DNA of 64,000 nt from Opitutia bacterium (GTDB lineage Bacteria > Verrucomicrobiota > Verrucomicrobiia > Opitutales > Opitutaceae), in contig JACPIS010000021.1 of the NCBI GenBank assembly GCA_016187925.1, forward strand, positions 1 through 64,000, written 5' to 3'. The notes under the pieces are model-generated. The model saw only the letters and a list, made by a program, of their open reading frames with translations, made no database searches and had not been told where the DNA came from. Both the position numbers and the translations under genes were made by a program. Positions 1-64,000 of this stretch are shown here, piece after piece; positions within the stretch are counted from its first letter, which is position 1; the number at the start of each line of letters is the position of its first letter.

Positions 1-617
<617 letters not shown>

Positions 618-660
618 GTCCGATGAGCCCGAGACCCTCCAGTCTCAGCTAAAACTTCGA

Positions 661-692
661 GGCGCCTTCCCCGACGGGAAGGCGCCTTTTTT
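661..692 (+). terminator. Rho-independent terminator after groL
   Basis: A perfect 11-bp inverted repeat (GGCGCCTTCCC, loop CGAC, GGGAAGGCGCC) is followed at once by six T residues. It lies 44 bases after the groL stop and ends that transcription unit. Confidence 0.92.
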
Positions 693-723
693 CGAACAAC
701 TTCAATGAGCTAAGTTTAGATTT

Positions 724-1530
724 ATGTCTAAAGGCCTAGGCGAAACTCGACGCTACATCGAGTGTTCGATTTTCGTGCTGGTGTGGATGGCGGCTGGCTC
801 GCTTTTCAAACTCGGTGGTTCAGGGTATTTGTTGCTGGGTGTGCCCCTGGTTGTCGCCTTTCAGCTGCTGATAGCCCGTCGTCCCCTCCGCCAACTCTGG
901 GCGCGCGATCCTGGGTCTTTTCGGATGGACTTTAAGACGCTCTTGATGGCGTTGACGTTGATTAGCGTGCCAGTTTTGGCGCTCTTTTTTCAAGTCCGGC
1001 AGTATGGATCTATGCTTGTGGTGATCGCTGTTGGAGCGATTCCTTGTGCATTCGCGTTGCGTCACCAGCACGTTGCGAAGCTACGTCACGCGTTTCCAAG
1101 CTTCGGAATGGCAATAGTGGTCGGATGTGCGGTGTTCGCCTCATTCGCGATCTGGGATGGTCGCTCACCGGGTATGGGCCTGGCGAAACTGCCCATCTTC
1201 TTTACCGACGTAGTCTGCCTCACGCTCGCGGGGTTTGTCGTCGAAGAGGTCGTTTTCCGTGGAGCCCTTGATAGTCACTTAGTCCCTGCTCAAGGCACTA
1301 GTTTCCAACCATGGGTTTCGGCTATTTTTGTATCATTCCTATGGGGGATATGGCATTTGCCATTAACCTTTCTCTACCCGTCTCGAGAGGTAGGTTTCTT
1401 AGCGTTGGCAATCTTCATAAATATTCTTTGGGGCGTTCCGCTTTCATTCTGCTGGCGGAAAAGTGGCACGTTGCTGCTGCCAAGTGTGGTCCACGCCCTT
1501 TGTGATAGCTATCGCAACGCCCTCATGTAG
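724..1530 (+). CDS. CPBP-family intramembrane metalloprotease
   Basis: 268-residue polytopic membrane protein of the CPBP (CAAX/Abi, Rce1-like) family, glutamic intramembrane proteases that in bacteria often act in bacteriocin maturation or self-immunity. About seven hydrophobic segments are visible. The diagnostic motifs are present in order: EEVVFRG (residues 174-180, EExxxR), FLWGIWH (205-211, FxxxxxH) and VVHALCD (255-261). Codon use is more AT-rich than in the housekeeping genes, with rare codons such as ATA, which suggests acquired DNA. It stands alone between the groL terminator and the repeat island. The substrate cannot be inferred. The start is the only ATG near the beginning of the reading frame. 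Confidence 0.85.
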   Translation: MSKGLGETRRYIECSIFVLVWMAAGSLFKLGGSGYLLLGVPLVVAFQLLIARRPLRQLWARDPGSFRMDFKTLLMALTLISVPVLALFFQVRQYGSMLVVIAVGAIPCAFALRHQHVAKLRHAFPSFGMAIVVGCAVFASFAIWDGRSPGMGLAKLPIFFTDVVCLTLAGFVVEEVVFRGALDSHLVPAQGTSFQPWVSAIFVSFLWGIWHLPLTFLYPSREVGFLALAIFINILWGVPLSFCWRKSGTLLLPSVVHALCDSYRNALM

Positions 1531-1814
1531 GGCCGGAAAAGGGGGCAGGCTCAGGGTAGCCGTCGTGATCGGGGCCGAAAAAGGGGAGAGGCCGAAAATG
1601 GGGTCATACTTTTGCCATTAGCCGATTGAAAAACCGATCACTCTCCCGTCTTGCTTTGAGTCGAGACTGCCTTGGCCGACTGTCTCGGCTCGTCGGGACG
1701 ACTCACCCTACCTGTGGGCTGAAGGGGGCAGGTCGCGGATGTGGATGTCAGATTCACGCCGGACCCGAACGAATCGATTCTTGCGAGAAAGGGGCCGCGG
1801 AGTGGGGTGCCATC
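1531..1814. other. Non-coding stretch with GGCCGAAAA-type motifs and a REP-like sequence
   Basis: No convincing gene is present; the 80-aa ORF at 1626-1868 has no recognisable family apart from its end (see the DUF433 fragment). Three copies of a GGCCGAAAANGGGG-like word occur between 1531 and 1610, similar to the left edge of the 350-bp repeat (GAAAACGGGTCAGGC). At about 1684-1712 lies GGCTCGTCGGGACGACTCACCCTACC, shown here in description only as a member of the GGTAGGGCGA REP family found at 31.8, 32.3, 41.8 and 48.9 kb. Confidence 0.55.
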
Positions 1815-1868
1815 ATGAAGCCGAGCGTTATCGCGGTTGATCCCGAGATCATGAGCGGGGGAAACTGA
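1815..1868 (+). pseudogene. Truncated DUF433 (VapB-like) antitoxin, N-terminal fragment
   Basis: The ATG at 1815 opens MKPSVIAVDPEIMSGG and then reaches a stop. The VIAVDPEIMSG segment matches the start of DUF433 antitoxins, which normally continue TPVFxGTRVPV and are about 75 residues long. Homology stops where repeat copy 1 begins (about 1860), so the repeat has interrupted the gene or replaced its remainder. No partner toxin (PIN or DUF5615) is visible. Recognition rests on a short motif, hence moderate confidence. Confidence 0.6.
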
Positions 1869-2212
1869 AAACGGGTCAGGCCGCGGATGTTGATGTCCCA
1901 GCCGCGTTGGGCCAGGTCGGATCGACCCGGACAGTCGAAGCGCGGAACCGGGAGTTGGCGGAGCGGACCGATCTCGTCACAGAGCGCACCGAGGGGGCAC
2001 AGAGTCCACCGAGTCGAACCCCCGTGCTCTCTCGGTTTCTTCTTTCGTGTCGTTCGTGTGTTTTGTGGTGGCCACTGGCTCGTCGGAACCAGCCGACTTG
2101 CCCTGCCTTGGGGTCTCATCCGTGTCCCTTCGTGCAATCCGTGGTCAAAAATGTTTGGAGGCGAATCGTCCGATCTTGGTCGAGGCGCGGGGTCACTTCG
2201 GCAGGGCGTCCA
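1860..2212. repeat. Dispersed ~350-bp repeat, copy 1
   Basis: Begins GGAAACTGAAAACGGGTCAGG and ends near TTCGGCAGGGCGTCCA. It is nearly identical to copy 3 (6826-7170), and its first ~150 bases match copy 2 (6003-6156), all in the same orientation. It has no convincing ORF and no clear terminal inverted repeats. Inside are short periodic segments of the kind scattered elsewhere in the window (for example the complement of a CACGAAA-type series). Its left edge cuts the DUF433 gene and its right edge adjoins the integrase remnant. Confidence 0.88.
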
Positions 2213-2529
2213 GCGTGCACGCGCCGGTCTTCCGGTCTATGTTCTTCGGGCTCCAGTCGCAGTCTGCGGTGCTCGGTCGTCTGACTCCCGGTCGTCTTCG
2301 CCGCCCGAAAAAACCAGCGCAAGGCCTCGCGCACTGGGCCCGTGCGCAAGCGCTCCTGTTTTTCGACATACTGCTTGGCCAGCAAGACGGTGGCCGGAGC
2401 ATGCTGCGTTTTGCAGTGTTTCAGAAAAGTGATGACCTCACGGGTGTAGGCCACCTCGCCAGCGCTGCTCAGGCCGGCCTTCGCCAAAGCCTGCTTCCAA
2501 TCGGGAAATGATACGGGCCGGTTGTCCAT
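2213..2529 (-). pseudogene. intI: Integron integrase (IntI) N-terminal remnant
   Basis: From an ATG at 2529 the minus strand reads MDNRPVSFPDWKQALAKAG, then AYTREVITFLKHCKTQHAPA and GPVREALRWFFRAAK, which is the N-terminal SAM-like core-binding domain of integron integrases. Recognisable homology covers roughly the first 85 residues, to about base 2275. The catalytic tyrosine-recombinase domain (R-H-R-Y box) is absent because sequence continues straight into repeat copy 1. The gene diverges from the cassette array, the standard integron layout. Without the catalytic domain it cannot move cassettes; activity would need another integrase. A second frame over 2193-2290 ends CTLDALPK-stop, possibly an unrelated gene remnant. 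Confidence 0.82.
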
Positions 2530-2702
2530 CACGCGGCCCGTGTGTCCAGTCGAGTTGAGCTTTACGCCGGTAAAAATCAACGCGCAAAAAACTCAACCGG
2601 CAAAAATCGAGTGTTGATTTCCAGCGGCTTATCGAGCCTCATTCGCTCGCGGGCCACAATGTTGTTATCATCAACTCAGTTGAGCTGAATATACTGATCG
2701 CC
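2530..2702. promoter_or_regulatory. Integron attI / Pint-Pc region
   Basis: The 173 bp between the divergent integrase remnant and the first cassette should hold attI and the promoters for intI and the cassettes. Visible features are two similar 15-bp words (CGCCGGTAAAAATCAA and AACCGGCAAAAATCGAG), a repeated GTTGAGCT word, and a TATACT hexamer (2690-2695) that could serve as a -10 box, although no good -35 at 17 bp is seen. The recombination core is GATCGCC at 2696-2702, which is exactly complementary to the R'' box of cassette 1. The attI boundary is inferred from position. Confidence 0.6.
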
Positions 2703-2714
2703 GGAAGAAAGCAG

Positions 2715-3152
2715 ATGCCAGCGCACGCCTCCAGAATTCCCGAACTTCGTCCGCTATCGGAGCAAGAGCGCACGCTGCTTCGCTGGATGGTCGAGCAAAA
2801 TTCGGGTGTCGGTTCGGACTTATTGGCACAGCTTGATCACGCGACGGTCGCCGCTCGGTGCGGTTGTGGATGTGCGAGCATCGATCTCGCCGTCGATGGC
2901 GCTGAAGAAGACAAGAAAGAGCCCATGGATTTGATCGGGGATTACGCGTGGAGGACGAAAGCCGGCAATTTGTGCGGTGCCTATTTGTTCACGCGTCGAG
3001 GTCATCTCGCCGGTCTTGATCTGTGGAGCATCGATGGCGCAGAGACGCCGTCCGCACTGCCAGCGATTGAATCGCTCTCCGCGTTTGCTCACGTTCAGAA
3101 GGGCGATCCAGCCGGCACAGACAACTCCGGGGCTGCGCCCCGTCGTGTCTGA
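2715..3152 (+). CDS. Integron cassette 1 protein, CGCGC-motif hypothetical
   Basis: 145 residues. The first half (LSEQERTLLRWMVEQ...LLAQLDHATVAARCGCGCASIDLAVDG) matches a family of unknown function carrying an RCGCGCxSIDL signature, followed by a short beta-rich segment (LFTRRGHLAGLDLWSIDG). No signal peptide or membrane segment is present. The ATG lies 12 bases after the attI core, with GGAAGAAAG as ribosome-binding site. The stop lies inside the attC, so the last ~15 residues are attC-encoded. Function is unknown; the paired cysteines could bind metal. Confidence 0.72.
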   Translation: MPAHASRIPELRPLSEQERTLLRWMVEQNSGVGSDLLAQLDHATVAARCGCGCASIDLAVDGAEEDKKEPMDLIGDYAWRTKAGNLCGAYLFTRRGHLAGLDLWSIDGAETPSALPAIESLSAFAHVQKGDPAGTDNSGAAPRRV

Positions 3153-3167
3153 CCTCAATCGTTCGGC
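3102..3167 (+). other. attC site of cassette 1
   Basis: R'' GGCGATC (3102-3108) is the exact complement of GATCGCC at the 5' junction of this cassette (2696-2702). The middle folds as a hairpin (CAGACAACTCCGGGG, loop CTGCG, CCCCGTCGTGTCTG) with an unpaired A on the left arm. The right core GTTCGGC (3161-3167) belongs to the next cassette except for its first G. Length is about 66 bp. Confidence 0.85.
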
Positions 3168-3174
3168 AAAAGAT

Positions 3175-3591
3175 ATGCCCAAATCTCCAAAGCCAAAGTT
3201 CTGGTCGGGTGCGAGTCTACGCATACATGATGCGCCCGAACTGCACGACGAGATCAGCGCACGACTTGGCCCGCCATCAGCGTCCCACAAGAAAGGAGAG
3301 CTGCGTTCACCGACATCCAAGCGTCCATGGCCAAACGATATTTGGATGAAGGATTCCCCGTTGCCAGAAAGACGAGACATTGGTGAGCACCTTGCGTGGA
3401 TTGCGAAGTTCGCGCGACCACACTCTGCATATTTGCGACGGCTTATTCGCCGCGGCGCACGCATAGATATTTATCTGAGTTACCGCTGCGACCATGATCA
3501 TTGCGGCATTGGCCTTGCCCCGGAGCATCTGGAGATTTTTACCCGCCTCGGGATTCGCATGGAAGTTTCCATTCTGACGGATGACCTCTAG
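3175..3591 (+). CDS. Integron cassette 2 protein, DUF4279-like
   Basis: 138 residues when started at the ATG at 3175, eight bases after the core; the longer ORF in the track runs back through cassette 1 and its attC. Features typical of DUF4279 are visible: an N-terminal ASLRIHD strand, ELHDEISARLG with PPS, WPNDIWMKDSPLPER, EHLAWIAKFARPHSAYLRRL, then IDIYLSYRCDHDHCGIGLAPEHLEIF. It is soluble, with no signal peptide. DUF4279 proteins are common in cassettes, TA-like loci and near immunity genes, but their role is not known. The family call is from memory of the pattern. Confidence 0.8.
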   Translation: MPKSPKPKFWSGASLRIHDAPELHDEISARLGPPSASHKKGELRSPTSKRPWPNDIWMKDSPLPERRDIGEHLAWIAKFARPHSAYLRRLIRRGARIDIYLSYRCDHDHCGIGLAPEHLEIFTRLGIRMEVSILTDDL

Positions 3592-3606
3592 CGAAGAAGC
3601 AAGGAG

Positions 3607-3673
3607 GCCGAACAAGCGGCCAGAGCCAATGGCGGTGCTGCGCACCGCCATGGCTCATCACTGAACGTTCGGC
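3607..3673 (+). other. attC site of cassette 2
   Basis: R'' GCCGAAC (3607-3613) is complementary to the GTTCGGC core at 3161 that starts this cassette. The stem is GAGCCAATGGCGGTG / CACCGCCATGGCTC with loop CTGCG and a single extrahelical A on the left arm. R' is GTTCGGC at 3667-3673. At 67 bp this is the most canonical attC of the array. Confidence 0.9.
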
Positions 3674-3693
3674 GGAAAATAGGAACCCTCCCC

Positions 3694-4146
3694 ATGTCTA
3701 TCGCATTATTCGTATCGGTCCTCCTGAACCTGATCGTCGCAGGTCTTGTTCTCTACTTTAAGGAGAGCATCAAGGCCGTCGTCGATTATCGGAAGAAGAA
3801 GGCGCTTGCCGACTATCAGATGGATTTGGAGGAGCTTGCCGCGAGAAGAAGGAAAGCGCAGTTGGTGGCTGAGTTGTTTTCCCGTCGCTTTAACAAGCCG
3901 GACGAAGTGTATGAATTCGAAAAGCTGAATTGGGAGCTGGCGCTAGTTTTGCCGAAAGATTTGGTCTGCCTGATCACGACGAAGCTCGTAGAGAAGAACG
4001 ACAAGTTTTCAGCGATGGAAGTTCTCGTCGCGATCCGCGAGCGCCTCGGCATTAAGGATGGGCTCGAGGCGCAGAATATCGCCTACACGAAATTAGGAGA
4101 GAGCCGAACCAAACCGCCAGAGAACAACGCGCGGGATGTGACCTAA
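3694..4146 (+). CDS. Integron cassette 3 protein, membrane-anchored helical protein
   Basis: 150 residues. An N-terminal transmembrane helix (about residues 3-21, IALFVSVLLNLIVAGLVLYF) is followed by a highly charged region (RKKKALADYQMDLEELAARRRKAQ) likely to form a coiled coil, then a helical domain with WELALVLPKDLV. The architecture is a small inner-membrane protein with its bulk probably cytoplasmic. The ATG is 20 bases after the core, a longer leader than its neighbours, with GGAAC-type upstream sequence. The C-terminal ~15 residues are encoded by the attC. No family was recognised. Confidence 0.72.
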   Translation: MSIALFVSVLLNLIVAGLVLYFKESIKAVVDYRKKKALADYQMDLEELAARRRKAQLVAELFSRRFNKPDEVYEFEKLNWELALVLPKDLVCLITTKLVEKNDKFSAMEVLVAIRERLGIKDGLEAQNIAYTKLGESRTKPPENNARDVT

Positions 4147-4237
4147 ATCGTATGTGCCTTCTCCGCTCAGCATTTTCCGTAGCTCAAAAGGGCTCACTCC
4201 ACGCTCGCCCGCGCGTGTCTCATCGGTAGCGATCGGC
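4103..4237 (+). other. attC site of cassette 3 (long form, 135 bp)
   Basis: R'' GCCGAAC (4103-4109) is complementary to the GTTCGGC core at 3667. The outer stem is GAGAACAACGCGCGGG against CCCGCGCGTGTCTC, with extra unpaired bases on the left arm. The interior of about 80 bp is variable. The right core GATCGGC (4231-4237) belongs to the next cassette. It is nearly identical to the attC of cassette 4, although the cassette coding sequences are unrelated. Confidence 0.85.
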
Positions 4238-4242
4238 GGAAG

Positions 4243-4557
4243 ATGAAAGCAGGCACAAGAGTTCAATTGCAGACCTTTGATGGCATGGCCGCTTCAAAGA
4301 AGAAGGTGCTAGCAGCCGAAGACTATTGGCGTTTGGTTGGCCGGGCCGGCGCCGTTGTAGATTCGCCGGAAGAGAGGAGCGCTTTCCCGGATGCTGGTCC
4401 TGACGCTCGTGTGTGCGTTCGCTTTGACGACGATCTGAAGGCATTGGGCCTCGAAGCTCACAATCGAATCCCGAATAGTTTGTGGGTCCGAACATCCGAT
4501 CTCAGTTCGCAGAAGAGAGCCGATCCAGACCGCCAGAGAACAACGCGCGGGATGTGA
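4243..4557 (+). CDS. Integron cassette 4 hypothetical protein
   Basis: 104 residues starting six bases after the core. A beta-rich N-terminus (GTRVQLQTFDGM) is followed by EDYWRLVGRAGAVV and VCVRFDDDLKALGLEAHNRIPNSLWVRTSDL. That pattern resembles small SH3-like cassette proteins of unknown function that end in HNxxPNSLW. No membrane segment or signal is present. The last ~15 residues and the stop lie in the attC. There is almost no room for a conventional Shine-Dalgarno (GGAAG abuts the ATG), so translation may depend on coupling or an atypical leader. Confidence 0.65.
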   Translation: MKAGTRVQLQTFDGMAASKKKVLAAEDYWRLVGRAGAVVDSPEERSAFPDAGPDARVCVRFDDDLKALGLEAHNRIPNSLWVRTSDLSSQKRADPDRQRTTRGM

Positions 4558-4653
4558 CCTAAATCGTATGCTCCATCTCCGCTCAGCATTTTCCGCAGTT
4601 CAAAAGGGCTCACTCCACGCTCGCCCGCGCGTGTCTCATCGGTGACGATCGGC
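4519..4653 (+). other. attC site of cassette 4 (long form, 135 bp)
   Basis: R'' GCCGATC (4519-4525) is complementary to the GATCGGC core that begins this cassette at 4231. It has the same long architecture and almost the same sequence as the attC of cassette 3, including the ACGCGCGGG / CCCGCGCGT stem. R' is GATCGGC at 4647-4653. Confidence 0.87.
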
Positions 4654-4662
4654 GGAAGAAAG

Positions 4663-5070
4663 ATGAAGATCTCGAAGATTGTTTACTGGTTGGCGCTTGC
4701 CTGTCTCGGCTACTACACGGTCCGCAGCGTCATCGTTGGCGGTTCCGGAATGATCGTCGGTCGTGTGCTCGCCATCGCGCTCTGGTCATTCCTCACATGG
4801 ATGCTGTTCCGCCGGCCGAAGGCATGGGGCTTGGGTGTCGGCATCTTCATGCTTCTTACCGTCGCCATTCAGCTTGGACTTTGGCGGCTGGCAGTGACTA
4901 GCCCGAAGAAAGAGGAGCTAGGTTTGGACGATAGCTGGCTTTCATTCGGATCGTCGGTTTCCCCGCTGATCCTCGGCGGCATATTTAGCATCAGCCTCCG
5001 TTGGCTGGCTCCCCAAGAGGCCGATCCAGCCGGCACAGACAACGACCGGGCTGCGCCCGGTCGTGTCTGA
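4663..5070 (+). CDS. Integron cassette 5 protein, small integral membrane protein
   Basis: 135 residues from the ATG at 4663. The ORF track starts seven codons earlier, across the core, which is unlikely because GGAAGAAAG gives a ribosome-binding site for 4663. About four hydrophobic helices are visible (IVYWLALACLGYYTV, VLAIALWSFLTWMLF, GVGIFMLLTVAIQLGLW, and one near VSPLILGGIFSISL). No family was recognised. The final residues (DPAGTDNDRAAPGRV) are encoded by the attC and resemble the tail of cassette 1 for that reason only. Confidence 0.7.
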   Translation: MKISKIVYWLALACLGYYTVRSVIVGGSGMIVGRVLAIALWSFLTWMLFRRPKAWGLGVGIFMLLTVAIQLGLWRLAVTSPKKEELGLDDSWLSFGSSVSPLILGGIFSISLRWLAPQEADPAGTDNDRAAPGRV

Positions 5071-5085
5071 CCTCAGTCGATCGGC
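5020..5085 (+). other. attC site of cassette 5
   Basis: R'' GCCGATC (5020-5026) is complementary to the GATCGGC core at 4647. The hairpin is CAGACAACGACCGGG / CCCGGTCGTGTCTG with loop CTGCG and one extrahelical A. R' is GATCGGC at 5079-5085. It is 66 bp long and close in sequence to the attC of cassette 1. Confidence 0.9.
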
Positions 5086-5090
5086 GGAAG

Positions 5091-5567
5091 ATGAATTGCA
5101 TTCCGATACTCATCGTAGCCCTTGCCGCGCTTCCTGCGTGCTCAAAGAAAGAAGCACCGACCGAGGCGGTGGTCAGAAATGAGGATCCTCCATTTTTCGT
5201 TAATCCCAAGTTCACTGGCGGTCCATCGGTGATGACGGCCGCTCGCAAAATTTTCCCAGAAAGTAGTCAGATCGACCTGCGGGACTTTTGGACGAGCGCC
5301 GATGGCACCCACGAATTCGTGGTTTTCTTCGTAGGTCGGGAAATCAAAGGAGGGTTTGAGGGCATGTATTGGCGCTATCTGGCATTCGCTAAGAAGAAGA
5401 GCGACCGAGATTGGGCTAGTGCTCGAATTTTCGACTTACCCGATAATCGCTTCGGGCCGCTTGATCGTTCGCTGGCGTGGCTTGAGCAGAATGCGAAAGA
5501 GCTGAAAGCGCCGATCCAGATGTCAGAGCCAACGTCCGGGCTGGCGCCCGGACGTGGCTCACCATAG
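5091..5567 (+). CDS. Integron cassette 6 protein, predicted lipoprotein
   Basis: 158 residues from the ATG at 5091, five bases after the core. A lipoprotein signal is clear: MNCIPILIVALAALPAC with lipobox LPAC, then a charged mature start (SKKEAPTEAV). The mature part has an alternating pattern (DLRDFWTSADGTHEFVVFFVGREIKGGFEGMYWRYLAF) suggesting a small globular periplasmic domain. No family was recognised. The track's longer ORF reaches back into cassette 5 and is rejected because the lipobox fixes the start. Confidence 0.75.
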   Translation: MNCIPILIVALAALPACSKKEAPTEAVVRNEDPPFFVNPKFTGGPSVMTAARKIFPESSQIDLRDFWTSADGTHEFVVFFVGREIKGGFEGMYWRYLAFAKKKSDRDWASARIFDLPDNRFGPLDRSLAWLEQNAKELKAPIQMSEPTSGLAPGRGSP

Positions 5568-5576
5568 ACGATCGGC
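5510..5576 (+). other. attC site of cassette 6
   Basis: R'' GCCGATC (5510-5516) is complementary to the GATCGGC core at 5079. The stem is GAGCCAACGTCCGGG / CCCGGACGTGGCTC with loop CTGGCG and one extrahelical A. R' is GATCGGC at 5570-5576. Length is 67 bp. Confidence 0.9.
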
Positions 5577-5585
5577 GGAAGAAAG

Positions 5586-5927
5586 ATGAAGATGCTGCGC
5601 TCACTCGTAGGAGATCAGTTCGCGAAGGAGGTCCATCTGGATCGCCCTCCGCGGACCATTGGTGAGCGCGTGTTTCGCTTCTCGGTCTATTTTTTCATCG
5701 TGAGCAGTATCCTTGGCGGATTGGCCGAGTTTGCAGGTGTCGATAAGAAGATTGGCGAAAGCATGGGATTCCTGATGTGGCCTTTCTCGGTGCTGTTCAT
5801 GTTTTCGTTCATTTACATGCTGGCCTTCGCCTATGTTCGGTATGTCCGTCCTCAGAAAGTCCGGCGGTCTAGTGATTCGTCCGTAAGCGGAGAGCCGATC
5901 CAGTCAGCCACAGACCAACGCCCTTGA
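5586..5927 (+). CDS. Integron cassette 7 protein, two-helix membrane protein
   Basis: 113 residues. Two hydrophobic segments are visible (about residues 31-50, FRFSVYFFIVSSILGGLAEF, and 62-86, FLMWPFSVLFMFSFIYMLAFAYV), flanked by basic stretches. The ATG lies nine bases after the core, with GGAAGAAAG as ribosome-binding site, as in cassette 5. The last 11 residues are encoded by the start of a truncated attC. No family was recognised. Confidence 0.7.
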   Translation: MKMLRSLVGDQFAKEVHLDRPPRTIGERVFRFSVYFFIVSSILGGLAEFAGVDKKIGESMGFLMWPFSVLFMFSFIYMLAFAYVRYVRPQKVRRSSDSSVSGEPIQSATDQRP

Positions 5928-6002
5928 TCTCACCTGAATCGCTGATGATATCTTCGCTCAACATGGCCCAGTTATTCAAAAGAGACGGCTCGCCCGCCCG
6001 GC
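5894..6002 (+). other. Truncated attC of cassette 7
   Basis: R'' GCCGATC (5894-5900) matches the GATCGGC core at 5570. The interior aligns with the long attCs (CACCTGAATCG..., TTCAAAAG, GGCTCGCCCGC) but stops at about 5998, and the expected stem end, R' and core are missing. Repeat copy 2 begins immediately after, so the repeat truncated this end of the array. Confidence 0.75.
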
Positions 6003-6156
6003 GGAAACTGAAAACGGGTCAGGCCGCGGATGTTGATGTTCCAGCCGCGTTGGGCCAGGTCGGATCGACCCGGACAGTCGAAGCGCGGAACCGGGAGTTG
6101 GCGGAGCGGACCGATCTCGTCACAGAGCGTACCGAGATGGCGCAGTGTCCACCGAG
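6003..6156. repeat. Dispersed repeat, copy 2 (left part only)
   Basis: Starts GGAAACTGAAAACGGGTCAGG and follows copy 1 closely to about CCACCGAG at 6156, then diverges into unrelated sequence containing CTCTGTGTGCTCCGTGCC-like words. Same orientation as copies 1 and 3. The stretch from 6157 to 6266 holds nothing recognisable. Confidence 0.85.
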
Positions 6157-6266
6157 ATCATCCTCTGTGTGCTCCGTGCCCCTCCTGACTTTCTCCGTGA
6201 CGAGCTACGCCTCTGCCATCCGGGTTCATCCGGGCGGACGCGGCGAGGGCGCCGCGTCTCCAAGGT

Positions 6267-6566
6267 CTATTCGTGCCGGCCGGTCCAGTAGAGTGGGTGC
6301 CGCTTGCTGTGGCTGATGGACAGAATTTCCAATTCTTCGCCGGCGATCTTTTCCCAATAGTAGAAAGCGTAGGGGAAGCGGCGGAGCAGCCCTCGGCGGA
6401 CATCTTGATCGATCACCCGCCAGCGATGGGGAAATTGCCGCAGGTCGGCGACCGCTTCGTCCACCGCAGCGATGAAATCCGCGCCCAGGCCCGGGCGCTG
6501 GTTTTCGTGGTAACAGGCGGCCTCGGAGAATTCCCGCTCCGCTTCGGGATGCAGGACAACCCTCAT
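6267..6566 (-). CDS. ParE/RelE-family toxin
   Basis: 99-residue ParE-like toxin: MRVVLHPEAEREFSEAACYHENQRPGLGADFIAAVDEAVADL, then FPHRWRVIDQDVRRGLLRRFPYAFYYWE and ILSISHSKRHPLYWTGR. Family members poison gyrase (ParE) or cleave mRNA on ribosomes (RelE); the sequence favours the ParE branch. It overlaps the upstream antitoxin by four bases (ATGA), so the two are translationally coupled. The module runs opposite to the integron cassettes and has no attC, so it is not a cassette. Confidence 0.88.
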   Translation of the reverse strand: MRVVLHPEAEREFSEAACYHENQRPGLGADFIAAVDEAVADLRQFPHRWRVIDQDVRRGLLRRFPYAFYYWEKIAGEELEILSISHSKRHPLYWTGRHE

Positions 6567-6775
6567 CGTGCCGGGTTCAGCGCGGCCCGGGCGGCGGCTT
6601 GCGCCTGCTCGTAGGGACGGCTGACCACTTGGCCCGTGGTGGATTGCTTTTTGCGTTCAAGCGCGACTTGCAGCGCCGGATCCTCCCGCTCGGCTTTGAG
6701 CATAAAGGCGGAAACCTCGGCGAAGCCCTCCGGGGGCAGGCCCTTGATTTCGGCGATGATCTCGGCGGCTTTCAT
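6563..6775 (-). CDS. Antitoxin partner of the ParE-like toxin
   Basis: 70 residues from MKAAEIIAEIKGLPPEGFAEVSAFM; a start six codons upstream (6793) is also possible. Small, charged and helical, it precedes the toxin with an ATGA overlap, the usual antitoxin-first order. The N-terminal AAEIIAEIKGLPPEGFAEV pattern is seen in helical antitoxins of ParDE/RelBE-type pairs, where residues 1-50 dimerise and the C-terminus wraps the toxin. No DNA-binding fold could be assigned with certainty. Autoregulation is expected from the family. Confidence 0.78.
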   Translation of the reverse strand: MKAAEIIAEIKGLPPEGFAEVSAFMLKAEREDPALQVALERKKQSTTGQVVSRPYEQAQAAARAALNPAR

Positions 6776-6825
6776 GGCGGGAACATCATCCACCGCGCCC
6801 GGAAAATCAACCCCGCTTTGGGCCC

Positions 6826-7170
6826 AGAAAACAGGTCAGGCCGCGGATGGTGATGTCCCGGGCGCGTTGAGCCCGGTCGGATCGACCCGGACAGTCGAAG
6901 CGCGGAACCGGGAGTTGGCGGAGCGGACCGATCTCGTCACAGAGCGCACCGAGGGGCACAGAGTCCACCGAGTCGAACCCCCGTGCGCTCTCGGTTTCTA
7001 CTTTCGTGTCGTTCGTGTGTTTTGTGGTGGCCACTGGCTCGTCGGAACCAGCCGACTTGCCCTGCCTTGGGGTTTCATCCGTGTCCCTCCGTGCAATCCG
7101 CGGGCAAGAAGATTTGAGGCGAATCGTCCGATCTTGGTCGAGGAGCGGGGTCACTTCGGCAGGGCGTCCA
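6826..7170. repeat. Dispersed ~350-bp repeat, copy 3
   Basis: Nearly identical to copy 1 (1860-2212) over its whole length, with an abraded left edge (AGAAAACAGGTCAGGCC). Its right end runs into the last codons and stop of the prepilin-like gene (TTCGGCAGGGCGTCCA is the complement of the codons for DALPK). Internal shadow ORFs have no protein family. Confidence 0.88.
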
Positions 7171-7726
7171 TCGCTTCGCGCCAGAATTCGCGGAACTTCC
7201 GCAGGCGGTCCTTCTTTTCCTGATCGAGGTTGGGGTCGTTGAGCTGCAGGTCGAGGCACTCCATCAGGCGCGGGTCCGTCGCCTTGAGGTCGTCCTTCAG
7301 CGTGCGGAGCAGGTCTTCGACCGGCTCCCGCAGGTTTGGCGGCACTTTGCCGAACAGCCCCGTGGCCGACGTGCCGCCCTTGCCCGGCCCGAAGAGGCCG
7401 TTGCCCGTCGCGTCGATCATCTGCTCGATGGCGTGCAGTTTTTCCATGAAGCCGAGGATCGCGTCGGCGCTGCACTCGCCGAGTTGCAAACCGTGCTTGA
7501 GCTCTTGGAACGCGTTGACGACTCCGACGGCGGCCTGCCCCACGCCCACGGCGCGGCGGGCCGATTCCTCCACGGCCTTCTTCGTTTGCTCGGCGGATTT
7601 TTTGCTGTCGGGCGCGCAGGCGAACATCGCCACGACCAAGGCGATCAGCGCGATGACGATGGCCAGTTCGACCAGACCAAAGCCGCGGTTGGAGGCCAGG
7701 CGGCGGGAAACGGTGGGAGTTTTCAT
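7151..7726 (-). CDS. Prepilin-like protein with type III (class III) signal
   Basis: 191 residues starting at MKTPTVSRRLASNRGFGLVELAI. The basic leader ends in Gly, followed by F and a Glu at +5, then about 20 hydrophobic residues (LVELAIVIALIALVVAMF). This is the prepilin peptidase site and assembly helix of type IV pilins and type II pseudopilins. The rest is helical and charged and not a typical pilin head, with a Cys just after the helix. No pilus machinery is nearby. The start is fixed by the leader; the long ORF upstream is the shadow of the next gene. The last residues (MDALPK) lie in the repeat-shared sequence. Confidence 0.75.
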   Translation of the reverse strand: MKTPTVSRRLASNRGFGLVELAIVIALIALVVAMFACAPDSKKSAEQTKKAVEESARRAVGVGQAAVGVVNAFQELKHGLQLGECSADAILGFMEKLHAIEQMIDATGNGLFGPGKGGTSATGLFGKVPPNLREPVEDLLRTLKDDLKATDPRLMECLDLQLNDPNLDQEKKDRLRKFREFWREAMDALPK

Positions 7727-7734
7727 GTCGTGGT

Positions 7735-8838
7735 TCAGGGGAGAGAAATGTCCGCCCAGACGCAGGCGTGGTCGGAGGCTTCGTTCTGCGGGCCGGTGAC
7801 CTGCGAGAAGTGCGCCTCGTTTTTCACCAGCATGCCGCGGCGCTCGATGCCGACGGCCTGGATGGCGGCGAAGACCGGGTCGGACACGAGCAGGTAGTCG
7901 AGCTGCTGCTTGCCGCTGTGGTAGGTCCAGCGCGGCTGGTTCGCAAAACCGGCCCAATCGAACACGTCGTGCAGGCGCGGCACGGCGAGCAGCGGCTTCA
8001 GCGAGGCGTTCTTCGGGTCGGCGTTGAAGTCGCCCGCGACCACCACCCAGTCCTTCTTCAGATCGTAGCGGGCGAGGATCTCGCGCACGCGCGTCGTCTG
8101 CTTGAGGCGGCGGGCGTCGTTGCCCTGCGGCGTGCCGTAGCCCTGGCTCTTGAAGTGGTTGGCGAGCCACCAGAGCGTCTTGTTGCCGGGCAGGGCGATC
8201 TCGTACTCGGGGCAGTCGCGGCTGAAGATCGTGTGCGCATGGCCGGCCTTGTCCTTGTAACTGTCGTCCACGTGGCTGCGCACCGAGCGGATTTCGTGGC
8301 GGCTGTAGAGCCCGACGTCGATGCCGCGCGGGTCGTTGCCGTCGACGAGCAGCGTGTGCGGGAAATCGCCATGCTGCGGCTTGAGCACCTGGTCGTTGAA
8401 ACGCTCCAGCGCCGGCCGGCTCTCGGCCTCGACCACGCCGAGGAGGTCGGCCTGCACGGCGGCGATGACACGGCCGGTGTTGCGCGTCGCCTCGTCGTCC
8501 ACGCTCTCGCTCGTGAGTTCGACCCAGCCGATCCAGTCGCCGCGGCCCGCCACTTTCAGGCTGAGAACCTTCTGTTTGCTGACCGAGAAGAGTTTTCCCT
8601 TGGCCTGGTTCAGGTCGAACCACGGGTTGCCCTTGCCGCTGGCGAAACCGTATTTCGTGAGCAGGGCGACGATGGCCTGGCCGGTCGACCCGGTGTAGTT
8701 GTCGCGGGCGAGCAGAGTGGTGAGCTGGTCGATGTCTTCGAGGACCGGCTTGGCTTCGGCGGAAAATCCGGCGAGCTGCAGGAGCTTGGGCCGGCGGAAC
8801 AGATTGTTCAGGTTGTACGTGGCGATGCGCAGTTTCAT
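7735..8838 (-). CDS. Endonuclease/exonuclease/phosphatase (EEP) family protein
   Basis: 367 residues from MKLRIATYNLNNLFRRPKLL; the track uses a GTG 63 bases upstream, but the EEP fold starts at RIATYNLNNLF. Motifs in order: the Asn of TYNLNN, VVEAES (metal Glu), GIDVGLYSRHEI, NHFKSQGYG, GDFNADP (Asp/Asn pair), DYLLVSD, and SDHACVWADI (catalytic His). Family members cleave phosphodiesters in nucleic acids, phosphoinositides or sphingomyelin, so the substrate is open. No signal peptide is seen with this start. It is co-directional with the prepilin-like gene eight bases downstream. Confidence 0.82.
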   Translation of the reverse strand: MKLRIATYNLNNLFRRPKLLQLAGFSAEAKPVLEDIDQLTTLLARDNYTGSTGQAIVALLTKYGFASGKGNPWFDLNQAKGKLFSVSKQKVLSLKVAGRGDWIGWVELTSESVDDEATRNTGRVIAAVQADLLGVVEAESRPALERFNDQVLKPQHGDFPHTLLVDGNDPRGIDVGLYSRHEIRSVRSHVDDSYKDKAGHAHTIFSRDCPEYEIALPGNKTLWWLANHFKSQGYGTPQGNDARRLKQTTRVREILARYDLKKDWVVVAGDFNADPKNASLKPLLAVPRLHDVFDWAGFANQPRWTYHSGKQQLDYLLVSDPVFAAIQAVGIERRGMLVKNEAHFSQVTGPQNEASDHACVWADISLP

Positions 8839-9048
8839 GGCGTGGGGAGGGGAGGGCGCGAGTATAGCGCCTGGAGCCCCTCGACCGAGCGGGCGAATCA
8901 CCTGAAATTAGGTCGTGGGCCTTGGCTGCGGCCGTTCGCCGGGCGCTGCAGCCCCGGTGCGCTGAGCGGTTGGCCTTTTGAGTCGACGCCGTTTGACGCG
9001 CGGCTAGCGTCCGCCCGTTGCCCGGGGCCAGGGCAGAAGAAAGGCCCC

Positions 9049-10893
9049 ATGAAACCCACGATGTCTCGCGCGCTGTTCGGCGCGCTTCTTTTCAGCGTCG
9101 CGTTCGCCGCGGCATTGCCCGCCCAGGAACGTCTCACGCCGGAGCAGGCCCGCGGCCGGGCGGAGTCGCTCCGCGCGGAGATCGCGCACCACGACGAACT
9201 CTACTTCAAGCGATCCGCCCCGGAGATCAGCGATGCCGCCTACGACCGGTTGAAGCGCGAGCTTGCGGCGCTGGAGCGGGAGTATTCCGCGCTGGCCACC
9301 GGCGATGCGGCGCCGGGCGACGACCGCACGGGCGGTTTCCCCACGCTGCGGCACCGCACCCGCATGCTCGGGCTCGCCAAGACCTACACCGAGGCGGAGC
9401 TGCGCGCCTTCCTCGCGCAGGCGCGGCGGCAGGCGGGCGCCGCGGCGGTCGGCTTTGTCATCGAACCGAAGTTCGACGGTCTCGCCATCAGCGTCACCTA
9501 TGAACGCGGGCAACTCGTGCGCGCCGTCACGCGCGGCGACGGCACCGAGGGCGATGACGTGACGGCGAACTTTCTCGCGCTGTGCGCCGTGCCGCGCCGT
9601 CTGGCATCCGCGGTGGCCGTGCCGGAGGTCATCGAGCTGCGCGGGGAAGTCTTCATGACCTACGCCGAGTTCCGGCGCATCAACGCCGAGGCGGCGGCTG
9701 CGGGCGGCGAGCCGTTCGCCCATCCGCGCAATCTCGCCGCGGGCACGCTGAAGCAGCAAGCGGCCGGCAGTCCGCACCGGCAGTTGGAGGTGGTTTTCTA
9801 CGGCTGGGGCGCCGTCGAACCGGCGGCGCTCGCGCCCGCGTCGCAACAGGACTTGCACCGGCTGATCCGCGCGTGGGGCCTGCCCGGAGTGGAGGACGCC
9901 CGCCTGGGCGAAACCGACGACGCCGTCTGGCGGGCCGTGCAGGAGTTCGGCGCGAAGCGGGCCAAATGGCCGTTTCCGACCGACGGGGCGGTGGTGAAGG
10001 TCGATGCGGTCGCGCTGCGCAGCCGCTTGGGCGAGACCGGCGATGTGCCGCGCTGGGCCGTCGCCTACAAGTTTCCACCCGACCAAGCCGTCACCCGGGT
10101 GCTCGGCATCACCTTGCAGATCGGCCGCACCGGTGCGCTCACGCCGGTGGCGGAGCTCGAGCCGGTGAAGCTCGGCGGCTCCGTGATCCGGCGTGTGTCG
10201 CTGCACAATCGCGACGAGATCGCCCGGCGCGACATCCGGGTCGGCGATTTTGTCCGCATCGAGAAAGCCGGGGAGATCATTCCCGCCGTCGTCGGCGTGG
10301 ACAAAGACCGGCGTCCGTCCGGCGCGGGCCCGTTTGTGTTTCCCGTGGAATGTCCGTCCTGCCGCACGCGGCTGGCCGCGGAGGCCGGGGTGAGCGCGGT
10401 GCGCTGTCCGAACCGCGCGTGCCCGGCGCAGGTGCAGCGGCGACTCGAATACTTCGCGTCAGATGATTGCGCCGACCTGGCGGGCTTCGGCCCGGGCGTG
10501 ATTGCGAAGCTGGTCGACCAACGGCTGGTTCGCGAGCCGGCCGATCTGTTCGGACTGGAGCCGGCCCGCTTGAAGACGACGGTCGGCGAGAAAACGGCGG
10601 CCAAACTGCTCGCGGCGGCGGCGCAGGGGCGCGCCCGCGAGCATTGGCGCTTCGTCCTCGGGCTCGGGGTCGCCGGGGTGGGGCCGGCGTCGGCGAAGGC
10701 GGTGGCCCGGCGTTTTCCCGACCTCGCGGCGCTGTCGCAGGCGGCGACGGCGGACTGGCTCGATGCATCCGGGGCGAGCTCGCGCGTGCCCGGGCTCAGC
10801 GACGAGGCCGCGCGCGCCTGGGCGGAGTTTCTGGCGGTGCCCGACAATCGGGCGACTGTGGAGCGCCTGCATGCCGCGATCCATATCCGCTGA
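9049..10893 (+). CDS. NAD-dependent DNA ligase, signal-peptide-bearing, BRCT-less
   Basis: 614 residues from the ATG at 9049; the track's 1041-aa ORF includes the shadow of the EEP gene. Residues 1-26 (SRALFGALLFSVAFAAALPAQ) look like a Sec signal peptide. Then follow the NAD-binding Ia domain (YDRLKRELAALE), adenylation motif EPKFDGLAI with Lys141, RGDGTEGDDVT, ELRGEVFM, WAVAYKF, an OB domain, a four-Cys zinc finger (CPSCRTRL...CPNRACPAQ) and helix-hairpin-helix repeats. The protein ends where BRCT would begin (LigA is usually ~670 aa). It seals nicks using NAD. The leader and missing BRCT recall enterobacterial LigB and suggest an accessory, possibly periplasmic, ligase rather than the replicative one. 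Confidence 0.88.
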   Translation: MKPTMSRALFGALLFSVAFAAALPAQERLTPEQARGRAESLRAEIAHHDELYFKRSAPEISDAAYDRLKRELAALEREYSALATGDAAPGDDRTGGFPTLRHRTRMLGLAKTYTEAELRAFLAQARRQAGAAAVGFVIEPKFDGLAISVTYERGQLVRAVTRGDGTEGDDVTANFLALCAVPRRLASAVAVPEVIELRGEVFMTYAEFRRINAEAAAAGGEPFAHPRNLAAGTLKQQAAGSPHRQLEVVFYGWGAVEPAALAPASQQDLHRLIRAWGLPGVEDARLGETDDAVWRAVQEFGAKRAKWPFPTDGAVVKVDAVALRSRLGETGDVPRWAVAYKFPPDQAVTRVLGITLQIGRTGALTPVAELEPVKLGGSVIRRVSLHNRDEIARRDIRVGDFVRIEKAGEIIPAVVGVDKDRRPSGAGPFVFPVECPSCRTRLAAEAGVSAVRCPNRACPAQVQRRLEYFASDDCADLAGFGPGVIAKLVDQRLVREPADLFGLEPARLKTTVGEKTAAKLLAAAAQGRAREHWRFVLGLGVAGVGPASAKAVARRFPDLAALSQAATADWLDASGASSRVPGLSDEAARAWAEFLAVPDNRATVERLHAAIHIR

Positions 10894-10938
10894 CGAAGCG
10901 GGCTGGCGCTGGCGCCGGGTTTCGTTTTCTCTGGAGGC

Positions 10939-11727
10939 ATGGAAGTCGTCTTTCTCGGCACGGGCACGTCGCAGGGCGTGCCGATGATCGCCTGCAATTG
11001 CGCGGTCTGCACCTCCGCCGACGCGCGCAACCGGCGCACGCGGGCGAGCATCCATGTCGTGATGGACGGCCTGCACGTGCAGGTCGACGCCACGCCGGAA
11101 TTCCGGGTCCAGTGCCTGAGGGAGAAGATCGAGCAGCTCGACGTCTTCATCCTGACACACGGTCACGCCGATCACATCACCGGCATGGACGACCTCCGGC
11201 GCTTCTGCGACCTGATCGGCGGCCAGGCGCTGACGGTTTACACGACCGATGAAGGCAAGGCGCGCGTGTTGTCGGTTTTCCCCTACACGATCGCCGAGCG
11301 TCCGGTCTCGAAGGGCTACGCCGCTTTCAAGCTCGCCGACATGCCGCCCGCGCTCGAATTTCCGCAGGGCACCATCCGCTCCACGCTGCTGCCCCACGGC
11401 GGCATCAACACGCTCGGGCTGGTCTTCGAAGAGCGGTCGTCGGGGAAAAAGTTCGTCTATTACAACGACTGCAAGTGCGTGCCGCCCGAAGCCGTCGCGC
11501 TGGCCAAGGCCGCCGAGGTTGTCGTGCTCGACGGCCTGCGGGTCGAGCCGCACCCGTCGCACATGAACATCGCGGAAGCGTGCGCCGCCGCGACCGAGAT
11601 CGGCGCGCCGACGACCTACCTCACGCACCTCACGCACGGCGTCGACCATGAGACGTGGAGCCGTCGACTCGCCACTGAGCATCCGGGCGTGCTGCTCGCC
11701 TACGACGGCCTGCGCCTGAAGCTCTAG
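10939..11727 (+). CDS. MBL-fold metallo-hydrolase, PhnP-like
   Basis: 262 residues. It starts MEVVFLGTGTSQGVPMIACNCAVC: the GTGTSxGVP loop and a C-x-C-x2-C structural zinc site as in PhnP phosphoribosyl cyclic phosphodiesterases. The catalytic metal motif is THGHADHITGMDDLR (His74, His76, Asp78, His79), with later metal-site histidines in LLPHGG and THLTHG. PhnP hydrolyses cyclic phosphates in phosphonate catabolism, but no other phn gene is present here, so the call is to family only. It follows the ligase by 45 bases in the same direction. Confidence 0.85.
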   Translation: MEVVFLGTGTSQGVPMIACNCAVCTSADARNRRTRASIHVVMDGLHVQVDATPEFRVQCLREKIEQLDVFILTHGHADHITGMDDLRRFCDLIGGQALTVYTTDEGKARVLSVFPYTIAERPVSKGYAAFKLADMPPALEFPQGTIRSTLLPHGGINTLGLVFEERSSGKKFVYYNDCKCVPPEAVALAKAAEVVVLDGLRVEPHPSHMNIAEACAAATEIGAPTTYLTHLTHGVDHETWSRRLATEHPGVLLAYDGLRLKL

Positions 11728-11793
11728 CCGGTCCGGATTGTTTCATTCACCGTGGGTCCGATACCGCGGAGATCGTTCCGGCTTGGTCTCGTT

Positions 11794-11870
11794 GTAGGAG
11801 CCTGCTGGCAGGCGATAGGGGACGCGCGCCGACGGATCGTGCGCTGAATCGCCTGCAAGCAGGCTCCTAC
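11794..11870. repeat. Palindromic repeat, GTAGGAGCCTGC type
   Basis: GTAGGAGCCTGCTGGCAGGCGAT on the left is mirrored by ATCGCCTGCAAGCAGGCTCCTAC on the right, with about 30 bases between. This is a dispersed intergenic hairpin. The rest of the 380-base gap before the Rrf2 gene contains no gene. Confidence 0.85.
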
Positions 11871-12076
11871 AAATATGAAAACAAGGGGAGGCAAGTTGAG
11901 ATGGCGCGGGTTCGATCCAATGCCCCGGAGATATTTACGGAGACGCGGCGCCCCCGCTGCGTTTTCACTTGGAAACCGGGATGGGGGCGTCCCGGCTCCA
12001 GTCGCTTCCTCGCGTACCAGCCTCGGTTTGCGTCATATCTAACCGAAGGAAGAAAAGTCGCTTGCTTAATTCCCAC

Positions 12077-12093
12077 TAATCTAATGTAGATTA
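12077..12093. promoter_or_regulatory. Candidate Rrf2-family operator
   Basis: TAATCTA-ATG-TAGATTA is a perfect 7-3-7 inverted repeat ending 15 bases before the rrf2-type start codon. A wider pair, GCTTAAT and ATTAAGC, surrounds it. It is AT-rich in a GC-rich context and located where autoregulation of the sulfate operon would act. The assignment to the adjacent regulator is inference. Confidence 0.6.
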
Positions 12094-12108
12094 AGCCAGT
12101 ATCCGTAT

Positions 12109-12684
12109 ATGAAGCTCTCCAAACGCGGCGAATACGCCCTCCGCTCGCTGATCAACCTCGGCATCGCCGCCAAGGTCCAGCGACCGCTCTTGCGCGTGAC
12201 GGAGCTCGCCAAGGCGGAGGACCTGCCGGTCAAGTTTCTGGAGCAGGTGATGCAGCAGCTCCGCGAGGCCGGTTTCGTGGAGAGCGTCCGCGGCAAGCAC
12301 GGCGGCTACCGCCTCGCCCAGCCCGCGGCCAAGATCACCATCGGCGCGGTCGTGCGGCTGATCGATGGCCCGCTGGCGCCCATCGGCTGCGTCAGCCAGA
12401 CCGCCTACGAGCCGTGCAACTGCCCGGACGAGGCGCATTGCGGCCTGCGTATGCTCATGCTCGACGTGCGCAACGCCATCGCCGCCATCCTCGACCGCTA
12501 CACGCTCGCCGACGTCGTCGAGGTGACCACGCGCAAGCTGACCACCAGCGGCCTGCCGCTGCCGTTCAGCCAGCCGGCCGCGGTGCCCGCCGTCCGTCGC
12601 CCGCGCACCGCCGGCGCGCGCAAGCCTTTCACCAGTCCCACCGAAGGGGTCGTCCACCAACTTCTCGGAGATTACGCCATATGA
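12109..12684 (+). CDS. Rrf2-family transcriptional regulator (CymR/IscR type)
   Basis: 191 residues. The winged-helix N-terminus MKLSKRGEYALRSLINLGIA is diagnostic of Rrf2, followed by EQVMQQLREAGFVESVRGKHGGYRLA. Four cysteines (94, 103, 105, 111; GCVSQTAY...CNCPDEAHC) fit an Fe-S cluster as in IscR-like members. A Pro/Arg-rich tail of about 40 residues extends beyond the usual ~150. It overlaps the next gene (ATGA) and heads an operon ending in the sulfate ABC transporter, so it likely senses cysteine or Fe-S status and controls sulfur uptake through the adjacent palindrome. Confidence 0.88.
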   Translation: MKLSKRGEYALRSLINLGIAAKVQRPLLRVTELAKAEDLPVKFLEQVMQQLREAGFVESVRGKHGGYRLAQPAAKITIGAVVRLIDGPLAPIGCVSQTAYEPCNCPDEAHCGLRMLMLDVRNAIAAILDRYTLADVVEVTTRKLTTSGLPLPFSQPAAVPAVRRPRTAGARKPFTSPTEGVVHQLLGDYAI

Positions 12685-12869
12685 GCAAAGTCGTTCCCCC
12701 TTCCCCCGACACCGTGCCGCCGGAGTGGCTGCGCGTCGTCCAGCAAAAGGTCGAATCCCTGCGCTTCGGCGTGGTGCAACTCGTCGTCCACGACGGGCGC
12801 GTCACGCAGATCGAGCGCACCGAGAAGACCCGGCTCGCCGGCGCCGGCGGCCGCGAAAACACCGACTGA
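12681..12869 (+). CDS. YezD family protein (DUF2292)
   Basis: 62 residues, too short to be listed alone in the track (it lies within the 12414-12869 ORF). The ATG at 12681 overlaps the rrf2 stop as ATGA. The core VVQQKVESLRFGVVQLVVHDGRVTQIERTEKTRL matches the YezD pattern (helix, then RFGxVxLVIxDGxVxQIExxEKxR). YezD proteins are small, of unknown biochemistry, and are commonly encoded with sulfate-assimilation genes, as here. Confidence 0.82.
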   Translation: MSKVVPPSPDTVPPEWLRVVQQKVESLRFGVVQLVVHDGRVTQIERTEKTRLAGAGGRENTD

Positions 12870-12985
12870 TTTTCCGCTCCGCCCACCGCACCCGCGGAGG
12901 CGGCCACACCGACCCAACCCAGCCCATCGCAACCGACTGACCCGACCACGGGAAGTTCCCATGACGACCATCCAGACCCACCTCC

Positions 12986-14377
12986 ATGAGGAACTCCTCA
13001 CTCTTGAAACCCGCCCCGGCGCTCGCGGCCGCACTGGCGCTCCTGTCCGTCTTCCCGCCGCTCCTCCGCGCCGCTGAGGGCGACGATCTGAAACTGCTGC
13101 GCGAGCAGCTCCACGCCCTCGAACAGAAGATCCTCGTGCTCGAACGCAAACAAGAGCTCCGCGACGATGACTCCGCCGCCGCCGCCAAGGCCGCCGCGAA
13201 GGTCACCGTCAACGACAAGGGCTTCACGCTCGCCTCGGCCGACGGCGCCAACTCGCTCCGGCTGCGCGGCCTCGTGCAGCTCGATGCGCGGACTTTCTTC
13301 AACGACAACGGCATCACCAACAATGCCTTTGTGCTGCGCCGCGCGCGGCTCATCGCCGAAGGCACGTTCGCCAAGAATTTCAACTTCCAGCTCGTGCCCG
13401 AGTTCGGTGGCAGCAGCGTCAGCCTCGTCGACGCCACGCTCGGCGTGAACGTTTCGAAGGAACTTCAGTTCAAGTTCGGCCGCCAGAAGTCGCCGGTCGG
13501 CCTCGAGCTGCTCCAGTCCGACTCGTGGACGTTCTTCAACGAGCGTTCACTTGTCACCAACCTCGTGCCCAACCGCGACGCCGGTGTGCTCGCCACGGGT
13601 GACCTGCTCGGCGGGCGCGTCAACTACTCCGTCGGCCTCTTCGGCGGCGTGGCCGATGCCGCCAGCACCACCAACACGGATTTCGACAACGAGAAGGAGG
13701 CCGTCGCGCGCGTGTTCGTCTCGCCCTTCAAGGACGCCGCCGGCTCGCCCGTGCAGGGTCTCTCCTTCGGTGTTGCGGTCAGCACCGGCCGCGCGAAGAC
13801 CGCCTCCGGCCGTACCAGCGGCTACCGGACCGACGGCCAGCAGACGTTCTTCAGCTACGCCACCACGACCATCGCCGACGGCCAGAACTGGCGCGTCGCG
13901 CCGCAATTCAACTACCGCTACGGCTCCTTCGGCGCGCTCGGCGAGTATGTCGTCTCCACGGTGAACGTCCGCCCGAGTGCGACCGGCCCGAAGCGCGAGT
14001 TGCAGAACAAAGCCTGGCAGCTCTCCGCGGGCTACGTGCTCACGGGCGAGGACTCGTCCTACAACGGCGTGGTGCCGCGCTCGAACTTCGATTTCGCCGC
14101 CGGCACCTGGGGCGCGGTCGAGGTCGCCGCGCGCTACGCCAACCTGCGCATCGATGACGGCGCCTTCCCGGTCTACGCCTCCGCCGCCAGCAACGCCAAT
14201 GAGGCCACCTCGCTCGGCCTCGGCCTGAACTGGTATCTCAGCAAGACGGTCCGCTTCACCTTCGACTTCTACCAGACGCAGTTTGGCTTCGCGCCCGGCG
14301 CTCCCGCCGTGTCCAATGCGCCGGTCCTGCGGCAGGACGAGCGCGCACTTATCACGCGTTTCCAAGTCTCATTCTAA
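12986..14377 (+). CDS. OprO/OprP-type outer-membrane porin
   Basis: 463 residues. Signal peptide to about residue 29 ([15 protein letters not shown]), a short coiled coil ([22 protein letters not shown]), then a beta-barrel with the OprP/OprO pattern: [77 protein letters not shown], and a terminal aromatic (RFQVSF). Family members are anion-selective trimers. Position in the sulfate uptake operon suggests the outer-membrane entry for sulfate or a related oxyanion. The gap from 12870 to 12985 has no clear gene. Confidence 0.87.
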
Positions 14378-14399
14378 ATTTTTCCCGCGACATTCAGTC

Positions 14400-15392
14400 A
14401 TGAAACTTTCCACCCTTTTTCTCGCGGCACTCTCTCTCGCCGCTGGCGCGCTGGCCCCGGCGAAAACCGTCGAGCTGCTCAACGTCTCCTACGATCCCAC
14501 GCGCGAACTCTACGCGGATTTCAACCGGGCGTTTGCCGCCCATTGGAAGGCGAAGACCGGCGACGACGTCGTGATCAAGCAGTCCCACGGCGGCTCCGGC
14601 AAGCAGGCCCGCGCCGTGATCGACGGCCTGCCGGCCGACGTGGTCACGCTCGCCCTCGCCGGCGACGTGAACGCGCTCTACGACATCGCCAAGATCATCC
14701 CGCGCGACTGGCAGCAGCGGTTGCCGGACAATTCCACGCCCTACACAAGCACCATCGTGTTCCTCGTGCGCAAGGGCAACCCGCGCGGCATCCGCGACTG
14801 GGACGACCTCGTGAAGCCGGGCGTCTCCGTCGTCACGCCCAACCCGAAGACCTCCGGTGGCGCGCGCTGGAACTATCTCGCCGCCTGGGCCTACGCGCTG
14901 CGCAAGCAGGGCAGCGAGGGCGCCGCGCAGCAGTTCGTCGGCGCGCTCTACCGCAACGTGCCGGTGCTCGACAGCGGCGCGCGCGGCTCCACCTCGACCT
15001 TTGTGCAGCGCGGCATCGGCGACGTGCTGCTCGCGTGGGAGAACGAGGCGTTCCTCGCGCTGAAGGAGTTCGGTGCCGACAAGTTCGAGATCGTCGTGCC
15101 GTCGCTCAGCATCCTCGCCGAGCCGCCCGTGACCGTGGTCGACAAGGTCGTCCGCAAGAAGGGCACCGAGGCCGTCGCCCGCGCCTACCTCGAATACCTT
15201 TATTCGGAGGAGGGGCAGGAGATCGCCGGCCGCAACTTCTATCGTCCGCGCAACCCGACCGTGGCCGCGAAATACGCCAGCGTGTTCCCGCAGCTCCAAC
15301 TCGTGACCATCGACGCCGACTTCGGCGGCTGGGCCAAGGCCCAGAAAATTCACTTCGCCGACGGCGGCGTCTTCGACCAGATCTACCAGTAG
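14400..15392 (+). CDS. cysP: Sulfate-binding periplasmic protein (CysP/Sbp)
   Basis: 330 residues from the ATG at 14400 with a Sec signal ([17 protein letters not shown]). Family landmarks: [102 protein letters not shown]. It captures sulfate or thiosulfate for the CysTWA permease. It lies 22 bases after the porin, in the same operon. Sbp and CysP cannot be separated by sequence alone. Confidence 0.93.
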
Positions 15393-15463
15393 CAAACTCA
15401 CCACTCACCGGCGGACGCGCCCGTCCAGCGACCCGCGCGCCCGCCTCCTCTTCCAACCCAACC

Positions 15464-16324
15464 ATGAGCACCGCTGTCGCCAGCCCTATTGCCGCCCCGT
15501 CGAGCCCATCGCGCCGCGTGCTGCCGGGCTTCGGGCTGTCGCTCGGGTTCACGCTGCTCTATCTCGGGCTCATTGTGCTGCTCCCCCTGTCGGCGGCGTT
15601 CCTCAAGACCGCGGGCATGACATTGGAGGATTTCTGGACAACGATCACGGCGCCGCGTGTGCTCGCGTCCTACCGTCTGAGTTTTGGCGCGTCGTTGCTG
15701 GCCGGAGCGGTCAACGCCGTGTTCGGCCTGCTGGTGGCGTGGGTGCTCGCGCGTTATTCGTTTCCGGGCCGGCGCATCATCGACGCGCTGGTGGATCTGC
15801 CGTTTGCGCTGCCGACCGCCGTCGCGGGCATCGCGCTCGCTGCGGTTTATGCCGAGAACGGCTGGATCGGCCGGCTGCTCCAGCCCTACGGCATCAAGGT
15901 GGCCTACACGGAGTGGGGCGTGCTCGTGGCGCTCACGTTCATCGGTCTGCCTTTTGTCGTGCGCACGCTGCAGCCGGTGATCGAGGGTCTCGAGCCGGAG
16001 CTGGAGGAGGCCGCGGCCAGCCTCGGGGCCACGCGCCTGCAGACGTTGCGCCGGGTGATTTTTCCGGAGCTGCTGCCGCCGCTCCTCACGGGGTTCTCGC
16101 TGGCGTTCGCCCGGGCGCTGGGCGAGTACGGCTCGGTCGTCTTCATCTCGGGCAACATGCCCATGCGCACGGAAATCACGCCGCTGCTCATCATCACCAA
16201 GCTCGAACAATACGACTATCGCGGCGCCACTGCGCTCGCGGTCGTGATGCTGGTGACCTCTTTCGGCGTGCTGCTGCTCATCAACACGCTCCAGAAATGG
16301 AGCAGCTGGAGGAATCGCGTCTGA
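15464..16324 (+). CDS. cysT: Sulfate ABC transporter permease CysT (CysU)
   Basis: 286 residues from [15 protein letters not shown]; the longer track ORF is upstream shadow. Six hydrophobic helices and the permease EAA loop ([30 protein letters not shown]) are present, along with [15 protein letters not shown] and [16 protein letters not shown], typical of CysT. It forms the heterodimeric inner-membrane channel with CysW, two bases downstream. Confidence 0.93.
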
Positions 16325-16325
16325 C

Positions 16326-17195
16326 ATGGCCGGCCCCGCCACCAGTCTCGCCGCCCGTCCCGCCGCCGCCGCGCCGCGCGGCCAGTCCGACCCGGTCTGG
16401 TTGAAATGGACGCTGCTCACCGTGGCGCTGGCGTTCCTCGCGCTGTTTCTCGTGGTGCCGCTGGCGGCGGTGTTCACCGAGGCGCTGCGGCGCGGGTTCG
16501 GGGCGTATTTCACGGCGTTTGCCGACGCCGACGCGCTGGCAGCCATCAAGCTCACGTTTCTCGCCGCGGGCATCGCCGTGCCGTGCAATCTCGTGTTCGG
16601 CGTGGCCGCCTCGTGGGCGATCGCGAAGTTCAATTTCCGGGGCAAGAGCGTGCTGATCACGCTCATCGACCTGCCGTTCGCGGTGTCACCGGTCATCTCG
16701 GGCCTGATCTACGTGCTGATGTTCGGCGCGCAGGGCTGGCTCGGGCCCTGGCTGCACGAGCACGACATCGAGATCATCTTCGCCGTGCCGGGCATCGTGC
16801 TGGCGACGGTGTTCGTCACGTTTCCGTTCGTGGCGCGCGAGCTCATCCCGCTGATGCAGGCGCAGGGCAACGACGAGGAACTGGCCGCCGTGACGCTCGG
16901 CGCCAACGGCTGGCAGACGTTCTGGCACGTGACGCTGCCGAACATCCGCTGGGGTCTCTTCTACGGCGTCATCCTCTGCAACGCCCGCGCGATGGGCGAA
17001 TTCGGCGCAGTGTCGGTCGTCAGCGGCCACATCCGCGGCGAGACCAACACCATCCCGTTGCAGGTGGAGATTCTCTACAACGAATACAACTTCGTCGCGG
17101 CCTTCGCCGTCGCGTCGCTGCTGGCCCTGCTGGCGCTGGTGACGCTGGCCCTGAAGAGCCTCGTCGAATGGCGCGCGCACCGCGCCACCGAATGA
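16326..17195 (+). CDS. cysW: Sulfate ABC transporter permease CysW
   Basis: 289 residues. Typical CysW landmarks: [66 protein letters not shown], the EAA loop ([27 protein letters not shown]), and [26 protein letters not shown]. It starts two bases after cysT and seven bases before cysA, so the three are co-transcribed. Confidence 0.93.
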
Positions 17196-17201
17196 TTTCC
17201 C

Positions 17202-18251
17202 ATGAGCGTTGAAGTCGACCACATCCGCAAGACCTTCGGCCGCTACACGGCTCTCGACAACGTGAGCCTCCACGTGCCCAGCGGCCGGCTCACGGCGCTG
17301 CTCGGCCCGTCCGGCTCGGGCAAGACCACGCTGTTGCGCATCATCGCGGGGCTCGAGTTCGCCGACGCGGGTTCGGGGCGGGTGAGCTTTCACGGCGAGG
17401 ACGTGACGAACACCGCGGCCGGCGAGCGGCGCGTGGGCTTTGTTTTTCAACATTACGCGCTCTTCCGGCACATGACGGTGTTCGACAACGTCGCCTTCGG
17501 CCTGAAGGTGCGCCGGCGCCGCGAGCGGCCGTCGCGTGACGAGATCCGCGACCGGGTGCACAAGCTTCTCAAGCTCGTGCAGCTCGAGGAATACGCCGGC
17601 CGGCTGCCCACGCAGCTCTCCGGCGGCCAGCGGCAGCGCGTGGCGCTGGCCCGCGCCCTCGCGGTCGAGCCGAAGGTGCTGTTGCTCGACGAACCCTTCG
17701 GCGCGCTCGACGCCAAGGTGCGCAAGGAGCTGCGCCGCTGGCTGCGCCGCCTGCACGAGGAGGTGCATCTCACGACGCTCTTCGTCACGCACGATCAGGA
17801 GGAAGCGCTCGAGATCGCCGACGAGGTGGTGATCATGAACCAGGCGCGCATCGAGCAACGTGGCACGCCGCAGGAGGTCTACGACCATCCGGCTTCGCCC
17901 TTCGTCTACGAGTTCCTCGGCCATGTGAACCGCGTGACGCTGCCCTCGGCCGGCTTCGAGGCGGCGGACAGCTTCAGCGACAATGGCGCGCGCGTGGCCT
18001 ATGTGCGGCCGCACGATGTGGCCGTGAGCCCGTACACGGCCGGCGCGGACGGCGAGGCAGCCATCGTGCGCTCCCTCCACACCGCCGGGCCGGTGGCGCG
18101 GGTCACCTGCGAGCGGACGAACCCCGCGGGCGAGTTCATCGAGGCCGAGATTCCCCGCCAGCGGCTTGACGAGCTGGAGCTGGCCGCCGGCGACATCGTG
18201 CTGCTGCGCATGCGCCGCGCCCGCCGTTTCACCGAGGATTTCGCGATCTGA
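17202..18251 (+). CDS. cysA: Sulfate ABC transporter ATPase CysA
   Basis: 349 residues. Walker [11 protein letters not shown]-loop [18 protein letters not shown], signature [15 protein letters not shown], Walker [13 protein letters not shown] and the switch His in [10 protein letters not shown] are present. The C-terminal ~110 residues form the TOBE-like domain with [10 protein letters not shown], as in CysA. It energises the CysTW permease. It is the last gene of the operon and converges with ctaG 23 bases away; no obvious terminator lies in that gap. Confidence 0.95.
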
Positions 18252-18274
18252 AGAGGTTCTGGCCGAGGGGAGGC

Positions 18275-19063
18275 TCAGTCGCGCTTCTTCTCGGTCAACT
18301 GGTACCAACGGTAGAAGCTGATGCCGAAGGCGATCATCGCGACCGTGAATCCGATGAGCTTCATCATGGAGCCGGCGAGCAGCTGGTCGTCGGCGGGCGT
18401 GAGCCAGGTGAGGCGCGGGGCGTATTCGTAGGTGGGATAGAGGATGTCGCGCGAGAAGGTGATGTAGGCGAAGAGGGGCGTCATGCCGATCTCGACCGCG
18501 AGCAGGTAGAGCATCCGCCAGGCATGGCTGGTCGGGGGCAATTCGCGCGAGGGACTGAGCAGCGGCCACCAGTAGAGCAGGGCGGCGCCGAAGAACATGA
18601 AGTGCTCGAGGATGTGGATCTGGCGGTTCTGCAGGGCCCAGTCGTACAGCAGCGGGGCATGCCAGGAGGAGACGACGATCACGAAGATCAGCCCGCACAT
18701 GACGGGGCGGGTGAGCAGGCGAAGGACGCCATGCAGGTGCGGGTGGGCGGTGACGGGGCGGACCATCCAATCGGGCAGGCCGAGCAGGAAGAGGATGGCG
18801 GCCGGGTAGATCATCAGCTGGTGCTGCAGCATGTGCGCGCTGAGCAGGAAACGTTCGCTGATCTGGTCGAGTGGTGAACCGACAGCGAGGTAGAAGACGG
18901 CGAGCGCGCCGTAGAAACTGATCGCGTGGCGTCGCGGATAAGGTGTGCCGGGCCCGGCGAGGCGCTCGCGCAGCGGACCGGCGGCCAGGGCGTAGAGCCA
19001 GCCGAGGATGATCAACCCGCCGACGAGGAAGGGTTCGTTGTGCCAGTGGGTCCAGTCGATCAT
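18275..19063 (-). CDS. ctaG: Cytochrome c oxidase assembly protein, caa3-type CtaG
   Basis: 262 residues, about seven transmembrane helices. The pattern HWHNEPFLVGGLIILGWLYALAAGPLRERL, AVFYLAVGSPLDQISERFLLSAHMLQHQLM and HILEHFMFFGAALLYWWPLL fits the DUF1404-type CtaG family that supports assembly of the caa3 copper centres. This family is distinct from the Cox11-type CtaG. It lies downstream of the oxidase structural genes in the same direction, separated by a repeat hairpin and a terminator. Confidence 0.87.
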   Translation of the reverse strand: MIDWTHWHNEPFLVGGLIILGWLYALAAGPLRERLAGPGTPYPRRHAISFYGALAVFYLAVGSPLDQISERFLLSAHMLQHQLMIYPAAILFLLGLPDWMVRPVTAHPHLHGVLRLLTRPVMCGLIFVIVVSSWHAPLLYDWALQNRQIHILEHFMFFGAALLYWWPLLSPSRELPPTSHAWRMLYLLAVEIGMTPLFAYITFSRDILYPTYEYAPRLTWLTPADDQLLAGSMMKLIGFTVAMIAFGISFYRWYQLTEKKRD

Positions 19064-19091
19064 GTGCTCGGAGATAAGGCGGTTCGCGGCT

Positions 19092-19165
19092 TGTCATTCT
19101 GAGCGAAGCGAAGAATCCACTGCGGGGCGAGCACTATGGATTCTTCGCTTCGCTCAGAATGACAG
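19092..19165. repeat. Dispersed hairpin, TGTCATTCTGAGCG family (copy 1)
   Basis: TGTCATTCTGAGCGAAGCGAAGAATCCA is followed by about 18 bases and then its exact reverse complement. The same arms occur at 26218-26298, 43880-43964 and 48731-48819, with a single arm at 42705-42732. It lies between ctaF and ctaG. Confidence 0.92.
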
Positions 19166-19230
19166 ATGGCCGGAGTTTCTGGAGCCCCCGCCTGTGTGTC
19201 GCCAGCGCGAGGTTTTCCCGCCGGGCGGGC

Positions 19231-19260
19231 AAACAAAAAGCCGCGACCGGAGTCGCGGCT
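19231..19260 (-). terminator. Rho-independent terminator after the oxidase structural genes
   Basis: Read on the minus strand, AGCCGCGAC, a four-base loop and GTCGCGGCT are followed by a run of five T residues. It lies 25 bases beyond the ctaF stop and separates the structural genes from ctaG. Confidence 0.85.
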
Positions 19261-19284
19261 GGGGGAGGGCGCAGCGGGGTTGCT

Positions 19285-19632
19285 TCAGAAGAGGAGCAGG
19301 CCGGTCGCGGAGAGCGGCTTGCTGGCCTCGGCGCCGAAGAGGTGCAGCAGCGCCCACATGGTGCCGCTGGCAAGCACGAGACCGATGAAGAACAGGATCG
19401 TGCAAAACACCTTATCCCACCGCAGGTGCATGAAGTAGAAAATGACGAACATGAACTTCACGGCGGAGAGCAGCGCGAGGGTCGAGAAAACGAGCCAGTG
19501 GGCCAGCGGCAGGTAGACCAGCACGATCTCCACGCCCGTGATGACGCCAAGGAGCATGGCGATCTGGACGTAGATGTGCAGCTTGCTGGGCTCGGCGTGG
19601 CCGTGGGCGGGAGTGGCAGCGTGAGCGCTCAT
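19285..19632 (-). CDS. ctaF: Cytochrome c oxidase subunit IV (caa3-type)
   Basis: 115 residues with a His-rich N-terminus (MSAHAATPAHGHAEPSKLHIYVQIAM) and three transmembrane helices (LLGVITGVEIVLVYLPL, LVFSTLALLSAVKFMFVIFYFMHL, ILFFIGLVLASGTMWALL). The KFMFVIFYFMHLRWD motif is typical of the COX4-prokaryotic family. It starts two bases after ctaE ends, so the genes are coupled. It is a small stabilising subunit of the terminal oxidase. Confidence 0.88.
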   Translation of the reverse strand: MSAHAATPAHGHAEPSKLHIYVQIAMLLGVITGVEIVLVYLPLAHWLVFSTLALLSAVKFMFVIFYFMHLRWDKVFCTILFFIGLVLASGTMWALLHLFGAEASKPLSATGLLLF

Positions 19633-19633
19633 G

Positions 19634-20476
19634 TTATTTGATGTATTCGATGAGATAGACGGCGGTGAAGATGACGATCCAGACGATGTCGACGAAGTGC
19701 CAGTAGAGGCCGATGGACTCGACGTCGATGGCGTTGCGCTCGCCGAAGTCGGAGCCGCCGGAGGTCTTGGCGAACCAGGCCAGCACGCCGCAGGAGACGA
19801 TCTCGCCGAGGATCGGCAGGAGGTTGTGGCTCAGGAAGGCGCCGAAGCCGGAGCCGTCCTCGAGCATGGCGAGGAAGCCGGGGACGAGAAAGATGAACGC
19901 AAAGCCCATCGCGGCGCAGACGGCCAGCACATGGACGACGGTGCGGAGAATCTCGCCGAGACCGGAGGCATCGTGGGCCTTGAAGGAGCGGACGTACATC
20001 AGGCCGAGGAGCAGCACACCGATGGCGACGTGCGTGCCGTGCGTGCCGGTGAGGGTGTAGAAGGTCGAGCCGAAGAGGCTGTTCGAGAGCGTCATCTTCT
20101 TCACGTGGACGAAGTGGGCGAACTCGAAGACCTGGCCGCCGAGGAAGATGCAGCCGAAGAACATCGTGCCGAGGAGCATGGTGCGCATGCTCTTGATCTG
20201 GCCGCGCTGGATGGCGTTCACCGCGAGGGCCATGAGGAGCGACGACATGAGCAGGATGAACGTCGAGAAGGACGTGAGCTCGATGTTGAAGACCTGCGTG
20301 GGCTCGGCGTTGCCCGGGGGCGGGTTGATGCGGTAGACGAGGTGCGTCGAGATCAGCGAGCCGAAGAACATGCAGTCCGAGGCGAGGAAGGCCCACCAAA
20401 GGAGCTTCTTGTTCGGGATGCCCGTCGAGGTCGTGTGATCGTGATGGTGATCGATGGCGGCAGCGTGACTGCTCAT
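19634..20476 (-). CDS. ctaE: Cytochrome c oxidase subunit III
   Basis: 280 residues with about seven hydrophobic helices. COX3 landmarks: KLLWWAFLASDCMFFGSLISTHLVY near the start, FLGGQVFEFAHFV, SLFGSTFYTLTGTHGTHVAIGVLLL, and the C-terminal IGLYWHFVDIVWIVIFTAVYL. Between the penultimate helices lies an extra hydrophobic stretch of about 80 residues (ILRTVVHVLAVCAAMGFAFIFLVPGF ... LPILGEIVSCGVLAWFAK) not found in minimal COX3. It is placed between ctaD and ctaF. Confidence 0.92.
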   Translation of the reverse strand: MSSHAAAIDHHHDHTTSTGIPNKKLLWWAFLASDCMFFGSLISTHLVYRINPPPGNAEPTQVFNIELTSFSTFILLMSSLLMALAVNAIQRGQIKSMRTMLLGTMFFGCIFLGGQVFEFAHFVHVKKMTLSNSLFGSTFYTLTGTHGTHVAIGVLLLGLMYVRSFKAHDASGLGEILRTVVHVLAVCAAMGFAFIFLVPGFLAMLEDGSGFGAFLSHNLLPILGEIVSCGVLAWFAKTSGGSDFGERNAIDVESIGLYWHFVDIVWIVIFTAVYLIEYIK

Positions 20477-20497
20477 GGGTGAAGGGAGCGATGAAGA

Positions 20498-22498
20498 TTA
20501 ATGTTCGCGGGAGACCGTCTCGTTGCCGTGGGCATCGAGATGGATGTGGTAGCCGCCGGGGCCTTCGAGCGACCAGAGGTAGCAGCACACGAAGAGGATG
20601 ACGCCGCCGGCGATGGCGAAGGGCAGGTGGGAGGCGGCGATCGTGTGGCCGAAGTACACGACCGGGGCCTTCAACTGGATGAAGTTGTAGATGCCGATGA
20701 ACAGGCCGATGCAGCCGAGGAACGGGTACCACGACTGGTCGGGCATGTGGATGCCGCCGTGGTCGGCCTCGGACTTCTTGTGCTCGGCCTGCTCCTGGGC
20801 GATTTCCTCCTGGTGGTGCTTCTCGTACCAGAAGGCGTCGCGGGCGTGGGCCGTCGGGATGACGGCGAAGTTGTACTCCGGCGGCGGAGAGGGGATGGAC
20901 CACTCGAGCGTGCGGCCGTCCCAAGGATCGCTGCCGCACTTCTCGCCCTTGAAGTAGGTGTAGATGAGGACGGCGAAGTAGGTGAAGATGCCGAGACCGA
21001 GCGTGTAGGCGCCCATGGTGGCGATGAAGTTGCCCTCGTTCCAACCCATGTTGGCGTCGTAGGTCCAGGTGCGGCGCGGCATGCCGTTCAGACCGAGGAA
21101 GTGCATCGGGAAGAACGTGACGTTGAAGCCGACGAAGATGATCCAGAAGGAGAGCTTGCCCCAGAATTCCGGCACGAGGCGGCCGAAGAACTTCGGGAAC
21201 CAGTAGTGGATGGCGGCGAGCAGCGCGAAGGTGGCGCCGCCGATCAGCACGTAGTGAAAGTGGGCGATGACGAAGTAGCTGTCCTGCTGCTGGGCGTCGG
21301 CCGGGGCGGCGGAATGCATGATGCCGGAGAAGCCGCCGAGCATGAACATCCAGATGAAGCCGAGGGCGAACATCATGGGCGTGCGGGTGACGATGCGGCC
21401 GCCCCAGAGGGTGCCGATCCAGTTGAAAATCTTCACGCCGGTCGGGACGGCGATGGCCATCGTAGCGACGGAGAAGGCCGCCGTGGCGACGTTGCCCATG
21501 CCGGTGGTGAACATGTGGTGGCTCCACACGCCGAAACCGATGAAGCCGATGGCCGCGCCCGAGAAGACGATGATCGGGTAGCCGAAGAGCGGCTTGCGCG
21601 AGAACGTCGGGAGGATCTCCGAGACGTAGCCCATCGGGGGCAGGATGAGGATGTAGACCTCGGGGTGGCCGAACACCCAGAAGAGGTGCTGCCAGAGGAC
21701 GGGCTGGCCGCCGTTGGAGACCTCGAAGAAGTTCGTGCCGAAGTTGCGGTCGAACATCACCTCGACCAGCGCGATGGCGATGGCGGGCAGCGCGAGCACG
21801 AGCAGGAAGCTCGTGACGAGCGCCATCCAGCAGAACACCGGCAGGCGCATCATGGTGAGGCCCGGGGCGCGGAGGTTGATGATCGTGACGATGAAGTTCA
21901 GCGAGGCGACGATCGAGGAGAGGCCGAGCACCTGCAGGCCCACAGTCCAGAGGTCGGTCGAGAGCTGCGGGCTGAAAGTCTTCGAGGTCAGCGGGGCGTA
22001 GCCGAACCAGCCGACGGACGGCGCGCCGCCGAAGGCCCAGTCGGGATTGATGTAGGAGAGCCAGCCGAGGTTGAGGAGGATGGCGCCGGTGACGAAGGCC
22101 CAGAGCGAGAAGGCATTCAGACGGGGGAAGGCCACGTCGCGCGCGCCGATCTGGATCGGGATGAGCAGATTGAAGAACGCGGCGTTCAACGGCATGACCC
22201 CGAGGAAGATCATCGTGGTGCCGTGCATCGTGAACAGCTGGTTGTACGTCGTCGCGTCGATGAACCGGTTGTTCGGCACGATCAGCTGGGTGCGGATCAG
22301 CAGCGCCTCGAGGCCGCCGACGAGGAAGAAGAAGATGGCAAAGCTGCCATACATCAGGCCGATCTTCTTGTGATCGACCGAGGTCAGCCAGCCGACGAGG
22401 CCGGTCTTCGTGGTCGGGCGGGGCAGGAGTTCGAACGCCTTGGTGGGGGCGGCGTGCTCTTTGCCGATATAGTCGGATTTAGCCAGTGCTTCAGCCAT
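20498..22498 (-). CDS. ctaD: Cytochrome c oxidase subunit I (heme-copper oxidase, A1 type)
   Basis: 666 residues with 12 or more transmembrane helices. It reduces O2 at the heme a3-CuB centre and pumps protons. Visible: FTMHGTTMIFLGVMPLNAAFFNLLIPIQIGARDVAFPRLN, FWVFGHPEVYILILPPMG (His-Glu-Tyr, A-type), the CuB pair in GVWSHHMFTTG, TGVKIFNWIGTLWGG, and YFVIAHFHYVLIGG with the heme ligands. A C-terminal extension with a further helix or helices (YNFIQLKAPVVYF..., FAIAGGVILFVCCYLWSLEG) makes it longer than a ~550-aa COX1. It is encoded between ctaC and ctaE. Confidence 0.96.
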   Translation of the reverse strand: MAEALAKSDYIGKEHAAPTKAFELLPRPTTKTGLVGWLTSVDHKKIGLMYGSFAIFFFLVGGLEALLIRTQLIVPNNRFIDATTYNQLFTMHGTTMIFLGVMPLNAAFFNLLIPIQIGARDVAFPRLNAFSLWAFVTGAILLNLGWLSYINPDWAFGGAPSVGWFGYAPLTSKTFSPQLSTDLWTVGLQVLGLSSIVASLNFIVTIINLRAPGLTMMRLPVFCWMALVTSFLLVLALPAIAIALVEVMFDRNFGTNFFEVSNGGQPVLWQHLFWVFGHPEVYILILPPMGYVSEILPTFSRKPLFGYPIIVFSGAAIGFIGFGVWSHHMFTTGMGNVATAAFSVATMAIAVPTGVKIFNWIGTLWGGRIVTRTPMMFALGFIWMFMLGGFSGIMHSAAPADAQQQDSYFVIAHFHYVLIGGATFALLAAIHYWFPKFFGRLVPEFWGKLSFWIIFVGFNVTFFPMHFLGLNGMPRRTWTYDANMGWNEGNFIATMGAYTLGLGIFTYFAVLIYTYFKGEKCGSDPWDGRTLEWSIPSPPPEYNFAVIPTAHARDAFWYEKHHQEEIAQEQAEHKKSEADHGGIHMPDQSWYPFLGCIGLFIGIYNFIQLKAPVVYFGHTIAASHLPFAIAGGVILFVCCYLWSLEGPGGYHIHLDAHGNETVSREH

Positions 22499-22549
22499 GA
22501 GGAATACAGTTGTTAAAGGTGGGCGGGGCCGCGAGAGGGGGCGGGAGGA

Positions 22550-23833
22550 TTACTTCAGGCTCTGCAGGTAGGCGACGAGGGCGTCGATCTCCTGATCGCT
22601 GAGCGTGAAGAGCGGCTTGCCGGTGGTGGCGTCGGTGTAGCCGCCGTTGAACATCTTGTTGCCGGGTTTGAAGTAGTTCGGGTCCTTGATCCACTGGTGC
22701 ATGCGCTCCGGGGAGTTCTCGAGCACGCCGGCGGCGATGGTCGAGCGGGAGCCGACGTGCGTCAGCTCGGGGCCGGTGATGCCGATGCCCTCGTGGCCGC
22801 GGACGGTGTGGCAGCTGATGCAGGTTTTCTCGGCGAAGAGCTTGCGGCCTTGGGCGATGAGGGCGGCGTCCTCGGTGGCGGCCGGCTGCTGCTTCTTCTT
22901 CCAGGCGGCGAGCGGGTCGGCGTCGAAGTCACCCGAGGCGGCCAGCGTGCTGCCGGGCGCGGTCGAGGGCAGCGAGGCGAACTCGACGCGCGGGCGCTCG
23001 GTGGCGGCGGCGATGTTGGCCGCGGTGGCGGTGCGGGCGCCGGTCTTCTGGTTGTCGAGCCACTTGACGTAGTCGCTCGGCGAGAGGGCGATGACGCGGA
23101 AGCGCATGATGGCGTGCGAATCGCCGCAATACTCCGCGCATTGTCCGTAGAAGTAGCCGGGTTTGTCGGCCTTGAACCAGATGAAGTTCGCGCGGTTGGG
23201 GATCATGTCCACCTTGCCGGCCAGTTTCGGAACCCAGAAGCTGTGGATGACGTCGATCGTGCGCAGGTGCACGCGGATCGGGACGCCGGCCGGGACAACG
23301 AGCTCGTTGCCCGTGGTGAGCGGGGCCTCGCCGCCGGTGGCGAGCTTCACGGTCTCGCCGGTGTACTCGAACTTGAACCACCACTGGTAACCGGTCGCGG
23401 TGACCTCCAGGGCGTTGGCCTTGTCGGCCTCGGGCACGTCGTGGGTGTACCAGATGTTGCGGAGGGTGGGGATGGCGATGATGACGAGCAGGGCGATGGA
23501 GGCGACGATCAGGCCCATCTCGATGAAGGGGTTGCCGTGGCCCTGGGGCGGCAGCTCGGCATGCTCGTCGGCGGAGGATTTCGCGCGGAACTTGATCTGT
23601 GCGTAGGCCAGCACGGCGCCGACCACGACGAAGATGAAGGTCGTCACATAGACCGTGACCATGAACACATCGAGCTGCGCCTTGGCGACGGGGCCGCCCG
23701 TGACGAAGGTCGACTGGGGGCCGGAGAGATTGGCCCATTTGCAGCCGGCGAAGAGGAGGGGGAGAATTCCACCGAGCAGGAAGAAGCGGGCGCGGTGGAG
23801 CAGGCGGTGGTCGGAAGAACGTGTGCGGGTCAT
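22550..23833 (-). CDS. ctaC: Cytochrome c oxidase subunit II with fused cytochrome c
   Basis: 427 residues. A lipobox (LPLLFAGC) precedes two transmembrane helices, then the cupredoxin domain with GYQWWFKFEY and the CuA site (CAEYCGDSHAIM, with the His in VIHSFWVPKLAGK). A linker rich in Ala and Thr leads to a C-terminal class I cytochrome c (KLFAEKTCISCHTVRG; axial Met probably in GNKMFNGG). The fusion defines a caa3-type oxidase, with electrons passing from the fused heme c to CuA. It is the first gene of the oxidase operon. Confidence 0.95.
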   Translation of the reverse strand: MTRTRSSDHRLLHRARFFLLGGILPLLFAGCKWANLSGPQSTFVTGGPVAKAQLDVFMVTVYVTTFIFVVVGAVLAYAQIKFRAKSSADEHAELPPQGHGNPFIEMGLIVASIALLVIIAIPTLRNIWYTHDVPEADKANALEVTATGYQWWFKFEYTGETVKLATGGEAPLTTGNELVVPAGVPIRVHLRTIDVIHSFWVPKLAGKVDMIPNRANFIWFKADKPGYFYGQCAEYCGDSHAIMRFRVIALSPSDYVKWLDNQKTGARTATAANIAAATERPRVEFASLPSTAPGSTLAASGDFDADPLAAWKKKQQPAATEDAALIAQGRKLFAEKTCISCHTVRGHEGIGITGPELTHVGSRSTIAAGVLENSPERMHQWIKDPNYFKPGNKMFNGGYTDATTGKPLFTLSDQEIDALVAYLQSLK

Positions 23834-24118
23834 GAGTTCAAGGGCGGCACTGCGGAGTGGGCCGGTGCCAAGTGTGAAAGGAAGCGGCGAGCGTTCGCAA
23901 AATACGGGTCATTTCAACCGCAAAAAACGCGAAAGAATCCGCAAAATTTGCGGTGCGAAAATTTTGCTTATACCCATTCCCGGGCGACCCCGGAGCTTCC
24001 CGGCGGGCCGCTGCGACCCGTGCCGGGTATTAACGGGCCGCGGCGGCGCATTAGCCCGGCGCAAACCTTGACCTGTGTCATTGCGCTGCGCGGCGGCTTG
24101 TGCGACACTCCGCGCCCC

Positions 24119-24613
24119 ATGAAATCCAAATTCCTTGTTTCCCTGCTCGCCCTCGGCGTCGTTCTCGCCGGCTGCGGCAAAAAAGAGGAGGCCGGCGCCA
24201 CCGCGACGACCGCCTCCACCGCGGCTTCCGCCATCGTCACGGTCGAGCTGACCGCCAACGACAGCATGAAGTACAACCTGAACCTCATCGAGGCCAAGCC
24301 CGGCCAGGAGATCAAGGTGATCCTGACCAACATCGGCTCGATGCCGAAGCAGGCCATGGGGCACAACTTCGTGCTGCTGCACAAAGGCACTGACCCGAAG
24401 GCGTTCGTCGACGCCGCGGTCGCCGCCGCCGCCACGGACTACGTCCCGGCGTCGATGGTCGACAAGATCATCGCCCACACGAAACTCCTCGGGCCCAAGC
24501 AGAGCGACGAGATCACCTTCAAGGCCCCCACCGAACCGGGTGAATACACGTTCCTCTGCAGCTTCCCGGCGCACTTCCTCACCGGCATGAAGGGCACTCT
24601 GGTCGTCAAGTAA
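24119..24613 (+). CDS. Azurin-like blue copper lipoprotein
   Basis: 164 residues. The lipobox (LGVVLAGC) is followed by a linker of Ala/Thr and an azurin domain: VELTANDSMKYNLNLIEAKPGQEIKVILTNIGSMPKQAMGHNFVLL (Cu-ligand His), and FLCSFPAHFLTGMKGTLVV (Cys, His, Met ligands). Azurins shuttle electrons in the periplasm; a lipid anchor keeps this one at the membrane. It is divergent from the oxidase operon, suggesting it donates electrons to it. The long upstream track ORF is shadow of ctaC. It has a ~285-bp divergent promoter region. Confidence 0.92.
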   Translation: MKSKFLVSLLALGVVLAGCGKKEEAGATATTASTAASAIVTVELTANDSMKYNLNLIEAKPGQEIKVILTNIGSMPKQAMGHNFVLLHKGTDPKAFVDAAVAAAATDYVPASMVDKIIAHTKLLGPKQSDEITFKAPTEPGEYTFLCSFPAHFLTGMKGTLVVK

Positions 24614-24646
24614 GCCCAATCGCCCCGATTTTCACCCAGACCACGA

Positions 24647-24671
24647 AGCCGGGCCGCGCGCCCGGCTTTTT
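24647..24671. terminator. Terminator after azurin
   Basis: AGCCGGGC, loop CGCGC, GCCCGGCT, then five T residues, located 33 bases after the azurin stop. No matching A-run precedes the stem, so it serves the plus strand. Confidence 0.85.
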
Positions 24672-24718
24672 CATGCTCATGCTAATGGCCGACGCACCGG
24701 CAGCCGTCACCCGCCGGT

Positions 24719-25669
24719 TCAGTTTTGCCGCGCGGGCAGAAGCTCGCGGGCGAGCTCGCGGACGATCGGCTTGAGTTCGCGCCAGGCCGGCCGGTCGGCA
24801 AATTCACGGGGCGGGAACTTGTCCGCCGGCTTGAGCACGCGCAGCACATGACCCGAGCCCTCGCCGCTGGCGAGTTCCAGCTCGGCCAGCGTTTTGGCCT
24901 GACTCAGATCGGTGATGACGAAGTGATAGACGCGCGGCGCCACTTTGGCGGCTTCCGTGTATTCGTAGGCGAAGACGCGGCCTCCTTCCAGCGGGAGCTG
25001 GTCGAAACAGTAGCGCGTGACGCTCTTCGCCGCCGGGTCGAGCTGCCCGCGGAGAATGCGCCGGACGTTGTCGCGGGCGACGGCGGCCTCTTCTTGCAGC
25101 CCGAGCGCGTGCAAGGCTTGCAGGACTTTTCGCGCGACCTGGAAGTCATCGGGGGTCAGCTTCTGGCAGATGCGCCACTTTTCCAGCGCCGCGCCGTAGC
25201 GCTCGAGGTCGTAGTTTGATTGCCCGGCGTTGTAGGCGGCGTCGCCATGTTTCGGATCCGCCCGCAGCGCCGCTTCGAACGCCCGCAAGGCCTCCTCCTT
25301 GGCGCTGGTGCCGGCCAGCAGGACGCCGAGGTTGTAGTGCGCATCGCTCAAGGCCGGATCGAGCCGCACGGAGCGCCGGTAACTGGCGATGGCCTCATCC
25401 GCGCGCCCCAAGTGGCTCTGCATCCACCCCCGGGCGTATTCGATGTGCGCATCCGCCGCGCTGCGGGCGGCGAGCGCCTCCACTTGTTCGAGCGCGTGCT
25501 GCAACTCGCCGGGCTTTTCCTGGTTGGCGATGGCCTTTGCCAGAAGGGCGTCGGCCTCCTGAGCGGCGGTTTGTGCCGGGGCCAGCGGTGCGAGCGCGAG
25601 GCAGCAAACCAAGACAAGCAGCGGACGCCACCACCGGGAGCCCATCGCGAAATGTCGTGCGCGGTTCAC
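24719..25669 (-). CDS. Exported tetratricopeptide-repeat protein
   Basis: 316 residues. The signal peptide (WWRPLLVLVCCLALAPLAPAQ) is followed by at least three TPR units (HIEYARGWMQSHLGRADEAIASYRRSVRLDP, DAHYNLGVLLAGTSAKEEALRAFEAALRADP, DAAYNAGQSNYDLERYGAALEKWRICQKLTP). The C-terminal ~110 residues form a beta-rich domain (RVFAYEYTEAAKVAPRVYHFVITD) of no known family. It is probably a periplasmic scaffold. It converges with azurin and lies between the oxidase and heme-synthesis blocks, so an assembly role is possible but unproven. An alternative start, MGSRWW, is eight codons in. Confidence 0.75.
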   Translation of the reverse strand: MNRARHFAMGSRWWRPLLVLVCCLALAPLAPAQTAAQEADALLAKAIANQEKPGELQHALEQVEALAARSAADAHIEYARGWMQSHLGRADEAIASYRRSVRLDPALSDAHYNLGVLLAGTSAKEEALRAFEAALRADPKHGDAAYNAGQSNYDLERYGAALEKWRICQKLTPDDFQVARKVLQALHALGLQEEAAVARDNVRRILRGQLDPAAKSVTRYCFDQLPLEGGRVFAYEYTEAAKVAPRVYHFVITDLSQAKTLAELELASGEGSGHVLRVLKPADKFPPREFADRPAWRELKPIVRELARELLPARQN

Positions 25670-25721
25670 GCCCGATCACTAGCGCCGCGGGCAGATTGCG
25701 GCAAGGGCGAACTCGACCCGC

Positions 25722-26156
25722 TCAGCCGGTCTTCGGCCACCATTGATAGAGGAAGAAATACACCAGCACGCCCGTCACCGACACGTAATACCAGATCGGA
25801 TAGGTGAACTTCGCCCAGCGCTTGTGCCGCGCGAAGTCGCCCTTTAGCGCCAGCAGGAACGTCCGTGGCACCAGGTAGGCGATGGCGATGGCCAGAATGA
25901 TGTGCGAGATGAGCATCACGTAGTAGATCGTCCGGATGAAACCCTCGCCGCCGAACGGCGTGTGCACGCCGCGGATGAGCACCTTGTGCGTCACGTAGCC
26001 GACGAGGAAGATGGCCGAGACGACCGCCGCGCTCATCATGGCGGCGCGATGCGCGTCGCGCCGGCCCTGCTTGATGAAGACGAAGCCGAGCGTGATGAGC
26101 ACCGTGGCGGTGGCGTTGAGCGCGGCGTTGATCGTCGGGATGTCTTGGATGGTCAT
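25722..26156 (-). CDS. DUF420 membrane protein (CtaM-like)
   Basis: 144 residues, four transmembrane helices. Typical DUF420 pattern: IPTINAALNATATVLITLGFVFIKQGRRDAHRAAM, GYVTHKVLIRG, YVMLISHIILAIAIAYLVPRTFLLAL, HKRWAKFTYPIWYYVSVTGVLVYFFLY. Related proteins (YozB/CtaM) are needed for heme-copper oxidase maturation in Firmicutes. It is placed next to ctaB and ctaA in the same direction, consistent with that role. Confidence 0.85.
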   Translation of the reverse strand: MTIQDIPTINAALNATATVLITLGFVFIKQGRRDAHRAAMMSAAVVSAIFLVGYVTHKVLIRGVHTPFGGEGFIRTIYYVMLISHIILAIAIAYLVPRTFLLALKGDFARHKRWAKFTYPIWYYVSVTGVLVYFFLYQWWPKTG

Positions 26157-26159
26157 GAG

Positions 26160-26298
26160 GCAGGATTAACCACTGAATACACAGAACACACAGAGAGGGA
26201 GGAAGGAATTACCACACCCGTCATTCTGAGCGCAGCGAAGAATCCATAGCGGTGTTCGCTGGCGATTGCCTGGTTGGATTCGCCGCAAGCAGAATGAC
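26160..26298. repeat. Repeat cluster: period-9 series and TGTCATTCTGAGCG hairpin (copy 2)
   Basis: TTAACCACTGAATACACAGAACACACAGAGAGG shows a nine-base period (CACTGAATA, CACAGAACA, CACAGAGAG) just after the ctaB side of the DUF420 start. It is followed by a CGTCATTCTGAGCGCAGCGAAGAATCCA arm and a degenerate mirror arm (GGATTCGCCGCAAGCAGAATGACA). No gene is present. Confidence 0.8.
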
Positions 26299-26319
26299 AA
26301 ACAGGGGAGTTCACGGCTC

Positions 26320-27240
26320 CTACAGTTTGAAGATGAACCGGTCGGTCACGAGCGCGCCGAGCAGGAGCGGCAGGTAGCCGAGCGAGATGAAGAACAGCCG
26401 GCGCGCCTCGGTCTCGCGTTTCTCCGGGTTCAGGAAATTGAAGGCTGATCTCAGGATCCAGAGCCCGAGCGCGGCGGCGGCGGCGAAGTAATACCACGAG
26501 CAGTAGCCGAGCAGCGTCGGCAACCCGCTCGCCGCGGCGAGCAGCACCGTCCAGATGAAGGTGCGGCGCGAGACCTTGTTGCCCGTCGGGTCGACCACGG
26601 AGAGCATCGGCATGCCGGCGGCCGCGTAGTCCTTGCGGTAGGTCCACGCCAGCGAGAAGAAGTGCGGCATCTGCCAGGTGAAGAGGATGGCGAAGAGCGA
26701 CCAGCCGAGCGCGGGGTTGGAGCGGCCGGCGGCGGCCCAGCCGATCATCGGCGGCAACGCGCCGCTGATGGCGCCGATCTCGGTATTCCAGCGCGACCAG
26801 CGCTTGGCCGGCGTGTAGATGGCGAGGTAGGCGACGATCGTGGCCAGCGCGAGGAACGCCGACAGGCCGTTGACCAGTTTGAAGAGCAGCGCGAGGCCCG
26901 CGACGCACAGCAGCCAGCCGAGCACGAACGCCGAGCCGGGTTGCACGAGGCCGGTGGGCAGCGGGCGATCGGCCGTGCGCTTCATCTTCGCGTCGGTGTC
27001 GATCTCCATCCACATGTTCAGCGCGGCCACGCCGCCGGCGCAGAGCGCCGTGCCGACCACGACGAACACCGTGCGCTGCCAGTCCCAGATGGAGTAGGGC
27101 ACCGCCGCCATGTAGCCGACCATCGCCGTGACGACCGACAGGAAACTCAGCCGGGGCTTCGTCAGCTCGAGGTAATGCCGCCAGTTCGCCTGCGGAGCGG
27201 CGCCGGTCGTGGCGGACAACGGTTCGTCGGCGCGGGTCAT
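26320..27240 (-). CDS. ctaB: Protoheme IX farnesyltransferase (heme O synthase)
   Basis: 306 residues with about nine helices of the UbiA prenyltransferase fold. The first Asp-rich region NMWMEIDTDAKMKRTADRPLPTG is diagnostic for CtaB/CyoE; the second lies in YRKDYAAAGMPMLSVVDPTG. It farnesylates heme B to heme O, the precursor of the heme A used by CtaD. The start overlaps the ctaA stop by four bases (ATGA), so the two are coupled. Confidence 0.95.
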   Translation of the reverse strand: MTRADEPLSATTGAAPQANWRHYLELTKPRLSFLSVVTAMVGYMAAVPYSIWDWQRTVFVVVGTALCAGGVAALNMWMEIDTDAKMKRTADRPLPTGLVQPGSAFVLGWLLCVAGLALLFKLVNGLSAFLALATIVAYLAIYTPAKRWSRWNTEIGAISGALPPMIGWAAAGRSNPALGWSLFAILFTWQMPHFFSLAWTYRKDYAAAGMPMLSVVDPTGNKVSRRTFIWTVLLAAASGLPTLLGYCSWYYFAAAAALGLWILRSAFNFLNPEKRETEARRLFFISLGYLPLLLGALVTDRFIFKL

Positions 27241-28208
27241 GCGGATTTGGCCGCGCGGGCCTCGAGGGCGTCGCGGTGGACGAAGAAGGTGACGACGAAG
27301 ACTGCGGCGAGCGTCAGCGCGCCGACGACCACGTGGCCCGTGGTCACCACGACGCTGCGGGCGGTCCAGATGATCTCCGCGCCGAGGGTGATCTGCACGG
27401 CGATCAGGCCGATGAGCAGGAAGCTCGTAGCGCGCAGCGGCGCGGCGAGGGACTTCTCACGCCAAAGCACATGGCCGTAACCGGCAAGCGCGACGCCGAG
27501 CACGGCCGCCATCACGCGGTGGGCGAATTGCAGCGCCACGCGATAATCCCACGCGCCCGGCAGCACGGCGCCCTCGGCCGTGGAAAACGGGAAGGTCGGG
27601 ATCGCCATGCCGGCGTAGTTGTGCCGCATCGTGGCGGCGATGGTCAGTTGCACGAAGAGCAGCGCCACGCACCACCAGCCGAGCCGGCGGACGAGCGGGC
27701 CCGCGGTGCCGCCCCGGTTCTCCACCCACGGCCGCGAGACGCCCGCGGCGATGGCGAACAGCAGGCACACGAAAACCTGCGCGAGGATGCCGTGCGGGAT
27801 GCGCAGCATCTGGCCGAACGACATCTCGAAGCCCGGCACGTGCATCGCGTCGAACAGCACGCGCGTGCCGCCGAGCACGCCCTGGACGACGACGATGCCG
27901 AGCGCCCACCAGCCGAGCGAACGCAGCCACGCGCGCTGCTCCGTGCGGTGCAGCCAGACGGCGAGCACGAGGGTGATGAGCCCCATCGTCGTGCCGGACA
28001 GGCGGTGCGAGTGCTCGGCGAACATCGCGATGTCGTCGAGCCAGCCGTGCGGATTGACGGAGCCGTTGGACAGCGGCCAGTCGGCGAACGCCATGCCGGC
28101 GCCGATCGTCGTCGTGAACGCGCCGAGCGTCACGAGCACGAACACCCACGCGCTGCCGAGCGCGGCGAACCAGGCGAGGCCGGGTTGGTAGGTCGAGGTG
28201 CGGTTCAT
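27237..28208 (-). CDS. ctaA: Heme A synthase (CtaA/COX15)
   Basis: 323 residues from MNRTSTYQPGLAWFAALG; the track's start 28 codons upstream lacks support. About eight helices are present with the duplicated COX15 pattern and the four heme-binding His regions: MFAEHSHRLSGTTMGL, RIPHGILAQVFVC, QFAHRVMAAVLGV and VTTGHVVVGALTL. It also has the FADWPLSNGSVNPHGW loop. It oxidises the methyl group of heme O to the formyl of heme A. It precedes ctaB in the operon. Confidence 0.92.
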   Translation of the reverse strand: MNRTSTYQPGLAWFAALGSAWVFVLVTLGAFTTTIGAGMAFADWPLSNGSVNPHGWLDDIAMFAEHSHRLSGTTMGLITLVLAVWLHRTEQRAWLRSLGWWALGIVVVQGVLGGTRVLFDAMHVPGFEMSFGQMLRIPHGILAQVFVCLLFAIAAGVSRPWVENRGGTAGPLVRRLGWWCVALLFVQLTIAATMRHNYAGMAIPTFPFSTAEGAVLPGAWDYRVALQFAHRVMAAVLGVALAGYGHVLWREKSLAAPLRATSFLLIGLIAVQITLGAEIIWTARSVVVTTGHVVVGALTLAAVFVVTFFVHRDALEARAAKSA

Positions 28209-28305
28209 CAGGCGGGTGTGGTGACGGGAAAGTTCAGGTGATACTCGGCCACGGTGCGGCGCAAACCTTTTGACAATTTCCGCCGTTGGCAAATGGGTGT
28301 GGGGA

Positions 28306-29226
28306 ATGAAGCCCAGTTATTCGTCCGCCGCCGCGTTGGCCGCATGCGCCCTAATGGCCGGACTGATGCTGCCGGGCTGCGCGAAACAGGAGAGGGCCGC
28401 CACCGGCACCGCATCGGCGGCGCCCACCCGGCCCGGCGAGAAACGCTACCCGCTCAAGGGCGAGATCGTCGCCGTCCAGGCCGACAAGCACATCCTCGTC
28501 GTCCAGCACGAAGCGATCCCGGACTACATGCCGGCCATGACCATGGAGTTCAAAGTCGGCCGGGGTGATGTCGCCAACGCCAAGGCCGGCCAGCGCATCC
28601 GGGGCGAGCTGGTCTACTTCAACGGCGAACTTTCGCTCGAGAAAATCTGGCCTGACGACACGCAGACCGCCCGCCAGCTCGACGCCGCGGCCAAGGCGCT
28701 CGCGCAGGACACCGCCATGCGCGGCAAGGAGGCCTACCGCGAGGTCGGCGAGGTCGCACCGGATTTCACGCTGCTCGACCAGGAGGGCCGCACCATCACG
28801 GCCGGTCATTTCCGCGGCAAGCAGGTCATGCTCAACTTCATCTTCACGCGCTGCCCGATTGCCACGATGTGCCCCGCCGCCACGCAGCACATGATGGCGT
28901 TGCAAGCCGCCGCGAAACAGGCCGGCATCGCCAACGTCGAGTTCGTCTCCATCTCGCTCGACCCGGAATACGACACGCCCGGCGTGCTGAAGGAATATGC
29001 CGAGGCGCGCGGCATCGACACCGCCAACTTCACTTTTCTCACCGGCCCCGACACCGCCGTGCGCCAGCTCCTCGCGCAGCTGGGGATACTCCGCGAGTTC
29101 GAGGGCGACACCATCAAGCACACGCTCGCGACGCTGCTGCTCAACGAACAGGGCCGCATCATCCACCGCGTCGACGGCAGCACGTGGGACGTGCAGGAAT
29201 TCCTCGGCAAGATGAGGAAAGGCTGA
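28306..29226 (+). CDS. Fused CusF-like and SCO1/SenC copper chaperone lipoprotein
   Basis: 306 residues from MKPSYSSAAALAACALMAG; lipobox LMLPGC. Residues ~55-105 (YPLKGEIVAVQADKHILVVQHEAIPDYMPAMTMEFKV) form a CusF-like copper-binding barrel with its Met-rich MPAMTM segment. After a helical linker comes an SCO thioredoxin-fold domain: VAPDFTLLDQEGRTI, FTRCPIATMCP (CxxxC copper and redox pair), SISLDPEYDTPGVLKEYA, and DTIKHTLATLLL (third Cu ligand His). It delivers copper to the CuA centre of CtaC. It is divergent from ctaA and followed by 29228. Confidence 0.92.
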   Translation: MKPSYSSAAALAACALMAGLMLPGCAKQERAATGTASAAPTRPGEKRYPLKGEIVAVQADKHILVVQHEAIPDYMPAMTMEFKVGRGDVANAKAGQRIRGELVYFNGELSLEKIWPDDTQTARQLDAAAKALAQDTAMRGKEAYREVGEVAPDFTLLDQEGRTITAGHFRGKQVMLNFIFTRCPIATMCPAATQHMMALQAAAKQAGIANVEFVSISLDPEYDTPGVLKEYAEARGIDTANFTFLTGPDTAVRQLLAQLGILREFEGDTIKHTLATLLLNEQGRIIHRVDGSTWDVQEFLGKMRKG

Positions 29227-29227
29227 C

Positions 29228-30148
29228 GTGACGACCCTCTGGCGCAGCCTCACGCCACCGCAGCGGCGCTCCATCGTGATCCTCACGGTCGTGGCGGCCG
29301 GGCTTTACCTCACCATGCGGTGGCTGCCGACCGGCACCAATCTCAGCCACATGGACTTTCGCGTGGCGGAGAAGGGCGCCATCGAGTTCTGCGACCCGGC
29401 CAATCCGCAGTTCATCCCGGTCGTCGCCGCGAAGTCGCCTGTCACGCTGACTCTCACCAGCGACATCGTGCCCGCCCAGCGCAAGGAGATCGGCTTCACG
29501 CTGACGCTGCGCACCGCCAGCGGGAAACCCATCGCGCCCGAGGATCTGCTCGTCACCCACACGCGGAAGCTGCACCTGCTGGTCGCCGACCCGACGCTGC
29601 AGGATTACCAGCACGTCCATCCCGAGCCGGGCAAGCGCGCCGGCGAATGGGTTTTCAAGCTGACCCCCGACCGGCCCGGCACGTACCGGGTGTTCGCCGA
29701 CTTCACGCCCGCGGCCACGGCGCGCGGGCTTTACGCCTCGGCGGATTTCAACGTGCCCGGTGAAGTGGCCCGCGTCATCCGCACCACGAACGTCACCGCG
29801 CAGATTCCCGGCTACAACTTCGAGCTGGTGATGCCCGCGCTCTTTCGCGCCGGCGTGCCCACCGACCTGAAATTCCGCATCGAGACGCCCGGCGCCGAGA
29901 AACGGCCGGTGGTGCTGCAGCCGGTGATGGGCGCGTTCGCGCATCTCGTGGCGTTCGACGAGGCGCGCAGCGGTTTCGCCCATCTCCATCCGAACGAGGT
30001 CGACCTCGCCAAGCCGCCGGACGCGCTGCACCCCGAGCTGACGTTCAAGATCACCATCCCGCAGCCCGGCCGCTACGTAATCTGGGCGCAGGTGAACCTC
30101 GACGGCCGCGAGACCTTCGTTCCGTTCTGGCTGGATGTCCTGCCGTGA
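29228..30148 (+). CDS. Membrane-anchored protein with two His-containing beta domains, oxidase-linked
   Basis: 306 residues with one N-terminal transmembrane helix (SIVILTVVAAGLYLTM) and an extracytoplasmic body. Two similar halves are visible: LLVTHTRKLHLLVADPTLQDYQHVHPEP...GTYRVFADFTPA and GAFAHLVAFDEARSGFAHLHPNEVD...PQPGRYVIWAQVNLDGRETFVPFW. The paired HLxVxD...HxHP...G.Y.v pattern resembles YtkA/FixH-like and heavy-metal-binding extracytoplasmic domains. It follows the SCO gene by one base, so the two are translated together; a periplasmic copper or oxidase-assembly role is likely but inferred. Confidence 0.65.
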   Translation: MTTLWRSLTPPQRRSIVILTVVAAGLYLTMRWLPTGTNLSHMDFRVAEKGAIEFCDPANPQFIPVVAAKSPVTLTLTSDIVPAQRKEIGFTLTLRTASGKPIAPEDLLVTHTRKLHLLVADPTLQDYQHVHPEPGKRAGEWVFKLTPDRPGTYRVFADFTPAATARGLYASADFNVPGEVARVIRTTNVTAQIPGYNFELVMPALFRAGVPTDLKFRIETPGAEKRPVVLQPVMGAFAHLVAFDEARSGFAHLHPNEVDLAKPPDALHPELTFKITIPQPGRYVIWAQVNLDGRETFVPFWLDVLP

Positions 30149-30157
30149 AGGCGCGCG

Positions 30158-30970
30158 TCACTTCGCCACGATGACGCAGCGGATGACGTTGCGCAGGCGG
30201 TAGTGGCCGTCGGCTTCCTTGAAAGGTGCGATGGCCTGCTTCACGGCGGCGGTGGCGGCGGGTTCGCCGGCGTGCCGCACGGCGCGCACGGCCGGTCCGG
30301 CGCTGAGCAGCCCGCGCAGCGCGGTGGCCTCGTCGGGATAATCCCACACGATTTTCGAGGTCAGCTCGGTCACAGGCGTGAAGCCGGCGCGCGCGGTGAG
30401 GTCGGCGATGATGCCCGGCGGGGCGAACGCGAAGGCCCCCGGTGCGTTGGCGGGCTGGGGCGGCAGGAGCGCGGCGAGCGCCTGCAGGCAGGCGGCGCCT
30501 TCGCAGTGCGCCGGCTCCGCCCAGGTCGTGAGGACGAGACGGCCGCCGGGCTTGAGCACGCGGTGCAGCTCGCCGAGGGCTTTGAGCGGCGCGCGGGTGT
30601 ATTGGAGGGAGTTGAAGGCCAGCACGGCGTCGAAGTGCGTGCTGCCGCCGAAAGGGAGCTCCTCGAGATCGCACTGCAGGAACATCCGCCCCGGCACGCG
30701 CCGTTGCGCGATTTCGATGAGGCGCGGCGCCGCGTCGACGCCCGTGACCTTGTAGCCACGGTTGGCCGCGAGCGCGCAAAACAATCCGCCGCCGCAGCCG
30801 GCGTCGAGCAGGCTGGCCTCGGCCGGCAGATCCAGCGCGAGCAGCGCCGTCTCATAAAGCGGTTGGGCGGCGGGTTCCTGGACATCGACCCAATCGCGGG
30901 CGCGTGCACCCCAGACCTGGCCTTGCATGGAGGCGGTGAAGGGATTGGTGGAGTTGACGAGTGACGACAT
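30158..30970 (-). CDS. Class I SAM-dependent methyltransferase
   Basis: 270 residues from MSSLVNSTNPFTASMQGQVWG; a start seven codons upstream is possible. Motif I SLLDAGCGGGLFCALAANRG, acidic loop VTGVDAAPRLIEIAQ, FDAVLAFNSLQYTRAPLKALGELHRVLKPGGRLVLTTW. It resembles UbiE/arsenite-type small-molecule methyltransferases, but the substrate cannot be told from sequence. It converges with the 29228 gene nine bases away and stands alone on this strand. Confidence 0.85.
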   Translation of the reverse strand: MSSLVNSTNPFTASMQGQVWGARARDWVDVQEPAAQPLYETALLALDLPAEASLLDAGCGGGLFCALAANRGYKVTGVDAAPRLIEIAQRRVPGRMFLQCDLEELPFGGSTHFDAVLAFNSLQYTRAPLKALGELHRVLKPGGRLVLTTWAEPAHCEGAACLQALAALLPPQPANAPGAFAFAPPGIIADLTARAGFTPVTELTSKIVWDYPDEATALRGLLSAGPAVRAVRHAGEPAATAAVKQAIAPFKEADGHYRLRNVIRCVIVAK

Positions 30971-31077
30971 TCCTCTGGGGGGAACGGTCACCTTGGAAAC
31001 CGCGCCGCGGCTCCGTCAACGGGCCGGGCCTACGCCTTTCGGCTAGGTTCGCTCCAGTCCGGGCGCAAACGGCCGAT

Positions 31078-31770
31078 TCAGACGGGTTTGCCCGACCACT
31101 CCAGCACCTCGCCTTCGCCCGTGTCGTAGTAGCGGCCGAGCTGCGAGGCGGGAAAACTCCCGAATTGTCCCGGGTGGCAGCGCAACAGGCCCTCGCGCGC
31201 GAGGCGCACGATGCTGCGCTGGTTCGTCTCGGGGTCGTGGCAAAAGTAGTGCGGCCGCGCGCGGTGGGGCCAGACGAAGCTGCCGCGCAACACGTCGCCG
31301 ATCAGCGCTTCGCCGTTGGCCAGCACGACGGAGATCGAGCCGGCGGTGTGGCCGGGCGTCGGCAGCACGCGCCCGCGCAGGCCGTAGGGTTCGAGCGATA
31401 TGCCTTCGCGGAAAGCCAGGTCGGGCTCGAACGCCTCGAAGGTCTCGTCCACGAACGGCCGGACGAGCCGCCCCAGCAAGTCCTGGGCGGCGAGCACGCC
31501 GTTCTGACCCGCGCGGACCAGCGGGACGTCTCCGATGTGCAGAGCGATTTGCGCTTCGCTGCGGCGGCGCAGCTCGGCGGCGCAACCGGCGTGGTCGCTG
31601 TGGCCGTGGGTGAGCAGGATGAGCGCGAGCTGCTTGGGCTCGACGCCGTTGGCCTTCAGGCCGGCGAGGATGCGCCCGAGGTCGCCCGGCGCGCCGGCAT
31701 CGATCAGCACCGGCCGCTCACCGAGGAGCAGGTAGCAGTTCGAAATCGCGCCTTTGATGCGGACGAGCAT
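31078..31770 (-). CDS. MBL-fold metallo-hydrolase (glyoxalase II-like)
   Basis: 230 residues. It starts MLVRIKGAISNCYLLLGERPVLIDAGAPGD; metal motif LTHGHSDHAGCAAELRRR (HxHxDH), then TPGHTAGSISVVLANGEALIGDVLRG (third His and bridging Asp), and a distal His in WPHRARPHYF. This is the usual thiol-hydrolase/lactonase layout of hydroxyacylglutathione-hydrolase relatives. The substrate is unknown. The short gap on its 5' side leads directly to the RAYT gene. Confidence 0.85.
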   Translation of the reverse strand: MLVRIKGAISNCYLLLGERPVLIDAGAPGDLGRILAGLKANGVEPKQLALILLTHGHSDHAGCAAELRRRSEAQIALHIGDVPLVRAGQNGVLAAQDLLGRLVRPFVDETFEAFEPDLAFREGISLEPYGLRGRVLPTPGHTAGSISVVLANGEALIGDVLRGSFVWPHRARPHYFCHDPETNQRSIVRLAREGLLRCHPGQFGSFPASQLGRYYDTGEGEVLEWSGKPV

Positions 31771-31773
31771 CGG

Positions 31774-32259
31774 CTAGAAAGTAGGTAGGGCGGGGCGGCC
31801 CGCCCCGCCGATGTTAGGTTCCCACATGAACTCCCAATTGGCTGCGATGGACACCAACCCGGCTCTCACCGGGTTTCGCCGGATATACTGGGCCTTTTCT
31901 TCGAAACTTTCATCAGAGCGCAGGCGGTGGTCGAAAAAGTCCCGTTGCCATCTTACGCCGGTTTTTCGCGCGATGAGCGCTTTCCAAGACAGGATGGTCT
32001 TGCGAAGGGAAGCATCGTTCGGGAACGAAACGAGAAAGTGCAAGTGGTCGGGCATGAGTACCAGCAGCGAAACATGCCAGTCGAGACGGTGCTGCCGGAA
32101 CGACACGGACTCGAAGATCGTGTCGGCGGTTGTCCGGTGGCAAGGCTGATTGGCTCTGCGAGGTTGGCAGCACACGGTGACAAAGAACGTTGCTCCTGCC
32201 TCGACCCACGGAGGCATCTCATGGGGCAGATGGCGGCGCTGGGGAAGGGGGGCTTTCAT
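31774..32259 (-). CDS. REP-associated tyrosine transposase (RAYT)
   Basis: 161 residues of the Y1/HUH transposase_17 family. Visible: FFVTVCCQPR, the HUH pair in VLMPDHLHFLVSF, SWKALIARKTGVRWQRDFFDHRLR, and the catalytic Tyr region EEKAQYIRRNPVRAGLV. RAYTs are single-copy, domesticated transposases that mobilise or process REP hairpins. The gene is bracketed by inverted GGTAGGGCGG hairpins at 31784-31809 and 32269-32294; the left one encodes the protein's last residues (GGAGRPALPTF). The full-length pattern suggests it is functional. Confidence 0.88.
   Translation of the reverse strand: MKAPLPQRRHLPHEMPPWVEAGATFFVTVCCQPRRANQPCHRTTADTIFESVSFRQHRLDWHVSLLVLMPDHLHFLVSFPNDASLRKTILSWKALIARKTGVRWQRDFFDHRLRSDESFEEKAQYIRRNPVRAGLVSIAANWEFMWEPNIGGAGRPALPTF
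31784..31809. repeat. REP hairpin left of the RAYT gene
   Basis: GGTAGGGCGGGGCGGCCCGCCCCGCC: a palindromic core (GGCGGGGC-GGC-CCGCCCCGCC type) preceded by the GGTAG foot. It overlaps the 3' end of the RAYT coding sequence and is the inverted counterpart of the hairpin at 32269-32294. Confidence 0.85.
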
Positions 32260-32268
32260 CTAAGTCGC

Positions 32269-32294
32269 GGCGGACCGGGCCGGTCCGCCCTACC
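32269..32294. repeat. REP hairpin right of the RAYT gene
   Basis: GGCGGACCGGGCCGGTCCGCC followed by CTACC, the complement of the GGTAG foot. Together with 31784-31809 it forms an inverted pair around the transposase gene. Confidence 0.85.
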
Positions 32295-32326
32295 TGGGAC
32301 AATGCGGGCTGCGATTCCGTGGCTGC

Positions 32327-33097
32327 TCAGAACTTCAGGTGTTTGACCGTGAGTCCGTTGTTGATGAGCTGCTTCAGGGAATCGATGCCGATCTGCAGGT
32401 GGATCTTCACGTAGCGTTCGTCGACCTTGCGGTCGCTGGCGGCGGTCTTCACGCCCTCGGGCGTCATCGGCTGGTCGGAGACGAGCAGCAGCGCGCCGAC
32501 GACCATCTCGTTGGCGAAGCCGGTGGTGAAGATGGTGGCGGTCTCCATGTCGATGGCGATGGCGCGGATTTTTCTCAGGTATTTCTTGAACTGCTGGTCG
32601 TGCTCCCAGACGCGGCGATTCGTGGTGTAGACGGTGCCGGTCCAGTAATCCTGGCGATGGTCGCGGATGGTGGTGGAGATGGCCTTCTGCAGCGCGAAGG
32701 CGGGGAGCGCGGGCACCTCGGGCGGAAAGTAGTCGTTGCTCGTGCCCTCGCCGCGGATGGCGGCGATGGGGAGGATGAGGCTGCCGATCTTGGCGCGATG
32801 CTTGAGACCGCCGCATTTGCCGAGGAAGAGGACAGCCTTCGGGTTGATGGCCGTGAGCAGGTCCATGATCGTGGCGGCGGTGGCGCTGCCCATGCCGAAG
32901 TTGATGATGGTGATGCCGCCGGCGGTGGCGCTGGCCATCGGCTTGTCGCGGCCCATCACGGGCACGCGGTGCCAGCGGGCGAACAGTTCGACGTAACGGT
33001 CGAAGTTCGTGAGGATGATGTAGCGCCCGAAGTCCTTCAGGGCGACGCCGGTGTAGCGCGGCAGCCAGTTTTCGACGATTCGCTTCTTGGTGTCCAT
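32327..33097 (-). CDS. amn: AMP nucleosidase (short form)
   Basis: 256 residues from MDTKKRIVENWLPRYTG. It is a nucleoside phosphorylase-fold enzyme splitting AMP into adenine and ribose 5-phosphate. Family features: YIILTNFDRYVELFA, TAGGITIINFGMGSATAATIMDLL, AVLFLGKCGGLK, GEGTSNDYFPPEVPALPAF, and IAIDMETATIFTTGFANEMVVGALLLVSDQP with the catalytic MET-Glu and Asp region. It lacks the N-terminal regulatory domain of the ~480-aa enterobacterial Amn, as in the Bacteroidetes-type short enzymes. It is a single-gene unit. Confidence 0.88.
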   Translation of the reverse strand: MDTKKRIVENWLPRYTGVALKDFGRYIILTNFDRYVELFARWHRVPVMGRDKPMASATAGGITIINFGMGSATAATIMDLLTAINPKAVLFLGKCGGLKHRAKIGSLILPIAAIRGEGTSNDYFPPEVPALPAFALQKAISTTIRDHRQDYWTGTVYTTNRRVWEHDQQFKKYLRKIRAIAIDMETATIFTTGFANEMVVGALLLVSDQPMTPEGVKTAASDRKVDERYVKIHLQIGIDSLKQLINNGLTVKHLKF

Positions 33098-33175
33098 GGC
33101 AGGGTGTTTTGCCCGCAAAAAAATATCGCCGCACGGGGGCGACGCGAGGCAATTCTGGCTTTCGCCGCCGCGGGC

Positions 33176-34543
33176 CTACTTCAGCTCGCTGGCGCGGATC
33201 TCGTGCTCCCAGCGCTTGGCGTTGGCCTTGTCGTAGCAGGCGATGGTGAGCACGCGGTCGTTCCGCGGGCCGCGGAACGAGAGCACGCAGTAGTTCTGGT
33301 CGGTGACCATCGTGCCCTCGATGCGCTGCGGGTCGCCCTTGCGCGGTCCCTTGTCAGCGGGCCACGAACTGGAGGAGAACGGCGACGAAGTCAGCTCGTA
33401 GATCCACTGCGTGCCGGTGAGTTTTTTCCGGGCAAGCTCCGTGAAGTGCACGTCGCCGCTCAGGATGACCACGCCGGTGATCTTGTGCTGCCGGATGAAC
33501 TCCAGCAGGTCGGCGCGCTCGTCGGGGTAGTTGTCGAAGGTCTCGCTCGCGCCGCCGAAGTCGGTGATGACCTGTCCGCCGGTGGCGATGAATTTCCACG
33601 TGAAGTGGTTGAGTGTCTGCGCGGCGAGGAGCGACTGCTTCAGCCACTCGCGCTGCTTCGCGCCGTATTGGGTTTTCATCTCCTTCGTGGCCGAGGCATC
33701 GAGCTTGTCGTCGTCGCGGTAGGTGCGGTCGTCCATCAGGAAGAACGCGGCGTCGCCCCAGAAAAACTTGCCGTAGACGCCGGGATTGCCGGGCTCGCCC
33801 CAGCTCGGGTTGGCCCAGTAGGACTTGAAGATGTCGAGCGTCTCGTCCTTGAGTTCATAGCTCTTGTTGGCGTCGTTCGAGCCGTAGTCGTGGTCGTCCC
33901 ATGTCGCGTAGTTCGGCATCACGGCGAGCAGCTTCTGAAGGTCGGGCGTGGCGCGGTCGTGCTGGGCGCGGTACCAGAGGCCGCTGAGGGAGTCGAAGTC
34001 CGGCTCGCGGTAATACCAGTTGTCGCCGCCCCAGAGCATGAAGTCGGCGCCGCTCTCCGCCATGTGCCGGAAAATCTCCGTGCCCTTGCCGTAGGGTTCG
34101 CCGGGCCGGTCGTACTGCGGCTCGTTGAGATAGGCGCAGGAGCCGTAGATGAACTTGAAGTCGGGCGGCGGGGTGCGCCATTCCCAGAGCGGCTTGGTTT
34201 TGAAGGTGAGCGGGTAGGGGAACGGCTGCGCCCGGCCGTCGATGCTCAAGGTGTATTCGTAGGTCGCGCCCAACTCGAGCAGGCCCGGCCGAAAGTGCGA
34301 GATCTGGCCGCCCGCGGGCGTCTTGCGCAGGCCGGTCTTCTCGAGCGTCTGCTTCGTCCCGGGTTTGCCTGCGAGCCAGTAGTCGAGCGTGACCTTCTTG
34401 GCGTCCTTGGTCTCGACCCAGATCACCGCCTCGCGGTGCGCCGAGTAACCGAGCATCGGGCCCGACACAAGGGTGCCGGCGGCGTGGAGCAGGGTGGCGA
34501 GCAGCCACGGAGCCGTGAATGCAACGAGAGAACGAAGCTTCAT
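33176..34543 (-). CDS. PhoD-family alkaline phosphatase/phosphodiesterase
   Basis: 455 residues from MKLRSLVAFTAPWLLATLLHAAG, a Sec-type signal peptide; the track's longer start is shadow. After an N-terminal beta domain (GPMLGYSAHREAVIWVET) come the metallophosphoesterase motifs: FIYGSCAYLNEPQYDRPGEPYG, MLWGGDNWYYREPD, WDDHDYGSNDANKSY, FLMDDRTYRDDD and VVILSGDVHFTEL. PhoD enzymes hydrolyse phosphodiesters and monoesters outside the cytoplasm using Fe and Ca. The signal has no clear twin-arginine motif, which is unusual for PhoD. Confidence 0.88.
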   Translation of the reverse strand: MKLRSLVAFTAPWLLATLLHAAGTLVSGPMLGYSAHREAVIWVETKDAKKVTLDYWLAGKPGTKQTLEKTGLRKTPAGGQISHFRPGLLELGATYEYTLSIDGRAQPFPYPLTFKTKPLWEWRTPPPDFKFIYGSCAYLNEPQYDRPGEPYGKGTEIFRHMAESGADFMLWGGDNWYYREPDFDSLSGLWYRAQHDRATPDLQKLLAVMPNYATWDDHDYGSNDANKSYELKDETLDIFKSYWANPSWGEPGNPGVYGKFFWGDAAFFLMDDRTYRDDDKLDASATKEMKTQYGAKQREWLKQSLLAAQTLNHFTWKFIATGGQVITDFGGASETFDNYPDERADLLEFIRQHKITGVVILSGDVHFTELARKKLTGTQWIYELTSSPFSSSSWPADKGPRKGDPQRIEGTMVTDQNYCVLSFRGPRNDRVLTIACYDKANAKRWEHEIRASELK

Positions 34544-34601
34544 GCCGCCAAGAAAGCGGCCGGAGGCGCAAAGGCAATCCGGCAGCACGGGTCCGCGTCG
34601 T

Positions 34602-37100
34602 CTATGATTGCCTCTTGGAGGCTGTCGCCAGGCGCCGCGCCAGACCGGCACCGGCCAAGGCGGCCAACGCCCACCAACTCGGTGCGCCCCCGCCGCCACC
34701 ACCCGGAGCCGGAGGTGGCGGCGGGGCCGGCGTGTTGACCGTGAGCGTAGCCTTGGCGCTGGTGACGGAGCCGAGATCGTTGGTGGCGACGACAGTGTAG
34801 TCGCCGGCGTCGGAGGCGCGGACGTTGGCAAGGCTGAGCGAGCTGCTCGTGGCGCCGCTGATGGCCGTGCCGTTGAAATGCCATTGGTAGGTCGGCGCCG
34901 GCGTGCCGGTGGCGGTGACGCTGAAGGTCGTGCTGGAGCCGGCGTTCACCGTCTGGCTGGCCGGGACGGTCGTGAACGAAGGTCCAATGGCGCGCTCGCC
35001 CTTGCGCACCGTGGTGCCACTGGTCACGTAAAGCCGGCCGAGGATGTCGACGGCGATGCCTTGCGGGAAAAAGAACCGGGCGGCGCGGCCGGTGCCGTCC
35101 GACCCACCGGGTGCGTCGGCGAGACCGGCCAGCGTCGTGACGGTGCCGGCCGGGTCGCCGGTCATCCAGATTTTGCGGATGGTCTGGTTATAACTGTCCG
35201 CGACATAGAGATTGCCCCGATCGTCGGTGCCGATGGCGCGCGGTTCATGAAACCGGGCGGTCGCGAGCGTGCCGTCAGCGTAACCCTGTTCGGCTCCGGC
35301 CAGGGTAGTAACGCGGCCGGTGGGCGTGATTTTGCGAATGCGCGCAATGGCCGGGCTGAAGGGAGCCTCTGTGACATAGACATTGCCGCTGGCGTCGACC
35401 GTGACCCCGGAGGGTGCGATGAAACGGGCGCTGGTGCCGACGTCGTCTACATAACCGGCTTCGTTATTGAGGCCGGCGAGGGTGGTGGTCTCGCCGGCGG
35501 GAGAGATGCGGCGGACCGTGCTCGCGCTGGTCACGTAGAGGTAACCCATCCCATCCATGGCGATGCCACGCGGATTCCAGAACAACGCGGCGGATCCCTG
35601 GCCATCCTGATACCCGGCGGTTCCCGGCGAGCCGGCGAAAGTCGAGGTTTCGCCGGTGGGCGTGATCCGCCGGATCGTATGATTGTCGCCGTCGGTGACG
35701 AATAGCGCCCCGCCGGCACCGATGGCCACGCCGGTGGGCCGGCTGAAGCGGGCGGCGGTGCCGGTGCCGTCCGCGGATCCGGCGGTGCCGGGGGCGCCGG
35801 CGAATGTCGTGACCACGCCGGCCGGTGTGATCTTGCGGATACAGTGAGCTGACGCATCGGCGACGAACACATTGCCGTCGGCGTCGACTGCCGCCCCGGT
35901 GGGTGCGTTGAAACGGGCGGTGGAGCCGGTGCCATCGGAAATGCCTGTGGCGCGTTCGAGTGCGAGGCCGGCGAGAGTGGATACGTCGCCGGCGGGGCTG
36001 AGCTTACGGACGACGTTGTTGCCGGTGTCGGCGACGTAGAGCGTGCCGTCACGCGCGAAGGACAGGGCGAGAGGGAAGCCGAATTTCGCTGTTGCGGCGG
36101 TGCCATCGCTGCCGCCGATCAAGCCGTCCCCGGCGATCGGCGCGAGCGAGTGGTCGGCCGGCACGTAGCGAACGACCCGATAACCCGACGCGGCGATGAG
36201 CTGGCCGTTGGAATCGACGGCGAGGGCACTGACACCAGCGTGATTCACCCGCCCATTGACGTAGCTCACCACGGAGGTCTGCCACAAAGAGGTGCGGATG
36301 CCGGTAGGAGGTACGAGGTCGACGGATCCAAAGTAAGTGACGGAGTTATCCTCCCAGTTTGGCGCATGCAGATTGTAGTTCGTGGTCACATGCGTGGAAA
36401 CGTAGACATTGCCGGCGGTGTCGATAGCGATGGCGCCATAGGAGACAGGGGCTTGGGCGGAGAGGTCGCTCTTCTCGGGGAAGGAGAACCTGTCTGCGAA
36501 TGTAGAGACATTCCCAAACGGTGAGATCTTGCGGATTGTGCCGTTGCCGGCTTCGGTCACGTAGAGGTTACCGGTGGCGTCCACGGCGAGATTGAGTGGC
36601 CGGTTGAAACGGGCGAGGCTGCCGATGCCGTCGATCTTGCCCGTCACACCAGCGAGCCCGGCGAGGGTGGTGACGACTCCCGCGGGCGTGATCTTGCGGA
36701 TGGTGTGGTTGCCGGTATCGGTGACGTAAAGATTGTCGGTGGCGTCCGCGACGATGCTCTGGGGACTGTCGAAACGGGCCTCCGCGCCTGTGCCGTCTGC
36801 ACTTCCGGGCACTCCCGGTGAACCGACAAAGGTGCTGACCACGCCAGCCGGGGTCATCTTGCGGATGGTGTGATTGCCCTCGTCGACGATGAAAACGTTG
36901 CCCGTGGAATCCGTGGCCACTCCCTTCGGACTGTAGAAACGTGCGCTGGCCCCGGTGCCGTCGGCGTCGCCGATGCTCGAGACGCCGGCCAGCGTGGAGA
37001 AGACGTAGGGCGTGGCATAATCGGCGGCGGCGTGGGCGCTCTGGCTCAGCGCGAGCAGAAGGGCGAGAATACGAAACAGGGAACAGGAGACTGATTTCAT
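34602..37100 (-). CDS. Exported NHL-repeat protein with Ig-like domain and Gly-rich CTERM tail
   Basis: 832 residues. The signal peptide (LFRILALLLALSQSAHAA) is followed by about ten ~55-residue NHL repeats with the unit DGTGxxARFxxPxGVAVDxxGNxYVxDxxNHTIRKIxPxGxVTTLAG, forming one or more beta-propellers. Residues ~705-790 form an Ig-like domain (FTTVPASQTVNAGSSTTFSVTATGTPAPTYQWHFNG). The C-terminus is PAPPPPPAPGGGGGG, a hydrophobic helix (WWALAALAGAGLA) and RRL, a GlyGly-CTERM-like sorting signal. It is likely surface-anchored, with a ligand- or polymer-binding role. It is a single gene between phoD and lipA. Confidence 0.85.
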   Translation of the reverse strand: MKSVSCSLFRILALLLALSQSAHAAADYATPYVFSTLAGVSSIGDADGTGASARFYSPKGVATDSTGNVFIVDEGNHTIRKMTPAGVVSTFVGSPGVPGSADGTGAEARFDSPQSIVADATDNLYVTDTGNHTIRKITPAGVVTTLAGLAGVTGKIDGIGSLARFNRPLNLAVDATGNLYVTEAGNGTIRKISPFGNVSTFADRFSFPEKSDLSAQAPVSYGAIAIDTAGNVYVSTHVTTNYNLHAPNWEDNSVTYFGSVDLVPPTGIRTSLWQTSVVSYVNGRVNHAGVSALAVDSNGQLIAASGYRVVRYVPADHSLAPIAGDGLIGGSDGTAATAKFGFPLALSFARDGTLYVADTGNNVVRKLSPAGDVSTLAGLALERATGISDGTGSTARFNAPTGAAVDADGNVFVADASAHCIRKITPAGVVTTFAGAPGTAGSADGTGTAARFSRPTGVAIGAGGALFVTDGDNHTIRRITPTGETSTFAGSPGTAGYQDGQGSAALFWNPRGIAMDGMGYLYVTSASTVRRISPAGETTTLAGLNNEAGYVDDVGTSARFIAPSGVTVDASGNVYVTEAPFSPAIARIRKITPTGRVTTLAGAEQGYADGTLATARFHEPRAIGTDDRGNLYVADSYNQTIRKIWMTGDPAGTVTTLAGLADAPGGSDGTGRAARFFFPQGIAVDILGRLYVTSGTTVRKGERAIGPSFTTVPASQTVNAGSSTTFSVTATGTPAPTYQWHFNGTAISGATSSSLSLANVRASDAGDYTVVATNDLGSVTSAKATLTVNTPAPPPPPAPGGGGGGAPSWWALAALAGAGLARRLATASKRQS

Positions 37101-37179
37101 GCAAAGTGGGCCTTTGCATAGACTGACAAGCGTCCCTTCGAAGTCCGCTATCCGGCCCGCGGACTATCGGGCCGGTGCC

Positions 37180-38079
37180 TTACGCGCTCGCGAGCGTGTT
37201 GGCCGTGTTCAGGTGCTCGACGCCGGTGTATTTCTGCGACTGCTCGTCGGCGTGGTAGCTGGAGCGGATGAGCGGGCCGGATTCGATGACGCCGATGCCG
37301 AGCTCGAGGCCGAATTTTTTCCAGTGGGCGAACTCCTCCGGCGGCACCCAGCGGTCGATTTTCCAATGCTGCGGGGTGGGCTGGAGGTACTGGCCGATGG
37401 TGAGGATGTCGGTCCGGTCGCTCGCGATGTCGCGGAGGCACTGCTCGATCTCCTCCTGGCGTTCGCCGAGGCCGAGCATGATGCCGGTCTTGGTGGTGAA
37501 GCCGCGGCTCTTGGCGTGGCGGAGCACGCCGCGGGAGCGGTCATAGCGGGCCTGCACGCGCACGGGCTTCTGCAGGCGCTCGACGGTCTCGACGTTGTGG
37601 TTGAAGATGTCGGGCTTGGCGTCGAGCACGGTGTCGACGTGGGTGGTGTTGCCCTTGAAATCCGGCACGAGCACCTCGATGGCGCATTGCGGGCTGCGAT
37701 ACTTGGTGGCGCGGATGGTGGCGGCCCAGACGCTGGCGCCGCCGTCCTGCAGGTCGTCGCGCGAGACGGAGGTGATGACGCAGTGACGCAGGCCCATGCG
37801 GGCGACGGCGTCGGCCACGCGGGCGGGCTCGCCGAGGTCGACCTCGGTGGGGCGGCCGACCTGGATCGCGCAGAAGTTGCAGGAGCGCGTGCAGATGTTG
37901 CCGAGGATCATGACCGTGGCCGTGCCGCGGGACCAGCACTCGCCGATGTTCGGGCACTGCGCGCTCTGGCAGACCGTGTGGAGCTTGTTGTCCTCGACGA
38001 GGCGGCGCGTGGCCTGGTAGCCGGGGCCGGAGGGCAGCTTGGCGCGGAGCCAGTCGGGTTTGCGGTTGGTAGGCGTCAT
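37180..38079 (-). CDS. lipA: Lipoyl synthase
   Basis: 299 residues. Radical-SAM enzyme inserting two sulfurs into octanoyl groups. Both clusters are visible: auxiliary CQSAQCPNIGECW and radical-SAM CTRSCNFCAI. Also present: GQYLQPTPQHWKIDRWVPPEEFAHWKKFGLELGI and ESGPLIRSSYHADEQ (the C-terminal RSSYHA Ser ligand). It lies downstream of lipB in the same direction with a repeat element in the 108-bp gap. Confidence 0.96.
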   Translation of the reverse strand: MTPTNRKPDWLRAKLPSGPGYQATRRLVEDNKLHTVCQSAQCPNIGECWSRGTATVMILGNICTRSCNFCAIQVGRPTEVDLGEPARVADAVARMGLRHCVITSVSRDDLQDGGASVWAATIRATKYRSPQCAIEVLVPDFKGNTTHVDTVLDAKPDIFNHNVETVERLQKPVRVQARYDRSRGVLRHAKSRGFTTKTGIMLGLGERQEEIEQCLRDIASDRTDILTIGQYLQPTPQHWKIDRWVPPEEFAHWKKFGLELGIGVIESGPLIRSSYHADEQSQKYTGVEHLNTANTLASA

Positions 38080-38105
38080 GGAGCGAATCGAAGCTGAGAA
38101 GATTT

Positions 38106-38196
38106 AACCGCTAATCCACGCTAATCTTCGCTAATTACCAGCCTAGCTTGAAGATTGCTTCGTCCGATTAGCGGAGATTAGCGCAGATTAGCGGTT
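38106..38196. repeat. Inverted repeat of the CGCTAATC series overlapping the lipB stop
   Basis: The left arm AACCGCTAATCCACGCTAATC (continuing to CTTCGCTAAT) mirrors the right arm ATTAGCGGAGATTAGCGCAG (continuing to ATTAGCGGTT), with about 30 bases between. Each arm is a ten-base-period tandem series. The right arm contains the last two codons (Asn-Arg) and TAA of lipB. Confidence 0.88.
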
Positions 38197-38865
38197 TGCA
38201 AAAAACTCCGGCAACTGCCGCCAGAACTCCGCGGCCAGCACGCGCTTCACCTCCGCGATGTCCACGGGGCGGCCGAGCTCGAGGTGCATCGAGGTGACGG
38301 TGCCGTCGGCGGCGCTGATGCCGCAGGGGATGATGCCGGTGAAGGGCGTGAGGTCGGTGTTCACGTTCAGCGCGAAGCCGTGGAACGTCGTCCACTTCTT
38401 CACCGCGACGCCGATGGCGGCGATCTTGCGCGGGCCGAGCCAGATGCCGGTCTTGCCGGGGTTGCGGCCGGCGGTGAGCCCGAAGTGCGCGACGCTGTCG
38501 ATCATCACCTGCTCGAGGAAACGCAGGTAGGCATGCAGGTCCTTGCGCGCGGCGAGATTGACGATGGGGTAGCCGACGATCTGGCCGGGCCCGTGGTAGG
38601 TGATGTCGCCGCCGCGGTTGGTCTCGTGCACGGCGACGCCACGCGCGCGGAGCTGCTCTTCGTTCCACAGGAGATTCCGCTCGGCACCGCGTCGGACACC
38701 CAGCGTGAAGACCGGGTTGTGCTCGGTGAACACCAAGGCGTCGCCGACCTCGCCGGCGTTGCGGCGGGCGACGAGTTCCTCCTGCCGCCGGAGCGCGTCT
38801 GCGTAATCCGTCCGCTCCCAGTCGATGACGGGGAGGCTGGTGGCGGAGATGGTGGTGGTGGGCAT
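38188..38865 (-). CDS. lipB: Lipoyl(octanoyl) transferase
   Basis: 225 residues. It moves octanoyl from acyl carrier protein to lipoyl domains, upstream of LipA. Motifs: RGGDITYHGPGQIVGYPIVNL, GRNPGKTGIWLGPRKIAAIGVAVKKWTTFHGFALNVNTDL, and the catalytic Cys in IIPCGIS with Lys in RKIAAIG. The native C-terminus ends in ...FWRQLPEFFANR, whose last codons are supplied by the adjoining palindromic repeat. It heads the lipB-lipA pair. Confidence 0.95.
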   Translation of the reverse strand: MPTTTISATSLPVIDWERTDYADALRRQEELVARRNAGEVGDALVFTEHNPVFTLGVRRGAERNLLWNEEQLRARGVAVHETNRGGDITYHGPGQIVGYPIVNLAARKDLHAYLRFLEQVMIDSVAHFGLTAGRNPGKTGIWLGPRKIAAIGVAVKKWTTFHGFALNVNTDLTPFTGIIPCGISAADGTVTSMHLELGRPVDIAEVKRVLAAEFWRQLPEFFANR

Positions 38866-38998
38866 CGCGGGTTAATTCAGACAGAATCCGCGTTGGTGCA
38901 ACTGTTTCGTCGCCCCGGCCGGAACCGAGGGGGTGTGGGCATTAGCGCCCACTTTCCGTTTGCCCCGGGGCGGGGGTGTTATCACTCTGCGCGGTTCC

Positions 38999-40495
38999 AT
39001 GAGCGACATCCCCCAGGACATCTCCCACGACCAGTATGCCGTGCGGCTCAAGAAGCTGCAGGACCTGCGCGCCGCGGGCTCGGATCCGTTCCGCGCCAAC
39101 TGCGAGCAGACGCACTTTTCGGGTGAGGCGCTGAAAGCCTACGTCGACGGCCAGGACTACACCGTGCCGGTGAAGGTCGCCGGCCGCCTCGTCGTCATCC
39201 GCGACATGGGCAAGAGCCAGTTCGTCAAGATCCTCGACCAGCAGGGCCAGATCCAGCTCTACGTGAAGAAGGATCTCGTGGGCGACGGGCCTTACGCGGC
39301 TTTCAAGAAGCTCGATCTCGGCGATTTCATCGGCGTCGAGGGCACCTTGTTCAAGTCCAAGAGCGGCGAGATCACCGTGCGCGTGGACAAGTTCGTGCTC
39401 GTGGCCAAGGCGCTGCGCCCGCTCCCGGAGAAGTGGCACGGCCTGACCGATCCCGAGCAGGTCTACCGCCAGCGTTACCTCGACCTCGTGGTCAACCCCG
39501 AGTCGCGCGACCGCCTGCTCAAGCGCAGCCAGATCGTCGCCAGCCTCCGCCGCACGCTCGCCGGGCGGAAGTTCATCGAGGTGGAGACGCCCGTGCTCGA
39601 GGGCGTGGCCGGCGGCGCCGCCGCGCGGCCGTTCACCACGCACCACAACGCGCTCGGCGCGGACTTCTTCCTGCGCATCGCGCTCGAGCTGCGCCTCAAG
39701 CGACTGCTCGTCGGCGGCATCGACCGCGTGTTCGAGATCGGCCGCGTCTTCCGCAACGAGGGCGTCTCGCGCAAGCACAACCCCGAGTTCACCATGCTCG
39801 AGGTCTACCAGGCCTACTCGGATTTCCGCGGCATGATGGACCTGATCAAGGCCCTCCTGCAGAACGCCTGCCGCGACGTGCTCGGCGCGACCGAGATCAA
39901 GCACGCCGCCAGCGGCCAGGTCATCAACTTCGCCGGCGACTGGCGCGAGGCGCGCTATTTCGACCTGATCGACGAGGCCGTGGGCTTCAAGCTCAGCGAA
40001 TTCCGCCCCACGCCCGACTACCGCGCCAAGGCCATCGAGGGCGCGAAGCAGCTCGGCCTCGAGATCCACGATGGCTGGGAGACCTTCGAGATCGTGAACG
40101 AGATTTTCGGCAAGAAGATCGAGCCCACGCTCATCCAACCTACCTTCGTCACGCACCTGCCCAAGGAACTCTGCCCGCTCGCCAAGCTCAACCAGCAGGA
40201 CGCCGGCCTCATCGACGTCTTCGAGCTCATCATCGGCGGCATGGAGGTCGCACCGGCCTACTCCGAGCAGAACGATCCCGCCGTGCAGCGCGAGATGTTC
40301 GAAAAGCAGGTCGGCGAGGAGACGCAGAACCTCGACAACGACTTCCTGCTCGCACTCGAGCACGGCATGCCGCCCGCCGGCGGCATGGGCGTCGGCATCG
40401 ACCGCCTCACCATCCTGCTCACCGGCGCCGAGAGCATTCGCGACGTGATCCTGTTCCCGTCACTGCGGCCGACCCCGGCCGGCGATAAGCAGTAA
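38999..40495 (+). CDS. lysS: Lysyl-tRNA synthetase, class II
   Basis: 498 residues from MSDIPQDISHDQYAVRLKKLQDLRAAG. It has an OB anticodon-binding domain (VPVKVAGRLVVIRDMGKSQFVKILDQQGQIQLYV) and class II motifs 1-3: FIEVETPVL, FRNEGVSRKHNPEFTMLEVYQAY and GMGVGIDRLTILLTGAESIRDVILFPSLRP. It charges tRNA-Lys. The last codons (Asp-Lys-Gln-stop) fall in a period-7 repeat that fills the gap to lolC. Promoter lies in the 133-bp divergent gap with lipB. Confidence 0.96.
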   Translation: MSDIPQDISHDQYAVRLKKLQDLRAAGSDPFRANCEQTHFSGEALKAYVDGQDYTVPVKVAGRLVVIRDMGKSQFVKILDQQGQIQLYVKKDLVGDGPYAAFKKLDLGDFIGVEGTLFKSKSGEITVRVDKFVLVAKALRPLPEKWHGLTDPEQVYRQRYLDLVVNPESRDRLLKRSQIVASLRRTLAGRKFIEVETPVLEGVAGGAAARPFTTHHNALGADFFLRIALELRLKRLLVGGIDRVFEIGRVFRNEGVSRKHNPEFTMLEVYQAYSDFRGMMDLIKALLQNACRDVLGATEIKHAASGQVINFAGDWREARYFDLIDEAVGFKLSEFRPTPDYRAKAIEGAKQLGLEIHDGWETFEIVNEIFGKKIEPTLIQPTFVTHLPKELCPLAKLNQQDAGLIDVFELIIGGMEVAPAYSEQNDPAVQREMFEKQVGEETQNLDNDFLLALEHGMPPAGGMGVGIDRLTILLTGAESIRDVILFPSLRPTPAGDKQ

Positions 40496-40567
40496 GCTCA
40501 GGCTCCAAGCCAGAAACAGGTTGGCACCGTGAGCTTCCGGCTTATCGCTTAAAGCTTACCGCTTCCC
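40481..40567. repeat. Period-7 repeat between lysS and lolC
   Basis: GATAAGC, AGTAAGC, TCAGGCT on the left and GCTTATC, GCTTAAA, GCTTACC, GCTTCCC on the right are degenerate heptads in inverted orientation around about 30 bases. The left series encodes the lysS C-terminus and stop; the right ends at the lolC start codon and may include its ribosome-binding site. Confidence 0.75.
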
Positions 40568-41800
40568 ATGCCCTGGCCGATCTATCTCGCCCTCAAGCAG
40601 CTCTTCCCGACCGGGCGGGTGTCGTTCTTCCCGCTGATCTCCATCCTCGGCGTCGGGCTGGGCGTGGCACTGATGCTCGTGTCGACGAGCGTCATGGGCG
40701 GCTTCGGCCACCAGATCCAGCGGATGATCATCGACACGCAGGGCGAGATTCAGATCCGCGGCTCCGCGCCCATCGGCGCGCCGACTTCCGGCGCCGTGGC
40801 TGCGGCGCTCGCCAAGGTGCCCGAGGTGACCGCCTTCGCACCGTATGCCGCCGGCGTGGTGATGCTCGAGTACGCCAGCCGTCCGGCGTTCCCCGCCATC
40901 CAGGGTTTCGATTACGAGCGGATGAAGGCGGTCATCCCGCTCGACCGCTACATCGTCGCCGGCTCGCTCGCCGATCTCGACGACGATTCCGTCATTCTCA
41001 GCTCGATCCTCGCCGGCACGCTCGGCGTGCGGGTGGGCGACACCGTCAGTCTCTACACGCCGCTCATGCTCGAGCGCATCCGCAACAACGAGGTGCTGCT
41101 CCCGCGCGATGTGCGCGTGGCCGGCATTTTCCAGATCGGCCACCAGCAGCTCGACAGCTCCACCGTGCTCTGCTCGCTGCGCCTGATGCAGGACCTCTAT
41201 GGGCTCAACAAACTGGTCCACGGCTACAACGTCCGCCTCGAACCCGGTGCCGACCCCGACGCCGTCGCGGCGAAGCTCAACGCCGCCCTCCCGCCCGGCA
41301 CGCGCGCGCTGACGTGGTTCGAGTCGAACGCCGATTTTCAGGCCGTGCTGAGCTTCGAGCGCAACATGATCTTCTTCCTGCTCACGTTCATCATCGTCGT
41401 GGCGGCGTTCTCCATCACCAGCTCGCTGCTCGTGACGGTCGTGCGCAAGACCCGCGAGATCGGCCTGCTCGGCGCGATGGGCGGCAAGGCCCGCGATGTG
41501 GCGCTCTGCTTCTGCACGCAGGGCCTCGTCATCGGCACCGGCGGCACCGTGGCGGGGCTCGTGCTCGGGTTCGCGCTGCTGCACTTCCGCAACGATCTCG
41601 TCCAGCTCATCGCCCGGTTCACGATGGGACAGGAGACGTTTGTGAAGTTCTACCAGTTCAGCTCGCTGCCGGCGCACACGGCCCCGAAGGATGTCGTCAT
41701 CATCGTGGTCTTCTCGCTGCTCGCCTCGACGCTCGCCGGCCTGATCCCGGCCTGGCGCGCGGCCCGGCTCAAACCCGTGGAGGCGCTCAGAAGTGAGTAG
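40568..41800 (+). CDS. lolC: Lipoprotein-releasing system permease (LolC/E)
   Basis: 410 residues. An FtsX-type MacB fold: N-terminal helix within FPLISILGVGLGVALMLVSTSVMGGF, a ~220-residue periplasmic domain, then three C-terminal helices (FFLLTFIIVVAAFSITSSLLVTVVRKTREIGLLGAMGG, LVIGTGGTVAGLVLGFALL, VVIIVVFSLLASTLAGLIPAWRAARLKPVEALR). With LolD it extracts lipoproteins from the inner membrane for transfer to the outer membrane. Only one permease gene is seen, so LolC may form a homodimer (LolF-like). Confidence 0.9.
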   Translation: MPWPIYLALKQLFPTGRVSFFPLISILGVGLGVALMLVSTSVMGGFGHQIQRMIIDTQGEIQIRGSAPIGAPTSGAVAAALAKVPEVTAFAPYAAGVVMLEYASRPAFPAIQGFDYERMKAVIPLDRYIVAGSLADLDDDSVILSSILAGTLGVRVGDTVSLYTPLMLERIRNNEVLLPRDVRVAGIFQIGHQQLDSSTVLCSLRLMQDLYGLNKLVHGYNVRLEPGADPDAVAAKLNAALPPGTRALTWFESNADFQAVLSFERNMIFFLLTFIIVVAAFSITSSLLVTVVRKTREIGLLGAMGGKARDVALCFCTQGLVIGTGGTVAGLVLGFALLHFRNDLVQLIARFTMGQETFVKFYQFSSLPAHTAPKDVVIIVVFSLLASTLAGLIPAWRAARLKPVEALRSE

Positions 41801-41810
41801 CAAAACGAAA

Positions 41811-41875
41811 GGTAGGGCGAGGCGTCCCCGCCGAGCCGCCACAAACCACGGCTCACCCGGAGGGTTCGCCCTACC
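41811..41875. repeat. REP pair between lolC and lolD
   Basis: GGTAGGGCGAGGCGTCCCCGCCGAGCCG on the left is mirrored by CGGCTCACCCGGAGGGTTCGCCCTACC on the right. Same family as the sequences flanking the RAYT gene and those near 1.7 and 48.9 kb. Confidence 0.85.
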
Positions 41876-41899
41876 CGCAGGCCTCGCGGCAAATGCATT

Positions 41900-41950
41900 T
41901 GTAGCGGCGCTCTGTGAGCGCCGGGCCGACGGGCACAGACCGCCACTACA
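41900..41950. repeat. Palindromic repeat, TGTAGCGGC type
   Basis: TGTAGCGGCGCTCTGTGAGCGCC ... GGCACAGACCGCCACTACA forms a nested inverted repeat. A related word (TGTAGCGGCGGTCTGTGACCGCC) lies at 48671-48693. Confidence 0.8.
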
Positions 41951-41964
41951 TTTGGAAGCGATCC

Positions 41965-42645
41965 ATGTCTGACCCGACACCAGTCCTCCACGCCCGCGGC
42001 CTGCGCAAAAACTACCGCAGCGGCGACGCCACACTCGAGGTGTTGCGCGGCGTCGATCTCGCCGTGTCGCCGGGCGAGAGCGTGAGCATCCGCGGCGAAT
42101 CCGGCTCCGGCAAAAGCACATTGCTCAACATCCTCGCCGGCCTCGACCGCCCGGACGCGGGCGAACTTTTCTGGGGCGCGGAAGCGACGCACCGGCTCGG
42201 CCTCGGCGAGCTTACCGCCCGCCGCGGCCGGTTCCTCGGCATGGTTTTCCAAGCCTACTATCTCATCCCCGAGATCGACGCCCTCGCCAACGTCCTGATG
42301 GGTGCGCGTCTGGTCGGCTCGATCGGAGCGGCCGAGCGCGACCGCGCGGCGGCGTTGCTCCAGCGCGTCGGACTGGCCGAGCGCGGACACCACCTGCCGG
42401 CGCATCTCTCCGGCGGCGAACGCCAGCGCGTGGCCGTGGCCCGGGCCCTCATGAACCGTCCCGCGGTGCTGCTGGCCGACGAGCCGACCGGCAATCTCGA
42501 CGAGCGCACCGGCGACGAAGTCATCAGTCTCCTGCTCGAAGTCTGCGCCGAGGAACAGGCCGCCCTCGCGCTCGTGACGCACAACCCGGCGCACGCAAAA
42601 AAATGCGCCCGGCAGCTCTTCCTGCACGAGGGAGTGTTCCGGTAA
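41965..42645 (+). CDS. lolD: Lipoprotein-releasing system ATPase LolD
   Basis: 226 residues from MSDPTPVLHARGLRKNYRSG. Walker A GESGSGKST, Q-loop VFQAYYLIPEIDALANVLM, signature LSGGERQRVAVARALM, Walker B VLLADEPTGNLDERTGDEV. This is the LolD/MacB subfamily of ABC ATPases. It powers LolC. Two different palindromic repeats occupy the 164-bp gap after lolC, so the genes may still be one operon with hairpins in the spacer. Confidence 0.92.
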   Translation: MSDPTPVLHARGLRKNYRSGDATLEVLRGVDLAVSPGESVSIRGESGSGKSTLLNILAGLDRPDAGELFWGAEATHRLGLGELTARRGRFLGMVFQAYYLIPEIDALANVLMGARLVGSIGAAERDRAAALLQRVGLAERGHHLPAHLSGGERQRVAVARALMNRPAVLLADEPTGNLDERTGDEVISLLLEVCAEEQAALALVTHNPAHAKKCARQLFLHEGVFR

Positions 42646-42704
42646 GACATGCGCTCTGGCGCGCCGGGGTCGGGGATCAATGGCACGGGCAGTCCCGCGC
42701 CCTC

Positions 42705-42732
42705 TGTCATTCTGAGCGGAGCGAAGAATCCA
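42705..42732. repeat. Single TGTCATTCTGAGCG arm (copy 3)
   Basis: TGTCATTCTGAGCGGAGCGAAGAATCCA without an opposite arm, in the 200-bp gap between lolD and the next gene. The rest of that gap holds no gene. Confidence 0.8.
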
Positions 42733-42845
42733 TTTCGCGAAAAACGTGGGACGGGGAATTCCTCGCTTCGGCAGGTTGACCGGCAGGAAGTCTCTTGGCC
42801 AAAAGAGTCTGGCTGTCTGACCTTCCGCCGCTACGTTTTTGCCCC

Positions 42846-43832
42846 ATGGCCAAGCCCAAGATCAAATGCGGTGTCGTCGGCGTCGGTTCGCTCGGGCAGC
42901 ACCACGCGCGCATCTATGCCTCGCTGCCCGGCGTCGAGTTCGTCGGCATCTTCGAGACGAGTGACGCCCGCGCGGCGGAGATCTGCGCCAAGCACAACTG
43001 CCGGCGCTTCGCCACGATCGAGGAGCTCGGCAAGGCCTGCGAGGCCGTCAGCGTCGTCGTGCCGACGGACAAGCATGCGCTCGTCGCGCTGCCGCTGCTG
43101 GCGCAGGGTTGCCACCTGCTGATCGAGAAGCCGCTGTGCGCGTCGTTGGAGGAGGCCGAGCAGGTGCTCGCCGCCGCGCAGAAGTCCGGCCGCATCGTGC
43201 AGGTCGGACACATCGAGCATTTCAACCCGGTGATGAGCTACCTTGAGAAGCACACCGGCCACCCGCAATACATCACCACCGAGCGCCTCGCGCCCTACCA
43301 GACGCGCGGCACGGAGGTCGGCGTCGTGCTCGACCTGATGATCCACGACATCGGCATCGTGCTCGCGCTGGTGAAGTCGCCCATCCGCAAGATCGACTCG
43401 GTGGGCATCAACGTGCTCTCCAAGACCGAGGACATCGCGAACGCGCGCATCGAGTTCGAGAACGGCTGCGTGGCCAACCTCAGCGCCTCGCGCATGAGCC
43501 TGAAGAAAAACCGCGAGATCCGCGTCTTCCAGGACAACGCCTACCTCTCGCTCGATTTCATGAACCAGAAGGGCCACCTCGTGAAGAAGAGCGACATCGT
43601 CGCCTACGGCCTGAAGCTGAAGATCGGCCTCGCGAAGGCGGGCGACGCTTCCTCGATCCCCGTGCACGAGATCCCGATCGAGAAGGGCGAACCGCTGGCC
43701 ATCGAGCTGGCGCACTTCACCGACAGCGTGCGCGCCGCGACGCAGCCCAAGGTCGGCGCCGCGCTCGGCAAGTCCGCCCTCGAGGTCGCCATCACGATCA
43801 CCGACCAGATCAAGCGGGCGCAAAAAAACTGA
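42846..43832 (+). CDS. Gfo/Idh/MocA-family dehydrogenase, GnnA-like
   Basis: 328 residues from MAKPKIKCGVVGVGSLGQHHARIY. The Rossmann NAD(P)-binding motif is GVVGVGSLGQHHA, followed by LLIEKPLCASLEEAEQVL (catalytic EKP) and GHIEHFNPV. The C-terminal domain has VVLDLMIHDIGIVLALV. The position just before lpxB suggests UDP-GlcNAc 3-dehydrogenase (GnnA), which with an aminotransferase (GnnB) gives GlcNAc3N for amide-linked lipid A; no gnnB is in the window, so the specific role is inference. The family call is firm. Confidence 0.85.
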   Translation: MAKPKIKCGVVGVGSLGQHHARIYASLPGVEFVGIFETSDARAAEICAKHNCRRFATIEELGKACEAVSVVVPTDKHALVALPLLAQGCHLLIEKPLCASLEEAEQVLAAAQKSGRIVQVGHIEHFNPVMSYLEKHTGHPQYITTERLAPYQTRGTEVGVVLDLMIHDIGIVLALVKSPIRKIDSVGINVLSKTEDIANARIEFENGCVANLSASRMSLKKNREIRVFQDNAYLSLDFMNQKGHLVKKSDIVAYGLKLKIGLAKAGDASSIPVHEIPIEKGEPLAIELAHFTDSVRAATQPKVGAALGKSALEVAITITDQIKRAQKN

Positions 43833-43964
43833 TGGCCACCACGAAACACACGAAAGACACGAAAGGGATTCTCGGTGCGTGTCATTCTGAGCGCAGCGAA
43901 GAATCCAAAACGAATCCTGTCCGCGGTCGTACGACTGGATTCTTCGCTGCGCTCAGAATGACAG
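43833..43964. repeat. Period-9 CACGAAA series and TGTCATTCTGAGCG hairpin (copy 4)
   Basis: After the dehydrogenase stop, CACGAAACA, CACGAAAGA, CACGAAAGG is a clean nine-base tandem series. It is followed at 43880-43964 by TGTCATTCTGAGCGCAGCGAAGAATCCA, about 30 bases, and the mirrored arm ending in CTCAGAATGACAG. No gene is present. Confidence 0.88.
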
Positions 43965-43976
43965 GAGGCGAGACCC

Positions 43977-45155
43977 ATGAGTAAGGCCGCGCCGGGTGTA
44001 GCGCTTCCTTCTCCGGCCGCCGGTGCCGTCGACCTGCTGGTCGTGGCGGCGGAGCATTCGGGCGACGCCCATGCGGCGCGGATGGTGCGCGAGCTACGGG
44101 CGAAGCACCCGGAGGTGCGCGTCTGCGCGCTGGGCGGGCCGCAGCTGGCGGCCGCGGGGGCGCAGTTGCTGCGCGACCTCACGGCGGGCTCGGCCATGGG
44201 TTTCGCGGTGCTGGCCAAGATTTCCTTTTATCGCGCGCTCATCGCTGAGATCATTCGCTGGGTGGGGCAGCACCGGCCGAAGGCGGTGTGCTTCGTGGAT
44301 TCGTCGGGCCTGAACCTGCGCATCGCGCACGGACTCTTCGCTAAAAAATTCTCGGCCAAGGCCGGCGGTCCGACGAAGACGCTCTATTACATCAGTCCGC
44401 AGGTCTGGGCGTCGCGCGCCGGCCGCCGGTTCGAGATGGCGCAGCACCTCGACGGGCTCGCGGCGATTTTCCCGTTCGAGCCGGTGGTCTATGCCGACAC
44501 GGCGCTGCCGGTGGAGTTCGTCGGCCATCCGTTCATGTCGCCGGGTTACGCGGCGCCGGTGGCGTTCGATCCGGCCGGGCCGGTGCTGCTGCTGCCGGGC
44601 AGCCGGCGGCAGGTGGTCAGCCGCGTGTTTCCCGTTTTGCTCGGCGCCTACGCGCAGTCGGGCGTAGACCGTCCGGCGGTGGCGCTTTATCCGAGCGAGG
44701 AGATCCGCGCGCTGCTCCAACGTGGGCAGGATCAGTCGCCCGTCGGCGCACGCATCGAACTGCGGCCGGTCGGCGGAGCGCCGGTGGGCGCGGCGGCCGT
44801 GTTGACCGTGAGCGGCACGATGTCGCTGGAGTGCGCGCTGGCGGGCATCCCCGGTGCGCTGACGTATCGCACCGACCCGCTGACGTATTTTCTCGGCCGC
44901 CTGCTCGTGAAGGTCGACTACATCGGCATCGCGAATCTGCTGCTGAAGGAGGCGATGTATCCCGAGTTCATCCAGGGCGCGGCGACGGCCAGGGCGCTCG
45001 CGGCGCAGTTGAGGGAGTGCCTGGGCGACCCTGCGCGCGGCGCGCGCACGCAGGCGCAGGCGGTGCGGTTGCGCGCGTTGCTGGCGCAGCCGGCGAGCGG
45101 CACCCCGGCGGATTGGCTGGCGCGGCAATTGGCGGCGGAGGCAAATCAGGGCTAA
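43977..45155 (+). CDS. lpxB: Lipid-A-disaccharide synthase
   Basis: 392 residues. GT-B enzyme joining UDP-diacylglucosamine and lipid X to the lipid A disaccharide at the inner membrane. Landmarks: LLVVAAEHSGDAHAARMVRELRAKHP, ALGGPQLAAAGAQLLRDL, VCFVDSSGLNLRIAH, TLYYISPQVWASRAGRR, AAIFPFEPVVYADTALPVEFVGHPF, LLLPGSRRQVVSRVFPVLL, SGTMSLECALAGIPGALTYR. The usual GExSGD motif is here AEHSGDAH. ATG placement just after a repeat hairpin, with the ribosome-binding GGAGGCG inside the gap. Confidence 0.93.
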   Translation: MSKAAPGVALPSPAAGAVDLLVVAAEHSGDAHAARMVRELRAKHPEVRVCALGGPQLAAAGAQLLRDLTAGSAMGFAVLAKISFYRALIAEIIRWVGQHRPKAVCFVDSSGLNLRIAHGLFAKKFSAKAGGPTKTLYYISPQVWASRAGRRFEMAQHLDGLAAIFPFEPVVYADTALPVEFVGHPFMSPGYAAPVAFDPAGPVLLLPGSRRQVVSRVFPVLLGAYAQSGVDRPAVALYPSEEIRALLQRGQDQSPVGARIELRPVGGAPVGAAAVLTVSGTMSLECALAGIPGALTYRTDPLTYFLGRLLVKVDYIGIANLLLKEAMYPEFIQGAATARALAAQLRECLGDPARGARTQAQAVRLRALLAQPASGTPADWLARQLAAEANQG

Positions 45156-45200
45156 ATCGGGTTGGTCAGTGCGCCGATATTGGGTCTTACTGAAACTTCT

Positions 45201-48656
<3,456 letters not shown>

Positions 48657-48670
48657 GACGTCTGGGAATC

Positions 48671-48950
48671 TGTAGCGGCGGTCTGTGACCGCCGCCGTCC
48701 CACAAGAACTCGTTTCGGTCCTCCTTTGCATGTCATCCTGAGCGAAGCGAAGGATCCACGTGCTCGGGCGCGATGCAGGATTCGCACGCGTGGATTCTTC
48801 GCTGCGCTCAGAATGACAGGATACGAAGTTGGGTCTGTGGTCTGTGACCACCGACGGCAAAACTCGCCCTGCAACACTGGGATCCGGTGCTGCGCAAAAA
48901 CAACGGTGCGCATCTGATTGCCTCGGCTCACCGGGACGGTTCGCCCTACC
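48671..48950. repeat. Repeat cluster between the kinase and hemA
   Basis: Contains TGTAGCGGCGGTCTGTGACCGCC (48671-48693), the TGTCATCCTGAGCG hairpin copy 5 (48731-48819), a GGTCTGTGACCACCGACGGC word (about 48839-48858) and a REP member GGCTCACCGGGACGGTTCGCCCTACC (48925-48950). No gene is present in these 330 bases. Confidence 0.85.
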
Positions 48951-48990
48951 TTCCAGCGGTTGCCGCGGAGAATGCCGGGCTAGCCAGCGC

Positions 48991-50046
48991 TTACCGCGGC
49001 CGGCTGTCGGAGTTGAGCGAATGGGCGACGGCGGGCCAGAGCTGCACGGTGCGCTCGGCGAGGATCGCGCGGCACTTGGCCACCTCGGCGCGGCGCATCG
49101 CGAGGTTCGACTCCGCGATCTTGGCGAGGTCGTCGAGGTTGTAGAGATAGACGTCGGCCAGCTTGGCGGCCTCGGGCTCGATGTCGCGCGGCAGCGCGAG
49201 GTCGATGAGGAAGAGCGGGCGCGCCGGCCGGCGCTTCATGGCGGCGGCGACGAGCTCGCGCGTGACGACGGCGTTCGGTGCCGAGGTGGAGCTGGCGACG
49301 ATGTCGGAGTTGGCCAGCACATCGGGCAATTCGGCGAGCGTCGCGGCCCAGCCGCCGGCTTGCGCCGCCGCTTCCTCGGCTTTCGACAGCGTGCGGCTGG
49401 CGACGGTGATGGATTTGGCCCCGCGGCTCTGGAAGGCCTGCACGGTCTTCAGGCCGATGTCGCCGGCGCCCACGACTAGGATTTTCACTGTCGCGAGGTC
49501 GCCGAAAATCTTGCCCGCGAGGTCGACGGCCACGGTGGCGATGCTGATCTGGCCCTCGCCGATGGCCGTGTTGGTGCGGATGTGCTTCGCGGCTTGGAAG
49601 GTTTTTTGGAAAACGCGGTTGAGCACCGGGCCGGTCCACTTGCGGTCGAGCGCGCGGTCGTAGGCCTGCTTGACCTGGCCGAGGATCTCGACCTCGCCCA
49701 CGATCTGCGAATCGAGCCCGGAGGCGACTTCGAACAGATGCGCGATGGCCTCGTGATTGTCGCGTTGCACGACGACGCCCTCGAGGTCCGCCGGCGCGCA
49801 GCCGGTGACCTCGCAGAGCACGCGGCGGAGCTCGTCGACGGTGGCGGGGCTGGAGGCGACGCCGTAGAGCTCGACGCGGCCGCAGGTGTTGAGCAGCGCG
49901 AACTCGCGCACACCGGGCGTCTGCTGCAGACGGCCGGCCAGCGCGGCGGCGCGGGCGTCGTCGAAGGCCAGTTTTTCGCGGACCGCGAGCGGGGCGGTGT
50001 GGTGGCTGGCGCCGAGGAGGACGAGGGAAGCGTGGGGATTTTCCAT
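48991..50046 (-). CDS. hemA: Glutamyl-tRNA reductase
   Basis: 351 residues from MENPHASLVLLGASHHTAPLAVREKL. It reduces glutamyl-tRNA to glutamate 1-semialdehyde, the first step of C5 heme synthesis. Visible: catalytic Cys55 in LLNTCGRVELYG, GLDSQIVGEVEILGQVKQAY, FQKTFQAAKHIRTNTAIGEGQISIATVAVDLA, NADPH site VVGAGDIGLKTVQAF. The C-terminal dimerisation helix is short compared with the ~420-aa enzymes. It starts three bases from ccsA's end, forming a ccsA-hemA pair. Confidence 0.94.
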   Translation of the reverse strand: MENPHASLVLLGASHHTAPLAVREKLAFDDARAAALAGRLQQTPGVREFALLNTCGRVELYGVASSPATVDELRRVLCEVTGCAPADLEGVVVQRDNHEAIAHLFEVASGLDSQIVGEVEILGQVKQAYDRALDRKWTGPVLNRVFQKTFQAAKHIRTNTAIGEGQISIATVAVDLAGKIFGDLATVKILVVGAGDIGLKTVQAFQSRGAKSITVASRTLSKAEEAAAQAGGWAATLAELPDVLANSDIVASSTSAPNAVVTRELVAAAMKRRPARPLFLIDLALPRDIEPEAAKLADVYLYNLDDLAKIAESNLAMRRAEVAKCRAILAERTVQLWPAVAHSLNSDSRPR

Positions 50047-50048
50047 CG

Positions 50049-50891
50049 TCAGCGCGAGGAGGGGAGCGTCATCTGGGTGTGACGGCTGGCGTTGATCGGG
50101 CCGAGCGAAAGCAGCGCGGCGGTGAACAGGGCGAGGCAGAGCCAGGCGAAGCGTCCGGAGTTGAGGTGGCGGCGCCAGCGCAGGAGCAACGTGACGAGGT
50201 ACGCGAGCCAGATGCCGACCGTGAGCGTGAGCTTCGGACCGTCGACCGAGGCGGTGTCGCGCACCCACCAGGAGGCGCCGACGCCGAGCGAGAGCGAGAG
50301 CAGGCCGACGCCGGCCAGCAGCAGGCGGAGGTTGATCTGGTCGAGCTGCACGAGGGAGGGCAGGAACCAAAACAGGCCGTCGAGGCGCTTGTGCTTGAGG
50401 TTCCAGTTTTGCAGCAGGTGCATGATCGAGGTCAGCGTCAGGATGCCGAACACACCGTAGCTGAACACCGCGAGCGCCGCATGGAACTCGATCCAGGGAT
50501 TGTGGCCGAAGATCTTCACGCCGCGCGTCACATCCCACTCGGGGATGAGCAGCGAGAAGAACGCCAGGCAGCCCGCGTAGCCGGCGGTGAACAGGCCGAG
50601 CAGGCTCACGCGGAACGCCGGGCCGACGAGAAAATAGAGCACCATCGCCGACCACGCGACGAACTGGACGATCTCGAGCTTGTTGCCCAGCGGGCAGCCG
50701 CCCACCGCCATGCCGCGCACGTAGAGGCCGGCCGTCTGGAGGAGCAGGCCGCCGGCAAGCAGGGTGTTGAGCACGGTGCGGGCGCCATCCTGCTGCCGCC
50801 GCGCCAGCGCGATGATGCCGGCGCCGAAACCGGCCAGATAAAGCACGGCGCCGATCCACAGCATCGCGCGGTCGGTGAGCAGGGAAGTCAT
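50049..50891 (-). CDS. ccsA: Cytochrome c assembly protein CcsA/HemX-like
   Basis: 280 residues with about eight transmembrane helices. The heme-handling pattern includes NTLLAGGLLLQTAGLYVRGMAVGGCPLGNKLEIVQFVAW, PWIEFHAALAVFSYGVFGILTLTSIMHLL and SLSLGVGASWWVRDTASVDGPKLTLTVGIWLAYLVTLLLR. It is shorter than full CcsA and is intermediate between CcsA and HemX; HemX-like proteins sit beside hemA in many genomes, as here. Probable role: heme presentation for cytochrome c maturation or control of HemA. Confidence 0.82.
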   Translation of the reverse strand: MTSLLTDRAMLWIGAVLYLAGFGAGIIALARRQQDGARTVLNTLLAGGLLLQTAGLYVRGMAVGGCPLGNKLEIVQFVAWSAMVLYFLVGPAFRVSLLGLFTAGYAGCLAFFSLLIPEWDVTRGVKIFGHNPWIEFHAALAVFSYGVFGILTLTSIMHLLQNWNLKHKRLDGLFWFLPSLVQLDQINLRLLLAGVGLLSLSLGVGASWWVRDTASVDGPKLTLTVGIWLAYLVTLLLRWRRHLNSGRFAWLCLALFTAALLSLGPINASRHTQMTLPSSR

Positions 50892-51023
50892 GCGGCCAAG
50901 TTGGCAGCCGGGCCCGGCCGCTGCAAGCGCGCGGGGCGTTGTATAAGATTCACGGGCGCTGTGCCGGTCTCCCGCTGATTGAAGCTTGGGCGCGCCCGCC
51001 GCGGCCGGCTAGCGTGGCGGACC

Positions 51024-51617
51024 ATGAAATTTGATCCTCAGCCCGTTGTCCTCGAGGGCCGCCACGTGCGGCTGGAGCCGTTGGAGCGCCGCCACGCCGC
51101 GGCCATCCACACCGTCGGCTGCGACCCGGAACTGTGGCGCTGGATGACGATTGCGGCGCTCACCACGCCCGCCGACGTGGCGCAATGGATCGAGGACGCG
51201 CTGCGCGTGCAGGCGACCGGCGCCGAGGTGGCCTTCGCCACGGTACGGCGGAGCGACGGCCGGGTGGTGGGCTCGACACGGTTTCTCGACATCCGCCGCC
51301 CGCACCGCTCGCTGGAGATCGGCCACACCTGGCTCGCGCGCGAGGCCCAGCGCACCGCCGTCAACACCGAGGCGAAATACCTGATGCTCCGCCATGCCTT
51401 CGAGACGCTCGGCGCCGTGCGCGTGCAGTTGAAGACCGACCGCCGCAACGCGGCGTCGCGCGCCGCCATCGCCCGGCTCGGCGCGGTGGAGGAGGGCACG
51501 CTCCGGAATTATCAGACCCGCTACGACGGCTACGTGCGCGACACCGTCATGTTCAGCCTCACGGCCGCGGAGTGGCCGGGCGCGAAGACGCGGCTCGAGG
51601 GGTTTCTGCAGCGCTGA
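51024..51617 (+). CDS. GNAT-family N-acetyltransferase (RimJ/RimL type)
   Basis: 197 residues from MKFDPQPVVLEGRHVRLEPLERRHAAAIH. The pattern RHVRLEPLERRHA, VVGSTRFLDIRRPHRSLEIGHTWLAREAQRT, NTEAKYLMLRHAFETLGAVRVQLKTDRRNAASRAAIARLGAVEEGTLRNY matches the Acetyltransf_3/RimL branch, which acetylates protein N-termini or small molecules. The substrate is unknown. A single gene, divergent from ccsA. The pre-ATG region has TAGCGTGGCGGACC and no clear strong Shine-Dalgarno. Confidence 0.85.
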   Translation: MKFDPQPVVLEGRHVRLEPLERRHAAAIHTVGCDPELWRWMTIAALTTPADVAQWIEDALRVQATGAEVAFATVRRSDGRVVGSTRFLDIRRPHRSLEIGHTWLAREAQRTAVNTEAKYLMLRHAFETLGAVRVQLKTDRRNAASRAAIARLGAVEEGTLRNYQTRYDGYVRDTVMFSLTAAEWPGAKTRLEGFLQR

Positions 51618-51698
51618 GGCGATCGGCCGGGCGCGCGCGAACGGGCTTGCTCCGTGCGGCGTCTCGGATTGTCTACACGCCACAACCCCAATCCCCCT

Positions 51699-53570
51699 AT
51701 GACAGGACTACGTTTGCGTCATTTCACGGCCATTGCCGTGCTCGGATTCGTCTCAGCCAGCCTGCTGGCCCAGCCGTCACCGCGCACCTTCACCAGCACT
51801 TTCTTCTTCGGTGACAGCCTGAGCGACTCGGGCAACACCTTCACGCTCACCGGCTCGCCGCCCGCTCCGTATTTCAACGGCCGTTTCTCCAACGGCCCGA
51901 CGTACGCCGAGTATCTGGTGCCCACGCTCCAGAAGCACACCACGGCCGCGCCGACGGTGACGACCAATCTCAACTTCGCCTTCGGCGGCGCCACCGCGGC
52001 GCCCGGCAGCCTGGTGCCGAACCTCGGTCTGCAGCTCGGCATGTTCTCCGGCCCCGCCTCCGCGGGCGGCCGCGCGCTCACGCCGAAGAGCACCGATCTG
52101 TTCGTGGTGCTCGCCGGCGCCAACGACGTCCTCAACTACCTCGGCAGCACACCGACGCCGAGCGGCGCGGGCGTGGAGGCCGCGGCGAACACCGCCGCCA
52201 ATGCCGTCAAGGGCGCCGTGTCGACCCTCCTCACCGCAGGGGCGAAGAACATCTTGGTGATGAACCTGCCCGATATCTCGAAGACGCCGCGCTTCACCAC
52301 CGGCTCCGCCGCCGCCGCCGCCTCGCTCGCGCAGAACGGCTCCTTCGCCTTCAACAGCACCCTCCGCGGCGGCCTCGGCGCCATGAACCTCGGCGCGGAC
52401 GTCCGTCTCACGCTCGTCGACCTCGGTGCCCTGCTGAACACCATCCTCGCGAACAGCTCGCGCCTCGGCTTCACGGTCACCAACCAGGAAGTGGTCGGCA
52501 TCCTCTCCTCCGGCGGCAATCCCGGCGACATCAACGGCTACGTCTTCTGGGACGGCATCCACCCCACCACCAAGACGCACGCGCTTCTCGCCAGTGCGCT
52601 CAACGAGACGCTCAACCCCGAGTTCGTGCTCGGCACGGCCGCCACGCAGAGCACCGCGCTCCTCATGGTCGCCGACCTCGCCGCCGACACCGTCGACAGC
52701 CGTCTCGATCAGATCCGCGGCAGCACGGCCCGCCACCACGCCGATGGTTTCATCGGTTACAATTACAAGGAAGGCGGCCGCGATGCCGACGGCTACATGA
52801 GCAAGTTCGACTACAAGGCCAGCGTCCTGACCGCTGGCTTTGATGTGGCGGTGACGAAGGTCGTCACGGTCGGCTTCGCTTTCAGCGCCGAGGACGTCTC
52901 GGCCAACCTCAAGCCCGCCGCCGGCTCCTTCAAGGTGAAGGGCCAGACCGGCACCGCCTTCATGCAGTGGAAAAACGACGGTCCCGTCTTCCTCGAATTG
53001 AGCGGCAGCTACGGCTCGAACGATTTCCGGAAAATCACCCGCGCCACCGCGCTGGGCGGCCTCACCACCACTGGCAGGACCGACGCCAAGGTGGTGGCCG
53101 GTTCGGCCAAGATCGGCGCCAGCTTCGACGTCGACCGCGCGCACCTCACGCCGTTCGTCGGCCTGCGCTTCGTGCACGCCGACCTCGACGGCTACACCGA
53201 GAGCGGCGTCGGCGGCCTGAACTTCTCCTATGACGACCAGTCCGCCAAGTCGTTCACCGCCCTCGTCGGCCTCAGCGCCGACTGGCGCACGCACCTCGGC
53301 GACATGCCGATCGTGATCGGCGTCTCGGGCGTCTACCAAAACGACATGGAGGACAACGGCCAGCGCATCACCGGCCGCCTCGCCGACACCTTCGCCACCA
53401 CCACCGGCATCACCGCCGGCCGCAACCTCGACAGCAGCGTCAAGGTCGGCGCCCACCTGAGCGGCTCCTTCAGCCAGCGCTGGAGCTGGACGCTCGGCGG
53501 CGGCGCCGAGATGCGCAGCGACGGCGACACCGGCCGCCAGTTCTCGTTCTCGCTCCAGACCGGGTTCTGA
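51699..53570 (+). CDS. GDSL-family autotransporter esterase
   Basis: 623 residues from MTGLRLRHFTAIAVLGFV with a Sec signal ending near LLAQPS. The passenger is a GDSL hydrolase: FFFGDSLSDSGNTF (nucleophile Ser), NFAFGGATA, VVLAGANDVLNYL (oxyanion Asn), YVFWDGIHPTTKTHALLA (Asp and His). From about residue 345 a beta-barrel follows (GFIGYNYKEGGRDADGYMSKFDYKASVLTAGFDVAV...) ending in FSLQTGF with the terminal Phe. This is the EstA-type type V layout: a cell-surface lipase/esterase. A terminator follows directly. Confidence 0.92.
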   Translation: MTGLRLRHFTAIAVLGFVSASLLAQPSPRTFTSTFFFGDSLSDSGNTFTLTGSPPAPYFNGRFSNGPTYAEYLVPTLQKHTTAAPTVTTNLNFAFGGATAAPGSLVPNLGLQLGMFSGPASAGGRALTPKSTDLFVVLAGANDVLNYLGSTPTPSGAGVEAAANTAANAVKGAVSTLLTAGAKNILVMNLPDISKTPRFTTGSAAAAASLAQNGSFAFNSTLRGGLGAMNLGADVRLTLVDLGALLNTILANSSRLGFTVTNQEVVGILSSGGNPGDINGYVFWDGIHPTTKTHALLASALNETLNPEFVLGTAATQSTALLMVADLAADTVDSRLDQIRGSTARHHADGFIGYNYKEGGRDADGYMSKFDYKASVLTAGFDVAVTKVVTVGFAFSAEDVSANLKPAAGSFKVKGQTGTAFMQWKNDGPVFLELSGSYGSNDFRKITRATALGGLTTTGRTDAKVVAGSAKIGASFDVDRAHLTPFVGLRFVHADLDGYTESGVGGLNFSYDDQSAKSFTALVGLSADWRTHLGDMPIVIGVSGVYQNDMEDNGQRITGRLADTFATTTGITAGRNLDSSVKVGAHLSGSFSQRWSWTLGGGAEMRSDGDTGRQFSFSLQTGF

Positions 53571-53595
53571 GCCGGGCGTCCTCTCCCCAAACGAA

Positions 53596-53622
53596 GGCCG
53601 CGCAGCATGCGCGGCCTTTTTT
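53596..53622 (+). terminator. Terminator of the GDSL autotransporter gene
   Basis: GGCCGCGCA, loop GCA, TGCGCGGCC followed by six T residues, 25 bases after the stop codon. Confidence 0.93.
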
Positions 53623-53649
53623 GTTTGGGGCGCTGCTCGGACCGGCCTC

Positions 53650-53784
53650 AAGCCTGTCCGAATAACCGGCTGGAGGCGAGAGGCAGGCGGCGAACTTGCT
53701 CGCGCCCCGTGCCCTTCACCTCCCGGCGCGACCAAGGTCGCTGCCTACCCTGGTCGGTCCCGCGTCGGTTATTCGACCAGGCTC
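53650..53784. repeat. Nested inverted repeat between the autotransporter and AraC genes
   Basis: Outer arms AAGCCTGTCCGAATAACCG and CGGTTATTCGACCAGGCTC are imperfect mirror images. Inside, AGGCAGGCGGCGAACTTGCTCGCGCC mirrors GGCGCGACCAAGGTCGCTGCCTACC. The element abuts the AraC stop codon. It may form a large hairpin; no ORF. Confidence 0.7.
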
Positions 53785-54684
53785 TTACCCGGCCTTCGGC
53801 TTCACCGGCACGAGGAAGTCGAACTCGCACTTCTCGCCGCCATCGCCGAAACGCTCGTCCTGGCGGTCGAGATTGGGCGCGCCCGTGTGCACGAACTTCG
53901 AGCGCGGGAGCCAGGAGCCGAACGCGTAGTTGATCGTCTCACCGAGCTTGGCCACGGGGCCGCGGTGCGTGAAGCATGCGTAGGTGGCGGCCGGGATGCG
54001 CCAGAGCGTGAGCGGTGGCTCGGCCCGGCGCGACGGGGCGACGTTGATGCCGGCGAGATATTCAAGCTCGTCGGGATGGCGGCGGTCCGCGTCGCCCGGG
54101 CAGCGCGCGGCGCCGTAGACGTATTGGTCCAGTTGGGGCTGGAGTGTCCCGATCAGCGGGCAGAATCGCCCGTAGAGGCGCGGGATGACGTCGGTGTTGT
54201 CGGCATCGGGCGACATCGGGCCGATGAAGCGCGTCGAGAGTCCGAGGAGATTGAGCGCGGGGAGCTGGATGATTTGCGGTTCCATGGTGGTTTGACGGGG
54301 AAGACGTTTGAGGCGGTGCAGCGTCAGGCGCGGGCGGGTGCGGTTCCACGCGAGCCCGCCGGTGCGGCGGAACTGGCTCGGGCTGACGGCGAAGGCGGCG
54401 CGGAAGGCGCGCGTGAACGCCTCGTGCGATTCGAATTGGTAGTCGAGCGCGAGCTCGAGGATGGAGCGGCGGGTGTCCTTCAGGTCTTCGGCGGCGGCGG
54501 TGAGCCGGCGCTTGCGGATGTAGGAGCCGAGCGAGTCGCCGGTCGCCTCCGCGAAGATCCGGTGGAAATGCCAGAGCGAAAACCCGGCACGCCGGGCGAC
54601 GGCATCGAGCGAAATCGGCTCGCGCAGGAGCCGCTCGATCAGATCGGCGGCACGGATGACGGCTTCGTGGTAGTGCGATGGCAT
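53785..54684 (-). CDS. AraC-family regulator with GyrI-like effector domain
   Basis: 299 residues from MPSHYHEAVIRAADLIERLL; the track start is two codons earlier. The N-terminal AraC double helix-turn-helix (SLDAVARRAGFSLWHFHRIFAEATGDSLGSYIRKRRLTAAAEDL, SILELALDYQFESHEAFTRAFRAAFAVSPSQFRR) is followed by a GyrI/SOUL-like small-molecule domain (IIQLPALNLLGLSTRF...LTLWRIPAATYACFTHRGP...). This is the Rob/MarA-like arrangement seen in efflux and drug-response regulators. Target genes are unknown. A lone gene. Confidence 0.9.
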   Translation of the reverse strand: MPSHYHEAVIRAADLIERLLREPISLDAVARRAGFSLWHFHRIFAEATGDSLGSYIRKRRLTAAAEDLKDTRRSILELALDYQFESHEAFTRAFRAAFAVSPSQFRRTGGLAWNRTRPRLTLHRLKRLPRQTTMEPQIIQLPALNLLGLSTRFIGPMSPDADNTDVIPRLYGRFCPLIGTLQPQLDQYVYGAARCPGDADRRHPDELEYLAGINVAPSRRAEPPLTLWRIPAATYACFTHRGPVAKLGETINYAFGSWLPRSKFVHTGAPNLDRQDERFGDGGEKCEFDFLVPVKPKAG

Positions 54685-54766
54685 GGTCAACGGGAGGAGA
54701 GTAGCAGACCGCGTGCGGTGGCCGCTTGACTTGTTGTGCGATTCTGCGCCGCGGCCGGCCGCAGAC

Positions 54767-55549
54767 TCAATCCCGGCGCGCGACCCAGAACCGGCAGTTG
54801 TCGGAAAATTCCTTCACGGCGCGGCGTTCGCGGGCGAGTTCGTCGCGCAGTGCATCCTCGATGTGCGTCCATCCGGTGGCGGCGAGGTCTGCGAGAATCT
54901 CGGCCCGGTCGGGCAGGTGCATGAAGGTCTGGCCGTGCTCGTGCGCGAAGTAGCGGTCGCCGAACTCGAGCAGGCGCGGGTTCTGCTCCCCGCGTTGCCA
55001 GTGCACCGCCTCCTTGGCCCACGCCGCGCGCTCGACCGGATCGGCGTCGCGGTCGTGCGAGGTGAAGATGAACTTCGCCCCCGGCCGGCAGACGCGGTGC
55101 AGCCCGCGCATCGCCGCGCGCCGGTTCTCCCGCCCGGGGATCTGCATCAGCCCGTTGAAGAGAAACAGCGCGCCGTCGTAGGACTTGTCACTTATTAAGT
55201 GACATTCCCCTAGGCGGGTCGCGTCGGCTTGCAGGAAAGTCAGCTCGCTCATCTGCAGCTCGGCGGCGAGGTTTTGCGCCTGCTCGACCATCTCGGCGGC
55301 GAAGTCGAAAGCCGTGATGTTCCGGTAACCCTCGTGCCAAAGACCGACCGCCACGCGGCCCGCGCCGCAACCGGCTTCGAGCAGCGCGGCGGATTTTTCG
55401 GGGAAGTGCCGCGTGATGAGCAGGCGCTCAGATTCCCACAGCCCGAGGAAATGCGCCGCGCGGGTGTAGTGCAGCACCGCCTCGATGGCATTGAAGTCGT
55501 CCCGGACGATGTCCGAGGAGATTTTCTCGTTGTCGCGTTCCTCGTTCAT
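54767..55549 (-). CDS. Class I SAM-dependent methyltransferase with embedded palindrome
   Basis: 260 residues from MNEERDNEKISSDIVRDDFNAIEAVLHYTRAAHF; the long track ORF upstream is shadow. Motif I ALLEAGCGAGRVAVGLWHEG, acidic loop ITAFDFAAEMVEQAQN, SYDGALFLFNGLMQIPGRENRRAAMRGLHRVCRPGAKFIFTSHD. The substrate is unknown. Residues ~112-123 (LGECHLISDKS) are encoded by a 34-bp AT-rich palindrome (55179-55212) lying in a surface loop position before motif II. Starts inside the stop of the 55546 gene (ATGA overlap), so it is co-translated with it. Confidence 0.87.
   Translation of the reverse strand: MNEERDNEKISSDIVRDDFNAIEAVLHYTRAAHFLGLWESERLLITRHFPEKSAALLEAGCGAGRVAVGLWHEGYRNITAFDFAAEMVEQAQNLAAELQMSELTFLQADATRLGECHLISDKSYDGALFLFNGLMQIPGRENRRAAMRGLHRVCRPGAKFIFTSHDRDADPVERAAWAKEAVHWQRGEQNPRLLEFGDRYFAHEHGQTFMHLPDRAEILADLAATGWTHIEDALRDELARERRAVKEFSDNCRFWVARRD
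55179..55212. repeat. AT-rich palindrome inside a methyltransferase gene
   Basis: A perfect 19-bp palindrome TGTCACTTATTAAGTGACA with outer TAGG and CCTA matches, in frame within the coding sequence. Composition contrasts sharply with the GC-rich surroundings. Confidence 0.75.
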
Positions 55550-57156
55550 CGGGCAATGCGACGGGCGAGCACGGGCGGTGCGTCGGGGAACGGTGTCCGT
55601 CCCGACACGGCAGCGGCGGCCGCGAGTTGTGATTTCAGCGCGGCAGCCGGCTCGTTGACCAGCACCGCCGCGAGCGGGTCGCCATAGACGATGCGCCAAT
55701 GCCGCTGCAACAACAGGCCGATCGCGGGCGAGCCGGTGGGCAACAGGGCGACCTTGGCGCGCGAGAGATCGATGGCGGGCCCCGGCTCTTGCCCGGCATA
55801 GAGGAGCCAGTGCGCGTCCATGACCGCGGCGGGATAAACCGTGTCGAGCCGGCCGTCGAAGGACACGGGGTTGTCGGGCAGCTCCCAGAGCACCTGCTGG
55901 CCCCAGTCGAAGAAGCAGAGCGTGTTGCCCGTGAGCCCGTGCGCTCGCATGAACTCGATGGCCGCGACGGGAAAGACATCCCGCGGCACGTCGACGCGGA
56001 ACGGGTGCTGGCGCGGCGCCGCGACACTGGAGCGCAAGCACCAGCCGCCGCCGAGCAGCAGCGCTAGGGCGAGCGCGGCGCTCACGACTGGACGGGCGAG
56101 CACGGCGCGCAAATCCCGCGTGGCCGGACCGAGCCGGGAGAGAAGCGCCAGCACATGCGGTGGCAGAAAAATCACGGTCGCCAAACCGAACAGCGGTGCG
56201 TGGCGCTGGTGTTGCGTCGCCATGACCGCGAGCAAAACCCACGTCAGCATTTCCCACAGCCGGCGCGGCTGGCGCGACGCACCCCACGCGGCCAAGCCGA
56301 GGCCGATGGTGAAATAGAACGGTACATTGGCGAACGTCAGCCCCATCGGCTGCCACTCGGTGATGTTGGGGCGGGGCAGCTGCAGGGTTGCAATCGTCCA
56401 CGTCACGAGCTGCCAGCCCCAGGGATTGACGAGAAGGCAGAGCGAACTGGCAGCGGCGATTCCCAGCATGGCGCCGGTGCGTGCGCTCGGCGCGGAGCAA
56501 CGCAGCTTCTGTGCGAGCACGGGCAGGCGAGCGCCAAGCATCTCCGTGGCCACGGCGAGCAGGGTGATGAGCCAGCCGGCGAGGTAGCCGCCGTGGGTGT
56601 TGACCCAGAGGGCGAACAGCAGCGGTGGCGCGAAGCCCCACGCCGAGCGGCCGGAGAAAAACCGGCGCAGGGCCACCAGCAGCGCGACGAACGCGAGCCA
56701 GGTGAACAGTTGCGGGCGCACGGCGTAGCCGAGGGCGATGAAGTTGCCGCAGAGTGCGAGCAGGGCGAGAGCCGCCGCGCGCTGCGGGCGCTCGTTACCG
56801 GCGCCTTCGCGCCACGCCCAGCCGAGCGTGACCGTGGCGAGCCCGATCATCAGCAGCCACAGGCCGGTGCCGCCCGCGAGGCGGTGCGTCAGGCCGAGCG
56901 CGACTTCGGCCAGCACCTCGTGGTTGATCCACGGCTGGCCGGCGGCGGTCCAGGAGAGCGCGTCGGTGGTTTCGAGTCCGCGCAACTGCAGCATGCGCTG
57001 GCCATAGAGCACGTGGCCCCAGAGGTCGTTGTCGACGGTGTTGTCCGAGACGCGCAGCCAGAGGAAGGCGACGGCGGCCCAAACGCCCGCGCGGACGAGC
57101 CAGCGATTGAGCGTCGCCGGCGGAGCGGAGGCGGGAGAACTTATTTCCGGCGCCAT
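55546..57156 (-). CDS. Multi-spanning membrane protein, glycosyltransferase-like fold
   Basis: 536 residues from MAPEISSPASAPPATLNRWLVRAG; the track's longer ORF overlaps the RsmB-like gene. About eleven hydrophobic helices are followed by a ~130-residue extracytoplasmic C-terminal domain (FDWGQQVLWELPDNPVSFDGRLDTVYPAAVMD). The early loop DNTVDNDLWGHVLYGQRM and TEWQPM region recall PMT/ArnT-like or DUF-type polytopic proteins with an acidic first loop, but no confident family was recognised. It overlaps the RsmB-like gene's end by 16 bp and the methyltransferase start by 4 bp, forming a three-gene operon. Confidence 0.7.
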   Translation of the reverse strand: MAPEISSPASAPPATLNRWLVRAGVWAAVAFLWLRVSDNTVDNDLWGHVLYGQRMLQLRGLETTDALSWTAAGQPWINHEVLAEVALGLTHRLAGGTGLWLLMIGLATVTLGWAWREGAGNERPQRAAALALLALCGNFIALGYAVRPQLFTWLAFVALLVALRRFFSGRSAWGFAPPLLFALWVNTHGGYLAGWLITLLAVATEMLGARLPVLAQKLRCSAPSARTGAMLGIAAASSLCLLVNPWGWQLVTWTIATLQLPRPNITEWQPMGLTFANVPFYFTIGLGLAAWGASRQPRRLWEMLTWVLLAVMATQHQRHAPLFGLATVIFLPPHVLALLSRLGPATRDLRAVLARPVVSAALALALLLGGGWCLRSSVAAPRQHPFRVDVPRDVFPVAAIEFMRAHGLTGNTLCFFDWGQQVLWELPDNPVSFDGRLDTVYPAAVMDAHWLLYAGQEPGPAIDLSRAKVALLPTGSPAIGLLLQRHWRIVYGDPLAAVLVNEPAAALKSQLAAAAAVSGRTPFPDAPPVLARRIAR

Positions 57157-58358
57157 GCGGCGATGAACATGCCGTTCGCGTTCAGCTCGTGCGGCCACAG
57201 GAAGAACTGAGTGCTGAGCGCCGAGTGCTGAGCGCTGAAGACCAGCGCGGGTTCGAAGTCGGGATGCGCGGCGGTGAACGCATCGGCGATGGCGGTCGTC
57301 TCCGCGCGGGTGAGGGTGCAGACGGCGTAGACGAGCCGGCCGCCGGGCTTGAGCGAACCGGCGGCGTGATCGAGCAGCCGCGCCTGCACAGCGGCGAGTT
57401 CGTGCACGTCGGTGGGCCGGGTCGTCCAGCGCGCGTGCGGGTTGCGCTGCCAGGTGCCGATGCCGCTGCAGGGGGCGTCGACGAGCACGCCGTCGAATTT
57501 GGTTTTCGTCGGCAGCTTGGCGTCGCCCTGCCACGGAGCCGCGCGGAAATTGAAAACTTTCGCGCGGGCGGCGCGCTCCTTCAGCTTGGCCAGCCGGCGC
57601 TCCGAGCGGTCGCTGACCCAGAGCAGGCCCTTGTTCTGCATCAGGTCGGAGAGGTGCATGCTCTTGCCGCCCTCGCCGGCGCAGGCGTCCCACCACGTCT
57701 CGCCGGGTTGCGGCGCACAGGCGAGGCCGACCAGCTGCGAGGCGAGATCTTGAATCTCGAACTCGCCGGCTTGAAACTCGGGTGTGCGGTAAAGGTCGGT
57801 CAGACCGGTGTAGGCCCGGGCTGAGAGTTGAGAGCTGAGAGCTGAGAGTGGCACTCCGAGCTCTGCCGGAGCGCAGTGCCCGAGCGAGGCGGCGACTTTT
57901 GCGGCCAGACCCTGCTTGGCGCGGATCCAGAGCGCCGGTTCGCGTTGCAGCTGGCGGAGCAGCGCGACTTCGGTCGGGTAGGGGCGCTTGCCCTCAAGCG
58001 CCCTTGGGCCGTTGGGGGCAACGGCCCCTACCTCCGGCCAGAAGATTGTCTCGGAAAACCACTCCGGCACGGCGCGGGCGGCGAGCGCCTCGGGCTTGAA
58101 CGACGCCGGGTTTTTGTCGAAGCGCGCTTGCAGGGTGCGGGCGGCCTCGAGCTGTTTCTGCAGCGAGTCTTTCGGCTCCAGCCAGCGCCACCAGCGGAAG
58201 TAGGCGAAGACGGCACGGCTGATCGCGCGGCGCTCGGCGGGGGCCGAGTAGTGGCGCGTGCGGACCAGCGACTCGCGCAGAGCCTGGTCGGCGGGCGTGC
58301 CGGCCTGGACGGTCTTCAGGATGCGGGCGGCGTGGTTGAGGATGGCGGAGCTGGGCAC
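57141..58358 (-). CDS. RsmB-like 16S rRNA m5C methyltransferase with in-frame repeat insertions
   Basis: 405 residues. An N-terminal NusB-like helical region (ILNHAARILKTVQAG...RAISRAVFAYFRWWRWL) is followed by the RsmB/RsmF/NSUN catalytic fold: WWDACAGEGGKSMHLSDLM (SAM site), DAPCSGIGTWQRNPHARW (motif IV Cys) and LVYAVCTLTRAET (nucleophile Cys). It methylates C5 of rRNA cytosine. Three repeat-like insertions lie in frame: ~109-128 (palindrome, VGAVAPNGPRALEGKRPYP), ~168-180 (heptads, PLSALSSQLSAR) and ~377-387 (heptads, FSAQHSALSTQF). All core motifs survive, so it should still be active. Confidence 0.87.
   Translation of the reverse strand: MPSSAILNHAARILKTVQAGTPADQALRESLVRTRHYSAPAERRAISRAVFAYFRWWRWLEPKDSLQKQLEAARTLQARFDKNPASFKPEALAARAVPEWFSETIFWPEVGAVAPNGPRALEGKRPYPTEVALLRQLQREPALWIRAKQGLAAKVAASLGHCAPAELGVPLSALSSQLSARAYTGLTDLYRTPEFQAGEFEIQDLASQLVGLACAPQPGETWWDACAGEGGKSMHLSDLMQNKGLLWVSDRSERRLAKLKERAARAKVFNFRAAPWQGDAKLPTKTKFDGVLVDAPCSGIGTWQRNPHARWTTRPTDVHELAAVQARLLDHAAGSLKPGGRLVYAVCTLTRAETTAIADAFTAAHPDFEPALVFSAQHSALSTQFFLWPHELNANGMFIAAWRRK
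57207..57238. repeat. Intragenic period-7 repeat, RsmB-like gene (3' copy)
   Basis: CTGA, GTGCTGA, GCGCCGA, GTGCTGA, GCGCTGA: degenerate heptads in the + reading, encoding AQHSALSTQ in the gene. Confidence 0.8.
57821..57849. repeat. Intragenic period-7 repeat, RsmB-like gene (middle copy)
   Basis: CTGAGAG, TTGAGAG, CTGAGAG, CTGAGAG: four near-identical heptads encoding LSALSSQLSA on the gene strand. Related to the series in dnaE at 61506-61592. Confidence 0.85.
57977..58032. repeat. Intragenic double palindrome, RsmB-like gene (5' copy)
   Basis: GGTAGGGGCGCTTGCCCTCAAGCGCC and GGGCCGTTGGGGGCAACGGCCCCTACC: two hairpins enclosed by GGTAGGGGC / GCCCCTACC ends. It encodes GAVAPNGPRALEGKRPYP in frame. 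Confidence 0.85.
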
Positions 58359-58376
58359 AGCCCGCAGCAGAGCCGC

Positions 58377-60347
58377 TCAGAGGTTCCTCTTCAAGAACGC
58401 TTCGATGCGGGTGTAGAGATCGATGCGGTGCTTCAGCTCGGCGAAGCCATGGGCTTCACCGGGGATGAACAGCGCCTCGTAGGGGACACCGGCATCCTTG
58501 AGTGCCTTGACCAGACGGCGCGACTGGTCGGTATCGGCATTGGTGTCTTCCTTGCCGTGGGCGACAAAGACAGGAACCTTGATTTTCGCGACGGAATGGA
58601 GCGGTGACATGGCCACGAATTTTTCGCGGTCCTTTTCGGGGTCACCGAGTTCGCGGCGAAACCACTCATAGCGGTAGGTATTCGAGTTGAGGTCCCGGTC
58701 TTCTTCCATGAACTCGGCCCAGTCGAATACACCCGCGATGCTGACAGCGCACTTGTAGAGCCCGGGCTCAAAGGCGGCGCCGCACATTGCGAGATAGCCG
58801 CCGAAACTCGAACCGAGGATCGCGATACGCGCCGGGTCGGCGATTTTCGCATCGATGAGGGCGTGCACGCCGTCGGTCACATCGTCGTGCATCGTGCGGA
58901 ACTCCATGCGTGGCGCCTGGCTGATGGCGGCGTCGTAGCCGGATGAGCCGCGGTAGTTTGGGCGAAAGACGAGATAGCCCCGGCTGGCGAAGAATTGGCT
59001 TTGCGCGTCGTAGCCCCAGACATCACGCACCCAGGGCCCACCGTGCGGCAGCACGACCATCGGGGCCGGCCGGCCTTCCTGGTGGCTCAGCGGCAGGGTG
59101 ACGTAGCCGTCGAGCTTCAAGCCGTCACGGGTCTGGAAAGTCATAAGGCGCACCGGTGCCATGAGGCGCTCGGGCAGCCAGGGCGCGAGGTCGGCGAGTT
59201 GGGTGAGCTTCTTGCTGCCGCGGTCGAAAAGATAGAGCGAACCGGGGTGCCGGTCGGAGGAGCCGACGACAAGCACGCGCTGGCCGTCACGGCTGCGGCT
59301 CGTGATGAGATTCACCCGTTCCGGCGGCAGCAGGCGGTCGAGAGTCTGTTGAAGGGCGGCGTCCTCGTCGCGGAACCAGACTTGCTCCGGCGCCTGGCGG
59401 GCATAGAGGAGGCCGCTGAGATCGCGATCATCGGTGGAGAACCGGATGCTACCGACGCTGAAGTCGTATTTTTCGTCGGTGTGCAGCACCGGCCCCAGCG
59501 ATCCGTCGATGGTGTTAAAACGCCGCAGCTCTCGCAGGCCCTGGCCGTTCCGGTGGCCGACAAGCAATACGGCGGGATCGGAGTCGATGGCCATCGGCGC
59601 ATCGTGCTCGACGTTGATCTGCACCGCGGTCCAGCGGTCGTCGGTCTCGTGGCGGAAGAGCTTCCGTACGCCCTTGTGGTACGCGAGCAGGTAGGCGATT
59701 TCGCCCTGCCGGTCGCGCCACCAGTGCATGACGCCGTCAATGCCGGGCGGTGGATTGAACGAGCGGACGACGTTCCGGCCGAAATCACCGAAGTTGTTGC
59801 GGAAGTTTTTCCGGAGATCGATTTCGAACAGGCCGGTGGGCTTGTGGCTGTGGCGCCATGATTGGCGCACGAGCACGAAGAGATTTTCGGGGCGCGAGCG
59901 AGGCGAGCCGAGTACATCCACGGCTTCATATTCGTTCAGCGTGGTGATCTTTTTCGGATCGTCCCGGTTCATCGCATAAAGCCCGCGTGCGAAGCGCACG
60001 TCGTGCGTGACCGTAAACACGACCCGGTCGTCGCCGGCCCAGTTGAATGAAAAAATATTGTACGTCGAATCGCCGCGCGAGCCCGTGATCGCGCGACTGG
60101 CGAGATTAAGGAAGATCAGCCCGTAGGAATCGTGCTTGGCGTCGTAAACACGCATCCCGACATGGGTGCCCGCCGGATTCAGCGCCGCACCGGCCACGGC
60201 CGCGGAACGGAAGAAGTATTCGACCGGAATATCGGCGGGGTTCGTGGGCGCGGGAAGAGCTGGTGGCTCAGTCGCCTGCAAACCGATGATCAGGGAGGGT
60301 AGGGCGAACAACCAACGAAGGGTGCGTCGCGTCAGGTCAGTGGACAT
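58377..60347 (-). CDS. S9-family prolyl oligopeptidase-like peptidase, exported
   Basis: 656 residues from MSTDLTRRTLRWLFALPSLIIGLQA, with a signal peptide; the track's longer start is unlikely. A beta-propeller domain (~40-390) is followed by the alpha/beta hydrolase catalytic domain: VVLPHGGPWVRDVWGYDAQSQFFASRGY, ILGSSFGGYLAMCGAA (Ser), VFVAHGKEDTNADTDQSRRLVKAL (Asp), PGEAHGFAELKHRIDLYTRIEAFLKR (His). This is the AAP/DPP-like S9 type acting on short peptides, probably in the periplasm. It is a single gene. Confidence 0.93.
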   Translation of the reverse strand: MSTDLTRRTLRWLFALPSLIIGLQATEPPALPAPTNPADIPVEYFFRSAAVAGAALNPAGTHVGMRVYDAKHDSYGLIFLNLASRAITGSRGDSTYNIFSFNWAGDDRVVFTVTHDVRFARGLYAMNRDDPKKITTLNEYEAVDVLGSPRSRPENLFVLVRQSWRHSHKPTGLFEIDLRKNFRNNFGDFGRNVVRSFNPPPGIDGVMHWWRDRQGEIAYLLAYHKGVRKLFRHETDDRWTAVQINVEHDAPMAIDSDPAVLLVGHRNGQGLRELRRFNTIDGSLGPVLHTDEKYDFSVGSIRFSTDDRDLSGLLYARQAPEQVWFRDEDAALQQTLDRLLPPERVNLITSRSRDGQRVLVVGSSDRHPGSLYLFDRGSKKLTQLADLAPWLPERLMAPVRLMTFQTRDGLKLDGYVTLPLSHQEGRPAPMVVLPHGGPWVRDVWGYDAQSQFFASRGYLVFRPNYRGSSGYDAAISQAPRMEFRTMHDDVTDGVHALIDAKIADPARIAILGSSFGGYLAMCGAAFEPGLYKCAVSIAGVFDWAEFMEEDRDLNSNTYRYEWFRRELGDPEKDREKFVAMSPLHSVAKIKVPVFVAHGKEDTNADTDQSRRLVKALKDAGVPYEALFIPGEAHGFAELKHRIDLYTRIEAFLKRNL

Positions 60348-60420
60348 GTGTGCTCTTTCTAGGCCCGGCCGGAGCAGAAACGAGCCGCGGTGCAGCGTCA
60401 ACCCGAGTTCTGCCGGCCGC

Positions 60421-64000
<3,580 letters not shown>

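Follow-up and report, generated by a model that had tools for sequence, protein, structure and literature searches.

Positions 2281–6004 of the window (the whole 64,000-nucleotide stretch analysed here, which opens contig C35 in an Opitutaceae genome of 4.0 Mb) are a decayed Opitutaceae chromosomal integron, comprising a truncated intI, the end of attI and seven cassettes. Its two near-identical 135-bp sites, attC3 and attC4, belong among the ordinary recombination sites of integrons; their type is confined to a single bacterial family and is carried there by many unrelated cassettes. In the reading we prefer, to which we give a probability of about 0.85, the decayed integron carries a family-specific long attC, cassette recombination set the left cores of the sites, and the junction of the cassette circle was joined to genes. 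The locus is laid out as follows, with attC coordinates and lengths obtained from the sequence, a covariance model and BLAST.

1856–2215, 5999–6174 (plus strand) and 6827–7173: copies of a direct repeat, of which the copy at 5999–6174 cuts off attC7
2281–2580, minus strand: intI remnant, N-terminal ∼90 amino acids only, interrupted downstream near the direct repeat
2662–2696, plus strand: end of attI with the crossover G at 2696, placed by similarity to relatives
2697–3161, plus strand: cassette 1, attC at 3102–3167 (66 bp); its own 5′ core GATCGCC pairs with R″ GGCGATC
3162–3667, plus strand: cassette 2, encoding a DUF4279 protein (3178–3591), attC at 3607–3673 (67 bp), cores GTTCGGC and GCCGAAC
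3668–4231, plus strand: cassette 3, ORF 3694–4146, whose stop lies inside the attC
4096–4102, plus strand: purine tract GGAGAGA, abutting the left core of attC3
4103–4237, plus strand: attC3, 135 bp, left core GCCGAAC; its last 6 nt (4232–4237) are those of cassette 4
4232–4647, plus strand: cassette 4, ORF 4243–4557, whose stop lies inside the attC; purine tract at 4511–4518
4519–4653, plus strand: attC4, 135 bp, left core GCCGATC; its last 6 nt (4648–4653) are those of cassette 5
4648–5079, plus strand: cassette 5, attC at 5020–5085 (66 bp), cores GATCGGC and GCCGATC
5080–5570, plus strand: cassette 6, attC at 5510–5576 (67 bp), cores GATCGGC and GCCGATC
5571–6004, plus strand: cassette 7, with a truncated long attC of a second 135-bp type from 5894

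The seven cassettes form an attC-ended array in a single orientation, all on the plus strand, and an attI, judged by similarity to relatives, lies between intI and the first of them; its end carries TTGTTATCATCAACTCAGTTGAGCTGAATATACTG, which is conserved at the intI-proximal cassette junction in many relatives. The intact intI that the definition of a chromosomal integron places beside the array is missing. The remnant is 64% identical over 90 amino acids to a full IntI from a genome of the same genus, and a search of the whole genome for a full IntI returned only XerC/XerD-like matches; in relatives, a full intI adjoins the same kind of array. The locus counts as a decayed integron and not as a working one. 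It resembles a CALIN (an attC cluster without an integrase) in that intact IntI is absent from the genome, but the window keeps attI and an intI remnant, hence a decayed integron. Contigs C41 and C5 of the same genome hold more attC clusters without an integrase.

The direct repeat, of ∼360 bp, flanks and cuts the integron and does not occur away from this locus. One copy, ending at 2215, lies where the intI remnant breaks off, and attC7 is ended by the repeat at about 5999–6004. The right copy (6827–7173) includes the last codons of a minus-strand gene at 7151 and may be the source of the repeat. Between two of the copies, at 6267–6793 on the minus strand, lie a ParE-like toxin gene and a small upstream partner. 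At the contig start (1–607) there is a groEL-like gene with a frame change near 476 and with ∼75 nt of a normal GroEL missing; either the copy is broken or the edge of the contig is misassembled.

Sites 1–6 measure 66, 67, 135, 135, 66 and 67 bp, as the first-pass annotation had it. Short and long sites have R″, L″, L′, R′ and a lower stem in common, and differ in the terminal loop. The bottom strands of sites 2, 4, 5 and 6 fold as attC-type hairpins, and these folds, together with covariance-model matches, give the R″-L″-L′-R′ bottom-strand hairpin. The left core of site 3 faces the right core of the next cassette, which leaves the outer pairs of this site imperfect. As modelled, the window attCs would fit the structural definition of an attC, with putative recombination by IntI at the right core. 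The annotation had also placed the start of the last attC, attC7, in the long class; it is indeed of a 135-bp type, but of a second one that joins the cluster of attC3 and attC4 only at a 75% threshold. A complete copy of this second type lies on contig C5 (L009:9109–9243; 95% match over 111 bp).

Two insertions were seen in attCs of the family. The cluster on contig C5 contains an IS110-type transposase gene (L009:10740–11850), apparently splitting an attC, and a 77% identical protein is encoded in an array of another genome (L062); the IS110 transposase family has known attC-targeting members. Separately, the loop of one long attC (L075:9859–10015) carries an insert of ∼45 bp.

The pairing of the cores reveals to which cassette each left core belongs. 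The IntI crossover separates the G of the right core from the TT after it (PMC3518468); an arrayed attC therefore ends in six bases that are those of the next cassette, and its left core should pair with the opening bases of the cassette to which it belongs. All seven cassettes of the window follow this pairing, cassette 1 against attI: cassettes 2 and 3 start with GTTCGGC and end with GCCGAAC, cassettes 4 to 7 start with GATCGGC and end with GCCGATC, and cassette 1 has GATCGCC at attI and GGCGATC at its end. In a first set of family cassettes, 100 were informative: the left core agreed with the 5′ core of its own cassette in 73 and with the right core of the array in 5; in the other 22 it matched neither, some of these being mis-called boundaries and others perhaps mutated or fused cassettes. 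In a second set, made up of family arrays picked separately through their integrases, the counts were 60/64 and 0/64; a further array, from another part of the phylum and read by direct pattern, gave 19 of 22 and 1. The own 5′ end is ∼400 bp off in the array, yet adjacent in the excised circle.

The left cores of sites 3 and 4 do differ, GCCGAAC against GCCGATC, and this difference had been taken to mean that the core evolves or recombines separately from the stem. That interpretation did not hold, as the left core pairs with its own 5′ end and the attC class is tied to that end (see below). The core goes with its cassette, and own-end pairing means that a core evolving apart from the stem is not needed as an explanation.

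attC3 and attC4 match at 93% over 149 nt (∼94% identity between the sites), and the match starts 8 nt upstream of the left core, in the purine tract, not at the core itself. Two long sites that are adjacent and this similar could stem from a tandem duplication of cassettes 3 and 4, after which the ORFs diverged or were replaced and the attCs were kept alike; the first-pass annotation had named this as the outcome that would overturn its reading. We consider such a duplication very improbable: the neighbouring ORFs have no detectable similarity, with no alignment even at E=100, although the non-coding sites are 93–94% alike, each site has a closer match in another genome than in its neighbour (attC3, 0.959 to genome G161; attC4, 0.967 to genome G074), and the 5′ cores and leaders of the two cassettes differ. 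Near-identical sites thus do stand beside unrelated ORFs, as had been claimed.

Among 156 family cassettes, 137 pairs of attC interiors are at least 90% alike, and 0/137 have a common ORF; the sole strong ORF match, between L009 and L062, is an insertion-sequence transposase, so not a cassette gene. Gene 3 itself occurs with three different 3′ ends. In the window it is followed by the long attC. G096, a genome of the same genus, has a 92% identical relative. The similarity extends upstream as far as the right-core region (p=0.0005) and ends with the stop codon, at about 4095 (3′ side, p=0.33), and no recognisable attC is picked up there by the covariance model. This copy may be a former cassette that lost its attC, or may never have had one. 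A more distant relative, in another genus and 33% identical, is followed by a 65-bp attC. An ORF pair of 61% likeness (L074 and L082) has retained the same long attC type. Because the relatives of gene 3 differ at the 3′ end while this pair keeps its type, the gene–attC association is labile, and genes and attCs have separate histories. The earlier proposal that attCs were attached independently to different genes stands as far as separate histories and unrelated ORFs go, whereas its attC-spreading step is a postulate.

Among 148 forward ORFs of cassettes, the stop codon precedes the attC in 61 and lies within it in 79, with peaks directly before the left core and 30–60 nt into the attC. The stop codons of ORFs 3 and 4 are provided by the attC.

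Several elements of a cassette vary together. In tests devised after viewing the first set, and with class and leader tested in that set only, attC class was associated with the cassette's own 5′ core (MI 0.876 versus 0.580 ± 0.054 in shuffles within the locus) and with its own leader (p=0.0015), and showed no tie to the core or leader of the next cassette (p=0.45 and 0.68). The link between class and leader remained with the core held fixed (p=0.01–0.02), although the core could partly stand between them, via selection for hairpin pairing. GG leaders follow GAT cores in 34/53 cases and GTT cores in 6/81. In exploratory counts, the first cassettes after attI in relatives had GG leaders in 17/24 cases versus 40/134 elsewhere (p=0.0003), and GAT cores in 15/24. 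Only in the excised circle do the covarying elements form one unbroken stretch.

These ties bear on whether homologous recombination or gene conversion between attC interiors keeps the sites of an array alike. Long sites are on average most alike within an array (0.874), less so within a genus (0.824) and least between genera (0.758), and 7/53 have their nearest neighbour in the same array where 1.8 would be expected. However, the nearest neighbour of 44/53 lies in another genome, for 32 of these in another genus, and attC class is not tied to the 5′ end of the adjacent cassette; a crossover inside the attC alone would create no tie. We therefore regard this process as an unlikely source of the pattern.

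The purine tract of attC3 and attC4 recurs well beyond them. A conserved tract approximating AAGAAAGA occupies the 8 nt directly before the left core in arrays throughout the family, whatever the attC class. Under a 7-of-8 rule, 67% of first-set cassettes have it at the left core, compared with 6% at other places in the cassette, and the second-set figures are 57.5% and 4.8%; in the array from elsewhere in the phylum the tract at the left core is A-rich. Read on the bottom strand, tract and hairpin become a hairpin followed by a pyrimidine-rich tail, as might suit gain of the attC by a retro-element route, for example through group IIC-attC introns that set genes beside attC-like hairpins. Insertion of these introns at attCs is known, and they have been proposed to contribute to forming cassettes, according to works cited in PMC8876359 and PMC8946536. 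RNA-family (Rfam) models gave no match reaching E=1 in window positions 1500–7500, and we think this route improbable. Target-site duplication around the attC was also considered and set aside, the flanks of the same cassette being barely more alike than shuffled ones (p=0.044).

The long loop might instead have been conserved, and spread with many genes, for a peptide that it encodes, as open frames run through both of its strands and 3-nt indels occur. Codon periodicity is absent over the 53-site alignment (phase means 0.140, 0.150 and 0.156; p=0.96), which contradicts a peptide for this alignment; we consider this alternative very improbable.

The 135-bp site is present in 28/200 Opitutaceae genomes and 12/49 genera, with up to 95% identity to a copy in another genus. 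An exact motif drawn from it matches 18 stretches among 84,980 species genomes, all under verrucomicrobial titles and mostly Opitutaceae. Across 42 stretches we collected 192 attCs of several length and sequence types, each occurring across genera; other attC types are under-sampled in this collection, since the long attC served to pick the first set and the training data of the covariance model were eight sites of the window genome. The genomes are mostly draft, contigs often end at arrays and some site boundaries are mis-called. The two size classes proposed earlier describe the window, but the family has more, at about 57–64, 66–68, 70–74, 90–100, 111–115 and 131–136 bp. The short-attC model found almost no matches outside the family.

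It is textbook knowledge of chromosomal integrons that near-identical, lineage-specific repeats stand on either side of unrelated genes (PMC8876359). The Opitutaceae sites resemble the Vibrio cholerae repeats (VCRs) and other chromosomal-integron attCs in being near-identical, lineage-specific sites of ∼120–135 bp with a large terminal loop beside unrelated genes (PMC8876359, PMC2727003). Unlike VCRs, they come in several types per array, their cores are diverse, and one site type spans at least 12 genera of one family. In a VCR-type superintegron nearly all attCs are near-identical, whereas here 2/7 are; the window array works like such a superintegron but is not one.

Compared with the canonical consensus RYYYAAC...GTTRRRY, the Opitutaceae sites keep the R-box pairing, the L boxes and the hairpin of the bottom strand, but the triplet is ATC/GAT in 51–54 of 129 cassettes. 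AAC and GTT have been described as the only conserved attC bases (PMC2727003). The window does not keep to these triplets: the right cores of sites 3–6 are GATCGGC and the left cores of sites 4–7 are GCCGATC. The left triplets of the 129 usable cassettes comprise 74 AAC and 54 ATC, and the right triplets 74 GTT and 51 GAT. The ATC/GAT form makes up ∼40% of cores in the main set, with the change on both sides of the same cassette, and is rarer in the second set, at about one in six. The literature searched held no paper on purine-rich attC flanks or Opitutaceae integrons; the second core-box type and the site-plus-leader module that travels together are unreported twists.

We infer past IntI activity and a circular intermediate, in the following way. 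While it was present, IntI would have folded the bottom strand of the attC, a step established for integrons in general. Strand exchange would separate the G of the right core from the base after it, and the six bases that follow the G would go with the downstream cassette. The left core would pair with its own 5′ end, its neighbour in the excised circle, and not with the right core of the array; such pairing would explain why GCCGAAC at site 3 stands against GCCGATC at site 4 despite the like interiors. The part joined to unrelated genes would be the junction of the circular cassette, consisting of purine tract, attC, right core and a leader with the ribosome site. We treat this junction as the joined unit because class, left core, 5′ core and leader covary in a cassette and the ORFs do not.

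A more general proposal for the Opitutaceae, which we put forward tentatively and at somewhat less than even odds, is that this contiguous stretch of the circle is attached to new genes, with coding sequences entering between leader and tract and often losing their own stop, and that one integrase acts on both AAC/GTT and ATC/GAT cores. How a gene is converted to a cassette is a long-standing gap. The diverse cores serve as a bar code that links a 5′ end to its attC, making joining events traceable in existing genomes, and gene 3, with a long, a short or no recognisable attC, provides a concrete case with the breakpoint mapped at the stop codon. Should ATC/GAT cores recombine, the sole sequence feature thought common to attCs would not be required, and attC finders tuned to AAC/GTT may overlook sites in this phylum.
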